Shown: positions 1 to 64,000 of the stretch, piece by piece
How the letters are laid out: each line of letters starts with the position of its first letter
How positions within the stretch are numbered: position 1 is the first letter of the stretch
Assembly: GCF_965363235.1 (NCBI RefSeq)
Contig: NC_134846.1
Span: 58,145,121-58,209,120 of the forward strand
DNA: 64,000 bases
From: Mytilus galloprovincialis
Lineage: Eukaryota > Mollusca > Bivalvia > Mytilida > Mytilidae
Direction of reading: 5' to 3'
Program-made: the position numbers and the translations under genes
The notes under the pieces: model-generated
Told to the model about the DNA's origin: nothing
What the model saw: the letters and a program-made list of their open reading frames with translations, nothing else
The model's database searches: none

Positions 1-122
1 CAACAAATTGTTTGTGACTTTTTGTCCTATCAACTTTGTAACTTTATGCCTGAGTTTGACATGTGTTTGACTTTTTGTCCTGTGACTTTTTGTCGGAATG
101 TCCTGTGACTTTCTGTTCGTTT
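1..122. repeat. degenerate short tandem repeat (GTGACTTTTTGTCC words)
   Basis: The word 'tgactttttgtc' and near variants recur about five times in 120 bases, at irregular spacing. It looks like a decayed short tandem repeat. From here to position 325 nothing coding is visible. Confidence 0.5.
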
Positions 123-325
123 ACCTTCCATCTAAATCAGTGAACTGAATAATTGTTTTTTGCAGAAGTCCGGGGAGTGTTAAAAAATCACATGACTGTG
201 CAAGTTGAGAGTCAACACTTACACAGGGACTACACAATACTTTTTCAGAATGTCAGCAAAAAAGAATCAGTGGTGACAGGGGAGTGTAACCGATGAATTG
301 ATCCTGAATCAGATAAGATTTTCCA

Positions 326-486
326 GGTACGTCTAAACACCGCTCAGGAGGACCTCCTGGTGCACACATGCAGGACATACAAAGTGCACTCATGGCAGAC
401 CCTATATAGTCGCCGTCGTATCTGCACACATGATGGATGCATATATTCGTTATAGATCGTCATACACTTCTCATTTTAGAGTTAAA
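326..486 (+). repeat. dispersed repeat, GGTACGTCTAAACA family, copy 1
   Basis: Begins GGTACGTCTAAACACCGC and ends near TTTTAGAGTTAAA. It shares its whole length with copies at 3567-3700 (same strand) and 4970-5107 (opposite strand), and its first 60 bases with 2045-2104. Inside are the palindrome CAGGAG-GAC-CTCCTG and two 'AGTGCACTCA(G)' words. No ORF. Probably a short non-autonomous mobile element; no terminal inverted repeat was found. Confidence 0.75.
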
Positions 487-1676
487 TCTGCAAGCAACCT
501 CTTAAGATTTTAAAATAATAATGCTACTAAAAATATATTATTTCCCCCAATTTTCGCAATTTTTTCGCCATATAAAATATTTAGGCGACTGTGCTTTTAG
601 TGAATATAAACGATTACGAGGCCTCACGAATAAATATAAATATGAAATATACTGGAACATCGATTAGCATAGATCGAGCAGCAGAGTAAACTTCCACATA
701 AATCTCGAAGTTATTTACGCCGGATAATATAGACTGTGCTCCTGAATAAAGTTGTCAAATACATTAATTTGTGTTTTTTACTTCTACAAGAAATTTGATT
801 CAAATGCTAATTACGCACCATTTGCTGAGCAGAGAATCATTCTAAGCCAGGAACCGTCTATACTAACTGATAACAGTAAGAATAGAACTTGAGTCTCTGT
901 AAAAAGGCAGTCAATCCTAACAGAACTGTATTAACCTATTAACGATACATGTACATCAAGTTCCAGCACCTCACCAAGCACCCTTGCCTTGCATACTGAG
1001 ATGGCAAACTGGTGTGTGTCAGTATTTTAATATAAAACTGCGTAGGTTCATATCGTTTGATTCAACGTTTGTTTGGTTATTTTTTAAGGATCGTTGTAAA
1101 ATTATATCTAAATCTTTGTTAAAATACGATTTTAAATTGTTCAATTCTTTCTATTTCATAATTTTGTCAAAGTCTACTTTTTAAAGTTTTAAATTTTACA
1201 GAAAAAATGAATATTCCATTTTGATTTGAAGAAAATCTTTTTGAACTGTCATGACATGGTGTTGCAAAGCTGATTACAGGTAACTATAACATACAGTAAT
1301 TTTCCATTTCGACAGTGCGTGTATTCTCGGGTGTGTATAACGTATAGTTTTCTAGAGAACATCCTGTCTACGTGTAATACAGATTGATGACATTATACAA
1401 CATTTCTTTGGTTAAATGTGATAAGGTATCTGTGTCCATTCCCTATTTCAACACCACTAATTTTTCGAAGAAAAAAAATCAAAAAAAAATTTATATGAAA
1501 TTAAGAAGAAAAGTAGCAAATATAAACTTCAGTAATTGCGCATTGAGTAAACATAATTCCAATATTGCATGAACAAATCCGTGAGAAAACGTATATATAC
1601 ATGTATGAATAAAGATGTGTTTTAAAAGACCTATTGGCATTATTTCACACTAGGACCTAAGATAACTAGAACTAAG
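487..1676. other. AT-rich stretch, no gene recognised
   Basis: AT-rich sequence with poly-A/T runs. The short open frames at 984-1184 and 1384-1572 are Phe/Lys-rich chance frames without splice context. Nothing further is supported. Confidence 0.5.
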
Positions 1677-1989
1677 CAATGGTTGATCCAGAAATTTTCA
1701 TAAGTGGGGACTCATTGACTGCCTTAGAGTGTTCACGTCCAGTCATGCTTCCGTGATTCCCTATATAATCTACCATTTGTTTCCAAAGATTTAGGAGGGG
1801 GGCTGGTACACACATATATATATAAATATACCTCTGCGGCGGAGCCAGCCATTTGAAAAGGAGGGGGTCTCAACCCAGGACAAAAGGGGGAGGGGTGGTT
1901 CCAACCATAAGTCCCCATTCAAATGCATTGATCGTTCAAAAAAAGGGGAGGTTCCAACCCCCGAAACCCTCCCCCTGGATCCGCCACTG
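1677..1989 (-). mobile_element. composite of GGATCC-type miniature elements
   Basis: The right part (about 1840-1989) is an inverted copy of the element at 4799-4947: CAGCCATTT, a polypurine block, TCCCCATTCAAATGCATTGA, then CTGGATCCGCCACTG. The left part (1677-1735) starts CAATGGTTGATCCAG and matches, inverted, the end of the copy at 6541-6705 (CCCCACTTATGAAAAATTCT). Two related insertions therefore appear joined, with about 100 unrelated bases between them. Confidence 0.65.
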
Positions 1990-2044
1990 ATACCTAGTAT
2001 GCATATAATTAAGAACAGCTTTGAATATATGCATATAAAATAAT

Positions 2045-2104
2045 GGTACGTTTAAAAACCGTTCAGGATCTCCTGGTTGCACACAGGACATTAAGTAACT
2101 TAGG
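2045..2104 (+). repeat. dispersed repeat, GGTACGTCTAAACA family, partial copy
   Basis: GGTACGTTTAAAAACCGTTC, then 'aggatctcctggttgcacac'. This matches the first 60 bases of the family at 326 and 3567; the rest is missing. Confidence 0.55.
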
Positions 2105-3084
2105 ACATATATATATAATAGTAAGAGTTCAGGGTATACATTCGATAACTAACATATTTTATAATTTTGTTATTTTTGTTTTGATAAAATCAGAGACATA
2201 TAATACATGTATTGAGACATATATATATGTGTGTCTCTGAAAAAATCAAACCATCTTTAAAGAAGTTATTTCAGTTTGAATCGACTGTCTTTTGCATTAG
2301 AATTCCAAAACGTTAATGTTATTTACAAATGCCAAAACCTGCAAGAAAGAAACATTTATATTCGGTGATTTTTACACTAAACGTTTTCGTAATTTGTTTT
2401 AAAAAATATTAAAAAGTACATGTACATCGTTTTTTCAAGATTTGTATAGTAACTGGTTTAATTAAGTCCCCTTGATGAAATTTAAATTGCGAGACGCTAA
2501 TTAATAAACTATGATCTATCTATCGGCATGCGTCGTTATTTGGGATACGTCACGGATGACCGATGATCATATTCAATACGATATACCAATCATCATTTGA
2601 ATTTGGTCAATTGATCTTTAATAATTAGGACTAATTGGTGATGGCAGAGAATAAGTCGCTGGTGATGGTTAAAAACACATAGAAGTAAACTTTGCAAAAC
2701 TCGGAAAAAATTATGAAAATATATGAATATGCTAAATATTTTTTTTTTCCGAAATAATAATTAAAGACGTTTAGAAATAACAAATTTTCACAGTTGGGAA
2801 ATTTTCAATTCAAGTTATTTCATTTTGAAAACGTTGAGAAATATAGATCTTATTATATGTTAAATGTGGGCCGCTTGGAGATCAACTTGTGAAACCCTGC
2901 ATAATTAGGGCTTGTCTACTTTCGTCTTTTTCAATTGCCAAACATTCTATAATCAAGGATTTGTACAAGGCCTTGTTATAATGAATATTATCGCCAATAT
3001 CACCATAATTAATTAAAGAACAGATACAATATTCGCCTAAAGAGTTTGCCATCTAACAATTCAAAATGAAATGTTGAGTCGAAA
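2105..3084. other. AT-rich stretch, nothing recognised
   Basis: Very AT-rich with several AATTAATTA words and poly-T tracts. No splice-supported exon, RNA gene or repeat end was recognised. Confidence 0.45.
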
Positions 3085-3275
3085 CTGAGGTACCAAATCT
3101 ATAAAAAGAATCACTATTTTGCACAACTTTTTGAAATTTTGGATCCTCAATGCTCTTCAACTTTGAACTTGTTTGGCTTTATAAATATTTTGATATGAGC
3201 GTCACTGATGAGTTTTATGTAGACGAAACGCGCGTCTGGCGTACTAAATTATAATCCTGGTACCTTTGATAACTA
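3085..3275 (+). repeat. mussel repeat with GACGAAACGCGCGTCTGGCG core
   Basis: Contains 'gagcgtcactgatgagt', 'gacgaaacgcgcgtctggcg' and 'aatcctggtacctttga'. The same words occur in reverse orientation at 13250-13400. I know this as a common short interspersed repeat of mussels. Non-coding. Confidence 0.7.
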
Positions 3276-3566
3276 TTAGTCGAAATTAAACTGTATATAT
3301 TCTTTTTTTCAAAACTCCTGAAATAATTTAACATTATCTATAGAGAGCTTACATATGCAAATCTGTTTAGAAGTATGTGAGCGTAAATAAAATTTGCTTA
3401 TTACCTCCCCCCCCTTTTTTTCCTTCTATAAAATTTAATTGTAAACGGTTTTCGTTCTTAATTTGTGTTTGCTCATTAACTGGGGTTCATGCTGTCAAAA
3501 AACAAAAATGTCTCCTTGTGTAAAAGTTATTGATAAAAAAAAAATTGAAGCTTCCAGAAGAATAAC

Positions 3567-3700
3567 GGTACGTCTAAACACCGCTTGAAGGACCTCCTGA
3601 TTGCACTCATGACATACGAAGTGCACTCAGGACCCTTTATAGTCATCGCACACAGGATGGATGCATATATTCTTTATACGCTTCTTATTTTAGAGTTAAA
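3567..3700 (+). repeat. dispersed repeat, GGTACGTCTAAACA family, copy 2
   Basis: Full-length relative of 326-486, slightly shorter, ending TTTTAGAGTTAAA. It carries the same AGTGCACTCAGGAC word near its middle. Confidence 0.75.
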
Positions 3701-4152
3701 GTTTTATTCTTAATTTTATTATCATGTCCTGGACCAGTAATTAATTCTTTGCACGAGTTTGAAAAGGGAAATAAATGTTCATACTTTAAAAGAATTTATA
3801 TTTATTAAAGTTTTGTATATGGAATCCGTTCTAAACGGTAAAAGCCGTACTTTTCAAACAATCAAACTCATATACATGTAGTTAGATGTTATTTCTCATT
3901 TTTATCGAACTTGTCCAGGAATTTTATTTTTGAGTTATACGAATATTTTAAGAAATCCGTTTTTATTAAGTTTTTTTTCTCTAATTAAAGTCGTTTTGTC
4001 CAGTTTCACAAGCCTGAAACGAATTTCAATGCGAAAATAAATTCTGAAAATGAACTTGTCTCCGTTTTCGTCTCCGTTTTTTAAAAATTATGATATTTTG
4101 GGTATAATTATTTCTAAAAAATATGTAAGTTAGATTGTAGTAGCGAGAAATT

Positions 4153-4215
4153 ATAAAAAAGAAGATGTGGTATGATTGCTAATGAGACAACTATCCACAA
4201 AAGACCAAAATGACA
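4153..4215 (-). repeat. mussel tail repeat (TTGTCTCATTGGCAATCATA), copy
   Basis: Reads 'gaagatgtggtatgattgct', then 'aatgagacaactatccacaa' on the plus strand, the reverse complement of the conserved tail seen in full at about 16050-16132. It is one of about ten copies here. Confidence 0.7.
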
Positions 4216-4798
4216 CAAACATTAACAAAGAAAGACTATTTCGAAGACAGTTTATTAACACGAAATCCGTTCAAACCACGACTAAGTCTTCGTGCACAGA
4301 TTTCCGTTAAGGTTAAACTGAATATTGTACATAATTGTCTTCTCTTGTATAATGGTTTGTTGAGAATAAAGATATACAAATGTAATAAAATTTGATATTC
4401 AGTCAACATTGTGTTTGTTTAAAAACTTGATTTAGATAGAGAGAGAGAAAAGAATCACACTGAAAAACAAAAATCGAACTTGTTACAGAAAAAAAAACTA
4501 TAAAATAATTTTCTTTATTCGTGAACTGCAAAACACAACAAATTAATTTACCCGTCATCATGAAAAATAAACTGAAAAAGCACATCGAATGAGATATATA
4601 TTTTATTTTTTCTATATGCAAATTCATGTTAAAGGTAAAACTGAACTAAACAATACAATTCCTAAAAAACAATAAAGATAATCCAATCAATTTTGTTGAT
4701 TGGATAATTCATGGCTCAGTAGTTGTGTAATCAGTGACACGTGCCCTCATTATTTTATAAGAATTAACATATCTATCTAAGTTCGATTCAGGCGCGGA

Positions 4799-4947
4799 TC
4801 CAGAGGGGGGAGGGGGTTCCGGGGGGTTGGAACCCCACCTTTTTTTGGCCGATTAATGCATTTGAATGGGGGACATGTAGTTGAACCCCCCCTTTTTTTG
4901 CCCTGGGTTAGCCCCCCCCCCTTTTAAAATGGCTGGATCCGCCCCTG
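4799..4947 (+). mobile_element. GGATCC-type MITE with inverted ends and CGATT target duplication
   Basis: Ends CAGGCGCGGATCCAG and CTGGATCCGCCCCTG form an inverted pair. The body has G/C homopolymer blocks around 'gattaatgcatttgaatggg'. Five bases, CGATT, lie directly outside both ends (4794-4798 and 4948-4952), as a target-site duplication would. No ORF. This is the best-preserved of the copies at 1677, 6541, 7416 and 62734. Confidence 0.75.
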
Positions 4948-4969
4948 CGATTTCAACTTCTACCAAAAT

Positions 4970-5107
4970 TTAACTCTAAAATAAGAAGCGTATAACGAAT
5001 ATAAACATCCATCATGTGTGCAGATATGATTACGGTAATGGGTCCTGAGTGCACTTTGTATGTCCTGAGTGCACTCAGGAGGTCCTGAGCGGTTGTTTAG
5101 ACGTACC
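4970..5107 (-). repeat. dispersed repeat, GGTACGTCTAAACA family, copy 3 (inverted)
   Basis: Reverse-complement copy: starts TTAACTCTAAAATAAGAAGC and ends GTTTAGACGTACC. It holds the clearest internal repeat, 'tgagtgcactttgtatgtcc' followed by 'tgagtgcactcaggaggtcc'. Confidence 0.75.
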
Positions 5108-5161
5108 CGAAGAATAAATCATTTCCTGAACCTAAAATACATTTATCTGTAATTAAAGAAA

Positions 5162-5247
5162 ATTCGCCTAAAACATTCTCTCATATAAAAATTCGCCTAA
5201 AACATTCTCTCATATAAAAATTCGCCTAAAACATTCTCTCATATATT
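5162..5247. repeat. 29-bp tandem repeat, three copies
   Basis: ATTCGCCTAAAACATTCTCT + CATATAAAA repeats at 5162, 5191 and 5220, period 29, nearly identical. A recent local duplication. Confidence 0.9.
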
Positions 5248-5340
5248 TAAACAATTAATTGTAAAATAATTAATTCAACGTCGGACTTTCTGTCTGTTTA
5301 CTAATACTTTTCTTGTTCAGTTTAGTTTATACCCATAATA

Positions 5341-5424
5341 GATGAACGGAAATAAGTACTTTTTTTAGGAAAATTTACAACTAGATGAACGGAATTAAGT
5401 ACTTTTTAGGAAAATTTACAACTC
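5341..5424. repeat. 43-bp tandem duplication, two copies
   Basis: GATGAACGGAAATAAGTACT with its following 'ttaggaaaatttacaact' occurs at 5341 and again at 5384. The copies differ mainly in T-tract length. Confidence 0.9.
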
Positions 5425-5429
5425 AAATT

Positions 5430-6540
5430 TTCAAAAACAAAATTCTACACTTTTTACCTGGATGTTTTTCTCTGTCTCGAAGCCGCAACCTTTGACCCCG
5501 TATCAAACGTAGCGACCAACACCTCACATGACGTATTCTCGATGTTGAGGTATTGGCAATATACAATCACATTTATCAATATACAGCAAGTAAGTAATTT
5601 GGTGTTGAATGCCAGTAGATCAGAATTTGTTAATTGAACTTTACCTGTTTAAGGGGCACTAGCTGCCAAATTCATGTTCTTCATCGATTTTAATAAAATT
5701 CACATTAAACGTGTATATAGTGTTGAATTGTTTATTAAAATGTTGCGCACAATCTTGGCTGATATGCATAAAACCATTATATTTCATGACACTGCATGAA
5801 AAAGAAATTGACTTATCGTATAATACCAGAACCAGAGACATATATATTGTATCTAATATCTCTGCCAGAACTAAAAAATAAACTACAGTAAGTCCACATA
5901 CACATAAGAGGGTATGGATGTGAATTAACAGAATAGAGAACAAAGGACAAAGAAAAAAAGGAATAAAGAATAGTGAAAGAAAGAGAATAATGGAAAAAAG
6001 TGTAAGTTATTAAAAATATAACTAAAAAAAGAAGACAGAAAAAAGACACCCTCCGAGACGAGCCTTACATGCACTGTTATTACCCAAGGTTAATTTTACG
6101 GCGGCTCATTTTATTTTGGCTTAGAGAGATCTTAGAAATAAACATAATTGACAAGTTTCCTTCCCCTGCATTCTCGATCCCACATGTAAATAGCACGGTG
6201 ATTTTCAAAAAGACATTGATACATCATTACAACACACACTTGCCGTCAGTATTTGAATATATTGATTAAGAAGGTATAGAAGATTAATGCACGCACACTA
6301 TTATCCACCACTGGCCTAAATAGTTAGTCCTCAAACAACGAGGGTAATAAAAACCCAGCACTTTGAACACAGCCACCGGCATGGTGTGAATCTGAAAGCT
6401 TCCCACTATCCATTTCTACCCATAGAAAACTTTTGCCTTTCATTTATCAAAAATGAAATATGTTGATATTAATGGTATACAAGAATTATTGGGGAATTCA
6501 AACCATTCCTATTGTAAGTGATAAAACTAAATTTATATCA
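5430..6540. other. no gene recognised
   Basis: Overlapping minus-strand frames at 5659-6049 are low-complexity Phe/Leu/Ser frames over an A/G-rich tract and have no splice context. The plus frame at 6069-6269 is likewise unconvincing. Confidence 0.4.
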
Positions 6541-6705
6541 GGGTGATTGAAATGAGGAAAAAAAAGGGGGGATCAGGAGTTCAGGGCCCCCTGTTTGGGA
6601 AAAGAATTGGTTGATTATATATGGAATCACTGAGTCATGGCAGGAGCAGGCCCCTCTTAGGCAGTCGGTGGGCCCCACTTATGAAAAATTCTGGATCCAC
6701 CACTG
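6541..6705 (+). mobile_element. GGATCC-type miniature element, degenerate copy
   Basis: Ends CTGGATCCACCACTG at 6705 after 'gggccccacttatgaaaaat'. The inner block matches 1690-1735 in inverse orientation. The left end is blurred. Confidence 0.5.
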
Positions 6706-6837
6706 TGGTCAGGGTGGTCTTCAGTTGTATTATCTTTTTTTTTTTTAAATTACACCTGTATAGTGTATATTCTTTAGTGTAAATCAAGGGAAACTACTGT
6801 GAACTATCTGTGCATTGGGGCTTATTAAAAGGTATAT

Positions 6838-7430
6838 CGGGGGGGGGGGGGAAGAAAGAAGGGAGGGTGAGTCCATGGGAGGTAATCCCCACCCCTTTCA
6901 ATTTGAGAATATGCTATTATCTTGTAAACGGTCCAGATCCCCATCCCTAAACCATATATATTCTTGAATGGGACGATAAAACAAATCAAATGAAATTAAA
7001 AGGAGGTCTTTGGGGGTTTCACCACTCTGTTCAATTTGAGAATGTGCTATTATCTTGTGAATTATCCAGATCCCCACCCCTAAACCATATATATTCTTGT
7101 CGGGGACAATAAAATTAATAATGAAATAAAATAAAAGTGAAGTCCCACCCCCTCTAGTTTGAAAACTTGTAAACGGTCAAGATCCCCACACCTAAACCAT
7201 ATTTATATATTCTTGTATAGAACAATAAAACAAATAAAAGGAAATATAGGGAGAGTCCATGGGGTTCACCCCTACTCCCACATGTTTGAGAAACTTTTAA
7301 ATGGTTGAGATCCCCTGTCATCCAGTGGTTAGGTGAAAAAATTTCAGGATCCCTGATCCCCACCGTCAAACCATATATATTCTTGTATGAGACAATAAAA
7401 CAAATCAAATGAATATAGGATCACCCCCTT
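6838..7430. repeat. degenerate tandem array, unit about 115-170 bp, four copies
   Basis: Four copies carry 'cagatcccc', 'ctaaaccatatatattcttg' and 'acaataaaacaaat'. The TTCTTG anchor lies at 6961, 7094, 7210 and 7380, so the unit length varies. A G-run starts the array, and a GGATCC-element fragment (7416-7481) follows it. The ORF at 7154-7408 minus is a by-product of the array. Confidence 0.75.
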
Positions 7431-7481
7431 TGTCTTGGGTTGGGAACCCCCTTTTTTAAAATGGCTGGATCCGCCCCGGCA
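7416..7481 (+). mobile_element. 3' fragment of GGATCC-type MITE
   Basis: 'ttgggttgggaacccccttt' then AAAATGGCTGGATCCGCCCC matches the right end of the element at 4799-4947; the left part is missing. Confidence 0.6.
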
Positions 7482-7689
7482 TACCATCTAGCTAGCTATA
7501 AAGGCTTTAAAAATATGAAATCAAAAAAGGAAATTAACAGTTTAGGCAACTGTTTTGAATTTAAAAAAAAGTCTTTTACATATATAACAATGTTAAATTT
7601 TTTGTGCATTTATTTTTGCTTATCGTATTTTCAATAATGGACAAAATTGCATGATTGAATATTGTAATTTAAGAAAAATCAGCATACAT

Positions 7690-7810
7690 GATATAAAATG
7701 GGAAGTGGAAACTGGGAATTTGACAAAGAGACAACAACCCAATCAAAGAGCAGACAACGGCCGAAGGTCACCTATGGGTCTTCAATGCAGTGAGAAAAAT
7801 TCGGCACTGG
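7690..7810 (-). repeat. mussel short interspersed repeat (GAAGGTCACC family)
   Basis: 'gacaaagagacaacaaccca', 'agcagacaacggccgaaggt' and 'tcttcaatgcagtgagaaaa'. The same arrangement occurs at 39045-39300 and, inverted, near 50600-50745. Confidence 0.6.
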
Positions 7811-9340
7811 TCTTCAGCTCATAAATATGTATCAGAAATGAAAACGAGATACAGCTTTCAGTTGTATTAATAAAAACCTCATAATAAGTTCTGAATATCA
7901 GAATATACAGTATTGCAAGATTCTCTCAAAATGTACACATAGAGCTGAAAAACTGTCAGTGACTGTAAAATTAATCATGCTAACATTAAAGTCCATGGAG
8001 TCCATCTTAATATGCATACTCTCGTACAAAAGAATATAAGTATGCAATAGACATCAAGTTTTCAAAAATAAGAGTATCTATGCCATTAATTTACGACAAG
8101 ATCTGAATCAAGTAATAATTTCGGTTTGTTTAAATATTTCGGAGGTTAGTATGACCTCCTCTTTGGTGATGATGTTTTCGTTTTAAAGTTGGGAAAATTG
8201 TTTGTACATGTACCAACAAAAATAAAAACACAAAGTCAATCTAGAATTATGTTTTTATCATTTTTTTATGTTTAGGTTGTCAACAAGATGAAAAGGACAA
8301 GTATGCAGTTCAAAATTCAAAATGTGGATAAGTTGAGGTTCTAGGTCTTACCTTTGCAGATTTTCATATTTTGCATGAATGAAATCAAAGGTTATATGAT
8401 GGACAGCAGAGAAAGAAAAAAACAACTTTTCAATTATCCTGCTCCTGGATAAATGTAAAACATCTTGTTTTTCGGTAAGTTTTATGCTCTGTTTTGATAG
8501 TGTTAGTGCATTCATCTTTCCAGTCTTTCCTCTAAATTGTAAGTTTTTGGTGAGTGTTCACCATGAATTTCAGTAAGTAACTTGTGGATTTACATGTATA
8601 TACTCAAAATTTAGTACTAATATTAATGGGATTTTAGCATGACATCCTGCCAAATGCTTGTTAATCATGTTTATGTTCCAGAACAAACAAGTATTTGGAC
8701 TGTACGCTTGCCCAATTTTAAGAAGTTGGTCAAGTTTATTACAAACAAATGTACAGTACAGATCAACATAACTGAAATCTTAAATAGATTAATACAAAAA
8801 GTTTAATTGCAGTTAAAATAAAAACACAGGTTTGGTCGAGCTGGTACCAGACAGTACAAATATACTTAAATGGTCTGACTGTACACATATGGTGGGACTG
8901 TAAGTTCTGGACCATAAAAGTAACATCCGAATACTGATATGGTCTGGAACATTTATACATGTCTTAAAATTAATATCAAACACATTGGTGTTTGATAGAA
9001 CTATAATGTTTTGGGATATCAAAATCAAAAATATCCCATTTTTACTTTTAATAAAGAAGAAGATTATTGATGTATGTTTAAATGTATATTAAAATGAGAC
9101 AGCAAGCCAACAACACAAAAAATAAGGATAAAACATACATATTTTTTTTTGTATCAATGTTATAATTTCCAATATGTTCAAGGTATTTTTTCATTGAAAT
9201 AAAACACAAATTGAAATCTGTCTGAACTTCAAAAGCTTAAAGAAATATTGTTTCTGTTGTCTGCATTTTGTATAATATATTGCAAATTCTTGTGAATAAT
9301 GGAATGTTATTATAGTTGTCTAAAGTTTTAACATTGATCT
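7811..9340. other. no gene recognised
   Basis: AT-rich single-copy-looking DNA. Minus frames at 8763-9028 have no motif or splice support. A small hairpin GGAGGT-TAGTATG-ACCTCC lies near 8152-8170. Nothing else is supported. Confidence 0.4.
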
Positions 9341-9345
9341 TGATA

Positions 9346-9552
9346 CTGTAAATTCATAAATTATTGCGTGCATTTATTATTGCGATTCTGTCATTTTAAG
9401 ACTTAAATGCGATTTTAAATTTTACGATTTTGAGAAAAATCCTGTTTAATCCATATAAAATATTTCATAATGCAAGTTTAAATTATTGCGTTTACAACTC
9501 CGTTGCATTTTTCGCAATAAAAAAAAAACTCGCATTAATTCCGAATTTACAG
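9346..9552. mobile_element. MITE with CTGTAAATTC ends and TA target site
   Basis: Left end TACTGTAAATTCATAAATTA and right end 'ttccgaatttacagTA' form an inverted repeat, each with an outer TA dinucleotide (9344-9345 and 9553-9554), as expected of a mariner-like insertion. Internal words such as 'attattgcg' and 'cgcattaat' extend the inverted ends. No coding capacity. This type is common in molluscs. Confidence 0.8.
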
Positions 9553-9644
9553 TATATATATATATTATGTATATAACTTGGGAAAATACCCAAATGTTAT
9601 AAAGAAGAATAAATTAATTGATTGTTATATGGTATTAGAATAGG

Positions 9645-9715
9645 AAGATGTGGTATATTGCTAATTTGACAACTCTCCATCAGAGACCAAAGGATGTAGG
9701 CCGTTAGCAACTGAT
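9645..9715 (-). repeat. mussel tail repeat, diverged copy
   Basis: 'aggaagatgtggtatattgc', then 'gacaactctccatcagagac', the inverse of the conserved tail, with several differences. Confidence 0.6.
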
Positions 9716-10422
9716 GACACTGGACAACCTTTAACAATCAGTAAAATCCATATCGCATAGCTATTTTTATTGAAAATCATATTATTGCTACATGTATGAA
9801 AACAATTTTGTATAATCCATTACTTTAGATTTTATTGGTTCTTTTTCAGAAGGATTGAAATTCACCACCTAGAATAAATGGAGAAAACATAGAAACAAGA
9901 CCAGAATAAATTCAAAGACAAAAGTTGGATCAGTTATTATTTTCATCACTCAGTCAATGATTTGAAGTTCTTTTAAATTCAAAAAAATATTGAAACCACA
10001 ATAATTTTAAAGTTCTGTGCTGAATGTCCAAAAAGTGGACTATACCATCAAACAATGCTGGATGATAAGAAACTATTAATGTTTTGTGTTGAGGGATATT
10101 GTGAAAAAAATAGATTTACTTAAATAGCTACTAGTATGTTAAGCCTAACAATAGAGTTTTTATTGATTTCAAATGGCAAATAATTGTGTTTCAAGAAAGT
10201 ATTCTATAATTCATGAATAAACATATATTGATACTTACATTATCTGCTTTGTTGTTTAAAAGTTTAGTTTTGAACAGTTAAAGAACAATATGCTAAATTA
10301 ACATTTCCCAAGAAAAAAAGATATTCAATTAAAAAGATTCATCTTATAATAATTTACTACCAAATAGAAAACATTGTAACATACACATTACTGTTTATTT
10401 ATATCTATATATTTACAATTAG

Positions 10423-10627
10423 AATCCCATAGGATTTTAATTTGTCCCATGGGATATTAAAAATCCCATGGGATTTTTTTTGTCCCATGGGACAACAAAT
10501 ATCCCATGGGACTACAATAATCCCATGGGACAAAAAAAAATCCCATGGGATTTAACCAAAATCCCATGGGATAATGGTAAATCCCATGGGATTTTGCCCT
10601 GTCCCATGGGATATTGAAAATCCCATG
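10423..10627. repeat. phased array of TCCCATGGGA palindromes (nine exact copies)
   Basis: The perfect palindrome TCCCATGGGA starts at 10445, 10464, 10483, 10502, 10521, 10541, 10562, 10582 and 10602. It is bracketed by an imperfect unit at 10425 (TCCCATAGGA) and a half unit at 10621. Spacing is 19, 19, 19, 19, 20, 21, 20, 20, about two DNA helical turns. Every exact copy sits in the larger word RTCCCATGGGAY. The 9-11 base spacers all differ and are mostly A/T-rich. The period is not a multiple of three, so this is not a coding repeat. TCCC-NN-GGGA is the known binding consensus of COE/EBF transcription factors; a role as a site cluster is inference. A minisatellite is the plain alternative. 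Confidence 0.95.
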
Positions 10628-11369
10628 TTTTTATAATTCAAATTGCAAAATAAATATGAAAGTAACTGTAGAAAACCAATGAAATTATTGAATCCCATGT
10701 AATTCTGCACATTTTGGTTATATACATGATATTGTAGCTCTTGTTTGAGGCGGCGGCGGATTTGCAAATGAGTGTTTTGCAAATTAAAAGTGTCCAGTGT
10801 TCATACTAGCTTCGTTTTATTGGCCTGAAACGGGCAACAGAATCGAAACATCAACAGACAGCAGAGTGTGTTTAGCCGCCTTAATGCTACAGTATATGGC
10901 ATACAAAACCGTACCTCAAAAAATAACTCTTAAAAACCAAACCCTACAACAAAAATACTGGTATCCAAAAGAATCAGACAATAAAGTCAGTAGTAGTAAA
11001 AGACAATTTATGCATTAATTTTAAGGTATTGTTTATTTGGGGTATGAATTAAAAAACCAGTGGAGGGATACTTGGTGAAAGTAAAACAAGAAAGTAAAAG
11101 AATAATTAAGTAATATTTGTTTATAACTCTTAATCATCTCCACAGCAACCACGGGGTCTACGTTTCATACTGTAAAACACCAACAAATCACCACTTTCAA
11201 ATGTTGCTGAACTTTGTCAAAGTCTGTCCCTTATTGGCAACAGTTGTTTGCTTCTGTTTGTCATAAATTGGGAGTGTAGACCCGATACTGTTGAAAAATG
11301 TTCGGTAAATTTTCAAAAAGGATCACCACTAGCAGTGCAACAGAAGCTGTATAGGTATTATGTTCTTAT

Positions 11370-11606
11370 TTGACTTTAACACTTACAAATTTTATCAAAA
11401 ATACTGATTTTATCAAAAATACTGTGTGCACAGTTCTTGATGAAATGAAAAGTGTGGCATTAACTTCCATTATTGTTACGAGAGAAGAAAACAATAACAC
11501 TGAAGAAATGACCAGGCTTCAAAGAAATGATCCTAAATGGCACCAATCAAACAGGATAGAACCACTGCATCTGTTGCTGGAGACAACGAAAGAGAAACGT
11601 AGGTAA
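11370..11606 (+). CDS. unrecognised 78-residue open frame
   Basis: Open frame with a Glu/Arg/Thr-rich second half and no low-complexity bias. It ends at a TAG overlapping a possible donor (ACGTAG|GTAAAC). The first residues contain an imperfect repeat of 'FIKNT'. No family is recognised and no partner exon was found. It could be an exon of a plus-strand gene or a chance frame; the latter is slightly more likely. Confidence 0.2.
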   Translation: MTLTLTNFIKNTDFIKNTVCTVLDEMKSVALTSIIVTREENNNTEEMTRLQRNDPKWHQSNRIEPLHLLLETTKEKRR

Positions 11607-11739
11607 ACTTCAAAACTGCGTAAAACTTATCCTTTCAATCTACTCTTCTTGGTTCAACTATTGGTTTAAGTTGTTTAAATGGAGTGTTAAAACATTAGTG
11701 TTTTAATAATTGTTGAAAGGAAAGTTTCTTTACTTATTC

Positions 11740-11820
11740 AAATTAGAAGATGTGGTATGATTCCCAAAGAGACAAATTTCTACCAAAGACGAAATGACAT
11801 AGAGGTTGACAACGGTTATT
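11740..11820 (-). repeat. mussel tail repeat, diverged copy
   Basis: 'gaagatgtggtatgattccc', then 'agagacaaatttctaccaaa' on the plus strand; the inverse of the conserved tail. Confidence 0.6.
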
Positions 11821-12277
11821 TTTATAAATTACAGTATGCAAAAGACATATAAAACATGTTATAACCAAAAATCATTTGATTAGTTGTTTTGATTTATTTT
11901 GTACAACAATATGGACTGGTCAATAAATATTTTAAATGCTGCACCCTTTATTATGTGGCACATCATCACTTTCCTCATGTCATCACACAAGATGATTAAT
12001 ATTAGGATCTATCCTTTACGTGTCAACTACAGAGCATGCGAATCAACTGATTTATTAGAGTTTTACATAGGAAGGTGATAGTACAATTCGCTCTCAAAGT
12101 CAAACCGATAAAAGCGGATTCAGTATTGACCTAAGTATTAGTACAGATAATCGTAGCGGCTAACAAGTGTTTTTTTTTTAATGTGATTTCCAAGCTTCCA
12201 CCTCCTTCTCCTTGATTGTTGGTTGCTAAAGACCTCTTGTATAGAGTTGTTGCAGGTGTATTTAATGAGCAAAGAAC

Positions 12278-12613
12278 GTGGAACTTTTTTTTAACACTTG
12301 GGACGTTATATATATCAAGAGTCTGACCGGACGTGTTGCGTACTTTTACATCCCGCACAGCAAAACTGACGATCTATTTAGCGATGGTTTTACAGCCGGT
12401 CGGAAGAAGACCAAATGTGACTATAGTTTTATTCCCAAGCTACTGTTAGGGAGAGAACAATCGAAAGAAATATATCTCGACTTTAACTTCGACGATAAAC
12501 TTAGTACCCAGCGGAAATTAATGAGCTACAGTTTTGTGCGAAGGAACAAGGCTTTAATCGATAAAAGAACAGTGTTCCAAAAATCTTCCAATGTCCCCCG
12601 TGTTCTTGTTTGA
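12278..12613 (+). CDS. unrecognised 111-residue open frame, possibly a terminal exon
   Basis: The frame is open from a stop just upstream of 12278 to TGA at 12611-12613. The first in-frame start-like codon is GTG, so the true 5' end may instead be a splice acceptor. Composition looks protein-like: mixed charged and aromatic residues, for example 'GREQSKEIYLDFNFDDKL' and 'SYSFVRRNKALIDKRTVF', with no repeat structure. GC is higher than in the surrounding DNA. No family was recognised. The sequence after the stop is AT-rich, as a 3' UTR would be, and a diverged mussel tail repeat follows at about 12713. It could be the last exon of a plus-strand gene or a decayed mobile-element frame. Confidence 0.3.
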   Translation: MELFFNTWDVIYIKSLTGRVAYFYIPHSKTDDLFSDGFTAGRKKTKCDYSFIPKLLLGREQSKEIYLDFNFDDKLSTQRKLMSYSFVRRNKALIDKRTVFQKSSNVPRVLV

Positions 12614-12712
12614 TTTTTATCTTTTCAACCTATACAAAACATTTTCAGAGTTTTTTAAACCATTTTTATATATAAAATATCTTGTAAAATGAAGGCGCTT
12701 GGTCAACTAACT

Positions 12713-12785
12713 GTAAACAGTTGTTAATATCTATGTCATTTTGGTGTCTAGTTGTCTCATTGGTAACCATACCTACTCTTGTTAA
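12713..12785 (+). repeat. mussel tail repeat, diverged copy
   Basis: 'gttgttaatatctatgtcat' and 'gttgtctcattggtaaccat' match the conserved tail seen at about 16050-16132. Confidence 0.6.
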
Positions 12786-13064
12786 TTATTATATTGAGAA
12801 CAAGGACAATGCAATATCCAATATAAGTAATATGTCCTAGGGGTATATTAAAGTCTTTAAAAAAAAAAGAAAGAAAGATCGGCACTGATTTTTGCGTCTC
12901 GCAGTAGTATAAAACTTATATGGATTTACGTTTTAGAACTGTATATTGCTCTATGTATCATGTGTAAATATGGTATTGATAATGTATGCAATTAAATTAA
13001 ATCAACTAATTTGAAAGTTCGCAATTCAATTAAATTTCCAAATGAACCCCCGGAAACGTGTCTC

Positions 13065-13184
13065 CAGGGCTGCGTTCAATATCGTAGCAGCTACGTAGTG
13101 CTACGTAGATTTTGACTATTGAACGTGCAGCTATAGACTAGTTGTTACATAGATATTGCTGCTACGATATTGAACTCAACCCTG
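13065..13184. mobile_element. 120-bp MITE with 27-bp inverted ends
   Basis: Left end CAGGGCTGCGTTCAATATCG + TAGCAGC (13065-13091). Right end GCTGCTACGATATTGAACTC + AACCCTG (13158-13184) is its inverse with two mismatches. A second palindromic word, CTACGTAGTGCTACGTAG, lies inside the left arm. No ORF. The CAGGGC..CCTG ends resemble hAT-type miniature elements. No clean target duplication is visible. Confidence 0.85.
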
Positions 13185-13249
13185 TTTTCTGTAACGGTTT
13201 GACGTCATCTAATCTATGACGCCAATGGTCAAGTACTCAAAGATCAATT

Positions 13250-13400
13250 ATCAACTTTTGTTGAAAATAAACTTATCATAGCTACCAGGATTAAATTTTG
13301 TATTTACGCCAGACGCGCGTTTCGTCTACAAAAGACTCATCAGTGACGCTCGAACCCAAAAAAAGTTAAAAAGGCTAAATAAAATACAAAGATGAAGAGT
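13250..13400 (-). repeat. mussel repeat with GCCAGACGCGCGTTTCGTC core
   Basis: 'taccaggattaaattttgta', 'cgccagacgcgcgtttcgtc' and 'actcatcagtgacgctcg'; the reverse complement of the repeat at 3085-3275. Confidence 0.75.
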
Positions 13401-14099
13401 ATATGAGGACCAAAATTCCTAAAAGTTTGCCAATACAGCAAAAGTAATCTAATCTATTCCTGAACCCATTCAAGCAATATTTATCAACGAGGATTGTTGT
13501 ATATTTATTAATGATGGTAAAGATTAAGTGCTTTTATATTGTATACAAGCATAGGTCATTCTTTAATAATATTTATATATTCAAAGGTACTAAATTTCAG
13601 TAAATGTTATATTGAAATGGGTACGTGGTATGAGGCAACAAATGACACACCCCTACCATAACATATCGAAGTCACCCACGTGCATGTCACAATACGTCAT
13701 TTCATGAAGTCTTTCGTGCGTTGCAATGGCTGGTAGCATATAAATTCTTTAAAATACGAATATTATTTCAAGCAGGAACAAATTGAAACCACAAAAGTGA
13801 CATTTGAAAATCCAAATCACCAGCAATTAAGAAAAAACGCAAACGTACAGATTACCAAGATCAAACTACCACCGGGCCTGTAGATTTAAGAGTTCATCGT
13901 GAAGACTGATCTGTCGACAGACCTTGCAGCAACAGAACCTCAAAGAATGATATATCCATTCGAAAAAAAATAAAAACTTTAAAAGCAAAGATCAAAAACC
14001 AGTTCTATTTCAAAGTCAGCAGTCAGCAGTCGGCTCGAGGCGGCATTTCTTTGGCAAGTCACCAACCTGCGATGAGTGAAATTTACTCGCACCCAGACC

Positions 14100-14860
14100 C
14101 TTGACAAAATACAGCTCATGGATGTATAAGTACCCTGCAACGTCCACTCTGTGTTGTACATATTTCTGTTTGTTTTCATCTAATGAGTTAGTCTGTTTTC
14201 AAATGACTTTTATAGTTAGTTCTTATGTTGTCCTATTACATCCTGACCTGATCAGATATAGACAGAAGCTTAGCCGGACCATTTATTTGTTGCACTGTTT
14301 GCCTTTCTTCTCACTCATTGTCTGCCTGTATAACACACCCTTCAGATTGGCTGTCAGTTTTTCCACTTTAAGGTTCTTACCTCCTGCAACACATCAAGGA
14401 GGTTAGTTGTGTGAGGAGTATCTTATACAACCGCCTTAACGTTAACGGAGTATATGTAAGCCTTAAACTCTCTGTCCACTGTGTAGGGAAAGTACCTGTC
14501 TGTCAATTTCACCTAGTGTCTTTAACAAACCTTCTGTAGCTTTTAAATTCCTTTTATTTTGCCCGATCGCACTGTTACTTAGCATCTTTCTTCTCCTTCT
14601 TCAAGGCGAGTGCTAATGGCATTGCTTTCAAATGTGTGTTATCCTCTACATATTTCTAGCGTTTTTCCGTCTCCTTGCATAGAACCTTTAGTTAATCAAA
14701 ACAAACATAGCTTGCTGTTCGGTGTGAGCCAAAGATCCGTTTTGAAGACCGTTATTTTACCTTTTGTGGTTTCTTTTTATAAATTGTGACTTGGATGGAG
14801 TGTTGTTTCATTGGCACTCATACTGCATATGATATTCTTTATCAGGATTTAAAAGCAAGT
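14100..14860 (+). repeat. mussel 'tacaagtaccc' repeat, diverged, with tail
   Basis: 'tggatgtataagtaccctgc', a 'ccactctgtgt' word, 'atgttgtcctattac' and a tail at 14700-14850 ('tgctgttcggtgtgagccaa', 'gttgtttcattggcactcat') follow the same order as 15640-16132, 43195-43620 and 44520-44745. The 101-residue frame at 14101-14406 is translation of this repeat, not a gene. Confidence 0.6.
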
Positions 14861-14869
14861 TTTAAAACT

Positions 14870-15270
14870 ATAACAAATAAAGTATTTCTTATCGAGGAGA
14901 CATCTTGCTCATTTATACACTAAGTTTAGATTCTACGAGATGAGGAGCTCAAGTTAAAAGTCCGAGGAGTTCTAGGCAATCTAAACTTTTTTTTCATTTT
15001 TGTTTTCATCCACTGATTGACAACGCTAATCACGCTATGCAAATTATTTCCCGGAATTAATAGCCTTGAAAACATAGTAAAACAATAACGACATCGATCT
15101 TTAAGTTCCATCAGAGGGTATAACCTTATCATGCAATACAGAAAAAAAGTGTACAACTTTACAACGAGCGCATCCATTCCAATAAATAAAAAATCAACGA
15201 GATTAATTTTTTCAAAGAAGGAAAACTCAAGCGCAAGAAAGCAAAATGAAGATTGGCGGAATTTTAGCAC
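14870..15270. other. unassigned stretch with a 114-residue minus frame
   Basis: The frame 15270-14926 (minus) is open for 114 codons and hydrophobic in the middle. It lacks a recognisable motif and splice signals, and is flanked on both sides by mussel repeats. It is probably repeat-derived. Confidence 0.3.
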
Positions 15271-15274
15271 ACGT

Positions 15275-15480
15275 TAATAAAGACAACAGTAGTATAACGC
15301 TGATCAAAAGTCATCAATCGATTGAAAGAAAAAGTCCGGGTTACAAACTAAAACCAAAGGAAACTATAAATCAACTATAAGAGGAAAACAACGAAACAAC
15401 AGAAATACTAAAGTGCAACAAAAAACCAAACGACAATGTAACACACACACACACACGAACTATAATATATACATATACAC
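15275..15480 (-). repeat. Penelope-element 3' tail, inverted, diverged
   Basis: 'gacaacagtagtataacgct', 'acaaactaaaaccaaagg' and 'ataagaggaaaacaacga' match the inverse of the tail at 26690-26945. A CA-dinucleotide run (about 15440-15456) follows. Confidence 0.6.
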
Positions 15481-16132
15481 ATTTATGGATCTACAATCTG
15501 TCGATACCTGCATCTTAGCATTGCACAAGGTCATGTTTTTCTCGGACTGTTTATGACGTCTTTACACTAAATCCATTGGATGTTGGATGTGTACGAATTG
15601 TTAATTTAGTCTTAAATGCATGATTTTTTTTTTATTAGTTGTAGTTTCTTTGAACTCTCAATTCTGTACCTAGCGTCTTTTTGTTGTTGGGATGTACAAG
15701 TACCCGGCCACGTCTAGTTGTATTGTTGTCCATCTGATGACTTTAAGCCCTTTTCAACTGATTTGTATATTTCGTTCGTATGTTGTACTGTTAAACCACT
15801 GTCCCAGGTCAGGGGGATGTTGGGATTCCGCTTACTTGTTTAACCTCGTCATATTGTGTATGAATGCGTCTGTCCCAAGTCAAGAGCCTGGAATTGAGGG
15901 GTTGTCGTTCGTTTATATGTTACATATTTGTTTTTCGTTCATTTTTGTACATAAATAAGGCCGTTATTTTCTCGTTGGAATTTTTTCTACATTGTCATTT
16001 CGCGGCCTTTTATAGCTGACCATGCTTTGTTCATTGTTAAAGGCCGTACGGTGACCAATAGTTGTTAATTTCTGTGTCAGTTTGGTCTCTTGGGAGAGTT
16101 GTCTCATTGGCAATCATACTACATCTTCACTT
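15481..16132 (+). repeat. mussel 'tacaagtacccggcc' repeat with full tail
   Basis: The most complete copy here. In order: 'aatctgtcgatacctgcatc', 'gcacaaggtcatgtttttct', 'ccattggatgttggatgtg', 'tgtacaagtacccggccacg', 'ttgttttacatt'-type words, 'ggccgtacggtgaccaatag', and the end 'gttgtctcattggcaatcat'. The first part also follows the reverse-transcriptase remnant at 43620-44290, so it is probably the 3' untranslated end of a mussel retroelement. Non-coding. Confidence 0.7.
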
Positions 16133-16135
16133 ATT

Positions 16136-16635
16136 TATAAGATAACAACTGCCATTTTCCCGACTTGGTACAAGACATTTTAAGAAAAATTGGTGGGTTG
16201 AACCTGGTCTTGTGGTTAGCCAAACCTCGCGCTTTTATGGCAATATTAAATATAACAATAAAATGACAACAGGACATGACAGGACAATAGTATAAATAAA
16301 TGTAAGAACATTTAGGACAGAGAAATACACAAATAAACAATACTATAATACATTTCGACATGCTTATAGTTATAGACGCGCGTTACATTTACTTAAAAGA
16401 GGGACAGTCAAACTCGTAAATCGAAATAAACTGACCACGTCATGGCTAAAAATGAAAAAAGACAAACAGACAAACAATAGTACACATAACACAACATAGA
16501 AAACTAAAAAATAAGCAACACGAACCCCACCAAAAACTAGCGGTGATCCCATGTGCTCCGGAAGGGTAAGCAAATCCTGCTCCACGTGTGGCACCCGTCG
16601 TGTTGCTCATGTTATAAAAAATTCCGGTAAATAGT
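16136..16635 (-). repeat. 3' untranslated tail of a Penelope-like element
   Basis: On the minus strand it continues directly from the reverse-transcriptase fragment at 16640-16960. It carries 'cacacgtggagcaggatttg'-type and 'accctt ccggagcac'-type words shared with 49740-49990, 20780-20960 and 42880-43095. The 16136-16240 part ('cccgacttggtacaagacat', 'ggtgggttgaacctggt') is shared with 29690-29790. Confidence 0.65.
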
Positions 16636-16639
16636 CGGT

Positions 16640-16960
16640 AGGTCACATTCATAAAAGGGAAGGGGATTGTAGTTACGACGTAAGTAACATATCCGATATT
16701 ATCTGTGAAAACGATAATTCCATAACGGTCAACCAACTCTTGATGGCGTCCATAAAATTTACGAAGGGGTGATTTCAACTTCACCATTTGGAACTCTTGG
16801 TTTAATAGCTTCCTTGGTAGCAGCAACCCTCTATCAAGAAACTCATGATAGGCAATATCGTATTAATTGGGAGATATATACCCCGTATGCAGGTGCTGCT
16901 AGAATGTTGCTACTTAAAAATGGAAAGTTCACAATTTGAAAGTCGTTAGTTCGATGGAAT
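16640..16960 (-). pseudogene. Penelope-like reverse transcriptase, C-terminal fragment
   Basis: Minus-strand frames contain 'FPFLSSN', 'APAYGVYISQLIRY' and 'LRKFYGRHQELVDRYG'. The intact copy at 30800-31702 has the same three blocks in the same order (FPFLSSN, SYGVYISQLIRY, LRKFYGHHHDLVDPYD). The catalytic YIDD part is absent. The blocks lie in more than one frame, so this copy is dead. The 126-residue frame 16446-16826 runs from this fragment into the untranslated tail. Family known from its RT blocks; element name not recalled. Confidence 0.8.
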
Positions 16961-16984
16961 AGATGCGTTCAGCATAGTCACCAA

Positions 16985-17120
16985 ATTTTGAATTATTTAG
17001 TGAGTTATTTTGTGTCGTGGTTCTCCTCATATTTGATGTGTTTCCCTCATCAGTTTGTAACCCGGATTTGTGTTTTTCTCAATCGATTTATGAATTTTGA
17101 ACAGCGATATACCACTTTTT
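16985..17120 (+). repeat. Penelope-type tail repeat, diverged
   Basis: 'tgtcgtggttctcctcatat', 'gtttgtaacccggatttgtg' and 'tcgatttatgaattttgaac' match 26815-26930. Frames on both strands here are repeat translations. Confidence 0.65.
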
Positions 17121-17279
17121 TTTTATCTATCAAACGACTAGATCGGCGCAACAGCAGTGTCGTCACTAGTAAATTAAAAAAAATTGATATAAAACTATTA
17201 AAATTAATGAGTACAATATAATACATATTCATTTTAAGCAAGTTTAAAGAATACACTATATCCACTTGCCTCTATTTCA

Positions 17280-18300
17280 CAGCACTGTCAATGGCGTACC
17301 TGTATAGATAGTGGCTTTCGGCAGGACTCTTATGAGGCTGTCAAACATGGGTCCATCATTTGTCCTGGGAACTGACACCGACTCCTCCGGTCAACAACCT
17401 GTGGCATACTAACCTCCCGTAATGTGATCTTTCAACTGTCTGCTACAAACAACCCTAAAAGATAAAACAAAAAGCTCTAACACATATGTTGTTTATTGTT
17501 GTCTAACTATGGGGACGGACTTACCAATCTATCAAATACTTTATCCTTCTGGGCTGTTTTTTCACCAAAAATGAAATCCTCTTCTTTCATTGCGGTTTAT
17601 ACCTCGCACAGCTGCTAGTAGACTAGGATAAACTCACTAACATGTATATGCTCCTCCATGAATCTCTACATTGGCCCTGTCACCCTTTACGATACTAGAA
17701 CCAGTGCTCTAGCTCCGGCGTGAAAAGATAAAATACAGAGATCGCCGTTTATTGCTGTACATAGTCAACTATCTGTTTAAGGAGATAAGAAACTTCTGCA
17801 GTATTATGAAATAAAATGTTAAATCTATTACCTTTGATGGAAGCCAGCGGCACTTCCTTTACCCGTCCTTGACGCTTTAAAAAGCACCGGAACTGTACTT
17901 AATTACTTGCTATTTCACATCATAAATTTTGTTCTGCCTTATACTGTTCGTATCAATCTTGTAAATGATTCACCTAACATATTGTATCCTGGTAGGGTAA
18001 GGGCTTAAAAAGTGGGGCGAAATATGCCAGAGGGACATTCTTGTTATTACAAACCCGGTTAATACATGTTCAACCTTCTCAACAGAGCGAACAAGAGTCT
18101 ACCATAAAGCAAATCTTGTTCGCCTGACTCCATGACAGCTATCTTGCCCCCCCCCCCCCCCCAGTAACTTCCGATACGCTCCTCATACCATATTATGCAT
18201 ACCCATACACATGATTTCAACTTATAAAGAAATTGGAATTGCACCATAGTGATACCCAAATTTATTGATACCATCAGGCCCTACAGTTGTACTAACTTCT
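17280..18300. other. no gene recognised
   Basis: Contains a 17-base C run (about 18146-18162) and moderately GC-richer single-copy-looking DNA at 17280-17960. I could not find a convincing exon. A plus-strand frame from about 18345 to 18595 (stop TAA) reads 'SLDNLRDIVGYNSHTHQLHV' and looks protein-like, but has no start, partner exon or known family. Confidence 0.3.
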
Positions 18301-18649
18301 AATGAGAGTACATCTTCTTTCAAGTGAATACATAGCCTACAACAGACTGTACTTTACAAATCGATCCTGGTCGTCGTTGCGAGGAATTTCGTACCAGTCC
18401 TTTTCTCCTTAATAGTCTTGATAATCTTCGGGATATTGTTGGCTACAACTCTCATACACATCAGCTCCATGTTGACTTCTCTAATGAAGTCTATATACCC
18501 AACATCATGAAATTTAACAACTTCCAGTATAAATGTATTGATCATCCATCATCTTCTGTTTGTGGTTTTCCTACATCAATTTCCTGTACTATTTAAGAGT
18601 CAGTTTTATGTAATTTCTTGCTTTTTGGTTTTTTTTAGCTGTTTTTATT

Positions 18650-18990
18650 TTAGGAACACTTTCTTTCCAAGTTTTTGCTTTTTGATTGGTACTTTTGGTC
18701 ATGAAAATTAGTTTGTTGGGGTGAAGTTGCTATAGCGATAGGCATAGGTGTTGATTTCTTTAAAGGGTTGAAATGTGCACCTTCTAAAAGTATATCTACA
18801 TTTGGTAGAGTTAAAATGTTTTGATCAGGTTTAAACTGACGCATAAAATATACAGGCGACTGCGGTACCCACATATATATATTACATCCAAATAATGTGG
18901 CAGCAGCCTGAATTTCACTGGATGTAGCCCACATTCTTCCAAGTAACATGCCTTGTATATACTTGTCAAGAGTCAAGGTTTTATCATGGG
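18650..18990 (-). CDS. OTU-like cysteine protease block (C-terminal part)
   Basis: A minus-strand frame open for about 110 codons. It reads 'YIQGMLLGRMWATSSEIQAA', then 'ATLFGCNIYMWVP', a Phe/Pro-containing stretch, 'VDILLEGAHFNPL' and a basic Lys/Ser end. This order (W-x5-EI-x2-A, an IYxW strand, then a G-x-HFN ending with the catalytic His) is the C-terminal half of OTU deubiquitinase-type domains. The N-terminal half with the DGNC-type Cys box was not found in frame. Upstream minus-strand blocks up to 20340 also look protein-like, so this may be one decayed multi-block gene or the last exon of a spliced one. OTU domains are frequent both in host genes and in bivalve mobile elements. OTU call moderate; function unproven. 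Confidence 0.55.
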
Positions 18991-19230
18991 TTGGGTTATC
19001 ATAATTCTATCTTCCCATAAAATCCAATTTTGGACAATATGGAAGCATTCATTTGTACAGTTAACCTATATGAATCACTCAGACTCAAGTTCTTATTTAT
19101 AATTTAACTTAATAAGTGAGAAAAAACTCAGTTTCCATCTCCTAAGACTGTATAAGGTAAAATTGTGTAATTATTTATAACAAGATTTGTTGAGGGTAGT
19201 GAATCTAGGTTTGCCAAAGTAAGTACAGAA

Positions 19231-19560
19231 TTAGCAGAATTTATTTTGTTTTTTCTGAAAGCTTCTGTGAAGTTGGAGACTGCCACCGAGTAGAAATGTC
19301 ACTGCCAATATTGGGAATTTCACCTGTATTTGTTTGTCAGCAATAGGAATAACCGTGGTCACCTTCAAAATTGTAATCAATGTCATTAGCACTGTGACTT
19401 GATATGGGGAATTCTGTATAATATGATAAAAGAAGTCATGGTCAACTAGAGCACTGGATTTAACTACCCCTACGATTCTCCCAAAAATTAATGCTTTCAG
19501 AAGGTTTTTCTGTGTTCTCAAAGCTGGACGGAACTTTAACACTATACATATGATCATTCA
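19231..19560 (-). pseudogene. protein-like block upstream of the OTU-like frame
   Basis: One minus-strand frame reads 'ISSHSANDIDYNFEGDHGYS' and, further on, 'TNTGEIPNIGSDISTRWQSP', ending in a Lys-rich stretch. A different frame stays open for 108 codons but is hydrophobic and less protein-like. The first frame is interrupted. It lies between the OTU-like block and the blocks at 19600-19915, all on the same strand, which suggests one degraded gene. Family unknown. Confidence 0.35.
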
Positions 19561-19659
19561 TTATGATTTATGACTTGTAAATGCAATACCTGTAATTAAT
19601 AAGAAAATATGCTGCCGCTGTCAGTGAAAATGGAAAGATGGTTCAAAAAGGCTTCAATC

Positions 19660-19915
19660 TGATCATGACACTCCAAATAATGACCTTGCCAAAATGATAC
19701 CTCCTCTTTACAGTCATCTTTTCGTCTGGTGCAAAATCAATATCAGACCTTTTGATTCTCAATTCCTTTATAATACCTTACCTGCTCCTTAATGCTAACA
19801 TTTTTCGGCTGCAGATCTGTGATGGTGTTGGACATCTCCCGAATGGCTCTCCTCCTCTGCCCCTCGACTAACCTCATGTTGCTGTTGTAATTCTTCTGCA
19901 GTTAAAGTAACCAAA
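19660..19915 (-). pseudogene. protein-like blocks with possible splice sites
   Basis: A minus-strand block reads 'NSNMRLVEGQRRRAIREMSN' and 'TITDLQPKNVSIKEQ'. It is preceded by a fair acceptor (TTTAACTGCAG) and followed by GTAAGG. A second block directly downstream reads 'SDIDFAPDEKMTVKRRYHFG' in another frame. Only 16 bases separate them, too short for an intron, so the gene is either broken here or spliced elsewhere. No family recognised. Confidence 0.35.
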
Positions 19916-20129
19916 TTACATTGGTTTCATCAATTTCAAAAGAACATACTGTAATTATTCTATTTCAGCAATCAAAATTCTCTCTAGTTTATTTTGATAC
20001 ATGTAATATACAGTAAATAAGGTATATAACTTTCACATCACAAATAACAGATTGTTTGTTTTTTGTCTTATACCATATAATTTTGCCTTGTGTCATATTA
20101 TTTTTTCTTCTATCACACATTGTCATTAT

Positions 20130-20335
20130 GCATCATATGATCAATTTCCTTGTTTTTTTTGTTTCTTTACTGCAAGGGCAATGTGGTTCTGGATATCTAC
20201 ATTTGATGGCCAAAATCTCTTATTTATGATGGCGGGATATCTGGCCTTGGAAAATGTTGTCTTCCTGTATACTTCTAGTAGTACTCTCATATATGGGGCA
20301 CTGGTGATGTTTTCTTCTCATTCCTTTTTCCTGAT
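20130..20335 (-). pseudogene. protein-like block, possible DNA-binding N-terminus
   Basis: A minus-strand frame reads 'VYRKTTFSKARYPAIINKRF', then 'WPSNVDIQNHIALAVKKQ' and a Lys-rich end with a stop. The pattern 'RF-x-PS-x-x-D-I-x-NHI' resembles the segment near the start of CaRF-like and some transposon-derived DNA-binding proteins; this is a memory-based likeness only. It could be the first part of the decayed minus-strand gene ending at 18650. The plus ORF at 20052-20345 is its antisense shadow. Confidence 0.3.
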
Positions 20336-20779
20336 GTATTCCTAAAATCTGTCATCTATTCCTAGTAGTAAGCTTGCTGACTTAAACAACATATATATTG
20401 TTTCAATTCCAATTGTTGGTTACTGGAGACACAGTTTTCTCCATTCGAAAATATCAGTAAACATAGATTTGTTGAGTTGACCATTATGCAGTCAAAGATT
20501 AAACAGAAAATATTGTTTTAATGTTTGGAAGTTAATCAAATTGCTTACCCTTGAATGCAAAAATTACAAAAAAGAACTATTCTGAATATGAATAATTTCA
20601 AAGCAATAAATTTTGTCTTCCGTCTTGTCTATTTTTCTAATATGTTGTCTTATGTGCATGTGTCTGGTGTATCTTCAAAGTTCTATTTGGCCATTATGAC
20701 AAAAGTGTGTCAGAAATCATATCTGATTTTCTTCCGCCGTCATAATAACCTTCCATCATTACCGAACTGTACAAAAAAA

Positions 20780-20960
20780 TAACACGACGGGTGCCATATA
20801 CCGGGCAGGGAATGCTTACCTTTCCGGAGCACCTGATTTCCCTCCCGGTTTTTAGTGGAGTTCGTTTTGTTTCTTATTTATTATTTATAACTTTTGATGT
20901 AAATGTCCTTTGGTTTTTTGAGTCTTTGTTTACTCCTTGGTTTTTTTTTATATAATTATG
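20780..20960 (+). repeat. Penelope-type 3' tail repeat
   Basis: 'aacacgacgggtgccatata', 'cctttccggagcacctgatt', 'gtttttagtggagttcg': same order as 49740-49870. Confidence 0.65.
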
Positions 20961-21317
20961 ATGAAATTGGCATATGACCTCAATCACCTCTCCTCTTAGA
21001 TCGTTTTGGTGTTCAGTTGGGTCTGGAAAGGCTATATAGAATTGATGCTGCATATTGATCAGCTTCTCAGTCGGAAAGCAAGACCTTAGAAACGACCGTT
21101 GTTGCTACTTTCTTAAGACAACAATGGGACTGATATAAAAACCCACCATTCTGAAATAGCGTTAATTTCGCGGAAAAAATAATTTGGCGCCAATTTGGAT
21201 TTTTTTCTATTTTCTGTTTCTTACTTGCCATTAGGGTCAGAAATGGATTTCTTTCGATTTTTTAGGCATGGTTCTTATTATTTACAGAAAATAATACTTA
21301 AACATGTTAAATTGACC

Positions 21318-21405
21318 GTCTTTTAAAAGAGGGACGAAAGATACCAAAGGGACAGTCAAACTCATAAATATAAAACAAACTGACAACAACAATTACGTAA
21401 CGCCG
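21318..21405 (-). repeat. Penelope-type 3' tail fragment, inverted
   Basis: 'agagggacgaaagataccaa', 'agggacagtcaaactcataa', 'aaacaaactgacaa' match the inverse of 49920-49990. Confidence 0.6.
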
Positions 21406-23235
21406 TTGATGGTCGTTTATAAATTATGCGAAATTGTATATTATTTTTTCTTCTTTTTTTCACAGATAAACAAAGATTATAAATACTATATAAAAAATTA
21501 ATACTACATATCTCAAAGTTAAAAAAAAACAAAAAACTCAAGTCTAATGTTCTATCGCCCCTGAGGAAACCCCGTTTGAACTAAATTCCTACAGAAAGAC
21601 ATTTTTTGACATTGCAGTTTTTTGGTCTTATACATCGATGTCAACTTGAATCTGAACACAATGTACACACATTTAGTGTGTTTGTTTGAAAAAGCAATGG
21701 CGAGTTCAGCTGTGAATATTTGACTGGATTAATTATTCTCTTTAAGTCAGTGAAATGTTGGACTTAACTAAAACTACGTAAGGAAATCTCATACTGTCTG
21801 TGCACAACCTTAACTGCTTAAGATGACTAACACAAAACTCATTCATTGTCTATGATAATATAAAAACAAATTGAGATGAGGGATCCTGCAAAAAAAAAAC
21901 CTTGTCCTAAATTTGAACTTAAAACAATCTCTTTCAGACTAGCATGTTAATCGCTCCTATTCAAAGCATGGTCATACTAAAATGAAGTGTGCTTTCTTAT
22001 GACTTGTGATCTAAAACATAAGTGTTGACTTAATTAGCACTCAGAAACGGCTCTGAAATACTTTTATATAAATATAAAAATGCATAGTTAATTTTTTTTT
22101 AAATAGAAGAAAAATATTAGACCGATTCATTCTGTTCTTATTTATTTTCAAGTTCATGATTAGAACCATTTATTTATTGGTTTAGTGTTGTTTTTTTTTA
22201 TAATAATGTGAGTCCATTCATTAGAACTATCATGGAATCAATGAGAAAACATTTATTGTTATATTTAGTTTGTTCATACAAGGATTGCAAATTATTTTCT
22301 TTTTAATTCAAATAATGAAGAATTTACATTCAGAATTCTTTCATTACGATCTCTTTTAAGTTTAAATGAAAAATGTAGGACCAGGTATCAGTAATGAAGA
22401 GGAATTCCTGTTTTTGATAATTTTAATCCCGTCTTGATCCAGTATTCATGAATATTTTGGCTACCCCTTGTATTAATGTAGTAGAAATTTATTTCTGTGA
22501 TGAAATAATTTGGTTACAGCAGTAAAAAAACTTATTTATTAATATATAAATAATATAAATTAATCCTTGAAATAATAATATTATGGCACATAGTCATGTC
22601 TATTTCACTGAGACTCAGTTCTGAAAAGTGATAACATGTGTTTCTTTATATTTATTTTTACACATGTCTTTAGTAAAAAAATATATTTAGTAAAATTATT
22701 TTAATAATATCCACATGTAAATAACAGCATATGGTGCTTAATATAATAATAGTTTGTTAATGAGAGTGTCAAACAAAGGGACGTAACTCGTAAATTACTA
22801 TCGGCCCCGGCTTCGTCAGAAATATTGACACATCTAAGTGGCACATTTGCGTATTAAGTGGCACAAATTTGACATATCATAGTCCAAGTTATGTTACATA
22901 ACATAATTTAAATTCAGCATAGCTTCCCGAGAAGTAAGAAAATTACGATTTTGATTTCCTGTAACAATTTTTTTTGGTCAACACCTAGACTTTGAAGACA
23001 CATTTTGAGAGAAAAAATGGGTTTAATCCATAATTGAGTTGATCAATATAATTTTAATACACTCAAGAATGTTCACTTAGAAGCAAATTAGTTTTAATTC
23101 ATGCAAAAAAAAATACAAATTCAAAAAAACGGGCTTCACTGTTTTTGGTAAAAAAAAAATGCCCATATTATATGGTAATCACATGACTTCCATTGTTGCT
23201 TTAAGAATGGTGTCAAACCGGGGTCAGCTTTCCGA
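21406..23235. other. AT-rich stretch, nothing recognised
   Basis: Long AT-rich DNA with poly-A and poly-T runs. There are no splice-supported exons, terminal inverted repeats or RNA genes that I could see. Confidence 0.4.
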
Positions 23236-23243
23236 CTGTTTTT

Positions 23244-23447
23244 GTCCAAAACCAAGTTTATCTCAACCGAAATCAAATCTTTTTCATATGTCTTGTCCAA
23301 AACCAAGTTTATCTCAACCGAATACAAATCTTTCTCATATGTCTTGTCCAAAACCAAGTTTATCTCAACCGAAATCAAATCTTTCTCATATGTCTTGTCA
23401 AAAACCAAGTTTATCTCAACCGAAATCAAATCTTTCTCATATGTCGT
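23244..23447. repeat. 51-bp minisatellite, four copies
   Basis: GTCCAAAACCAAGTTTATCT + CAACCGAAATCAAATCTTTC etc. starts at 23244, 23295, 23346 and 23397, period exactly 51. Copies differ by one to three bases. Because 51 is a multiple of three, frames on both strands stay open as 17-residue repeats ('SCPKPSLSQPKSNLSHM' on plus, a Glu/Asp/Lys-rich unit on minus). This explains the open frames at 23136-23517. No start, splice or flanking coding evidence supports a protein. Confidence 0.95.
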
Positions 23448-24373
23448 ACTAATTTGGTCTAAATGTTTAACAAATTATTCATTTATGAAAATCAGAGAAA
23501 TTTACTTTGTTTTGTAGACATAGTATTACTGATTTAAATGAAAGCAGGTATAGTGTGAGAAATCTATGTTAGATTACATAAATATTTAAATATATTTAAA
23601 ACCATATCAATTGAACATTTTTAAGCTATTAATGTTTTTTTGTTTTAATAGCTTAACATATGTCCGAAAAAATCCTTAATTACATTGGATTTCATGTTTT
23701 TCAAGTCCATGGTACTGACTACTGTTAAAATTGAATCAACTTTTATCTTTTATCCGAGTACAATAATTTCAGTATGTAAACAGTTCACAAATTAAAGATG
23801 CTTGACATTGATATTGACATGCAGATAAAATGAACTCACAATAACTATAACATGTGTCTGTCAGAACTGTCTGGCTGGGGATCCCTGAACCAGATCTTCA
23901 TGACAGCAGAAAAATCTGCCAAAATACAAGTCTGCATTTATATTAATATATCTAAAAGTAATATTGGTATTACAGTACAATATTAACATAAGAAATGTGT
24001 GAATATGATTGCTAATGAGACATGTGCACATTTTTTAGGCTTACAATACTTTTTTTTGTTCTTGTTTACCTTCGTTTGGAAATTCATCAGGGATGAACAC
24101 CAAGACAATTTGTGTCAAAGGTTTCACACTTTTGGTAGCAATCCTAGGAGGAGTTGCATCATACGGGAAAGTGCAAATTCAAATATGTCTATAGTATATA
24201 CATTTGTGGCTTTGGATTGTCTTGTACATTTAGGTCAGTTTGTTTTCTCTGCCTTCGACACATTTTTATAACTAGAACACATCCGCGAAATCGCGGGCAT
24301 TTAATGCGTGGTTGAAAGTATGATAACTGTTGAAGGATGAATTTTGGTAAAAGCTTTAATGATTATAATATAT

Positions 24374-25879
24374 GGGTCATTTTCAAAAAATGTCGAATTT
24401 TCAGTAAACCCATGCTACTTTTTTTTTTTTTTTTTTTCTAATGGAAATTTCAGTTGTAATGGTTTAAATGAAAGCTTGTCGGATATGTGAATCAGAACAT
24501 TAATAATAAACACGCCTTACATCTATTTTGATAAGATTAAACTGCATTTAAGTCCGATTTTGGGGGTATTTGTGTGCGTACAGTGTCAGAGAAACACGTT
24601 TCAAATGATTTTTTTCCCGATTTCCTGATCGCCTTGATATGTGCAAAAGGGACTTTTTAAGAACGTTAAATATTACTCTAACGAAAAATCATAACTTCTT
24701 TATCATTGTATGTAACATATTATCTACAAACAAAATTCAATTAGCGTACGGGAGGTTCATGTCCATCCTGTTACCGCTACTTAAAACAGCTGTTAAATTA
24801 ATCTCCCTATATGCATATTGAATCAGTCAGATTTCAAAAGTCCAAAGTAATCTTTACATTTAAAACGCCTCGTTTCTTGAACGACAGTGTAGAGAAAAGA
24901 AATTTCAAGACATTTAGTGAAGAAAAAAATAGTGTATTCATGTCTATGCTGTTACCAACATTTTGTATTAATTAAACCAACAGTATGCTGTTAAAAAATG
25001 CAATAACGTGTTGGAAACCAAATTCACAATAGAAAACCACAATCACTTCACCAAAGGTAGTAGTTATTTCACAACAGCAATCAAAAACGAAGAAATTTGT
25101 CTATCCTGTTACTATGGTTGCTATAGTTACAGTAACATGATAGACAATTGTAGACAAACACGTCCTTAAATTTTTACCTTAACATATAGGTGCAAAATGA
25201 ATGAAATATTTCGTTGTTTTAACTCATCTTAAGGTTATAACGTCTTAATCTTCCCAATTAAACATTTGCAGGTGCAATACTGATATCGGTAACAGGATAG
25301 ACAAAAAGGTAACAGGATAGACTTTTATATAGTGATATATCAGAAACGTACGTTCCTGTAACCAATGAAATAAAGAGAAAAGTAAACTAACTTATGAGGA
25401 ATTTACTTGATGTTGGGTTTATTTGAAAGGGTGAAAAAATGCCGAACAATATAAATTGCTATCTTAGACTTGCATTACTGGTGGTAGTTTTTACAACCTT
25501 TGAAAACCAATTTTAGAGGCATTTTTCAGTACAACCTTGAAAATTGGCAAATAATCTATTATTTTACGAAGTTTATTCTCTTGAAAACCATCTAATTGGC
25601 TAATTAAAACAAGCTTAACATTTTATCTAAACCTTTTCTCTAAACCTTTTCTTAATAAGCCAAAATTTCTTTTGAAAATGGTAACAGGATAGACAAAATA
25701 TTGTACCACCGATCAAAAAATGTTTCAAGATATTCTTGTATGACATCATTAAGATTGCATCTTTTAATATGTTCTTAAAGAATTGTTTGTTTTGATTTGC
25801 TTATGTAGAGTGTTGTTTGAATAAGTAACTTTTAATAATTTTTTCAATTTCAAAATTCGACATCTTTTGAAAATGACCC
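24374..25879. mobile_element. 1.5-kb element with 34-bp terminal inverted repeats and GTAACAGGATAGAC words
   Basis: Left end 24368-24401 (ATATATGGGTCATTTTCAAA + AAATGTCGAATTTT) and right end 25852-25885 are inverse copies with 33 of 34 bases matching. ATATAT lies at both outer edges and may be the target duplication. Inside, GTCTATCCTGTTAC or its inverse GTAACAGGATAGAC recurs seven times. The first three (24761, 24942, 25099) face one way, and the next four (25132, 25289, 25309, 25681) the other. Copies at 25099 and 25132 form a 15-bp hairpin. No protein of note is encoded, so it would be non-autonomous. I do not recognise the family. Confidence 0.85.
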
Positions 25880-25904
25880 ATATATGGAATCACTGAAGAT
25901 TGAA

Positions 25905-25935
25905 GGCTCCCCCCCCCCCTCTCTCTCTCTCTATG
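25905..25935. repeat. C run followed by CT microsatellite
   Basis: About a dozen C, then (CT)n. Simple sequence just outside the element's right end. Confidence 0.8.
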
Positions 25936-26689
25936 TTCTTATGGCTATGAAGTCAATGCTCTACACCTTCTGGAACTGCCATTAAGTTAGTCATGCAGTT
26001 GGTGCAACTTTCACTATATATAGATAAAGATAATAGATTCTGACTGATATAATTTCAGCTCCGACATGATTGTTTGTTGACAAGTTGTATAATTTTATAA
26101 AAACGTATGCGTATATATAATATACAAATCCTTCATATATAGGAATGCCCAAAATTTCAGTTTGTACTTTAATTACTTTTTCGTGTCTTTTATAAATCTT
26201 TTCATGTTTCATTAATTTGATTCCTGAAACTTGTGAGCCATACAAGTATAATTACCTGTTCCGTCTAATCAAATATATTTGTACTTTTTTACCACTCTAA
26301 ACCTAGAAGTTTGTATCAATTTCATATTCTCTGATGGACAGTTGTATATCAGAGAACGATTTAACTGAAATTTCTGACATCTTGTAGATATAAATTCGTA
26401 AACTTGTGTACAATATTCCCTGATATCCAAAATGGCTTCTTAAATTTCACGCTTTGAATAACATTAATTCTAATACGAAAATAAAATTAGGTATCATTTC
26501 TGGAATCTGAGAAGCCTCCATAGGATATTGGGTCTACCTATGGTTTATTGGTTGTCAAACTTATTTAATCATGCGACTAAACATGTTAAGGGATTCTAAA
26601 TACGCCTTCTTATTACATCAGCACAAAGTAAATATATTGTTTTACTGGTGATTAAATAAATATGTTTCCTCTTATATTTGAGTGTGAAT

Positions 26690-26945
26690 TCTCATTACTA
26701 TAAGACGTGTCACGGTAATTTTCTATCCCAAATTCATGTATTTAGTTTTGATGTTATAATTGTTATTCTCATCGGATTTTGTCTAATGCTTAGTACGTTT
26801 CTGTGTGTGTTACATTTTAATGTTGTGTCGTTGTTCTCTTATATTTAATGCGTTTCCTTCAGTTTTAGTTTGTAACCCGGATTTGTTTTTTTTTTCTATC
26901 GATTTATGAGTTTCGAATAGCGGTATACTAGTGTTACCTTCATTG
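26690..26945 (+). repeat. Penelope-type 3' tail repeat, good copy
   Basis: 'tactataagacgtgtcacgg', 'caaattcatgtatttagttt', 'tctcatcggattttgtctaa', 'gttgtgtcgttgttctctta', 'gtttgtaacccggatttg', 'gaatagcggtatactagtg'. Part of this follows the reverse transcriptase at 30800-31702 on its own strand (30610-30720), which identifies it as that element's 3' untranslated end. Confidence 0.75.
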
Positions 26946-27049
26946 CAGATTCAGATGAAATGACTATTTGCATAATAAAAGAACATAATGATCAGAAAAG
27001 TTTTAGGTTAGATTTACATATTTAGTAATGCTTGCCCTGCTTTTCTTGT

Positions 27050-27725
27050 CATTTTCTTGTAATGGTCCTTCAGTTGCTCAACTGTCTTCAGTGTCAGCTC
27101 TTCTCATCAAAACATCTCCACTGTTTCGTTGATGGGCGGTCGTTGTTACTTCAACGCTGCTCGATTACCGTTTTTTCTCTTTCTACCACTGCTGATTCTA
27201 GTCACTAATTATTTTGTTCTTCCTGTAAAGTAGGTGCGGAATTAGACAAAGATTCATTGAATCATCTTAACTCTGAAGGAATACTTGCTTCTCCTATCTT
27301 CAGATAGATGGACTTCAATCTGTCAACAGAGGCATGTGATCTGGCTTATCTGCTTAGCTTTTGACATCTATACTGGAGAAAGATTGAATGCTTCTTTCAA
27401 CCGCCAGTGTTAAGTAAGTCGGCTTATGTTAGTCAATTCCGTCTGCAATCGGACAAGTACTCTCAACTCATCTTTAGTCCTGTCGTTCGGAGGAGCATTT
27501 ATACCTGTGTACTTGAAGTAGAACCTACTTTATACAGCTGAGTTCTCAGAAAATGATAGATGACGAAAGAAGGCTTTCCTATTCGTCATACCTACCGTCT
27601 TAATCACCATGGGCTGTATCTTACCAACATCAGTCTGAACCATAGCTGCCATAATTACTGTTGGCTGAACACGCCTCACCATTTCATCCTAAAAGGACCC
27701 TTTTCCAAACTCAACCTCAAAACGT
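27050..27725 (-). pseudogene. decayed unrecognised coding stretch
   Basis: A minus-strand frame reads 'VRRVQPTVIMAAMVQTDVGK', 'VGMTNRKAFFRHLSFSENSA' and 'PPNDRTKDELRVLVRLQTEL', and is no longer fully open. Composition is more protein-like than that of its neighbours. No family was recognised. The plus ORF at 27560-27868 is antisense to it. Probably an old mobile-element or gene remnant. Confidence 0.25.
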
Positions 27726-27919
27726 CTACTGGCATAGTCCGCTTTTCAAAATCAATAAGCAATAAGCACCAATGTACAATCAACTATGATTCTTCGAGAC
27801 CAACAACATTTAAATTAACAGCTCATATTGATAATATAATGCATGGTGTTGTTGGCTACTTGATTTAATATTACTAGCTAGTAATCCTTTATTCATATAA
27901 TTTAAACATATGTACTATT

Positions 27920-28100
27920 ATGCATTCTAACATGACGTCCTTCAAACGCTTTGAGTACGCACCCGTGGTAAAATATGAATATATTGCCTGGGCTATTCCA
28001 ATCGTACTCCCACGTCATATGCTTTTTTATGAATGATGTACCCGACGTCGTAGAAACGATGACGTAAGAATATAAGCATTTTACGGGAAAATACACGCTT
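27920..28100. repeat. mussel repeat with CCCGTGGTAAAATAT word
   Basis: 'cacccgtggtaaaatatgaa' then 'tattgcctgggctattccaa' and 'tcgtactcccacgtcatatg'. The first word is shared with the right arm of the foldback at 28370-28585. Confidence 0.55.
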
Positions 28101-28369
28101 GTGAAACGGAAATAATCACAAGAACGTAAAAATGTGGTATAAGCCTTTTTTTTTTATACATATAAGACATATAAGTAAATTATCATTTAAATTCATTCAA
28201 AACTGTCTAAATAAGTTATTGTAAATAGTTTAAGCATGTCATTAATTCAGTTTGCTCCGTTCTTTAACGCCAATTTAATAGTGCGTTTATTTATGGTAAC
28301 TGCAAATATTTACCTCCACCTAGAGCGCTTCGATCCAAAAGAATTGCTGTATTTGTCCTATCCCTATTA

Positions 28370-28585
28370 GAATCGAAACAATTCATGGGGGCTTGAATAT
28401 ATCGCGATTTTATCACAGGTTGTCCCTTTATGCCGATATTATACGCATCGCTATCGCTCAGGGTAAAATATTTGTCATTAAGGGCCAACCCGTGGTAAAT
28501 TCAGCGAGGGGTAAAATACCGGCATCAATGGACAACCCGTGGTAAAATATCGATATATTCAAGCACCATAAATTATTTCTTAATT
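28370..28585. mobile_element. 216-bp foldback element
   Basis: Left arm 28370-28452 and right arm 28505-28585 are inverse copies with scattered mismatches. Outermost words are GAATCGAAACAATTCATGGG and its decayed inverse; inner words are CTTGAATATATCG and CGATATATTCAAG. The spacer is about 50 bases. No ORF. It would form a long hairpin if single-stranded. Confidence 0.75.
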
Positions 28586-28589
28586 ATTT

Positions 28590-29330
28590 ATTGTGTTCTT
28601 TATATTTTGTTATTTAACTAAAACTGTACAAAACTTATAAATGTACTTACCATGTATTAAAACAATCTGCAGAACTTAATAAAATTAAATTATTATGATG
28701 AAACAAAAGAAAATACAGATTAACATAGTTGTAAAAAAAAATGATGACACAATCAGTTTTCACTTATAAATGAATATCTTAACAGAATTAAGCAAGCTCT
28801 AAGCCAATCTGATTATAAATTATTTTATTCTGAAACAAATCGTAGAACACAAGATGCAAGTATGTTTCATTATATAAAGAGGGTGATAGAGCAGATTATT
28901 ACCACGAGAAATTATTGTCAACCACGGCGCAACTGTTGAGATAAGATTTTAAAGAAGACAAAATAATAAATGTTCAACAATAACATATTTATTCAGGGAT
29001 ACATAAATAAGATAACTGAAATACTAAATGCAAACTTCAACCCTCAAGAAAAAAATGGGAAAATACGATTTTTTATTAGTTGATATTAGCCTTGAATTAG
29101 CTCTCAGTAACTGTGAGTACTCTTGGATTTGTGCATATTGGTTGGTTTTTTTCAGTTGCGAGATGTTTAAATACCATGAAGAAGCTTTATGAAAAAATTA
29201 AAATTAAAAGATAAAAACGTTAAATGCCAAAAATGTTCAGCAACGTAAAATCAACAAAGAAAACAAGTTTAAAATATACTAATTTATCCTTGTCTGTTAG
29301 TCTCAGCATCACGGTTTTTATTTTTCAGGC
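28590..29330. other. AT-rich stretch, nothing recognised
   Basis: No supported feature. The frame at 29224-29445 starts in this DNA and runs into the tail repeat that follows. Confidence 0.4.
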
Positions 29331-29334
29331 ATGC

Positions 29335-29660
29335 CAATGTCATGTAAATAAAGGCAACAGTAGTATACCGCTGTTCAAAACTCATAAATCCATGGACAAA
29401 AAACAAAATCGGGATAACAAACTAAAACCGAGGGAAACGCATTAAATATAAGAGGAGAACAACGACATAACACTAAAATGTAACACATATAGACAAAATC
29501 CCACGAGAAAAACAAATATAACATATATATATAACATCAAAACCAAATACATGAATTTGGGATAGACAAGTACCGTGACACGTCTTATCGCAATGTGAAT
29601 TTACACTCAAAAATAAGAGAAAACAAACGACACAACGTTATAATGTAATACACACAGAAA
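29335..29660 (-). repeat. Penelope-type 3' tail repeat, inverted
   Basis: 'ggcaacagtagtataccgct', 'ttcaaaactcataaatccat', 'gggataacaaactaaaaccg', 'tacatgaatttgggatagac', 'gtgacacgtcttatcg': the inverse of 26690-26945. Confidence 0.75.
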
Positions 29661-30060
29661 CGAACTATAATATAACAATGACCATATTCCTGACTTGGTA
29701 CAGGGCATTTTTAAAGGAAAAAATGGTGGGTTGAACCTGGTTTTGTGGCATGCCAAACCTCGCACTTTTATGGCCATGTGAAATATAACATCAAAATGAC
29801 AGCACAGGACTACAATATAAATAAATTGGAGAACACAATAGACAAAGAATCACACGAACAACAGCCAACAAAAGGCAACAAGTTCAAAATTTTAATACGC
29901 CAGAAGTGTATTTTGTCCACACAAGACCTATGTGTGACGCACAGATACAAAAGTTTGAAAGCCGAAACGAGTACAAAGTTGAACAGCATCGAGGACCAAA
30001 AGATCAAAAAGGTTGTGCCAAAAACGGCAAGGGTTTTCCGTTAAGTTACCAGAAAATCCC
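29661..30060 (-). repeat. mussel repeat with GGTGGGTTGAACCTGGTTT word
   Basis: 'cctgacttggtacagggcat', 'ggtgggttgaacctggtttt', 'gtggcatgccaaacctcgca' match 16155-16240 in the same orientation. It adjoins the tail repeat at 29335-29660, so the two are probably parts of one degraded element. The 99-residue frame at 29745-30044 is repeat translation. Confidence 0.6.
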
Positions 30061-30262
30061 TATAATTTAGAGTAATTTATACTTTTGCAAACAGTAAATT
30101 TAATAAAATGAATATTCAAAAGATGTACATGATAAAGCTGAAGTATTAACTAATTACAGGAAACAACTGAAATACATTTACATAACCAGACATTTGAAAC
30201 ACAAAAGTAGACACATCCGAATACGTATAAACCTCTACGCCAAGTGACGTCCTATTTGAAAC

Positions 30263-30354
30263 TGAAAAATGACGAAAAAATGACGTCATTAGAATTAGTA
30301 AAACAGAGCATCAAAAAATGAAAAATGACGAAAAAATGACGTCATTAGAATTAG
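30263..30354. repeat. 36-bp duplication carrying TGACGTCA sites
   Basis: TGAAAAATGACGAAAAAATG + ACGTCATTAGAATTAG occurs identically at 30263-30298 and 30319-30354, period 56. Each copy has a perfect TGACGTCA palindrome, the CRE/ATF consensus, and a third 'GTGACGTC' lies at 30244. No promoter is otherwise identifiable. Confidence 0.85.
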
Positions 30355-30599
30355 GATTAATTTAAGATTATATATTTGAACTAAATACTGATATTGCATT
30401 TAATAACAAAGCACATTTTAATTCTTATTAATATAAAACTGAGGTAGCAATTAACTATATTATAAAACTATGTCAGGTTTGTTATGAATCTAACTTCAAA
30501 CGTAAAATATCGTACTGATTACTTTGAACGAAATCAAATCTGATAAATGAAGGCGGTGATTAATTTTCTTTACCATAACACAGAAATATAATAGAAAAG

Positions 30600-31872
30600 A
30601 CATCAACACATTTGACAAAATCCGATGAGAATTACAAATATAACATTAAACATTTAAACTAAATACATGAATATGGGATGTATAAGTACCGTACCACGTC
30701 TTATAGTAATGCGAGTTCACACTCGGCAAAACAGTCACAATCGGGAATAAGTCACGTTTGGTAATTAAAAGATTAGACGACATTATGACAAAACACAATC
30801 TACCATGTGGTAAAAATGTCCTTAGCTAGTTTGGTCAACGAAACATCGTATGGATCCACCAAATCGTGATGGTGTCCATAAAATTTACGGAGTGTCAATT
30901 TTAATCTGTCCTCCTCATAACTTTGTTGGAGCAGTTTCTGCGTAAGGAGCACACTCCTGTATATGAAGTCCGTATAGTGTGAACAAGCACGTGAATAACG
31001 TATCAATTGTGATATGTATACACCATACGAAGGGGCAGAGGGTATGTTACTGCTGAGAAATGGGAAATTGATAATTGGGAAGTTGAAATCGTCCCGTTTA
31101 TCATAGATTTTCGTGTGAAGTCGTCCATCTACGTCAATATTGAGGAAAAGATCAAGGTATGAAGCAGTCCTTCTAGTATCAGTGGTATCCTTAATTTCAA
31201 GTTCACTTGGATATATGAGATGTAAGTATTGGCTGAAATATGGGTTATTCAATGATAGAACATCATCAATATATCGGAAAGTGAAATTAAAGAATTTCGC
31301 AAGGTGCTTTTTCTTTTTGTCTTTTAGAAGGTTCTGAATGAATTCTGCTTCATACGAGTACAAAAACAAATCAGCCAGCAGGGGTGCACAATTAGTACCC
31401 ATTGGAATACCGACTGTCTGTTGAAATATAAATCCTCCAAACTCAACAAATATATTGTCGATCAAAAAGTCCAGCATTTTGATAATATCATCTTCTGTAT
31501 ATTTTCTGGGAGATTCAGTGTGATTTTTCACAAAATATGAATTATTGTAACCCAAAACAAGAAATTTGTATCTACGATTTCCATTTTTATAGAAAAAGCT
31601 CTGTTTTATGAGATGGTGTAGTCGATCTTTCAACTGAGCATGGGGAATAGTAGTATATAGCGTAGAAAAATCAAAAGTTTTTATGTTGCTGCAAAATTGC
31701 AAAGATTGTGATTGAAGGTTAACAGTTGTTCCATATCTACTTCATTTCCTTCTTCCATCTTCAATAGTGGATCTCCGTCATATATGCTCTTATTATGCAG
31801 TTTGAAGCAGCTGCTTATGATTTCCATAAATTCAGGTGACTTGTATGGCAATTGTCCAACAATTTTTGGCAT
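30600..31872 (-). mobile_element. Penelope-like retroelement, 5'-truncated
   Basis: Minus-strand element: reverse transcriptase (31702-30800), a short non-coding join, then the 3' tail with 'gtgaactcgcattactataa' and 'tcggattttgtcaaatgtg' (about 30730-30610), shared with 26690-26945. The N-terminal RT region and a GIY-YIG domain were not found. A 63-codon open stretch at 31872-31681 lies just upstream in another frame. It starts MPK but then does not follow the usual LPKLHK block, so it is either diverged or a separate insertion. Confidence 0.75.
30800..31702 (-). CDS. Penelope-like reverse transcriptase (300 residues)
   Basis: RNA-dependent DNA polymerase of a Penelope-like element, copying element RNA into the genome. 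Visible blocks: FDFSTLYTTIPH with the first catalytic Asp (residues 10-21), QTVGIPMGTNCAPLLAD (95-111), FRYIDDVLSLNN with the YIDD catalytic pair (142-153), then YLDL, KIYDKRDDFNF, FPFLSSN, SYGVYISQLIRYSRA and LRKFYGHHHDLVD. This block order is typical of bivalve Penelope-like RTs. The frame is intact over the palm and thumb but begins just before the first catalytic block, so the fingers are missing or lie in another frame. The plus ORF at 31140-31337 is its shadow. Family assignment is confident; activity is unlikely given the missing N-terminus. Confidence 0.9.
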   Translation of the reverse strand: MQFCSNIKTFDFSTLYTTIPHAQLKDRLHHLIKQSFFYKNGNRRYKFLVLGYNNSYFVKNHTESPRKYTEDDIIKMLDFLIDNIFVEFGGFIFQQTVGIPMGTNCAPLLADLFLYSYEAEFIQNLLKDKKKKHLAKFFNFTFRYIDDVLSLNNPYFSQYLHLIYPSELEIKDTTDTRRTASYLDLFLNIDVDGRLHTKIYDKRDDFNFPIINFPFLSSNIPSAPSYGVYISQLIRYSRACSHYTDFIYRSVLLTQKLLQQSYEEDRLKLTLRKFYGHHHDLVDPYDVSLTKLAKDIFTTW

Positions 31873-31919
31873 ACACCTGTAAATAACAGAACATTAACTG
31901 AAAACAAGTTAACAGTTCC

Positions 31920-32384
31920 AGTTCAATGATTTCATCCTTCCATTGGGACTCTTCAGGATAACTAATTTAGCGTCGTTATGGGCGACGTCGTTAAGGAGGC
32001 TTGTGATGTTCCGGCATTGTTCGTAATTAAAAGTGCTCGGAATTTAATCTTGATCGGAACGTTGTTATGAAATAACATCCCATCTCATTTCGATAGGCTT
32101 CATCCAGTCTACATTTAAAAATTGGCATTATTTAAATTTATTTAAAGTGTCAAAATGGGCACCTTATTGGCGAAAGATATTATATTGTGTATGTGCCAAA
32201 TTGTTATTCATATTTTCTTGAATGAAAACTTGAATATGCTTAAATAATAGTTAATATTTTGTAGGTACATGTAAGATAACATTGTTTTCCTTGTTGTGAG
32301 GATCAACATATTATTTCTCGAGATAATGTTATTTTGTTTTATAATGATGACAAAATTTCTGTAACCACTCATTTTTTTTTAATT
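31920..32384. other. nothing recognised
   Basis: Non-coding-looking DNA upstream of the retroelement remnant; AT-rich beyond 32100. Confidence 0.4.
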
Positions 32385-32594
32385 TTATAGTCGTACAGCT
32401 ATATTTTTCCCTCTGAACCTTGACTTTAACACTCCGAGTCTTTCATTTACACTTCTTGTTATACAGTGTACTGTGTTAAATCTGGTCTCTTGATCATTGC
32501 TGCGTGTGGCAGTGGTGTCATGAAAAATTTCTTGGGGGATATTCTGAGTCAACTCGCAACCTTTTTTGCATGTTTTCCATATAAGTTCGCACAC
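32385..32594 (-). CDS. unrecognised 69-residue open frame
   Basis: Cys/Lys/Arg-rich start (CELIWKTCKKGCELTQ), then a Thr/Asn-rich middle and a basic end (LGVLKSRFRGKN). Not low-complexity, but with no known family and no clear splice sites. It could be an exon or a chance frame. Confidence 0.2.
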   Translation of the reverse strand: MCELIWKTCKKGCELTQNIPQEIFHDTTATRSNDQETRFNTVHCITRSVNERLGVLKSRFRGKNIAVRL

Positions 32595-32859
32595 TTGATT
32601 TTTTTATGAATGAATTGTGGGTGTTTCCTGGTCACATTACAACCGCATTTAAAAATCTTAAAATTACAATATTGTTTTTTTCTTATCTTACTTATGTTTA
32701 ATACAGGAATTTGTGTTTCTAGTTTTATTGACTTGGTATAAAAAGAAGATTTAATGTGTAATCTTAAACTGTTGTAGTGTTTTGCATTAATCTACACTTT
32801 AGTTGTATAATGAAAATAAATTATAAATATATGAAAGCATTTTGTCAATGCAGTTTACT

Positions 32860-32930
32860 TAAAAAGACGATGTGGTATGATTGCCAATGAGACAACTCTC
32901 CACAAGAGACCAATATGAGATATTAAAAAT
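32860..32930 (-). repeat. mussel tail repeat, good copy
   Basis: 'gatgtggtatgattgccaat' + 'gagacaactctccacaagag' is the exact inverse of the consensus tail. Confidence 0.75.
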
Positions 32931-33414
32931 ACAGTATAAGAAATAGAACATTAATCATGATAATATTTATGTCCACAAGTGATTCTGAATGAGTGCTTTC
33001 CTTAGGTTATCGAAGTATGACCGGGAGTAACACAATGGGAAAATTTACACATTTTGAATGATTATACGAGAAAAGGGATACATTGTGGCAATTTGGAAAC
33101 ATCATCAAGATAAATTATGTCCATAAGTGATAATAATAAGATTGAAAATATAAGTTATTTTAAAATTTGCGGATTATCCAGTCCTTTCCGCCATAGATCT
33201 AACACTAATGTCTTCGAAAACGTCCTTTGGCGGATATTTGCAAAAACGTGTAATTCTAAAGGAAAATGCTTAACATTTGACTTTAACGAAATGGAAAGGT
33301 TAAAATCATAATGCTTTTGAAAGAATTTGCCTGAAAACTTAAGAAAGCAAGTAAACTTATGAACCCTTTTCTTGTTTTCCAACATTTTTTGAATGCTTCA
33401 GCGTAATTAGATAT

Positions 33415-33470
33415 AAGAAGATGTGGTATGAGTACCAATGAGACAACTCTCCATCCAAAGTTACAATTTT
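33415..33470 (-). repeat. mussel tail repeat, copy
   Basis: 'gaagatgtggtatgagtacc' + 'aatgagacaactctccatcc'; the inverse of the tail. Confidence 0.7.
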
Positions 33471-33639
33471 TAAACGTTAACCATTATAGGTCAAAGTAGT
33501 TTAAACCTGTTTTCTTTTGACTGCAATTTCAGTTTTACGCTTTTGAGATGTGCTTTTAAAATTCTAGGTTTCCATTTGTGTAGTCGTTATCAGTTTTTAG
33601 ATATTTATAGTAATTTGCTAAATCCATTATCTCCCACTA

Positions 33640-34250
33640 TGTTTCGGCGTCCTTTATTTCCGTTTCTTTTGGGTTGATGGGGTCAGATAACAGGTAAGTA
33701 AAACACGTATACTTACTTCCATCTGGTAACTGAAAAAGTAGGTGTTGTAGAAATATGTGTGGTAACTGATAGTACCGATGTGGTGATTGGTGGATTGGAC
33801 TCCAAATTCTGAAGGTTGGGTTGATTATGAACTGGTAAAATAAGTTGGATATTTCAGGCGATATCGGACACATTAAATATTTAGAGGTAAAATTTCTTGG
33901 ATTTACGTTGACCGGTGCGAGAATGTTATTATTGTTGGCACTCCTTTTTCTCTGGACTACCCTTGTATTAAAACCTTTTCGGGCAGGTTCAAAATCTTAG
34001 GCTTAAACGCAATACGCAGATATGTTGTTCTGTCATGTAGTCTCTCAGCATAGAACGAAATTCATAACAGTGTGGTCGACAGTAAAACGTTTATTAGTAA
34101 TTGTACTGAAAAGTTTACCTTTAACTTGTTTGTCGTGGGCGATGATTTTATGCTCACTCAGTCTATCGGAGGCCTTCAAGTGGGGATTTAAATAATCATT
34201 TGTTACAAATTTTGATACATAAAATGAAACTTTCTTTTTACAAATCATTT
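33640..34250 (-). pseudogene. decayed protein-like stretch, family unknown
   Basis: Minus-strand blocks in order: 'SDRLSEHKIIAHDKQVKGKL' and 'TNKRFTVDHTVMNF' (34250-34045); 'FEPARKGFNTRVVQRKRSAN' and 'NFTSKYLMCPISPEISNLFY' (about 33985-33840); then a Thr/Ser/Pro-rich tail 'TTSVLSVTTHISTTPTFSVT' in a different frame (about 33830-33715), followed by GTAAGT. A fair acceptor (TTATTTTACCAG) lies between the last two. This could be two exons of a gene or one frameshifted mobile-element ORF; the Ser/Thr-rich tail would suit a linker. Confidence 0.3.
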
Positions 34251-34299
34251 AAGGAATTTATTTTTAATAATTGTTATACCATCACTTACAACAGTTTCA

Positions 34300-36160
34300 C
34301 TTTTAAGAATATTAATGTCCAGAGCTGATATCAATAAATAATAATAATAAAAAAAAAAGTTTATTCATGGTAAAAAAAACCAAAAAAACTTTTAAGTTAA
34401 TAGGGACCCGCGTTATTTCAGAAAATATCTTATTGATTAAGAGAACAAAAACTTCTACGTTGTGATCATTTAAGAGTGGCCTTCTATTTATTCAATGCTA
34501 ACCATGTGGGCTTTGTTTTTTTTTTATATACCATAAATCGATTCGTTCATTCAGATATTTGTCAGTTTGCCTTGGCTCTTCAAGTCCAACACACAACTTC
34601 TCACGAAATTGGTATTTTTCTTACAAAAATTACATCCATGTGATGTATTCTTTTCATGGAGAATGAATGTTGCACCTTATTTTATTTTTTATCGTTTTTT
34701 TTTTGTGTGTGTATCATTGACGTATAAGACAACCTGAATCTTCTTTATTCAAATTTAAAACATACGAGATGGCAATTATGACACAAAATAACTAAATTAA
34801 ACTTACAGCAGAAGAAAGATAATGAACATCACTGTTATAGTCTTCTAAATATCGAAGACGCGTGGTCTTTTTAAAAATGATGTAAATTTATAAAGGAAAC
34901 AACAAACAAAATAGTTCGAATATTTATATTGGAAAAAGTAACGGTGTAGTAAATCATAACAATTATTTTATTTCAATGAAAATCAAACTGTTGAATTTTT
35001 TCCGCTGCGAGCAAATTTTTAATTTTGGTCGCATTTTGAAAATCAATAAATCTTGTATTCTTGTTGGAAGCTGCACTGTGTAGTTTATACCCGTTTTTTT
35101 CAATGCCACACAAATCCAACACAGACAAAAAAAATGGTAGGTTCAAGAAATAATTGATGCAAACTATACTTTATTGTAGTTTTAACATGGGTAGGCATTA
35201 TATTCGGGATTATTTTTGCCCGAGCGATATCGAAAAACTATTATAAAAAGTGTCCTAGTTCAGTGAAAATGTACGTCATACTTATTTCCTAAACAAATAA
35301 ATAAACAAACATTAATTAATTAACATACAACACTACCAAAGGCCAGAGACTCCTTACTTGTATGATTTTGTAAAAAAATGCATCTTTTTAAAACAGTCGA
35401 AAACAAAATTGTCTGTCCAATGGAAAAGACGAAGCCCAAAAAAGATGAACAGTGCATTATAGAAAAATAGAAGCGGGTTGCAAAAGTTGACGACAAGATC
35501 TATTTTATAACTTGAGTATGGCCTAATACTATTAACCTGAAATAAATATATTTATAGCAATTCCCTTGATACGAAAGATCTACATGTTGCCTTGGGCTTT
35601 TTTTTTCTTTTTTTTTTTGCTCTTTGGTTGGGTTTTTGTCTCAATGACAATTCAATTTTCATTCTTATCATAGATATAACTGCATGTTAAAATAAGAATA
35701 TGAAGTGTGATAGACAATCAGACACATTCTTTCCAGGGACCAACAGGCGTTATCAAGCTATAGGTCCCCGTATGGCCTTCGACCATTAGCAAAATACACA
35801 CTTTATAGAATGAAAGCTCCAAGAGGTCTTGGGATGAAAAAAAAACCAAACATAAAAGATGAGCGAGAAAAAAAATAGGGATACCGCATGGAAATTGGAA
35901 AATGGTCCGCAACATTAATTTAGTCAACTCACTTAGTTGAAATTAAAGACCTGGCGAATTTTAGCCTTTTGCAATGGATATGATGTATGTTTAAAAAAAA
36001 ATCATGGTTTGTTTGGACATTTTTATAAATCAAGTCTTGTTTTTAAATTATTTGCAAGTAAGTTTTAAGTCATGAACAAATAATCACTCACAGAAAGACG
36101 TCAAATCCATCAACAAAAGAAAAAAAATTAATAGACGACCGACAACGCACAGAATATCAT
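34300..36160. other. no gene recognised
   Basis: AT-rich DNA. Short mussel-type repeat words occur near 35330 ('accaaaggccagagactcct') and 35700-35790 ('tccccgtatggccttcgacc'). The minus frame 35927-35718 overlaps the latter and is not a gene. Confidence 0.4.
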
Positions 36161-36166
36161 GTATGT

Positions 36167-36257
36167 GTTTCGGACCATATGAGTATTTGGACCATACGCA
36201 TATATCATGACCATAAGGGTATACTAATATGGTCCAAATACTCATAAGGTCCGGAAC
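36167..36257. mobile_element. palindromic repeat with 30-bp arms (TTTCGGACCATATGAG)
   Basis: Left arm 36167-36196 (GTTTCGGACCATATGAGTAT + TTGGACCATA) and right arm 36228-36257 are inverse copies, 28 of 30 bases matching, around a 31-base loop. A fragment of one arm recurs at 61096-61132 inside another repeat. This looks like a mobile palindrome family. Confidence 0.8.
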
Positions 36258-37149
36258 ATATATTATTTGCGATCACAAATGCACGAAGACGTCCATTTCT
36301 ATGTAAATTGGGTCGATTTTTTATATAGATAAGATGAATGCGTTTCTGTTGCCAAGTGTTTTTCACAAGTATAGTAGCAGTATAGCAGAACGGTTTAAGT
36401 TTCCTATATACACCAAATGATACATTTTGCCAATACAATAACGTAAATGCATGCAAATTTCACAAGGTTTAATCCAAATAGCTTTCTTGCTATCCAATAA
36501 CTTTCAAGTACGAAAAAGACAGGGCAGAAGTATATTTTGTCTTTATGTTTCGTATTTGCACAACTTTTGAAAGTGGATTCTGCATTCGTTCTAAAATAAA
36601 ATTAGACCAGATAAAAGTTAAAAGATTACATAACTCGACAATCGCAATTGTTAAATCCGAAAAAGATAATCAATCAATACATGCATTCAGTAAGTCATTC
36701 TTTTTTCTGAAAGAACATGGCTTTGCGATATCTTATTATGAAAATTGATTGTCGAAACATAACAAAAACACAAGTAAAGGACGTTTAATTAATCAATATA
36801 AATCAAAACACAAATTCCTGATTAGTATTTCGAATTATTTTATATAGGCGTTGAGAACCTTTGGTGACCCCACGGTTTAAATGTTTATATTAAGGACGTC
36901 GTGAACAATGGGCGTTATAGACGAACGTTCAACTAATCTGTCCCAGTCAATGGGATATTAAAGTGCGCCAATCAATGTCCATAGCCACACTGTTATGAAT
37001 TCGATACTATACTGTATTGATTCGGGACAAGGAAAACTACATCCATCAGTATTACATTTCAATTCGGACCCATGGCGATCAGAATGGCTTCTTTTCCGCT
37101 TCTTGACAAGATTATAGGTTTGGTCTCACTTGGCGCAGTTAAAGGACCT

Positions 37150-37400
37150 TGTTTATGCACCATTTATGGGCATTATGTTTTCTGTTCTGTGCGTCCGTCC
37201 GTCTGTCCAGCTTCAGGTTAAAGGTTTTGGTCGAGGTCGTTTTTGATGAAGTTGAGGTCCAATCAGCTTGAAACTTAGTAAACATGTCCCCTATGATATG
37301 ATCTTTCTAATTTTAATGCCAAACAAGAGATTTTTCCGCATTTTTACTGAACATAGAAAATGATAGTGCGGATTGGGCATCCCTGTACTTGGGGCACATT

Positions 37401-37410
<10 letters not shown>
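37150..37410 (+). repeat. bivalve repeat (GTCCGTCCGTCTGTCC ... GGGCATCCCTGTACTTGG)
   Basis: 'gtgcgtccgtccgtctgtcc', 'gatgaagttgaggtccaatc', 'cccctatgatatgatctttc', 'gaaaatgatagtgcggattg', 'ggcacattcttg' in order. I recognise this as a very common bivalve interspersed repeat. A poly-T block follows. Confidence 0.75.
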
Positions 37411-37432
<22 letters not shown>

Positions 37433-38319
37433 TTATCTTACTCTTAAGAGTAAAAAGCAATAATTAATATTGGATAAAACTTTATATAATTGAATCTTGA
37501 TTAACAAATATATGGTTTGAGTCTGTCATGTTGAATGACTTATGGTTTTAGATTGAGTTCACTGCTTAATCACATAATCAAGGTCTGAAAAAATTTCTAC
37601 TACTTCATATGATATTTATTTCAATGTTAACCTATAAGCTGTATTATGTAACCTATGGGAATGCAACAAGAGTATAAATCTCAATAACCGAAAATACACC
37701 ATAGCTATCTATTGTATAATTTTCACAATTATACCATGGTTTTGTTGTGTATAATTTAGAAAAGAAATACAAAGATGACAAGACCTAAACGAGGCCGCCT
37801 GAATTTTTAAATTGACATATGAACAACAGAGTCAATGTGGGGCCACTAAGCTAAACTACCCGCTTTGCACCAGCCGATATAAATGAATGCCTAGGTTGGG
37901 AATCGAACCCACGTACACCAACTCCGTTGTCCCTATATTTTTAAATGAACAAAGTCAGAACAAATTTAAAAAAAGGTATAAATGTGTTAAAATTTAATTA
38001 TCAAATTATACATGAAAATATAAGTTGATTTTCGGTGATTCAGAATCTGAAGTGTACTTATATTGTAGTCCCATAGCCTCCACTGTACAGCTACTTATTG
38101 GGTAAAAGGGTTTAAAATTGCCGAAGTAATAACTTTTATGTTTGAGAATTAAAAATAGATAGGTTCCTTTAAATAAAGCTGAACATTTTGTTTAAATTAT
38201 CTAGAATATACATCACATGCGATTTTAATCGTTGACATTTTGAATTCCCTGTTAATTAATGCGTGACCACAAAACTATCCAAAAGATATGAAATATCTAT
38301 AACTTATATGTTATAAGTG

Positions 38320-38416
38320 CAATTTGTTTTGCCCATCTAAAAGACTATGTACCATTATTTCATCTGAAATAACTGAAATAATGATACATAATCTTTTAAA
38401 TAGGCAAACAAATTTG
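38320..38416 (-). ncRNA. 97-base imperfect hairpin, possible hairpin RNA
   Basis: Arms 38320-38362 and 38374-38416 (43 bases each) pair around an 11-base loop. There are four substitutions and a compensating length shift near the base. All four substitutions fall so that a minus-strand transcript would form G:U pairs, while a plus-strand transcript would have C-A mismatches. This is compatible with a hairpin RNA read from the minus strand, or with a palindromic mobile element. No expression evidence is available. Confidence 0.45.
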
Positions 38417-38667
38417 ACGTATTGCTATTTTAATGTCACAATACAAAAAATAATCAACATCTCAATGCATCTAATAAACTAAAACACATTCTCAAACTCA
38501 CCCCCGAACCTTGTCATATTGGAGTCTTTATCAAGCAGTCTTCAGAACTGAGGGGATCAGACAAGTTTATAAGTTTATTTTTATAACATACGGTAGGTTT
38601 CTGATATCTGGTATTGGATACGCGGTTAACCAGCGCATAGAATAATCAGACACTATACAAACTTATT

Positions 38668-38925
38668 TTATTTTAATGGACCAATTTGGTCAATACCTAT
38701 GCGTAGATGCACCAAACGCATATTGACCAAGGTCACCTCTAGCTTTTCTGCATTTGGTGCGAGCCAGTCTGAAGGTATTACGGACTCCAATATGGCCAGA
38801 TCCTGTATAATTGTGCAACATTGGAGCACCTTATCTCTCAATATTTTCTGTACAAGTAACTTTTTAAATCTAACTCGAAATGCTTTATGTAAAAAACACC
38901 CTTGTTTATTATAAAAAAAATCCAT
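38668..38925 (-). CDS. unrecognised 85-residue open frame
   Basis: Reads 'FRVRFKKLLVQKILRDKVLQ', then 'DLAILESVIPSDWLAPNAEK' and 'LVNMRLVHLRIGIDQIG'. It looks protein-like, with regular hydrophobic spacing. No family is recognised; a remnant of a mobile-element protein is possible. The plus ORF 38699-38914 is its shadow. Confidence 0.25.
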   Translation of the reverse strand: MDFFYNKQGCFLHKAFRVRFKKLLVQKILRDKVLQCCTIIQDLAILESVIPSDWLAPNAEKLEVTLVNMRLVHLRIGIDQIGPLK

Positions 38926-39044
38926 GATGTCCTTTAACTTGTAAACATTTTTGCTATGGACCTAAACTTCAGACAACTCAGGTTGTTCAGAATTGTTTTC
39001 TAGCCATTTTTTTTTTTAATAATGTTTTAATAAAATTGAGAATG

Positions 39045-39310
39045 GAAATGGGGAATAAGTCAAAGAGACAACATCCCGACCATAGAAAAGACAACAGCAG
39101 AAGGTCACCAACAGGTCTTCAACGCATTGAGAAATTCCCGCACCCGTAAGCGTCCTTCAGTTGACCCTAAACAAATATATATATACTAGTCAATGATAAT
39201 GAACGCCATACTAAACTCCAAATTGTACACAAGAAACTAAAATTAAAAATAATACAAGACTAACAAAGGCCAGAGGCTCTTGACTTGGGACAGGCGCAAA
39301 AATGCAATAA
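39045..39310 (-). repeat. mussel short interspersed repeat (AGAAGGTCACCAACAGGTCT)
   Basis: 'aatggaaatggggaataagt', 'caaagagacaacatcccgac', 'cagaaggtcaccaacaggtc', 'cctaaacaaatatatatata', 'caaaggccagaggctcttga'. Same family as 7690-7810 and, inverted, 50600-50745. Confidence 0.75.
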
Positions 39311-39829
39311 ACAAAATGACAATAATACATAAATAACAACAGACTACTAGCAGTTAACTGACATGCCAGCTCCAGACTTCAATTAAACTGATTGAAAGAT
39401 CATGCCTTCATCATATCAATATCAGGCACAATCCTTCACGTAGCATACCATCATAACATATATGAGAAGAACATAACCCGTATCATGCCAACAACTGGTT
39501 TTTAAATAAATGCATTTAGTTCCGATGCAAACACCCTATAAGTGAATCAAAATTAACGCCAAAATATGCAATCTTTAATAACCTGACAACAGTATCGTAA
39601 CTATATCCCTTCTTAATAAGTCTATTTAAAGGTTTTGTTAGCTTCTGGGGTGAATACTGACATTTTTGTGCTTTACAAAGAATATTTCCAGAAAAAATTG
39701 GATGTGAAATACCTGAACGTATAAGAAGTCTGCATGTTGATCTATATTAACGAATGATGTCCTTATACCGATGATAAAATTTAGTAAATGTTTTGACTAG
39801 TTTGTGATATCGAAAACCCTGGTGTAATA

Positions 39830-41060
39830 TTTTTTCAGTAATACTTATTTATCTCGTTAAAATCTAAACATTGTTACATACACGAGCGAATCGTACAAGT
39901 TAAGATATATAAACACCGTAAGATGGTGACAAGGGAACGTTTAATTAACGATAGGAAATGAAAAATCATCTCTTTTATCATAAATTTTAGTATTAAGCTT
40001 TCCGTTAATGATATAGATATCAAGATCGAGGAAAGGGTAGTGGTCGTTGTTAGTATTAGCTTTATCTAAAGTAAGTTCAACAGGATAAATTTCGTTAGTA
40101 TACATACTTTATTCGTCATTATTGAGAGCCAAAATATCATCCAAATATCTAAAAGTATAATTAAATTTGTGTATCAGATTTTGTTTTGGCGGGTCTTTGT
40201 TGATTTTTGTCATAAGTTGTAACTCATAGCAATACAAAAACAGGTCCGCAATAAGTGGTGCACAGTTGGAATTCCGATAACCTGACGATATACAGAATCT
40301 CCAAAGCGAACAAAAATGTTATCTAGTAAAAATTCAAGGGTAGATATAGTATCAAAACATGTCCAATTGACATAGTTTTTTGTTTATTGCTACTAAAAAA
40401 ATGACCTAAAAGAGTTCGAACTTATATATTCACATTCTGACTTTTTAAATGCCCATTTAATTAGTTGTGTGAATTTTTTCTTAATGAGAATGTGAGGCAA
40501 TGTGGTATATAGGGCAGAAAAATCAAAACTTTGAACAGATTGAAAATCCCAAATATAAGCATGCAATTTATCAATTACTTCCAACGAGTTCTTGACACTC
40601 CAAAAGTTATTAGATCCACTATTTTCGAAGGCCTTATTTGAACAATTTATTATCAGGTTTTTGATTGTACCAAGTGTACTGGTAAGAAGAAGAGACAATT
40701 TAGTAGTGGAACAATGGCTTAGAGACGAAATAAATCTATATTTGTAAGGAGTTTTGTGTAGCTTCGGAAGCCAATACATAGTTGGGACTTTCATTGTATT
40801 TGGTTCTGCTAGTAAAGCGGTAGTTAAAAGTTTATGTTTGTTACAGAAGTCGTTTTCTGAAAATGGAGTCAGTTGGAATGTTGGTGAATTGATGATTTCT
40901 TTTTTCAGAACCTCAATGTAAAATTTATGTCAAACAATAATAATATTATTAGCAGCTTTATCGGCCGGGACAAAAACAAATTCCTTTGCTAGTTCTTTTA
41001 GTTTATGTTTGATACGAGAAATAGGTTTATAAGAGTAAAATGTTCTTTAAAATGTTGAAA
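39830..41060 (-). pseudogene. Penelope-like reverse transcriptase, broken copy
   Basis: Minus-strand blocks in the right order: 'KELAKEFVFVPADKAANNII' (about 41010), 'YWLPKLHKTPYKYRFISSLS' (about 40770), 'SFDFSALYTTLPH' (about 40530), 'FRYLDDILALNNDE' with the YLDD catalytic pair (about 40150), 'CPFLDLDI'-type and 'KIYDKRDDFSFPIVN' blocks (about 39990), then a thumb remnant (about 39900). The longest open part is 40794-40393 (133 residues). The copy is broken in several places. It belongs to a different subfamily from 30800-31702 (YLDD versus YIDD, different linkers) and is closer to the fragment at 43620-44290. Confidence 0.85.
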
Positions 41061-41538
41061 ACGTATATCAACTATGTTCACCTTTTCTTTTTGTCTGCTA
41101 ATTTGGTCTCTTTTTCAGATCTGCGAGACAACCAGAAGTCTATTGCAGTGGTGGTTTAAGATTTTTTTATAAGTACGTTCTTGTTTATTAAGACTAATGT
41201 GCAACAAGTATTTTTAACTTCATTATAGGCTTGAGAACCCCCTCTCCCCCTAACAGGTAGTCATAAGCCAATAGTAGTGGGTAACAATCCTGTTTTGTTA
41301 CTTGATTAATATTTCTGTAATCAATGCATAGTCTAGTGGACCAACAAAAGAGGAGATATTTTGATGTCTATATTATCTCCATCTTATTCAATGGTAATTT
41401 GGGGTTGGTAAGTTGTGCTTTCTTTAGTCTCTGCTTAAAGAATGAAGACAAATATTAGACTTTTTACTTTTATCTTTCTGTTTTAACTGTTCGTCATTGG
41501 GTTTATCACCAGTTCAACTAATTAATCCGTTCTCTCCG

Positions 41539-41970
41539 TCAAAAGCTGTTACCATGTTGCAATCGGTCTTTTACAGGAAAAGTTATAAAGATGCAAAAAG
41601 GCTCAACACAAACTGAGCAAAAACTATTATGATGAATAAAATATTTTCTACTCAATCCACCTGCGTTAGTTCTGGCATCTGCTGAACTCACAGTTTCAAT
41701 TCTACACATCCCGGAATGTATCGATAGATCCTGTTCCATAAGTCAAGACACGGCATCAACTCTGGCGGTCCTTCTAGTTTCACAAAGTTTCGGAATAGCA
41801 TGATCACTACCTTTCGTCAGGAGTGAAATATTTATATCATCATCACAGTCTACACCTACAAACAGCTCATTTAACAAGTGTATCGCCAGTATATGAGACT
41901 TCAGAACCAACACTTCAATCTGCCATATACCATTATCAAATAAATAGTAGACAACTGAGGCGTTTGTCAT
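41539..41970 (-). pseudogene. possible hAT-type transposase remnant
   Basis: A minus-strand frame 41970-41743 reads 'LLNELFVGVDCDDDINISLL' and ends 'IPKLCETRRTARVDAVS'. The pattern L-C-x-T-R-(W)-x-A-R-x-D-A is familiar from hAT/ZMYM1-like (DUF4371-type) transposases, here with Arg where Trp is usual. A second frame (41739-41539) continues 'SGMCRIETVSSADARTNAGG'. Assignment rests on this one motif. Confidence 0.35.
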
Positions 41971-42299
41971 AAAGATTGATTTATTGATTGATGTTCGCTT
42001 AAAGACGAGATCTACAAATACTTTTAGAATTTTTTTATTTTTCTTAAATTAGACATAAGGTCCTAACATTTAATAAAACTCAAGAACAAACATAAATACT
42101 ATCGGTGGACTATCGGTCCCCGAGGGTATATTCAGCTCAGTAGTTAGTACTTCGGTATTGACATGATTTAATAAACTTTACTAAAATTATCCGTTTATAA
42201 ATTTTGAAATTATAAAAAAAATCAAAAGGTTTAAACTTCCTCAGGCAAAATTGGCTTTGGATGAATTTGGCTATTTATTGTAGGTATTTTTTACATATA

Positions 42300-42420
42300 G
42301 CTCTTCAACGGTTTCGGTACTTATACATCTTCGGATTTCAAATGTTTGGCTTTGAGCGTTCCTGATGAAGGTAAATCCAGAAAGCGCTTCGAACACAAGA
42401 AATTGTTAAACGTGTTGTTT
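42300..42420 (+). repeat. degenerate mussel repeat (GCGTTCCTGATGAAG)
   Basis: 'tggctttgagcgttcctgat', 'gaaagcgcttcgaacacaag' resemble the order GGCTTT.. GAGCGTCACTGATGAG .. GAAACGCGCGTC at 3170-3240. Diverged. Confidence 0.5.
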
Positions 42421-42879
42421 TCAATATTGTCCTGATCCCGAAATTTCCAAAACGGATGTCATTATGTCTGAGAACTGGGTGCCGAAATGTCTTGCTACTC
42501 TGATTGAAAAAGTATTTGTACCCGATAGTGACAATAATCATAACTTACATAAAATATACTACAACCATAAAAGGTCAGAACAATTTGGATCTGTTTGTCA
42601 ACTAGGTCTGTACCTCACCTGAAATTCAGACTCGGTTTATGGTTCACTGTGAAATTCACCATAAACCCGTTGTCTATAGGTTTGATGCACATCATAAAGC
42701 AAACACGCAGCCATACATAGCCTCTTGATAAGAATTTATCCTTACTACCCGACCGACACTACAATCTTTATCCGGTGATAAGTTTTTTTAGACACTGGAC
42801 AATTTTTAGACAATTTTATCTAGTGCATTATTACCCCGTCTATTTTTAAAACAACCGGGCCCTGGATTCTTAGAATTTT

Positions 42880-43095
42880 TGTATAAAGCTTGAGAAATGT
42901 AACCAATACCAGTTGTTCCCCTTTCGGTGCACCTGAAACAATCCCTCTGATTTTTGATTTGCTCCCTAATGCTCAGTCTTTATTTTCTTATGGTGTGTTT
43001 TGTGTACTGTTGTTTGTCCTTGCCATAACGATGTCAGTGTATTTTTTACTTATCAGTTTGAATGTCCCTTTTGGTATCTAACATCTCTTTATATC
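42880..43095 (+). repeat. Penelope-type 3' tail repeat, diverged
   Basis: 'cctttcggtgcacctgaaac', 'gtgtgttttgtgtactgttg', 'tttgaatgtcccttttggta' correspond to words in 49790-49970. Confidence 0.55.
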
Positions 43096-43194
43096 CTTGT
43101 TTCAAAATTTGAGCTAACTGTACGCAAACAAGTATATGAACTATTAATTATCCGTAGCTTTAGAAAACTTAGGGGTCACAAATATTTAGTCTAA

Positions 43195-43620
43195 GTTGCA
43201 TAATTTGTTTTTATTAGTTGTTATTGGCTTTTGAACCAGCTATCAGTAATTACGAGTACTATCAGATCTGTACTTAGTATCTTTTTGTTGGTGGGATGTA
43301 AAAGTACATGACCACGTCCACTCTGGGTTTTTACTAGATGTATATTTCTATTCGTATCCATCTGATGAGTTAAGCCTTTTCAACTGATTTTCAAAGTTTA
43401 TTCTTATGTTGTACTGTTGCACCACTGTAAAAGGTTAGGTAAGGGTTCCGATTCCGCTAACATGTTTAACCCCACCGCGTTCTGTATGTACGTGCCTGTC
43501 CTAACTGCAAGTTAGGAGCCTATTATGTAGTAGTTTTGTTTGTTGCTGTATAACCTATTTGTTTATCTTTCATTTTTTTTTGTACTTAGACTAGGCCGTT
43601 GGTTTTCTCGTTTCTCGTTT
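43195..43620 (+). repeat. mussel 'tgtaaaagtacatgaccacg' repeat
   Basis: Same order of words as 15640-15990 ('gtgggatgtaaaagtacatg', 'atccatctgatgagttaagc', 'atgttgtactgttgcaccac', 'gtacgtgcctgtcctaactg', 'aggccgttggttttctcg'). It ends exactly where a reverse-transcriptase remnant starts. Confidence 0.65.
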
Positions 43621-44290
43621 GAATTGTTTTATTACGAACAAGATGAAAAATTTAATTATATTGTCAAATATTTCGGAGAACAAATTACCTAAATTGCATT
43701 CAATTGATAAATTCAACAACTCTTACCGTTATCTTAATGATTTTTTTTGTTCAATAAGCAAGAATTTTCTAAATAAATTTACCCACAGGAACTTACTTGA
43801 AATAATCAAATTTAAACGGTTATTACTACTTTACTAGATTTAGACATTACGGTTTTACACGGGAAACTCCACACTGAAATTACGATTAAAGGAAGATTTT
43901 TCGTTCCCTATTGTTTATTTTCCCTTTTTGAATTATGATGTTACTTTGGCACTATTTTACGGTGTTTATATTTCACAACTAGGTCGTTATGTCCGTGTCT
44001 GTTGTGACCGTTTTTGATTTTTACGAACGTAATCGATGTATAACTGGTAAATTATTAAGCCAGGGGTTTCGTCAAGACAAATTACTTTAAACCTTTACGA
44101 AATTCTTCCATAGATATACAGATTTGGTTTTGAAGTTTGGTTGTATCCGTAGAAAACTTATTTTAAACGGGATAGCACATCCTCATTTTTACGGAAATGT
44201 TGTTTACCGTGCTCAAGATTTAGAAACGATCTTGTTAAACTTATCGATCCTTGAAATAAACTTGTTCTAAAAGGTTACCAATTCAACACT
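43620..44290 (+). pseudogene. Penelope-like reverse transcriptase, C-terminal fragment
   Basis: Plus-strand blocks: 'NNSYRYLNDFFC' (where the YLDD catalytic pair is expected, here YLND), 'LHGKLHTEI', 'FPFLNYD', 'LFYGVYISQLGRYVRVC', and a run-down C-terminus. They lie in more than one frame. Same subfamily as 39830-41060. Decayed, and missing everything before the catalytic block. Confidence 0.75.
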
Positions 44291-44750
44291 AATTAGAACA
44301 TTGAATATTGTTTTTGTGATCAGTAAATTGAAAGCCAACTAAATATTATTGTTATATACATATAAGCATTCATGAATCTATAATCTGTCGATATCTTGGC
44401 TTTGCACAAGGTCATGTTTTTCTCTCAGTGTTTATGATTCTTTAAACTAAATCCATTGGATGTTGGATGTGTACTGATTGATAATTTAGTCTAAGATGCA
44501 TGGTTTTTTTTATTACTTGTTAGTATTTTAAACTAGCTGTCAGTAACTGCGAGTACTTTGTGTTTTTTGTTAGATGTATTTCTATGCGTATCCATCTGAT
44601 GAGTTTAGCCTATATCAACTGATTTTAATAGTTCGTTCTTCTGTTGTACTGTTTCACCACTGTCAAAGGCTATTGGGAGGTTTGGGGTCCCGCTAACATG
44701 ATTAACCCCGCCACATTATGTATATATGCGCCTGTCTCAATAAATGTACC
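44291..44750 (+). repeat. 3' untranslated tail of the preceding element
   Basis: 'atctataatctgtcgatatc', 'gcacaaggtcatgtttttct', 'ccattggatgttggatgtgt', 'gtttcaccactgtcaaagg', 'gattaaccccgccacattat' repeat the order of 15481-15860. Its place directly after an RT remnant identifies that repeat as a retroelement 3' end. Confidence 0.7.
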
Positions 44751-45230
44751 ATAAAGATAACAACTCGACCACAGACCAGAAATTAGCCCAATACCACCAA
44801 TTCGTCTTTCACATAGCGAGATAATCTCGCATCGGAGGCGGGATTGAGCTGGCCCCTAATTAAAAACACGTTCATGGGTCAATCTATTTTCTGAAGTCTG
44901 TGGATTTGTCTAGAATGAAATCGGTTTAAAGGGACACTCACGTGATGAGGTATAATCAACAACACCTTATCAAAATATAGCCTTGATCAATAAAAGCCAA
45001 GCTGTATTTTTGAAAGTAAGATTGATTTCATGTACAAGGCACAGTAAAAAAAAATCATGTATTATTCACAGACCGACCTAATAGGTAAAACATAATGTTG
45101 ACAAAAGATATATAAAAAAGTCAAGGACTTGGAAAAAAAAACCCTAAATGGTTTTTAAATCAATCGCCGAACCTTCAAAACGGGGGTCATATTGTATATT
45201 GATGAAATTCAAATTTTTTTAAAAACTTAA
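44751..45230. other. no gene recognised
   Basis: Contains 'gcgagataatctcgcatcgg' and AT-rich DNA; lies downstream of the membrane-protein gene's 3' end. No exon seen. Confidence 0.4.
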
Positions 45231-45239
45231 TGTTATCTC

Positions 45240-45245
45240 TTTATT
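45240..45245 (-). promoter_or_regulatory. polyadenylation signal AATAAA
   Basis: AATAAA on the minus strand, 291 bases past the stop codon of the membrane-protein gene (45536-45538). It is the first good match and would give a 3' UTR of about 310 bases. Confidence 0.55.
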
Positions 45246-45535
45246 AAATACCCTGCATTTTGGAACAGAAAACTATCATTGTTAAACATGTTCAAATCAA
45301 ATTGTTTTACAGCATATAAGTTTTTCAATATCAACACAAGAATCTTTTCATTGAATAAATCGCGAAAACTTCTCTCGTCCCTCCAAAACAAAAAAAACAA
45401 AAAACCCAATATGAACATTTAAATTCAACTGTTGTGGTTATCATTTCTCATATACCTATAAATGTTCTCAAATATCTTAAAATGACGATTCCACCGGTAA
45501 AATAACGCGACATTGAAAGTCCCTTTGAGCAATGT

Positions 45536-45696
45536 TTATACACTTTTTGGTTCAGTGCTAGTAGAGGTAGCTGAGAGACAGCACGAACACTGTCGACTTT
45601 CTAAATCATAACTGTCATGACTGCTGCTCAGAAGCAACTTCCCACTGTCTTCCGTTGGATGTATAGTATTCAAAGTTTTTTCTTCACTGTTGAGAT
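45536..45696 (-). CDS. membrane-protein gene, exon 5 (terminal)
   Basis: 161 bases from acceptor T-run TAG (45697-45698) to TAA at 45538-45536. Reads YLNSEEKTLNTIHPTEDSGK, then LLLSSSHDSYDLESRQCSCC and a Ser/Thr-rich end. Frame and phase follow from exon 4. Confidence 0.75.
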
Positions 45697-48600
45697 CTAA
45701 AAAAAAAAGAAAAGAACCAAACTAAAAATATATATCTATTTCCCTTTTTATTTATCATTTTCTACATATTATCACCTATGTATAGTGACCTTATTATATA
45801 AGCAACACACACACACAAATAATATATATTTGAGTTTCAAACTTTAAAACACAAATCATCTTACCAATTGAACAGCCTTAATGAAAAGCAATTCCACATA
45901 AGTGATATTTAAAAACACCCAGACGTACTCTACGGCCGACACTCGGCTAACCGAGAGATTGGTCGGTTAATCAATATTGCGTATGCGGCTATATGGGTGA
46001 TTGGTCTGTTAATCGGGTTGGTTATACGTCTGTTAAAGAGTAAAACGCTTAATTTAATGTTAAACTCTATTAAATATACAGATTTTTGTCATATTATAAG
46101 AACAAAATCAAAAAAAGAAAAGTGTCTGACAAAATGATATCTATCATAGAACATTTTGCACTTGTAAAAACATTTCTTACTCTGCGCAGTTTTCAGTAAA
46201 ACTAAAAGGCGTCGCGCAAGTATGTAGTATTTATGCTTATACGCATAGCATTTTTTATAATAAAAGTCGAAACAAACAAATTTAGATATCATTCAAAGGA
46301 CAAAAAATAGTACTCTGGTTCTAAAAAAATAAACTGACATTAGTAAATATTTCATAATTGTAAAATAACGTGAATAATACCACGTTTTAGTGAAAATTAT
46401 GGGAATAAAGTCTGTTAATGGCTTGGACAATTGAAATTGTGTCAGTTAAGAGTTATTTAGCCACAACAATAATTTTGCTTCCTTTATATTTTCCCCTTGA
46501 AAAAATTTAAGAATGAGATGTTCCTGAGTAAAGAAAAATGACAATACGGTGCCACAGTATCCTAGAAAGAGCACTTTTATTTTGACTTTCTTTGCATTTT
46601 ATTGAAGGGTGTGTCACTTCAATATAGCGTGATATGGATTGGCCCCTGGAATATGCATGAATTTTTCATTGACGTTTTCAATCGGCCTTCATTTTTGTGT
46701 GTTTCGAAGTAGCACGTTCTCAATTCCGACTTAAAATGTCTTTCTAAAACAACACATGGTACATATAATGTGTTCTCGTTCACATATGAACATGATATTT
46801 GTCACTGGACGTTAAACCCTAATTCGTCAGCATCATCCAATTGGTTGTTGTCTTCTATTACTTAATCATTTGTTGTTTACAAATCACTCTAAAGAAGTAA
46901 ACGGAAAGGAGCGAATGCAGCTACATTTGGTTAATTTAAGTTTCAATTCATTTTATTCCGTTTAGTTCCTTTCTACATGAGTGCAGAGGAGAACTGCAGT
47001 TGTCTATGGTGGTCGGTGAAGTCCATTTCGTGTTTTCGCCTTTCATATTTTATAGGGCGAAATCGCGAAAACGCGAATTCGAAAACGAGAAATCGGTTTC
47101 GCGTTTTCGCCATATAGAATATGTAAGGCGAAAACGCTAAAGCGCTAAAACGCAAAATGGCATTAACCTGCCACCATAGTTGTCCGAATGTAAACTTCTA
47201 GAATTTGTCACCAATATAAGTACATCGCAATCCGTAACTGTTTCAACAGCCATCGGTGTTTCATGTGTGTATTCTTAAACAAGTATTATTTTTCTCTCGT
47301 TTTTAGCAATGTATCACTCTCTACTGTCCTTACATATTATTCTATATTTGCGTTTCCATCCAGATTCTCGTGTATACCATGAGGGTTCGGATTGGGGGTA
47401 TTGTTCATTTCTGTATTCTTTAAATTGTTATGTCATTTTTTTCGACATTTTATTTATCTCACTCATTTTTCTTTCTTTATTTTTCATATTTTGTCATCCC
47501 AATATATTTAACTTACTGATGTTTAGTTACATTACGACGTTCATCTCTGACTTATATACTGGTTACCAATGTAGATGACAAATTTGTGTCATTCATGACA
47601 ATTAAACAGAATCAACATGATATATGCGATCATTCTTGGATGAAATTAATATTAATTTACTTTAATATTACACTTTTTGAAACTATTTTTATCAAGATTC
47701 AATTTCATGTGTTGTTTCCGTATATGTTATGTTTCATTGCTCATGTGTTGTTTTCGTATATTTTAGCCGCTCGTCTTGAGCCTACTCATTTTGATCCGAT
47801 AACACCCCATATAGCAATAAAATTATACTTTTATTGCCATTCATAACTCTTAACAGACCAAATAACAGACCGGGTTTTATACATCCGACCCATTAATAGA
47901 CCAGGTTTTAAATAAAGATTGATTTATGCCATCAAAATACAGATTTTCGTGTAGATTTTTCACACAATGATATCAATATGGTTAACAAACATAATGCCTT
48001 TCTTTTTTCGATGTTCAAAATATTGAATGCGAGTAAATTTAACCAATGTGTCATTTTGTGTACATTTCATGTATGTAAAATGTGTATAAATTTATTGATG
48101 AGTAACCCGCCTTTTCATTTTATAGATCGTACATCGAAGCTAGAAAAATAATAATTACACCACTGAATTCAGTACATTGAATTGTTTTGTTAGATATGAA
48201 TACTTTTTATGATGAAAATATATTTAGAAAGTTATACAATGAACCATGCTGAACTTTCAAAGATTTTCTCGATAACACCTGATTAACAGACTTTAGCCAA
48301 CCCGATTAACAGACCAACCGACCAACCTCTCGGTTAGCCGAGTGTCGGCCGTGTACTTACACATAGTACTGGTAATTCCAGGCTTTTTCACTTGATTTTC
48401 ACTGAAATGAAGAAAAAATACGTATAACTTTTTATACAATATTACCATTGTTGTTTGAGAATTTATATGCAAATATACCAAGTACTCCATTTGTTCATTC
48501 ATGTTCACCGATTTGACTCAAATTCTAATATTTGATTTATTATAACAACCTAAAACATTTATCCAAACTATGAAAAGAATATAATAAACAATTTAGAGGT

Positions 48601-51600
48601 ATGGGCTCGATAATATTTAATTCGTTTTGTATGTATTTTAGTCTAGACGCCATCTAATTAACTGATTGATTATTTTTTTCAGATTGCCTCCCTATCTGAC
48701 ATCGAAGAGTAATACTAGACAAAGCTTTGTTCCAAATTGCATGCTTGTAGCATTGTCATATGCTTGTTGCCTCTGCCCTAGTATGATTACTTCTGTAGTA
48801 AAGCGATATTATTGTATCTCAAATATTTCATACTACATTATGGTGAAAATTAAACTTTTATATCTTTTTTTTTTAATTAGAAAGTTAAAACATGCACATG
48901 AATTTTGTTATTGCTTACCTCTCTTTCTCCTTCGAACGTGTGTGCTTTTGTTGTTTCATTTGCACAAAACGGATAACTAAACACATGGTTAGTAATAACA
49001 GTAAAACATTTAGTATGATACTTCCATAAAATAAGTAGGCTGAAAATTAAAAAAAAAGTAACCTTAGATATAAATCGAGTGAAAATAAAAGGGGAAAAAA
49101 GAACATAAACATAAAATTAAAATGATTGATTCAAAGAATGAACTAAAGGTCAGTCAGTCGGGCATGTAAGTACATGTACAAGTTGTTATAAAAAAAATAC
49201 ATTAATAAATTGTTTTCCAGAATACTTTTCTAGGGGTTTATGAGAATAAACTTAATGATTTTAAAGTTGAAAACGATGAAGCTGCTTACCATAGGAATAA
49301 CTATTTATTGGTTGAATCTCCTCTGTAAAATTCCTGCATAGGCTTTTGAAATGTTCATCTGTAGGAAAAATAAAAATGCTTTTATTATATGAGTTCCATA
49401 AAAGTCATACCAGGTACATTTTAAATTGTCTATGAAAAAAAACGTATTAACGTTCATCAAGAAGGCCAACACCTAAACAATTGAAAGCCAGGGATATATA
49501 AATACGTAAAAAGAAAGTCGCTAAGTAACCAAAAGTTACCATTTAACAATTATAGCCAGATTCATATAAGACCAAATTTGCCTGTTAGTGAAACTCGACT
49601 TTTGAAGTGATTTTTTTAAATGATCAAAGAGGAATAACCGTTTCACATATGATATCGGATATGTTCCTTACGTCGTAACTACAATCCCCTTCCCTTTCAT
49701 GAATGTGACCTACCGAATTAGACTATTTACCGGATTTGTTATCACATAAGCAACACGAAGGGTGCCACATGTGGAGCAGGATCTGCTTACCCTTCCGGAG
49801 CACCTGAGATCACCCCTAGTTTTTTGGGGGGTTCGTGTTGTTTATTCTTTAGTTTTCTATGTTGTGTCATGTGTGCTGTTTTTTGTTTGTCTTTTTCATT
49901 TTTAGCCATGGCGTTGTCAGTTTGTTTTAGATTTATGAGTTTGACTGTCCCTTTGGTATCTTTCGTCCCTCTTTTTAATTATTATGTTGGAGCCAAGGCA
50001 TTGACTTGTAAACTGACGAACGCGCCGGGGACTACATGCAGCGGTATTAATCAAGGGACAGTAAATGAAAACAACACTAAATATATGAATCTCGTACGTT
50101 CTTGGCCAAATTCAGCTTAGGTCAACCTTTTCAGAGGGATCTCGAACCTTATTAACTGTTTTTGTGTATCAAGGAAATTATTTTAGAAAACATATGTTTT
50201 AAAGGGGCATTAGCTACGATTAGCTAGGATTTACGGTTTCATGTACTAATAAATGCGTCATTTTGAAATAACATAACGTTATAAGCAGCTATTTAGGATC
50301 AAATTTGTCAAAATAAGCACAAAAAACATCGCTGATAAATTATTGACTTGCAAGTGAATAATATGACCTCGTGTGAACATCAATTGAATCACCTGCTGGA
50401 AATGAGTAACGCATGTGCTAGGCGTGTTTATCTAAAAAGGGAAGATAATGTCAACACTGAAAGTAAAATAAGATGACGTCAAGACTAAAATGCACACGAA
50501 ATACTGATATATGTTATCAAGTCAATGCATTGTTAATTGTTTATTTCAGACTTTCTGTAATTTGGATATACGTTTTAGTATGTAACTATTTTTTCTTAAC
50601 TAGTACACATTTTTAGGGCCAGCAGAGACCCACTTCCGGGTGCGGGATTTGTTCGCTGCATTGCAGACCTATTGGGGGCCTTTGTTTGTCTGCTCTTTAG
50701 TCTGTTGTTGTCTCTGACATATACCCCATTTCAATTCTCATTTTTATTTATAAATCATATATTTGTATTTTTCTTCGAAAAATGGTTTAAACATTATACT
50801 TTGACGATAACGGCTTGCCATATATAGACTCGTATGACAAGACATATTATTCATTTATCATAACGCCCAAAATACTTTTAAAAAAATTAATGAACTTAAA
50901 ATGAAATTTTCAATAAGGATATTTAAATTTAAAAGAGACACTTAAGGTAGTACACATTTTGTAAAAATTTTATGAAAATCAAACGAACCAAATTAATTTT
51001 AGTGAAGATGTTTGGTACAATATACCATCTTAAAGAAGTGTTCCGTTATCCTCATATATATATATGATAAATCTGTTGTAGAGATGTCACCGACTCAGAC
51101 GTACTTATAAATATAATTATTTTCTGTGACTGCATCTTGCATTAATTTGTAGGATCCTTTACTATAGATAATTGAGCTGATTTGTAACAATAACATCTCC
51201 ATGCCTTATATATCATGTACTGTAGTACGCCACTAGATTAAAACTGACGAGGAAAGGTAACACACGGCCACTGAAAGCTTTATTTTTGTGAAGCCCATGT
51301 GGTCGTGTGGTCTAGCGGGACGGCTACAGTGCAGGCGATTAGGTGTCACGATATCTCAGTAGCATGGGTTCGAATCCGGGCGAGGAAAGAACAAAAAAAT
51401 TGCGAAAGCAAATTTACAGATCTAACATTGTTTGGTTGATGTTTAGACGAGTTGTATATATATAAACGCCTAAAAAAGTGTACACAACAACTCAAAATAC
51501 AAAAAAAGGTAACTATAAATGTAATTATTTATAAATATTTCGGATAACAGATATCCTTCTTGGTGAGTTTCTGATGTTAAGTGAATCATCTTTAAGTGTT

Positions 51601-54600
51601 CTTAGATTAAACTGTTACAATCTTGAAATTTATACAATAAAAAAGTCAAACCGAACATCAGTTAAGACGCTTGCACCATTGTAAAAATTATTAGACATGA
51701 CATAGGTAATATGGCTTATTACAACAGAATTCAAATATATGCTTTAAATACAAATAATAATGTATGATATGAACTAGCACAACTCTAAAACTTTATCAGG
51801 AACGACAATTATGATGGTACAAGAATGATTACGTCAATAAAATTACTATATAGACAGCACTGAACGATATAAATTTATAAATATTTTAAATTGACAGAGT
51901 AAGGTAGCTGCAACAGACTCTGAGTATTTAAACATCGCGAACAAACAGCCGTTAGAATTTAATATTAAGTTTTGAATAGGTATAACTAGAAGAACGTTGC
52001 TAGGTACTTATACATCCCTCAAAAAATTAAGCAATTTAAATGGGTATCTTCAACAAGTTTATTTAATGGATGAGAAAGGTTAAGAAATAGAAACAGAAAC
52101 TGTAATAATAAGTAATATAACCTAAATGTGAAGCACTACATGGAGTCGAACTACATCTTTTCATTTATCCCATTTGGTGCCAAAGTTGTTAATTTCCTTA
52201 TCCAAAACCTTGTCTTTCCTCCTTAGACCAAGCAGAGTTGTGGTCAATGATTTTAATGGTCAGTCGATTGAGATCTGCCTTAGTGTGGCCAGGGGATCTC
52301 AAATGTTGACTGAGAGGGAGGTCTGGCTTGCATTGGTAGTCGCTACGATGGCCGTTCATTCGTTTGTGAAAGGCTGTTCTGACTCGCCAACATACTGTTT
52401 ACCACATTTACACTGTAAGAGATACACAACATTTGAAGTCTTGCAATTAACATTGCAAAATATGGTGTATTCTGTACCAGTGGAGTGACTGTTAATAAAA
52501 GTCTGGGTATCCAGTATTTGTTTGCAAGTCAGACATCGTTTATTTCCGCAACCCTTGCAAGAGCCCCCCAGATGAAGAGCCTGCTTGAGAGGATAAGTCA
52601 GCTCTCACCAGCAAGTCTAAGGCTTTTGGGCCTACGGAAAGCTAGTACAGGTGGCTCGGGATAGATCTTGGATAGTTTAGGATGTTTTTCGATCTCTTTC
52701 CAATTTTCGCGGATTAGCTGAGACAAGTTGTCAAATTTTGGATGGTAAGTCAACACAAAAGGCACCCTCTTGTTGACCTTTTTGTCTTTATATTGTAAAA
52801 GCTCATCTCGGCTGATGTTGTTAGCACGAGAAAAATTTCTTTTGTAGCCCCGATGTTTGAGGTGACCGCGAAGTTCTTGTAGACGTTTTTTTGCAATATC
52901 GTTGGTGGAGCAAATCCTTTTTATTCGTATGGCCTGGCTGTAGGGAATACTCTTGGTGCAGTGTTTGGGATGCCAACTCAAAGGAGATAGATATTGATGT
53001 TTGTCTGTGGGCTTGCAATACAGATCAGTAAATATGTTTCCATCCCTCAATTTCGTTGTAGTGTCCAGAAATGTGATCTTAGAATCAGATATTTCATATG
53101 TGAATTTGATTGAGGGATGGGCATCGTTGGCATGATGAATGAACAAATTTAGTTCTTGTTCAGTATTGTCCCACTTCATGTCAATATCGTCGATAAATCG
53201 GAACCAAGAGAGGGGTTGATGAAGAGATGAATTGAGAATTCTCTGTTCTAATTTCCCCATAAAAATATTGGCATAGGACGGGGCCATCTTTGTTCCCATT
53301 GCTGTTCCATTAACTTGGAGGAAGTGTTCACCACTGAATGTGAAGTTATTGCATTTTAATACCAAAGTTAGAAGCTGGATGAGACATTCAGTTGGTGGAT
53401 GTAAGGTGTGACGAGAGTTCCAGACTTCCCTACAGGTTTCAATACCATCGTCATGGGGGATGTTAGTATAGAGGGAGGTAACATCAAGCGAGACCAGGAT
53501 CGTTTCAGGTGGGAGAGGGTTCAGAGATTCCATTTTCTTAAGATAGTGTGTTGTGTCTTGAATATAGGATGGTAAATTTTCTACATGTGATCTCAGATGA
53601 AAGTCAATAAATTCTGATATTTTCTCTGTAGGGTGGTCATTGGCAGAAACAATTGGTCTACCTGGATTATTGACTTTATGTATTTTTGGCAGAAGATAGA
53701 AACGCCCGGGCTTTGATTTTTCAGGTTTTAGATATTTAAATGCGTCTTCATCAATATGTCCCTGTTCACACATGTTTTTCAGGTTTGTGGTGATCTCTTT
53801 GTTGAACTGAGAGGTGGGGTCAGAGTATAATTTCTTATAAAATCTCTCATCAGAGAGTTGACGTTCTGCCTCTTGAATGTAGTCACATTTGTCCATGACG
53901 ACAACAGCGCTACCTTTATCAGCTGGTTTTATTATAATGTCGTCTCTGTTCTTAAGTTTCCGCACAGCTTCTTTTTCTTCAGACAATAAATTGCTGAATG
54001 TTTGGGAAGTGGCAGTGGACAGATGTGTTACGTCGGATTTAATTTTGTCAATTATATGTTCCAAAGTTGCACATTTACTGGGTTTAGGAATCCATGAACT
54101 TTTTTCCTGAATCTGGGGATATCGACATCTTGGTCGTCATCGGAGTCCAGATCACTTGTGTCACTATCAGTGGTACTTTTTGAGGTGTTCTTAGAAAAAT
54201 ATTCCTTGATTCTGAGGGATCTTGCTAGCTTGTCTAGGTCATCTTCCAAAAGTATAGAATCTATTTTGCCCGGCGTGGGACAAAAATTAAGACCTTTTGA
54301 CAGTACCTTAGTCTCGGTCTCCGACAAAGCAACTGAAGACAAATTGACTACAGTGTTTGTAGAGTTCATGCAGCTTTTTTTTTTCTTCTCCTGAATCGGC
54401 GATTCCGGGATTTTTTACAGGTAATGATGGTACGATTGGGAGTTAAGGTGGCCTGCTCTCTTACAACAGTGTCCAAAAGTACGCTGTCTCATTTAAATTT
54501 ATTCACTTGTTTGTTGTGTAATTTCCGGGATTCAATGCGTAAGATGTCATGGAGGCGCTCGTTGATGGTGAGCAATTCAGGACCGGAAAGTTCTTGGCAT

Positions 54601-57600
54601 GATTTGTTGGAAAGGTGGTTATAAGTACGTTGTAAATTTAAATGTTTATGAGACGCTTCAGCGTGTAATAGATCCATCAATTTCATGGAACTACTGTGGA
54701 GAATATTATTCCATCTATCCATAAATCTGATAGATTTTGCACCGGTGGTAAGGGGTGAAGCTTTCAAAATAAGCCCCATCGGAACAATACCCTGAGGCAA
54801 ATAAGTTTTTAAATTTGATACATGATGTTCGGTTCTAACTATTTTAAGACTCAGAGCTCTAAGCTTTTTAAAAAAAAGACATAGTTTGCCTGATGGTAAG
54901 GCTGTAAGGAAAATCGGATCGCGTAATAGATCACTCGATACAGACTAAATATAAAAATATATATAAAACGTCTGAATATATATATATAGATGCAGTAAGA
55001 GTGTCTTGAAAGGCGGTTACACTAGTATGTTTACACGTACATGTACATGTACATTTGAATTCTCCTTAGAAGTCGGTATTTTTGCTATTTTACTTTTAAT
55101 AACGTACGTTTTAACTGTCATAATTGATTACATTTTCCAAAACTTCTCATACAATTTTTAGATTAAGTTGTAATAAATCATTGTTATGTAGGTTCTATTT
55201 ATATGAATCCGACGAATGGCTACATAAGGAACACCTTTTAACCATGATTTATATATAGGTTTTGAGTTTCCAATTCCATATATATGTATATACATGTATT
55301 TTACCTGTAGTTTTTAAAGGGTCATCAGCTTTGAAGTATAATGTATTAGAATTTTTACGGTTCAATATAAGGTCAAATGTATCTTTCCGCTAATGATATA
55401 GTCATTCTCGAATGAAAAAAAAGGTCAACAGTTGTTTGTTCCTAAATTTAATTTCTTATCGACGGTATAATTTCTTCTTTTAGGAAAGGATTGTGTACAC
55501 GGTAATTTATCTAAGGGGACGACCAATTGATATTCTGGAGGGGGGGGGGGGGGGGGGTGGAGTAGGATTTTGAAAATAATTTCAATGTATTGAAAATAAA
55601 TAACTCAGCAGGTCTAATCGAAAGTATGAGATGGCACCAAATTCTTCATAAATTCATCTTTTTTCCCAACAAAAATCTGGAAACACTTTCCAATTTTTTT
55701 ATTTTTTTAACAATAAAAGTATCAATATTTTTTAAATATACTTGAAATGTCTGAAAATTGGTTTCATTTAACTTGAGGTGTATTGTCTCAGGAAACCTTA
55801 CCTCACTTTTATTTTAACAGGGCCATAACTACATTGAGACAAATGCCTTATGTATGAAATTTCAAAACCAAACGCTTGTCTCCGTATCAAATTGTGTTCA
55901 AGGCGAGTGCCTTGCAAGAAGCAAGTTCTGTTTCCTTCAGACATAGCCCTGATTTTTCAGGATCAATGTTTCTAATTTATTTGTCTTTTGTTCATTGATT
56001 GCCCTTCTGTATTCTGTTGCATTCCTTTTGTAATACCCCAGTCCCACTAGGCCACGATCGCACTACGATCTGTGAAAAAAAAATGCAAATTTTGATGATC
56101 GTAGTACGATGGCAAAATCAGGTCATAGTAGAAGCGTAGTGAGAGCGCACTAAGATCGCAAAGGTCGCTGTACCATTGTAGTGAGAGCGTAGCGAAAGCG
56201 TGATTATATTCGGAGAAACTGCGCTACGATCTCATTGCGACGTTATTACGACCTCACTACGATCATCACGTTCTCACCGCAAACAAACTACGCTTCCACT
56301 ACGACTATACCACGCTGTTCACGACCATAGTACGATTCTAGCACGCTCTTGCCGTCCTCATCACGCTCTTCTTACGACCTGACTACGTTCATACTACGAC
56401 CATTATTCTCATTGTCATTTTCCCATAAAATATATTAATTCTCTCCAGGTTTTGTTTGTCTGTATGTAATTGGGACTTCTTGTCCATTTTCTCTAACGGC
56501 TCAACCATGCTTCTTGTTTTCATATAGATTAGACCGTTGGTTTTCCCGTTCGAATGGTTCGAATGGTTTTACATTAGTAATTTTGGGGCCTTTTATATCT
56601 TGCTGTTCGGTGTAAGCCAAGGCTCCGTGTTGAAGGCCGTATCTTGGCCTATAATTGTTACCTTTAAGAATTGTTACTTGGATTGAGAGTTGTCTCATTG
56701 GAACTCATACCACATCTTCCTATATCTATTTCATATCTACTATCGTTCACTAAAATATCGTCATTTCAGCTTTATGGACCAGCAATAGGTTGTAATTTAG
56801 GTCGGATTGGTCGGTCCGACATCTCTACTTGATCAAGATTCGTTACTATCAGAGCTCCATCTGCCTCTTCATTAACCCTAACACCATGCCCACGTGTTCT
56901 AGTAGATTTTGGTGGCATGACTGTATTTTTTTCGAGAAATGTTCATATTAATGAGAAATAGAACTGAAGGAATGATACTGTATTGATATGGAACACGATG
57001 TTGACGTTATTGCTGAGAGCGTAGAAGCGTGGTAAGATCGTGTTAAAATCGGATAACTCGTGGTATGGTCGTAGTGAGAAGTGATGACCGTAGAAAGATC
57101 TTGATAAGCGTAGTAAGGTCGCAGAATAAGCGCGATGAGAACGTGTTATAATCGTAACGGGATCGTTGTAGAAGCGTAATGAGGACGTAGTAGCATCGTG
57201 AAAGCAACGAAAATTTACATTTTCATGCCGCTCATACCGCGACCTCACCACGATCTGAATTTAATTTAGATCGCGGTGAGCGTGGTGCGATCGTGGTCTA
57301 GTGGGACTGGGGCTTAATAATCTAGTAATTTTGTTATAAACTTGATCATGATTTAAAAAAAAAAAAACAGCAGCCACAGACTTAACTATGTGAATTCCAA
57401 TTTTGCTTAATCATGCACATTGGTCTTTTGATGTTGTCCCTAGAAAGTCTTCCACTGAATTTATACATTTTGCTTTGAGACCAAAATATAGTCAAACAAT
57501 TATTAAAACAAAACTTGCATTTTCAAATTATGAAAGGGTCTTCGGAACACCCAGAAAGCATGATTTTGCATCATTTGTTCTATAGCTTCTTGGGCCTTCA

Positions 57601-58921
57601 GTGGTTCCAAAACTCTTCAAAACAAATTTTGCCTCGCTCCGCTCGACAGAATATCTTGGCCAATACTTTAAAAAGAAGCTAGTTATTACAAAACTTTAAT
57701 GCTATGTATGTATGCAATACATGTATATACAGTTAGGAATATAAAAGATTCATTTCTGCAGAGGAGGCTGATTAAATCTGATTAAATGGTACATAATGAC
57801 TTGACTATACATGAATTTTTTATAATAAACAAATCATTTAAACATTGGATGTTTTCGAATATCATAAATATAGTTGTGAAAATGAATAATCAGTCCCTAG
57901 CTATAATGAAAATGAAAAATCTTGCTTCAATAGTGCAGAAAATGAATAATCTGTCCTCTTAGTTTATAAAAATAAATAACCGATCAAAAACAAATCCTCC
58001 TGCCCCCCCCCCCCCCTTTCCCCCACAAGAATATCAAATGGTCGTCCCCCAAGTTTCAAGAGTAATTTAATTGTTTGTTTTTGAAATGTGATATTGCACT
58101 CAATTTAACGCGGTTGAATCCGTTACTCATCTAAGGATTAGAGTAATGAATTAACTCGAGGATTTTTTGTGTAAATCTTGCATCCGTTTTCTCTCTTTTG
58201 GCCTGCGCTGCCTTATTTGTTTCTGGTTCCGTCCATCTATATCTTCAAAATTTTTCTTCTTGTATAAACAATTGGGTTCATCTTCATCTGTACACCAACA
58301 TTCTTTTTACTGGCTCTCCAACAGTCTTAATAAGGTATAGTTAAGATTTTTCAACGTTGGCAGGTTGAAATCTGACCTCAGCGGATGTCAAACAGCGCTT
58401 CTTTTTTTTTTAGATTTTTAGGGAACGACAGTTTAACTTTATTAAGGGGGAGGGAGATTTGTGTTTATTCTGATCCCCAATTTGATGGAAAAAATATTCT
58501 GGTCAAGCAGATGACAAAAAAAAAACCCCCAAAACTCTGAATCCAGATTTTCCCATACCTTATGGTGTTAAATATTGAAAAATGTGATAGATACAATTGT
58601 ACAGTAATAAGCCTACAAAAAGATAAACGTTAGACACTTCCATTGTATTATCGTTTTAATTAGGCGTTCTGTGGTGATAAAAGACAAGGAGACGGCTGCA
58701 TTAAGAAATGTTGATAGGAATTGGTTACAACAGAAAACAAATGACGACTTACCAAAATTGGATTGAAGATATGTCATAGGGGACGCTCCCTTACAAACAG
58801 TAAATGGTTCACGATCTCGGTTACATATTTCTGTAGGCCATGTACATGCAGTATCTCCACATTGAAAACTAAATACCCGAAATAATTTCAGAAGTCCTTT
58901 AGAAAGATTGTCTGTCGCCAT
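45536..58921 (-). CDS. single-pass membrane protein gene, five exons, 186 residues
   Basis: Exons 58921-58753, 49358-49290, 49039-48919, 48401-48361 and 45696-45536 join with intron phases 1, 1, 2, 1; every boundary has AG acceptor and GTAAGT/GTAAGC donor. Predicted protein: a Cys-rich extracellular part (C21, C26, C33, C43, C64; N-glycosylation sequon N66-F-T), one transmembrane helix (about 80-105, seven Leu), a basic stop-transfer QMKQQKHTRSK, and an 81-residue Ser/Thr-rich cytoplasmic tail. The tail has Y134-L-N (SH2-type), D150-S-G...S157 and a C170-S-C-C173 cluster. The N-terminus (residues 1-20) is a poor signal peptide. Five cysteines are odd in number, so the first exon may instead start at an acceptor (GTATTTAG) near 58869, with a signal-peptide exon still unseen. 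No family was recognised; a small receptor or adaptor is inference. Intron 1 is 9.4 kb and intron 4 is 91% transposon. Confidence 0.7.
45932..48352. mobile_element. 2.4-kb DNA transposon with long inverted ends, in intron 4
   Basis: Left end ACGGCCGACACTCGGCTAAC + CGAGAGATTGGTCGGTT and right end (inverse, 48352 inwards) match closely for about 37 bases. After a 31-base insertion in the left arm they match again over GGTCTGTTAATCGGGTTGG. Subterminal 'aacagacc' words repeat on the right side (47850-47910 and 48284-48318). GTACT lies outside both ends and may be a worn target duplication. There is no transposase; internal frames at 47309-47846 are low-complexity. It makes up nearly all of intron 4 and carries a second element (47007-47178). 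Confidence 0.85.
47007..47178. mobile_element. foldback MITE (GCGAAAACGC core) nested in the intron-4 element
   Basis: Ends TATGGTGG and CCACCATA, with GTTGTC directly outside both (target duplication). The arms run on through CGTTTTCGCCTTTCATATTT-like and GGCGAAAACGC words, repeated several times on both strands. The frame 47155-46973 is its translation, not a gene. Confidence 0.8.
48361..48401 (-). CDS. membrane-protein gene, exon 4 (41 bases)
   Basis: Between acceptor CTTCATTTCAG and donor T|GTAAGTAC; completes the split Ser codon and reads SENQVKKPGITSTM. A transposon end abuts the eighth intron base. Micro-exon; its phases (2 in, 1 out) match both neighbours. Confidence 0.7.
48919..49039 (-). 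CDS. membrane-protein gene, exon 3 (transmembrane helix)
   Basis: 121 bases between acceptor TTAATTTTCAG and donor AG|GTAAGC. Reads AYLFYGSIILNVLLLLLTMC + LVIRFV, then basic QMKQQKHTRSKEKE. A hydrophobic span of about 24 residues followed by a positive cluster is the usual single-pass type I layout. The plus ORF at 48666-48980 overlaps it antisense. Confidence 0.8.
49290..49358 (-). CDS. membrane-protein gene, exon 2
   Basis: 69 bases between acceptor TTTTTCCTACAG and donor G|GTAAGC. Only the phase-1 frame is open: residues 57-79, EHFKSLCRNFTEEIQPINS plus YSY, with Cys64 and the glycosylation site Asn66. Confidence 0.75.
49640..49990 (+). pseudogene. Penelope-like element, 3' end only
   Basis: 'cttacgtcgtaactacaatc', 'ccttccctttcatgaatgtg', 'gtgccacatgtggagcagga', 'cttccggagcacctgagatc', 'tttgactgtccctttggtat' repeat, on the opposite strand, the end of the copy at 16380-16690. 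The 98-residue frame at 49824-50120 is repeat translation. Lies in intron 1 of the membrane-protein gene, just outside exon 2. Confidence 0.7.
50600..50745 (+). repeat. mussel short interspersed repeat
   Basis: 'agggccagcagagacccact', 'gttcgctgcattgcagacct', 'tctgttgttgtctctgacat', 'accccatttcaattctcatt': inverse of the 39045-39170 family. Confidence 0.65.
51294..51464 (+). mobile_element. tRNA-derived SINE
   Basis: A-box-like GTGGTCTAGCGGGACGG (about 51306-51322) and B-box GGTTCGAATCC (51367-51377) at the spacing of a tRNA gene, then 'cgaggaaagaac', 'gcgaaagcaaatttacagat', 'gatgtttagacgagttg' and a short TA repeat. The tRNA-like head does not fold as a whole tRNA. RNA polymerase III would start it; LINE enzymes move such elements. 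Common in mussels. In intron 1, opposite to the host gene. Confidence 0.85.
52598..54064 (-). CDS. Penelope-like reverse transcriptase (488 residues)
   Basis: Copies element RNA into DNA. Blocks: [20 protein letters not shown] (fingers, residues 43-62), [11 protein letters not shown] (120-130), [20 protein letters not shown] (135-154), [18 protein letters not shown] with the first catalytic Asp194, [20 protein letters not shown] (251-270), [11 protein letters not shown] with Asp292-Asp293, [11 protein letters not shown], and thumb [12 protein letters not shown]. It has all RT blocks in order and an intact frame. The catalytic box FIDD differs from YIDD/YLDD of the other copies here, so this is a third subfamily. 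Overlapping frames (52821-53018 minus, 53889-54110 plus) are shadows. Confidence 0.93.
   Translation of the reverse strand: [488 protein letters not shown]
54052..54369 (-). CDS. N-terminal region of the Penelope-like element
   Basis: Reads 'VVNLSSVALSETETKVLSKG', 'LNFCPTPGKIDSILLEDDLD', 'KLARSLRIKEYF', then an acidic Ser/Asp stretch and 'KKVHGFLNPVNVQ'. The LSxxExxxLSKGLxFCPTP motif is the usual start of the RT-bearing ORF in this element class. It overlaps the RT frame by a few bases. The frame 54800-54489 further upstream is probably the element's own 5' part. Confidence 0.75.
   Translation of the reverse strand: MNSTNTVVNLSSVALSETETKVLSKGLNFCPTPGKIDSILLEDDLDKLARSLRIKEYFSKNTSKSTTDSDTSDLDSDDDQDVDIPRFRKKVHGFLNPVNVQLWNI
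56036..57313. mobile_element. 1.3-kb element with CCCCAGTCCCACTAG ends and many CTACGATC words
   Basis: Left end CCCCAGTCCCACTAGGCCAC + GATCGCAC, right end GTGCGATCGTGGTCTAGTGG + GACTGGGGC are inverse copies over about 28 bases. Both subterminal regions (56060-56400 and 57000-57290) are packed with degenerate 8-12 base words such as CACTACGATC, GTAGTGAGAGCG and CTTACGACC, in mixed orientation. The frame 57251-56943 and 56200-56382 are translations of these words. A mussel tail repeat (56530-56725) sits in the centre. Confidence 0.85.
56530..56725 (+). repeat. mussel tail repeat inside the nested element
   Basis: 'attagaccgttggttttccc', 'ttttatatcttgctgttcgg', 'gtgttgaaggccgtatcttg', 'gagttgtctcattggaactc', 'ataccacatcttcc'; same order as 61940-62130. 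Confidence 0.75.
58753..58921 (-). CDS. membrane-protein gene, exon 1 (ATG and Cys-rich ectodomain)
   Basis: ATG at 58921; residues 1-56, then one base before donor G|GTAAGT. Key stretch: QCGDTACTWPTEICN and TVCKGASPMTYLQSNF. The ATG is in a weak context. An alternative reading starts the exon at about 58869 after GTATTTAG, which would drop residues 1-17 and call for an upstream exon. Confidence 0.65.
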
Positions 58922-59179
58922 TTCAAATGTTTTCCTAACGCATTATACGTAAACGACTTGATCATGTAAAGGTGTGTAGGAAAGTTCCCTAACTAAATTT
59001 AGATTTAGGGATGGGAGCTCTTCAACTAAAAAATATTTGTTTACATGCATACTTGTATGCACAATTGGTCTATTTATAGGTGATATGCAATATAAAATAG
59101 AACACTTCAATTTAAATCTACACACAGTCGTTAGCCAAGAGATATGACCATCCCTAATAAGGATTGCACCAAACAGCAT

Positions 59180-59500
59180 GTTAATAACCCCCTTTCCTAA
59201 AAATAGAATACATTTTGATTTCTATAATAAAATACTTTGCTTGTTGTATTTTCGTTCTGTTTTAATAATTGTATATCATTCTTTTCTTTTTTTATTTCAC
59301 CTTTTATGTGACCTTGTTTGCTTTATTTGTTCATGAAATTTTATTATTGCACAACCCAGTCATGTAAATTAAATGCACCGCGTATAAAGATTGATTTATC
59401 TCCCTTTGATCACAGCTGCATTTTTATCAATTGAGTAAAAACAAAAGACTTAAAAGTGTTTCCTTTTTTTCAAGTCTAACTCAACACATGCGAAGAATGC
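59180..59500. other. upstream flank of the membrane-protein gene, no promoter recognised
   Basis: AT-rich DNA with poly-T. No TATA box at a convincing position and no signal-peptide exon could be identified between here and 58921. The open frame at 59179-58943 minus is not convincing. Confidence 0.35.
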
Positions 59501-59549
59501 TCATGTGTTTGAATGATTTTTGTTTGCTCAACGGACCCCGCTATATTAA

Positions 59550-59650
59550 ATGTATAAAGGGGTATACCTCAAGAACGATAAAAGTGACGCTAGTCACGCT
59601 ACCCATAATTTACTTGGTCCGAGTTTTGTGGTAATAAAAAATATGTAAAA
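59550..59650 (+). repeat. bivalve repeat (AACGATAAAAGTGACGC)
   Basis: 'tcaagaacgataaaagtgac' and 'ttggtccgagttttgtggta' match words at 61030-61095 and 61705-61765; a family of short bivalve repeats. Confidence 0.6.
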
Positions 59651-59763
59651 GATTCACAACACTTTTGAGGCAATTCTAAGTAAGAGAATGGAAACAAAAA
59701 AATCAGATTTTTGTCCCATTTTTAAAAGAAACTAGATATCATTGAGATGGGAGCCATCTCTGT

Positions 59764-61028
59764 GGGCCCCGCTGTCAATAACGTGGGGTAAATAAGTTGT
59801 ATGGATAATCTGATATGAAGCATTATTTGAAGTTATTACATAGTCTCACTGTGATTTTAATCTAAGATTTTAAGTTAAAACTGATAAATATTCTCAACTT
59901 ACTTTCATAGTATAATAGTGATATGACTGCATGATGTGAACTCATTGTTGACTACTCTAAGGTGTCTTCTGGATATATGGATTGATGTTTGAACAATATG
60001 TTTAATGATGCTGCCCAATTGATATTTGTCACATATTTTTAGAATTATGCCTTCAATATATTATGACCCACCAAGTATAAAGTATGAAATATTAACGGTT
60101 CCCGAGAGGTAGAGCGGACACAATTTGTTAAGAACAACGAATGGATGGACAGACCGACGGACTGACCTTTGACCTAGGATGCATACATTATGACACATTC
60201 TCTGGTGTTGGTTAATATATATGTTAAGTTGAAAATGTTTGTCAGGTATAAAGTATGAAATAATAACAGCTGTCCTCTCAAAATATAGTGTGGATCAAAT
60301 TTGTTAGCGATGGACAGACCAACAGACAGACAGACCTTTGACCTAGGAAGTGGTACATACATCATGACACACCCTCTGGTGTTGGTTAAAATGGATGTCA
60401 AGTATAATATTTGAAATCATAACGGTTCTCAAAATATAGAGCGGACACTATCTTCACAACAGGACACGGGGTTGTCAACTGAAACCAAAGTTTTTTTGAC
60501 GTTGACCTTTGACCTAGAAAGTTGTACATACATCATGACACGCCCTCTGGTGGTGGTTAAAATGGATGTCAAGTATAAACTTTGAAATCATAACGGTTTT
60601 CTAAATATGGAGCGGACACGATCTTCACCACAGGACACGGGGTTGTCAACTGAAACCAAAGTTTTTGACCTTGACCTTTGACCTAGGAAGTTGTACATAC
60701 ATCATGACACACCCTCTGGTGTTGGTTAATAATCATGTTAAGTATTAAGTATAAAATCATAACGGTTATCTAGATATGGAGCGGACACGATCTTCACCAA
60801 AGAACACAGGGTTGTCAACTGAAACCAAAGTTTTTGACCTTGACCTTTGACCTAGGAAGTTGTACATACATCATGACACGCCCTCTGGTGGTGATTAATA
60901 TACATGTAAAGTATAAAGTATGAAATCATAATGGTTCTCTAGATATGGAGCGGACACGAAAGTGTTACGGATTGACAGACGGACGGACAGACTGATCACT
61001 ATAGGGCGACCCGCCTATGGCGGGGCCC
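59764..61028. mobile_element. possible pearl/Helitron-like element bounding the 170-bp array
   Basis: GGGCCCCGC at 59764-59772 and its inverse GCGGGGCCC at 61020-61028 bracket the tandem array. The right edge has a GC hairpin (CCCGCC-TAT-GGCGGG) immediately before CCCTAA, resembling a Helitron 3' end (hairpin then CTRR). Bivalve 'pearl' elements are known to carry tandem arrays of about 160-170 bp. No replicase is encoded, so it would be non-autonomous. Assignment is inference. Confidence 0.5.
60075..60990. repeat. 170-bp tandem array, about five units, with TGACCTTTGACCT
   Basis: Each unit has 'gacctttgacctagg', 'tacatacatcatgacac', 'ccctctggtgttggttaa', 'tataaagtatgaaatcataa' and 'gagcggacacgatcttcacc'. 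The GACCTTTGACCTAG anchor lies at 60164, 60333, 60504, 60673 and 60842 (spacing 169, 171, 169, 169). The first two units and the end of the last have 'ggacagaccgacgg'-type sequence where the middle units have 'ttgtcaactgaaaccaaag', so the array is of two unit types. Minus frame 60401-60174 is array translation. Confidence 0.92.
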
Positions 61029-61830
61029 TAATAACTCTAGAACGACAAAAGCAACGCCAATCTTGATTCGTACTTGATCTGAATTTTGTGGTAATGTTTC
61101 GGACCATATGAGATTTTGGACCATACGCGTTCGGTAATAAGCTTTCCGAATATGATTCATGACATTTGGTTGCGGGAAACTTAAGGAAGTACACCACTAA
61201 TTCATGGTCCCATTGCTTTCCATGTTAAAATCCTCCATTTCAAGCAGGCACACCTCTTTCATTTTAAGTTCAAGTAAAGTGGCAATCATTGCATGTCAAA
61301 GCAACACTTTATGGTGTCCTGTACTGAAAAAATCAACATACCATAATGACATATAAGAAAGAACTGGTTCCCGGAACTTCGGATGTACCAAAACAGGTAC
61401 TTCAGATCTGACAAACAGACAAAATGTACCCTCTTTTAACAAATTTGGTGCAGTTATCTTAATATTCAAAATTATAAGTCCAAAAGGGTTCTACAATGAT
61501 CACCAGTCCTTCAGCTTCCATTTGATGCCAAAATACCTAAATGTCCTACATATTTTGAAAGTTACACTCATGCGTAGGAACTATTTTGTGTTAAATATGT
61601 ACTACTTTCTGGTATGTGCTTTCTGGCCGGGCCCTAATTAGTGGTGTTACACCTTAAGTTAGAGAAAAAAAATCAGCATTTTTTTTCATTTGCAAAGGAG
61701 CATAACTTTATAACGGCAAAAGTGACCACACCAAAATTTGAACTTGATTTGTGTTTTGTGGCACAGTGTAATAAGCATTTTTTTATAAGTTTCATAACAT
61801 TTGGGAGTACAGACGGGCGGACGGACGGAT
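61029..61830. repeat. bivalve interspersed repeats (AACGACAAAAGCAACGCC family)
   Basis: 'ctagaacgacaaaagcaacg', 'acttgatctgaattttgtgg', 'atttggttgcgggaaactta', 'gaagtacaccactaattcat', and again 'ttataacggcaaaagtgacc', 'cataacatttgggagtacag', 'acgggcggacggacgg'. Two related units. The 118-residue frame at 61641-61997 is translation of these repeats. Confidence 0.65.
61096..61132. mobile_element. 37-bp insert related to the palindrome at 36167
   Basis: GTTTCGGACCATATGAGATT + TTGGACCATACGCGTTC interrupts a bivalve repeat between two copies of GGTAAT (61090-61095 and 61133-61138). The insert matches the left arm of 36167-36257; the direct repeat looks like a target duplication. Confidence 0.7.
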
Positions 61831-61939
61831 TTGCATTTGTTTGCACCTGCTTTAAGTCAGAAACATGTTGTAAGCGTTATAAATGTGATTCCATAAGTGC
61901 TTCTCATTTCTCTCTTCTTTTTTTTTTTTTTAAATATAA

Positions 61940-62130
61940 TAGACCGTTGGTTTTCCTGTTTGAATGGTTTTACACTAGTCATTTTTGGGACCTTTAAAAG
62001 CTTGTTTTTCGATGTATGCCAAAGGTCCGTGTTGAATGCCGTCAGTTGACCTACAACGGTATGCTTTTACATTTTGTAACTTGGATGGAGAGTTGTCTCA
62101 TTGGCACTCATACCACTTCTACTTATATCT
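61940..62130 (+). repeat. mussel tail repeat, good copy
   Basis: 'atagaccgttggttttcctg', 'gtgttgaatgccgtcagttg', 'acttggatggagagttgtct', 'cattggcactcataccactt'. Confidence 0.75.
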
Positions 62131-62309
62131 ACCCTACTTTTTTATTTGTCATCCTGTTTTTTTTAATGTTAATTTTTGATAATTAATTTCATTCAATATG
62201 TTATTAATACTTTGTTGTGTTTTTAAAACTGAATTAAAAGTCATAATCGTGCTGCTACATTGTACCTGGGTAGATGCCACAATTTTGAAATAATAAACAA
62301 TATTGTTGA

Positions 62310-63798
62310 AAATAAAATTTATTGTATTACATCTACATGTACCTTACAAAATGATATTAACAAATTGAAATAAAATTTGATCCAGTAAACTAGAATTAAC
62401 ATCAACAATAACACAGCACCGAACAAAATGAAATACAATGAATGATTGTATAAAACTTGTATAATCTTAACCTTTAAGTACTTGATTTTCAGGATTTAAA
62501 AAAAATAATCTCCATATTTATTTTTTACCAAGCAAAACTTAATTTAAAGTAAAATTTGAAATACAACATAACACAAAATAAAATTTTGTTAACAAAAAGT
62601 TTTCAAACATGCATTTAATTTACACATCAAAGAGGTAAATGTAATTGTATCTAGATAAGACTTTTAGTTAGATTTTTTAGTCACTTTACTTAAAAATATA
62701 TGTTTACAAGATTAACAAAAAATTTGCGTATTACAGAGGCGGATACAGCCATTTTAAAAAGGGGTTCCTAACCCAGGACAAAAAGGGGGGGGGGGGGTGG
62801 GGTTCCAACTACATGTCCCCATTCAAATGCATTGATCGTCCTACCCCAGGAACCTCCTGGATCCGCCACTGTGTGACATGTTTGTGTATAAAGATAGTGA
62901 TTACATTTGTAACCCTAAGTTTCTGTTCAATAGTTTTAGACTTCCTGATAAACTTAAAATGTATCCTATTGTTTTTAAAAGTGTAAAAGACTAAAGAATA
63001 AAATACACGAGTTCCCTGATGTCCAAGCATCTGTGTAAATACTGACCACATAAGCCACAGGCAGATCTTTGCTAGATTTGTCTACCTTTGAACACAGTTG
63101 AATAAAAAAAAACTAATTTATCACCTGATAATACATATAAACACATTAATTTGCATTCACAAGTAAAAGATATTTTCTTCTGTGGAGCAATTGATATTAC
63201 ACATAGAATCTACATGTTACGTACATTGTTCATTTTTACAACAGCAAAAAATAAAAGTTTTTAAACTTTTAAAAGACGAATAAAATAAATCACTTTTTAA
63301 AAGAAATAACAGTAGCGTTTTTATTCCCTTTCTCACAAGTCCATTGTTAATACTAGCCACAATTTATATCAACTTTATAATAAATTTCTAGATAAAACAA
63401 TCGTGAAAAGACACATATTTGTTCTGTTACCAAAATTCCATCTGTTGAATTATTTTTACAAGAAAAAACATATACATATAAACTCTTAATAAAACCTAAA
63501 CATTTTAAATGTATCTTAAAAAAAGAGATCAACGAAATTATTTGAACACAGTTATGGTTTGTGACTTTTAATAAACAAGATTCTTATATTTACCCTCCAG
63601 TATTTCAGTTTTAACTGATTTTCAAAATAAAAAAAAATATATATACTAGGATGATGATATACATACAAACTAACTATAAAGCATGATAAAAAAAGAACAC
63701 AAGCGGTAAATTTTCCATTAAATGTGAACATGTAAAGCATTTATATATGGGAGCAGACGATACAAAAATATACATAGAAATAATTCTGCTGGTCAGTG
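62310..63798 (-). other. 3' untranslated region of the right-edge gene
   Basis: About 1.5 kb of AT-rich sequence follows the stop codon of the exon at 63799-64000. The farthest good AATAAA on the minus strand is 62328-62333; nearer variants exist, so several ends are possible. Contains the GGATCC-type MITE at 62734-62871. Frames at 62809-63051 and 63552-63740 (minus) are not coding. Confidence 0.45.
62734..62871 (-). mobile_element. GGATCC-type MITE in the 3' UTR
   Basis: Starts CAGAGGCGGATACAG and ends CTGGATCCGCCACTG. Contains the G run and 'tccccattcaaatgcattga', as in 1840-1989. No clear target duplication. Confidence 0.75.
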
Positions 63799-64000
63799 TC
63801 ATGGGTTTTGAATGGTTTCAGTTGGTACGTTGTTGACCATTTTAACCACATGAGTTTCTTGTGGTATTTCTTGTTGGCTCTGTTCAAAAGTGTGAGAGCT
63901 GTCGTCCAAGTCATGTCGCTGGCCGGATATGAGAACTTTTGATGGACGATTGATGTCATCTGTTACTGCATTTGTGAGAATTCTTCTAGTGTTAAACTCT
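63799..64000 (-). CDS. last coding exon of a host gene, partial
   Basis: Minus-strand frame open from the window edge for 66 residues to TGA (63801-63799). It reads 'EFNTRRILTNAVTDDINRPS', 'KVLISGQRHDLDDSSHTFEQ', 'SQQEIPQETHVVKMVNNVPT', 'ETIQNP'. Hydrophilic, with Gln/Thr/Asp, and ordinary codon use; likely a cytoplasmic or disordered C-terminal tail. Frame preference is clear: the competing frame 63959-63741 is more hydrophobic and runs into UTR-like DNA. No family recognised. The stretch KVLIS..HDLDDS loosely recalls GKLLLSSSHDSYDLES in the neighbouring membrane-protein tail on the same strand, so a tandem paralogue is conceivable but weakly supported. The upstream exons lie beyond the window. 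Confidence 0.55.
   Translation of the reverse strand, partial: EFNTRRILTNAVTDDINRPSKVLISGQRHDLDDSSHTFEQSQQEIPQETHVVKMVNNVPTETIQNP

Follow-up and report, generated by a model that had tools for sequence, protein, structure and literature searches.

Arrays of identical palindromes in the long terminal inverted repeats of a giant, apparently non-autonomous DNA transposon of Mytilus galloprovincialis as probable docking sites for a dimeric protein

Non-autonomous DNA transposons known so far are mostly short. Polintons (Mavericks) have AG termini, a target site duplication (TSD) of about 6 bp and an encoded DNA polymerase and integrase. We considered a Polinton-like origin for the mussel element described here on account of its size and rejected it on its AAC termini and 4-bp TSD; neither a DNA polymerase nor an integrase was seen among the ten open reading frames (ORFs) scanned. 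Many short repeats near both ends are a feature that this element shares with the hAT transposons Hermes, Tol2 and Ac. In the account of hAT ends given in PMC10368747, the BED domains of the transposase contact such subterminal repeats beyond the cleavage site, with cooperative binding at a quasi-palindromic pair, and the target of Hermes is 8 bp long, against a TSD of 4 bp in the mussel element. The mussel repeats differ further in being perfect 10-bp palindromes, set in steps of 19-21 bp within terminal inverted repeats (TIRs) of about 460 bp, and no transposase was seen in the interiors scanned (ten ORFs). Galileo, of the P superfamily, is similar in that long TIRs with possible tandem repeats, abundant non-autonomous copies and several subfamilies per genome are described for it (PMC4168063). 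The same source gives it a TSD of mostly 7 bp and repeat units of about 140 bp, in contrast to 4 bp and 19-21 bp here, and kinship with Galileo was rejected on the TSD. Chapaev (CMC) elements were considered for their TSD of 3-4 bp, and the mussel terminus AACACTG does have CAC two bases inside its end. Chapaev termini are however described as invariably 5'-CAC and GTG-3' (PMC4079192), a mismatch to the AAC...GTT of the mussel inverted repeat that led us to discard this assignment.

The 64-kb window, i.e. the whole stretch of DNA that was analysed, contains nine exact copies of the palindrome TCCCATGGGA, which start at 10445, 10464, 10483, 10502, 10521, 10541, 10562, 10582 and 10602 (steps of 19, 19, 19, 19, 20, 21, 20 and 20 bp). 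All nine lie in this one array, against a mean expectation of 0.02 for the window, and none of 100 shuffles reached nine. Read directly, the letters of each unit (9/9) are RTCCCATGGGAY. An earlier note, made from the sequence alone, had described nine identical palindromes at 19-21 bp with freely diverged spacers of 9-11 bp, and both points held: the eight spacers of this right arm have a mean pairwise identity of 0.42 against 0.40 when shuffled, and 414 of 2000 shuffles were as high. Because the palindrome is held while the spacers diverge, the array is not an ordinary minisatellite, in agreement with that note, and the even divergence along the unit that is the hallmark of a minisatellite was not found. 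The further claim that the copies share one helical face failed. The nine sites span 157 bp, which is about 15 turns of 10.5 bp and not 16, and at this pitch the phases are only weakly concentrated in the right arm (R=0.36, approximate p=0.31) and in the left arm (R=0.41, p=0.19). The array as first described began at 10423, two bases ahead of a degenerate unit, TCCCATAGGA. A degenerate unit CCCATAGG occupies a comparable position in each arm of the window copy and of a copy at C1:28.3M; the same defect occurs in 6 of the 7 ends read of a second subfamily that reach this place, with a further alteration in the old copy L079, and looks as if it were retained.

The array sits within the right TIR of a 15,782-bp DNA transposon, which extends from C9:58140140 to 58155921, its left end lying 4,981 bp to the left of the first base of the window (Table 1). 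When the adjoining 8 kb on the left (L065) were compared with the window, a left TIR emerged whose ten palindromes run in inverted order, the two arms (window 10344-10804 and about -4508 to -4983) being 91% identical over 480 columns. The ends of the element are AACACTG...CAGTGTT, and the termini adjoining the TSD are AAC...GTT. An exact 4-bp TSD was present in seven out of ten end pairs, comprising 6/9 scripted pairs (CATA, ATTA, AACT, TAAT, AAAT and AATT) and the AAGT of the C1:41.47M pair (L085/L086), which was read by eye. The pairs with no exact TSD are those at C1:28.3M (ACAT/AAAT), C1:82.1M (CGTG/CGTA) and C8:51.5M (GCCG/CTAT). The last two span 33 kb and 36 kb, respectively, and their ends may come from separate insertions. 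Inverted repeats, a TSD of fixed length and dispersed copies with differing flanks place the element among the DNA transposons with TIRs. The window also holds other repeats: a short dispersed one at 4155-4209, 9637-9691 and 11740-11794 (the first two within the transposon, the third beyond it), a 51-bp unit present four times at 23242-23445 (96% matches) and 3.7 copies of a 169-bp unit in tandem at 60333-60959.

Table 1. Features of the right end of the transposon, in window positions.
Feature	Position	Strand	Basis
Transposon interior, continuing to C9:58140140	1..10343		Longest stop-to-stop ORF there 115 aa
Right TIR, ~458 bp	10344..10801	-	Match to left arm (about -4980 to -4508); common end 10801
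Degenerate inner unit TCCCATAGGA	10425..10434		Same one-base change in subfamily 2 ends
Nine exact TCCCATGGGA palindromes	10445..10611		Count against shuffles; steps of 19-21 bp
Half-unit TCCCATG, outer side of the array	10621..10627	+	Read from the sequence
Second outer half-unit TCCCATG	10693..10699	+	Read from the sequence
Terminal motif AACACTG-N10-ATTTGC-N13-GCAAATC	10759..10801	-	Also in subfamily 2
Right copy of the 4-bp TSD CATA	10802..10805	+	CATA on both flanks of the element

The genome searched comprises 1.38 Gb in 331 contigs. The scan for further TCCCATGGGA clusters suggested by the earlier note gave 3,291 adjacent palindrome pairs with AT centres (the pattern is symmetric and its equal reverse-strand count was left unadded). 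A triple-unit pattern, CCCATGGG, gave 2,635 matches and its control, CCCTAGGG, none. Window segment 9700-10420 was found at full length and 98-100% identity in 39 other places (of 287 candidates, 40 were scored, the window among them), and the 39 non-window places matching segment 10400-10900 (40 of 458 candidates scored) all stop at 10801-10809; beyond ...GTGTCCAGTGTT the flanks differ from copy to copy. A shorter form of the terminal motif, AACACTG-N10-ATTTGC, has 542 matches (270 forward and 272 reverse) against 41 (18 and 23) for the same motif read backwards, which suggests roughly 500 ends and hence some 250 elements. Among the motif matches listed, 56 are on C1, where 38 of them form 19 inward-facing pairs and 18 are unpaired. 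These pairs span 6.7-36.6 kb with a median of 18.3 kb, 14 of the 19 falling between 14.6 and 23.1 kb. For each of the eight arrays of at least three units among the matches listed, every one of them on C1, the terminal motif lies no more than 175 bp away on the outer side. Two solitary palindrome pairs, at C1:40800492 and C1:46492919, have no terminal motif nearby among the matches listed and look like fragments. A divergent 9.5-kb end pair with the same terminal motif, at C1:61492691-61502181, is perhaps a third subfamily. The paired-palindrome pattern had no match in a set of viral contigs, from which records close to the genome of the window may be absent. Among the titles listed, none from a full-text literature search for the letters TCCCATGGGA concerned a transposon end, and none named this transposon family, which does not show that the family is undescribed.

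The family has at least two subfamilies. Subfamily 2, represented by a copy at C1:40.2M and its relatives (40 of 223 candidates scored), has tips beginning AACACTGTGCGGG and TTCCCATGGGAA units that are mostly 21 bp apart, with spacers of its own; the tips of both subfamilies carry the terminal motif of Table 1 in its full length. Their interiors share pieces of at least 200 bp at 64.8-86.8% identity. An internal repeat of about 500 bp (L065:5931-7055 and L071:1243-2780) is 78-87% identical between the subfamilies and is the best conserved long part of the interior. When subfamilies 1 and 2 are aligned globally, 20 of 97 palindrome columns differ, because the arrays fail to align unit by unit; 53 of 86 spacer columns and 140 of 269 columns of the outer TIR differ as well. 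Subfamily 2 arrays contain runs of exact 21-bp steps, and the one end tested is out of phase overall (R=0.25). Its ten spacers are alike beyond chance (0/2000 shuffles as high), the five inner ones being 0.87 identical, and the left-arm spacers of the window copy show a borderline similarity (136/2000). In the right arm of the C1:40.2M copy (C1:40256917-40257110) two units have AA and two have TT at the centre, all four with unbroken TCCC/GGGA arms; the 800 bp read at its left end showed no such units.

The interiors appear to be non-coding, judging from their reading frames, and the elements would hence be non-autonomous. Stop-to-stop ORFs reach at most 148 aa in the window part, in L065 and in L069 and L070, pieces of two other copies (their main pieces 94-100% identical to the window element, mostly 96.8-99.5%, with indels), 105 aa in 5 kb of the C1:28.3M copy (L066) and 99 aa in the subfamily 2 pieces (L071-L072). 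A Pfam scan of ten ORFs (87-146 aa) found no match above a curated cut-off, a scan that genes split by introns could escape, and its four sub-threshold matches (best E 0.021) look like chance. In the part viewed of a translated comparison of the two subfamily interiors, similarity runs through stop codons and is present on either strand, an argument against shared coding sequence there. With no ORF longer than 148 aa and no domain in the ten ORFs the elements look non-autonomous, and neither a transposase nor an autonomous copy was found in the interiors fetched (two subfamilies, ten ORFs scanned). No Rfam family of structured RNA reached the gathering threshold in the window.

To see which parts of the TIR are held we compared arms and copies, bearing in mind that the tests count related copies as independent and that several contrasts are weak singly. 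Between the two arms of the window copy differences were found at 0/90 palindrome positions, 1/77 in spacers and 18/284 in the rest of the TIR (palindromes versus rest, p=0.009). The corresponding counts for the left arm of the window copy against the C1:28.3M left arm are 0/100, 2/86 and 22/280 (palindromes versus all the rest, p=0.004; versus spacers, p=0.21). Between a subfamily 2 end (L074) and the old copy L079, 10/140 palindrome positions, 35/188 spacer positions and 34/196 positions outside differ (palindromes versus spacers, p=0.003; versus outside, p=0.008); the ten palindrome differences are confined to the seven inner units, the innermost of which stands at a shaky edge of the alignment, and none falls in the seven outer ones. 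A set of 47 distinct ends was taken from the best-scoring places and is therefore mostly young. The order of spacers is identical in 22 of them and most others differ by small changes, units are gained or lost between copies, and 7/47 ends have a broken unit. Variants shared among these ends affect 0/100 palindrome columns, 6/86 spacer columns, 5/190 columns of the outer TIR and 43/144 of the inner side (palindromes versus spacers, p=0.009; versus outer TIR, p=0.17, not significant). Private mutations number 8 in 4,550 bases, 16 in 3,901, 21 in 8,930 and 55 in 6,760, respectively; palindromes are if anything rarer hit than spacers (p=0.063) and do not stand apart from the outer TIR (p=0.56). 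We read these counts as indicating that in settled copies the palindromes may be broken at roughly the rate of the outer TIR, and that spreading lineages retain them. That palindromes are fixed while other parts of the TIR diverge, yet are broken in single copies, points to selection for mobility and not for a function at individual loci. Spacers too are nearly fixed within subfamily 1, which together with the p values of 0.17 and 0.063 means that free decay after landing is not proven.

These comparisons also bear on the idea that the array is a functionless minisatellite expansion in a transposon end, whose palindromes seem conserved only through the youth of the copies. The gain and loss of units, the alike spacers of subfamily 2 and the borderline left arm are in its favour, and the two spacer results indicate that tandem duplication does make units. 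Yet the right-arm spacers are at the shuffled level next to nine identical palindromes, two subfamilies with widely different spacers and outer TIRs have the core palindrome in common, and the L074/L079 comparison separates palindromes from spacers, so that we regard this idea as extremely unlikely. A simple minisatellite was thus rejected for the window array, where spacers have diverged around invariant palindromes; subfamily 2 does show recent duplication of units.

Instead, the array is probably the subterminal part of the long TIR of a giant non-autonomous transposon, with palindromes that act in cis as sites for a dimer supplied in trans. A dimeric DNA-binding protein, predicted in the earlier note, would be the natural reader of symmetric half-site palindromes that are held while spacers diverge, and this reader is most likely a transposase. 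Each TCCC-(2 bp)-GGGA unit would be bound by one symmetric dimer, the row of sites would load several dimers per end and help to bring the ends together in pairs, and the palindromes would let the transposase recognise an element without a gene of its own. Selection would then act on transposition, lineages with intact palindromes spreading, and a landed copy would decay along with the rest of the element. The separate conserved terminal motif could alone be the transposase site. A host protein unrelated to transposition might instead read the palindromes as a transposon-borne insulator or silencing module, much as the Drosophila gypsy element carries a row of su(Hw) sites. An array of identical sites, A/T-rich spacers and elements with no recognised gene would suit such a module; the symmetric placement in both TIRs close to the ends, as for transposition signals, does not, and we hold it to be very unlikely.

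The COE/EBF consensus is given as ATTCCCNNGGGAAT and TCCCNNGGGA (PMC4512700), and the resemblance seen by the earlier note is borne out, since the TCCC-NN-GGGA arms of the window units fit TCCCNNGGGA and the TTCCCATGGGAA carried by subfamily 2 fits TTCCCNNGGGAA. On C4, five exon-like matches at one place reveal a COE DNA-binding domain of the host. A search for TCCCNNGGGA with free centres gave 3,669 adjacent pairs, of which 3,291 have AT in both centres. Among the other 378, both centres consist of A/T alone in 345, and G or C occurs in 33; at most 13 contain TA, and the remaining A/T variants are therefore chiefly AA or TT, as in the intact-armed units of the C1:40.2M right arm. This pattern would suit a protein that recognises two half-sites and favours certain central bases to some extent, be it a dimeric transposase or COE/EBF. 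As the arms match the consensus and stay intact in the commonest centre variants, there is room for the host COE protein to bind the palindromes as a homotypic site array for expression, chromatin opening or mobility in COE-expressing cells. Still, AT in both centres of most pairs does not suit a consensus with a free centre, the element pieces fetched offer no recognisable gene for an enhancer to drive (ten ORFs scanned for domains), single copies have broken units, and phasing on one face fails in both window arms and in the subfamily 2 end. The mussel palindromes differ from COE/EBF sites in riding on a dispersed transposon, and COE binding to them, like any regulatory effect, is putative. 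We consider binding by the host COE protein unlikely and favour a transposase, because the sites are symmetric in both TIRs of elements with no recognised gene, like the subterminal repeats of hAT. The local homotypic enhancer of the earlier note was abandoned as primary explanation, since the array belongs to the terminus of a dispersed transposon; nearly half of the ends compared repeat the same spacer order, some have a broken unit, and the phasing is missing. A bolder possibility, somewhat more doubtful still, is that mobility of the transposon depends on COE/EBF, or on a transposase that has converged to its half-site rule, through arrays of about ten sites in both ends.

In all, the elements are unusual in size, as judged from the C1 end pairs among the matches listed, and the pieces sequenced have no recognisable gene. 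Because their ends bear a clean row of identical dimer sites that can be counted, how many sites transposition requires, and at what spacing, can be tested directly. Should a host factor be the reader of these sites, the transposon would be distributing the sites of a developmental regulator across a genome. If mobility does depend on COE, transposition would be tied to COE-expressing cells, and several thousand strong COE sites would be scattered in the mussel genome.
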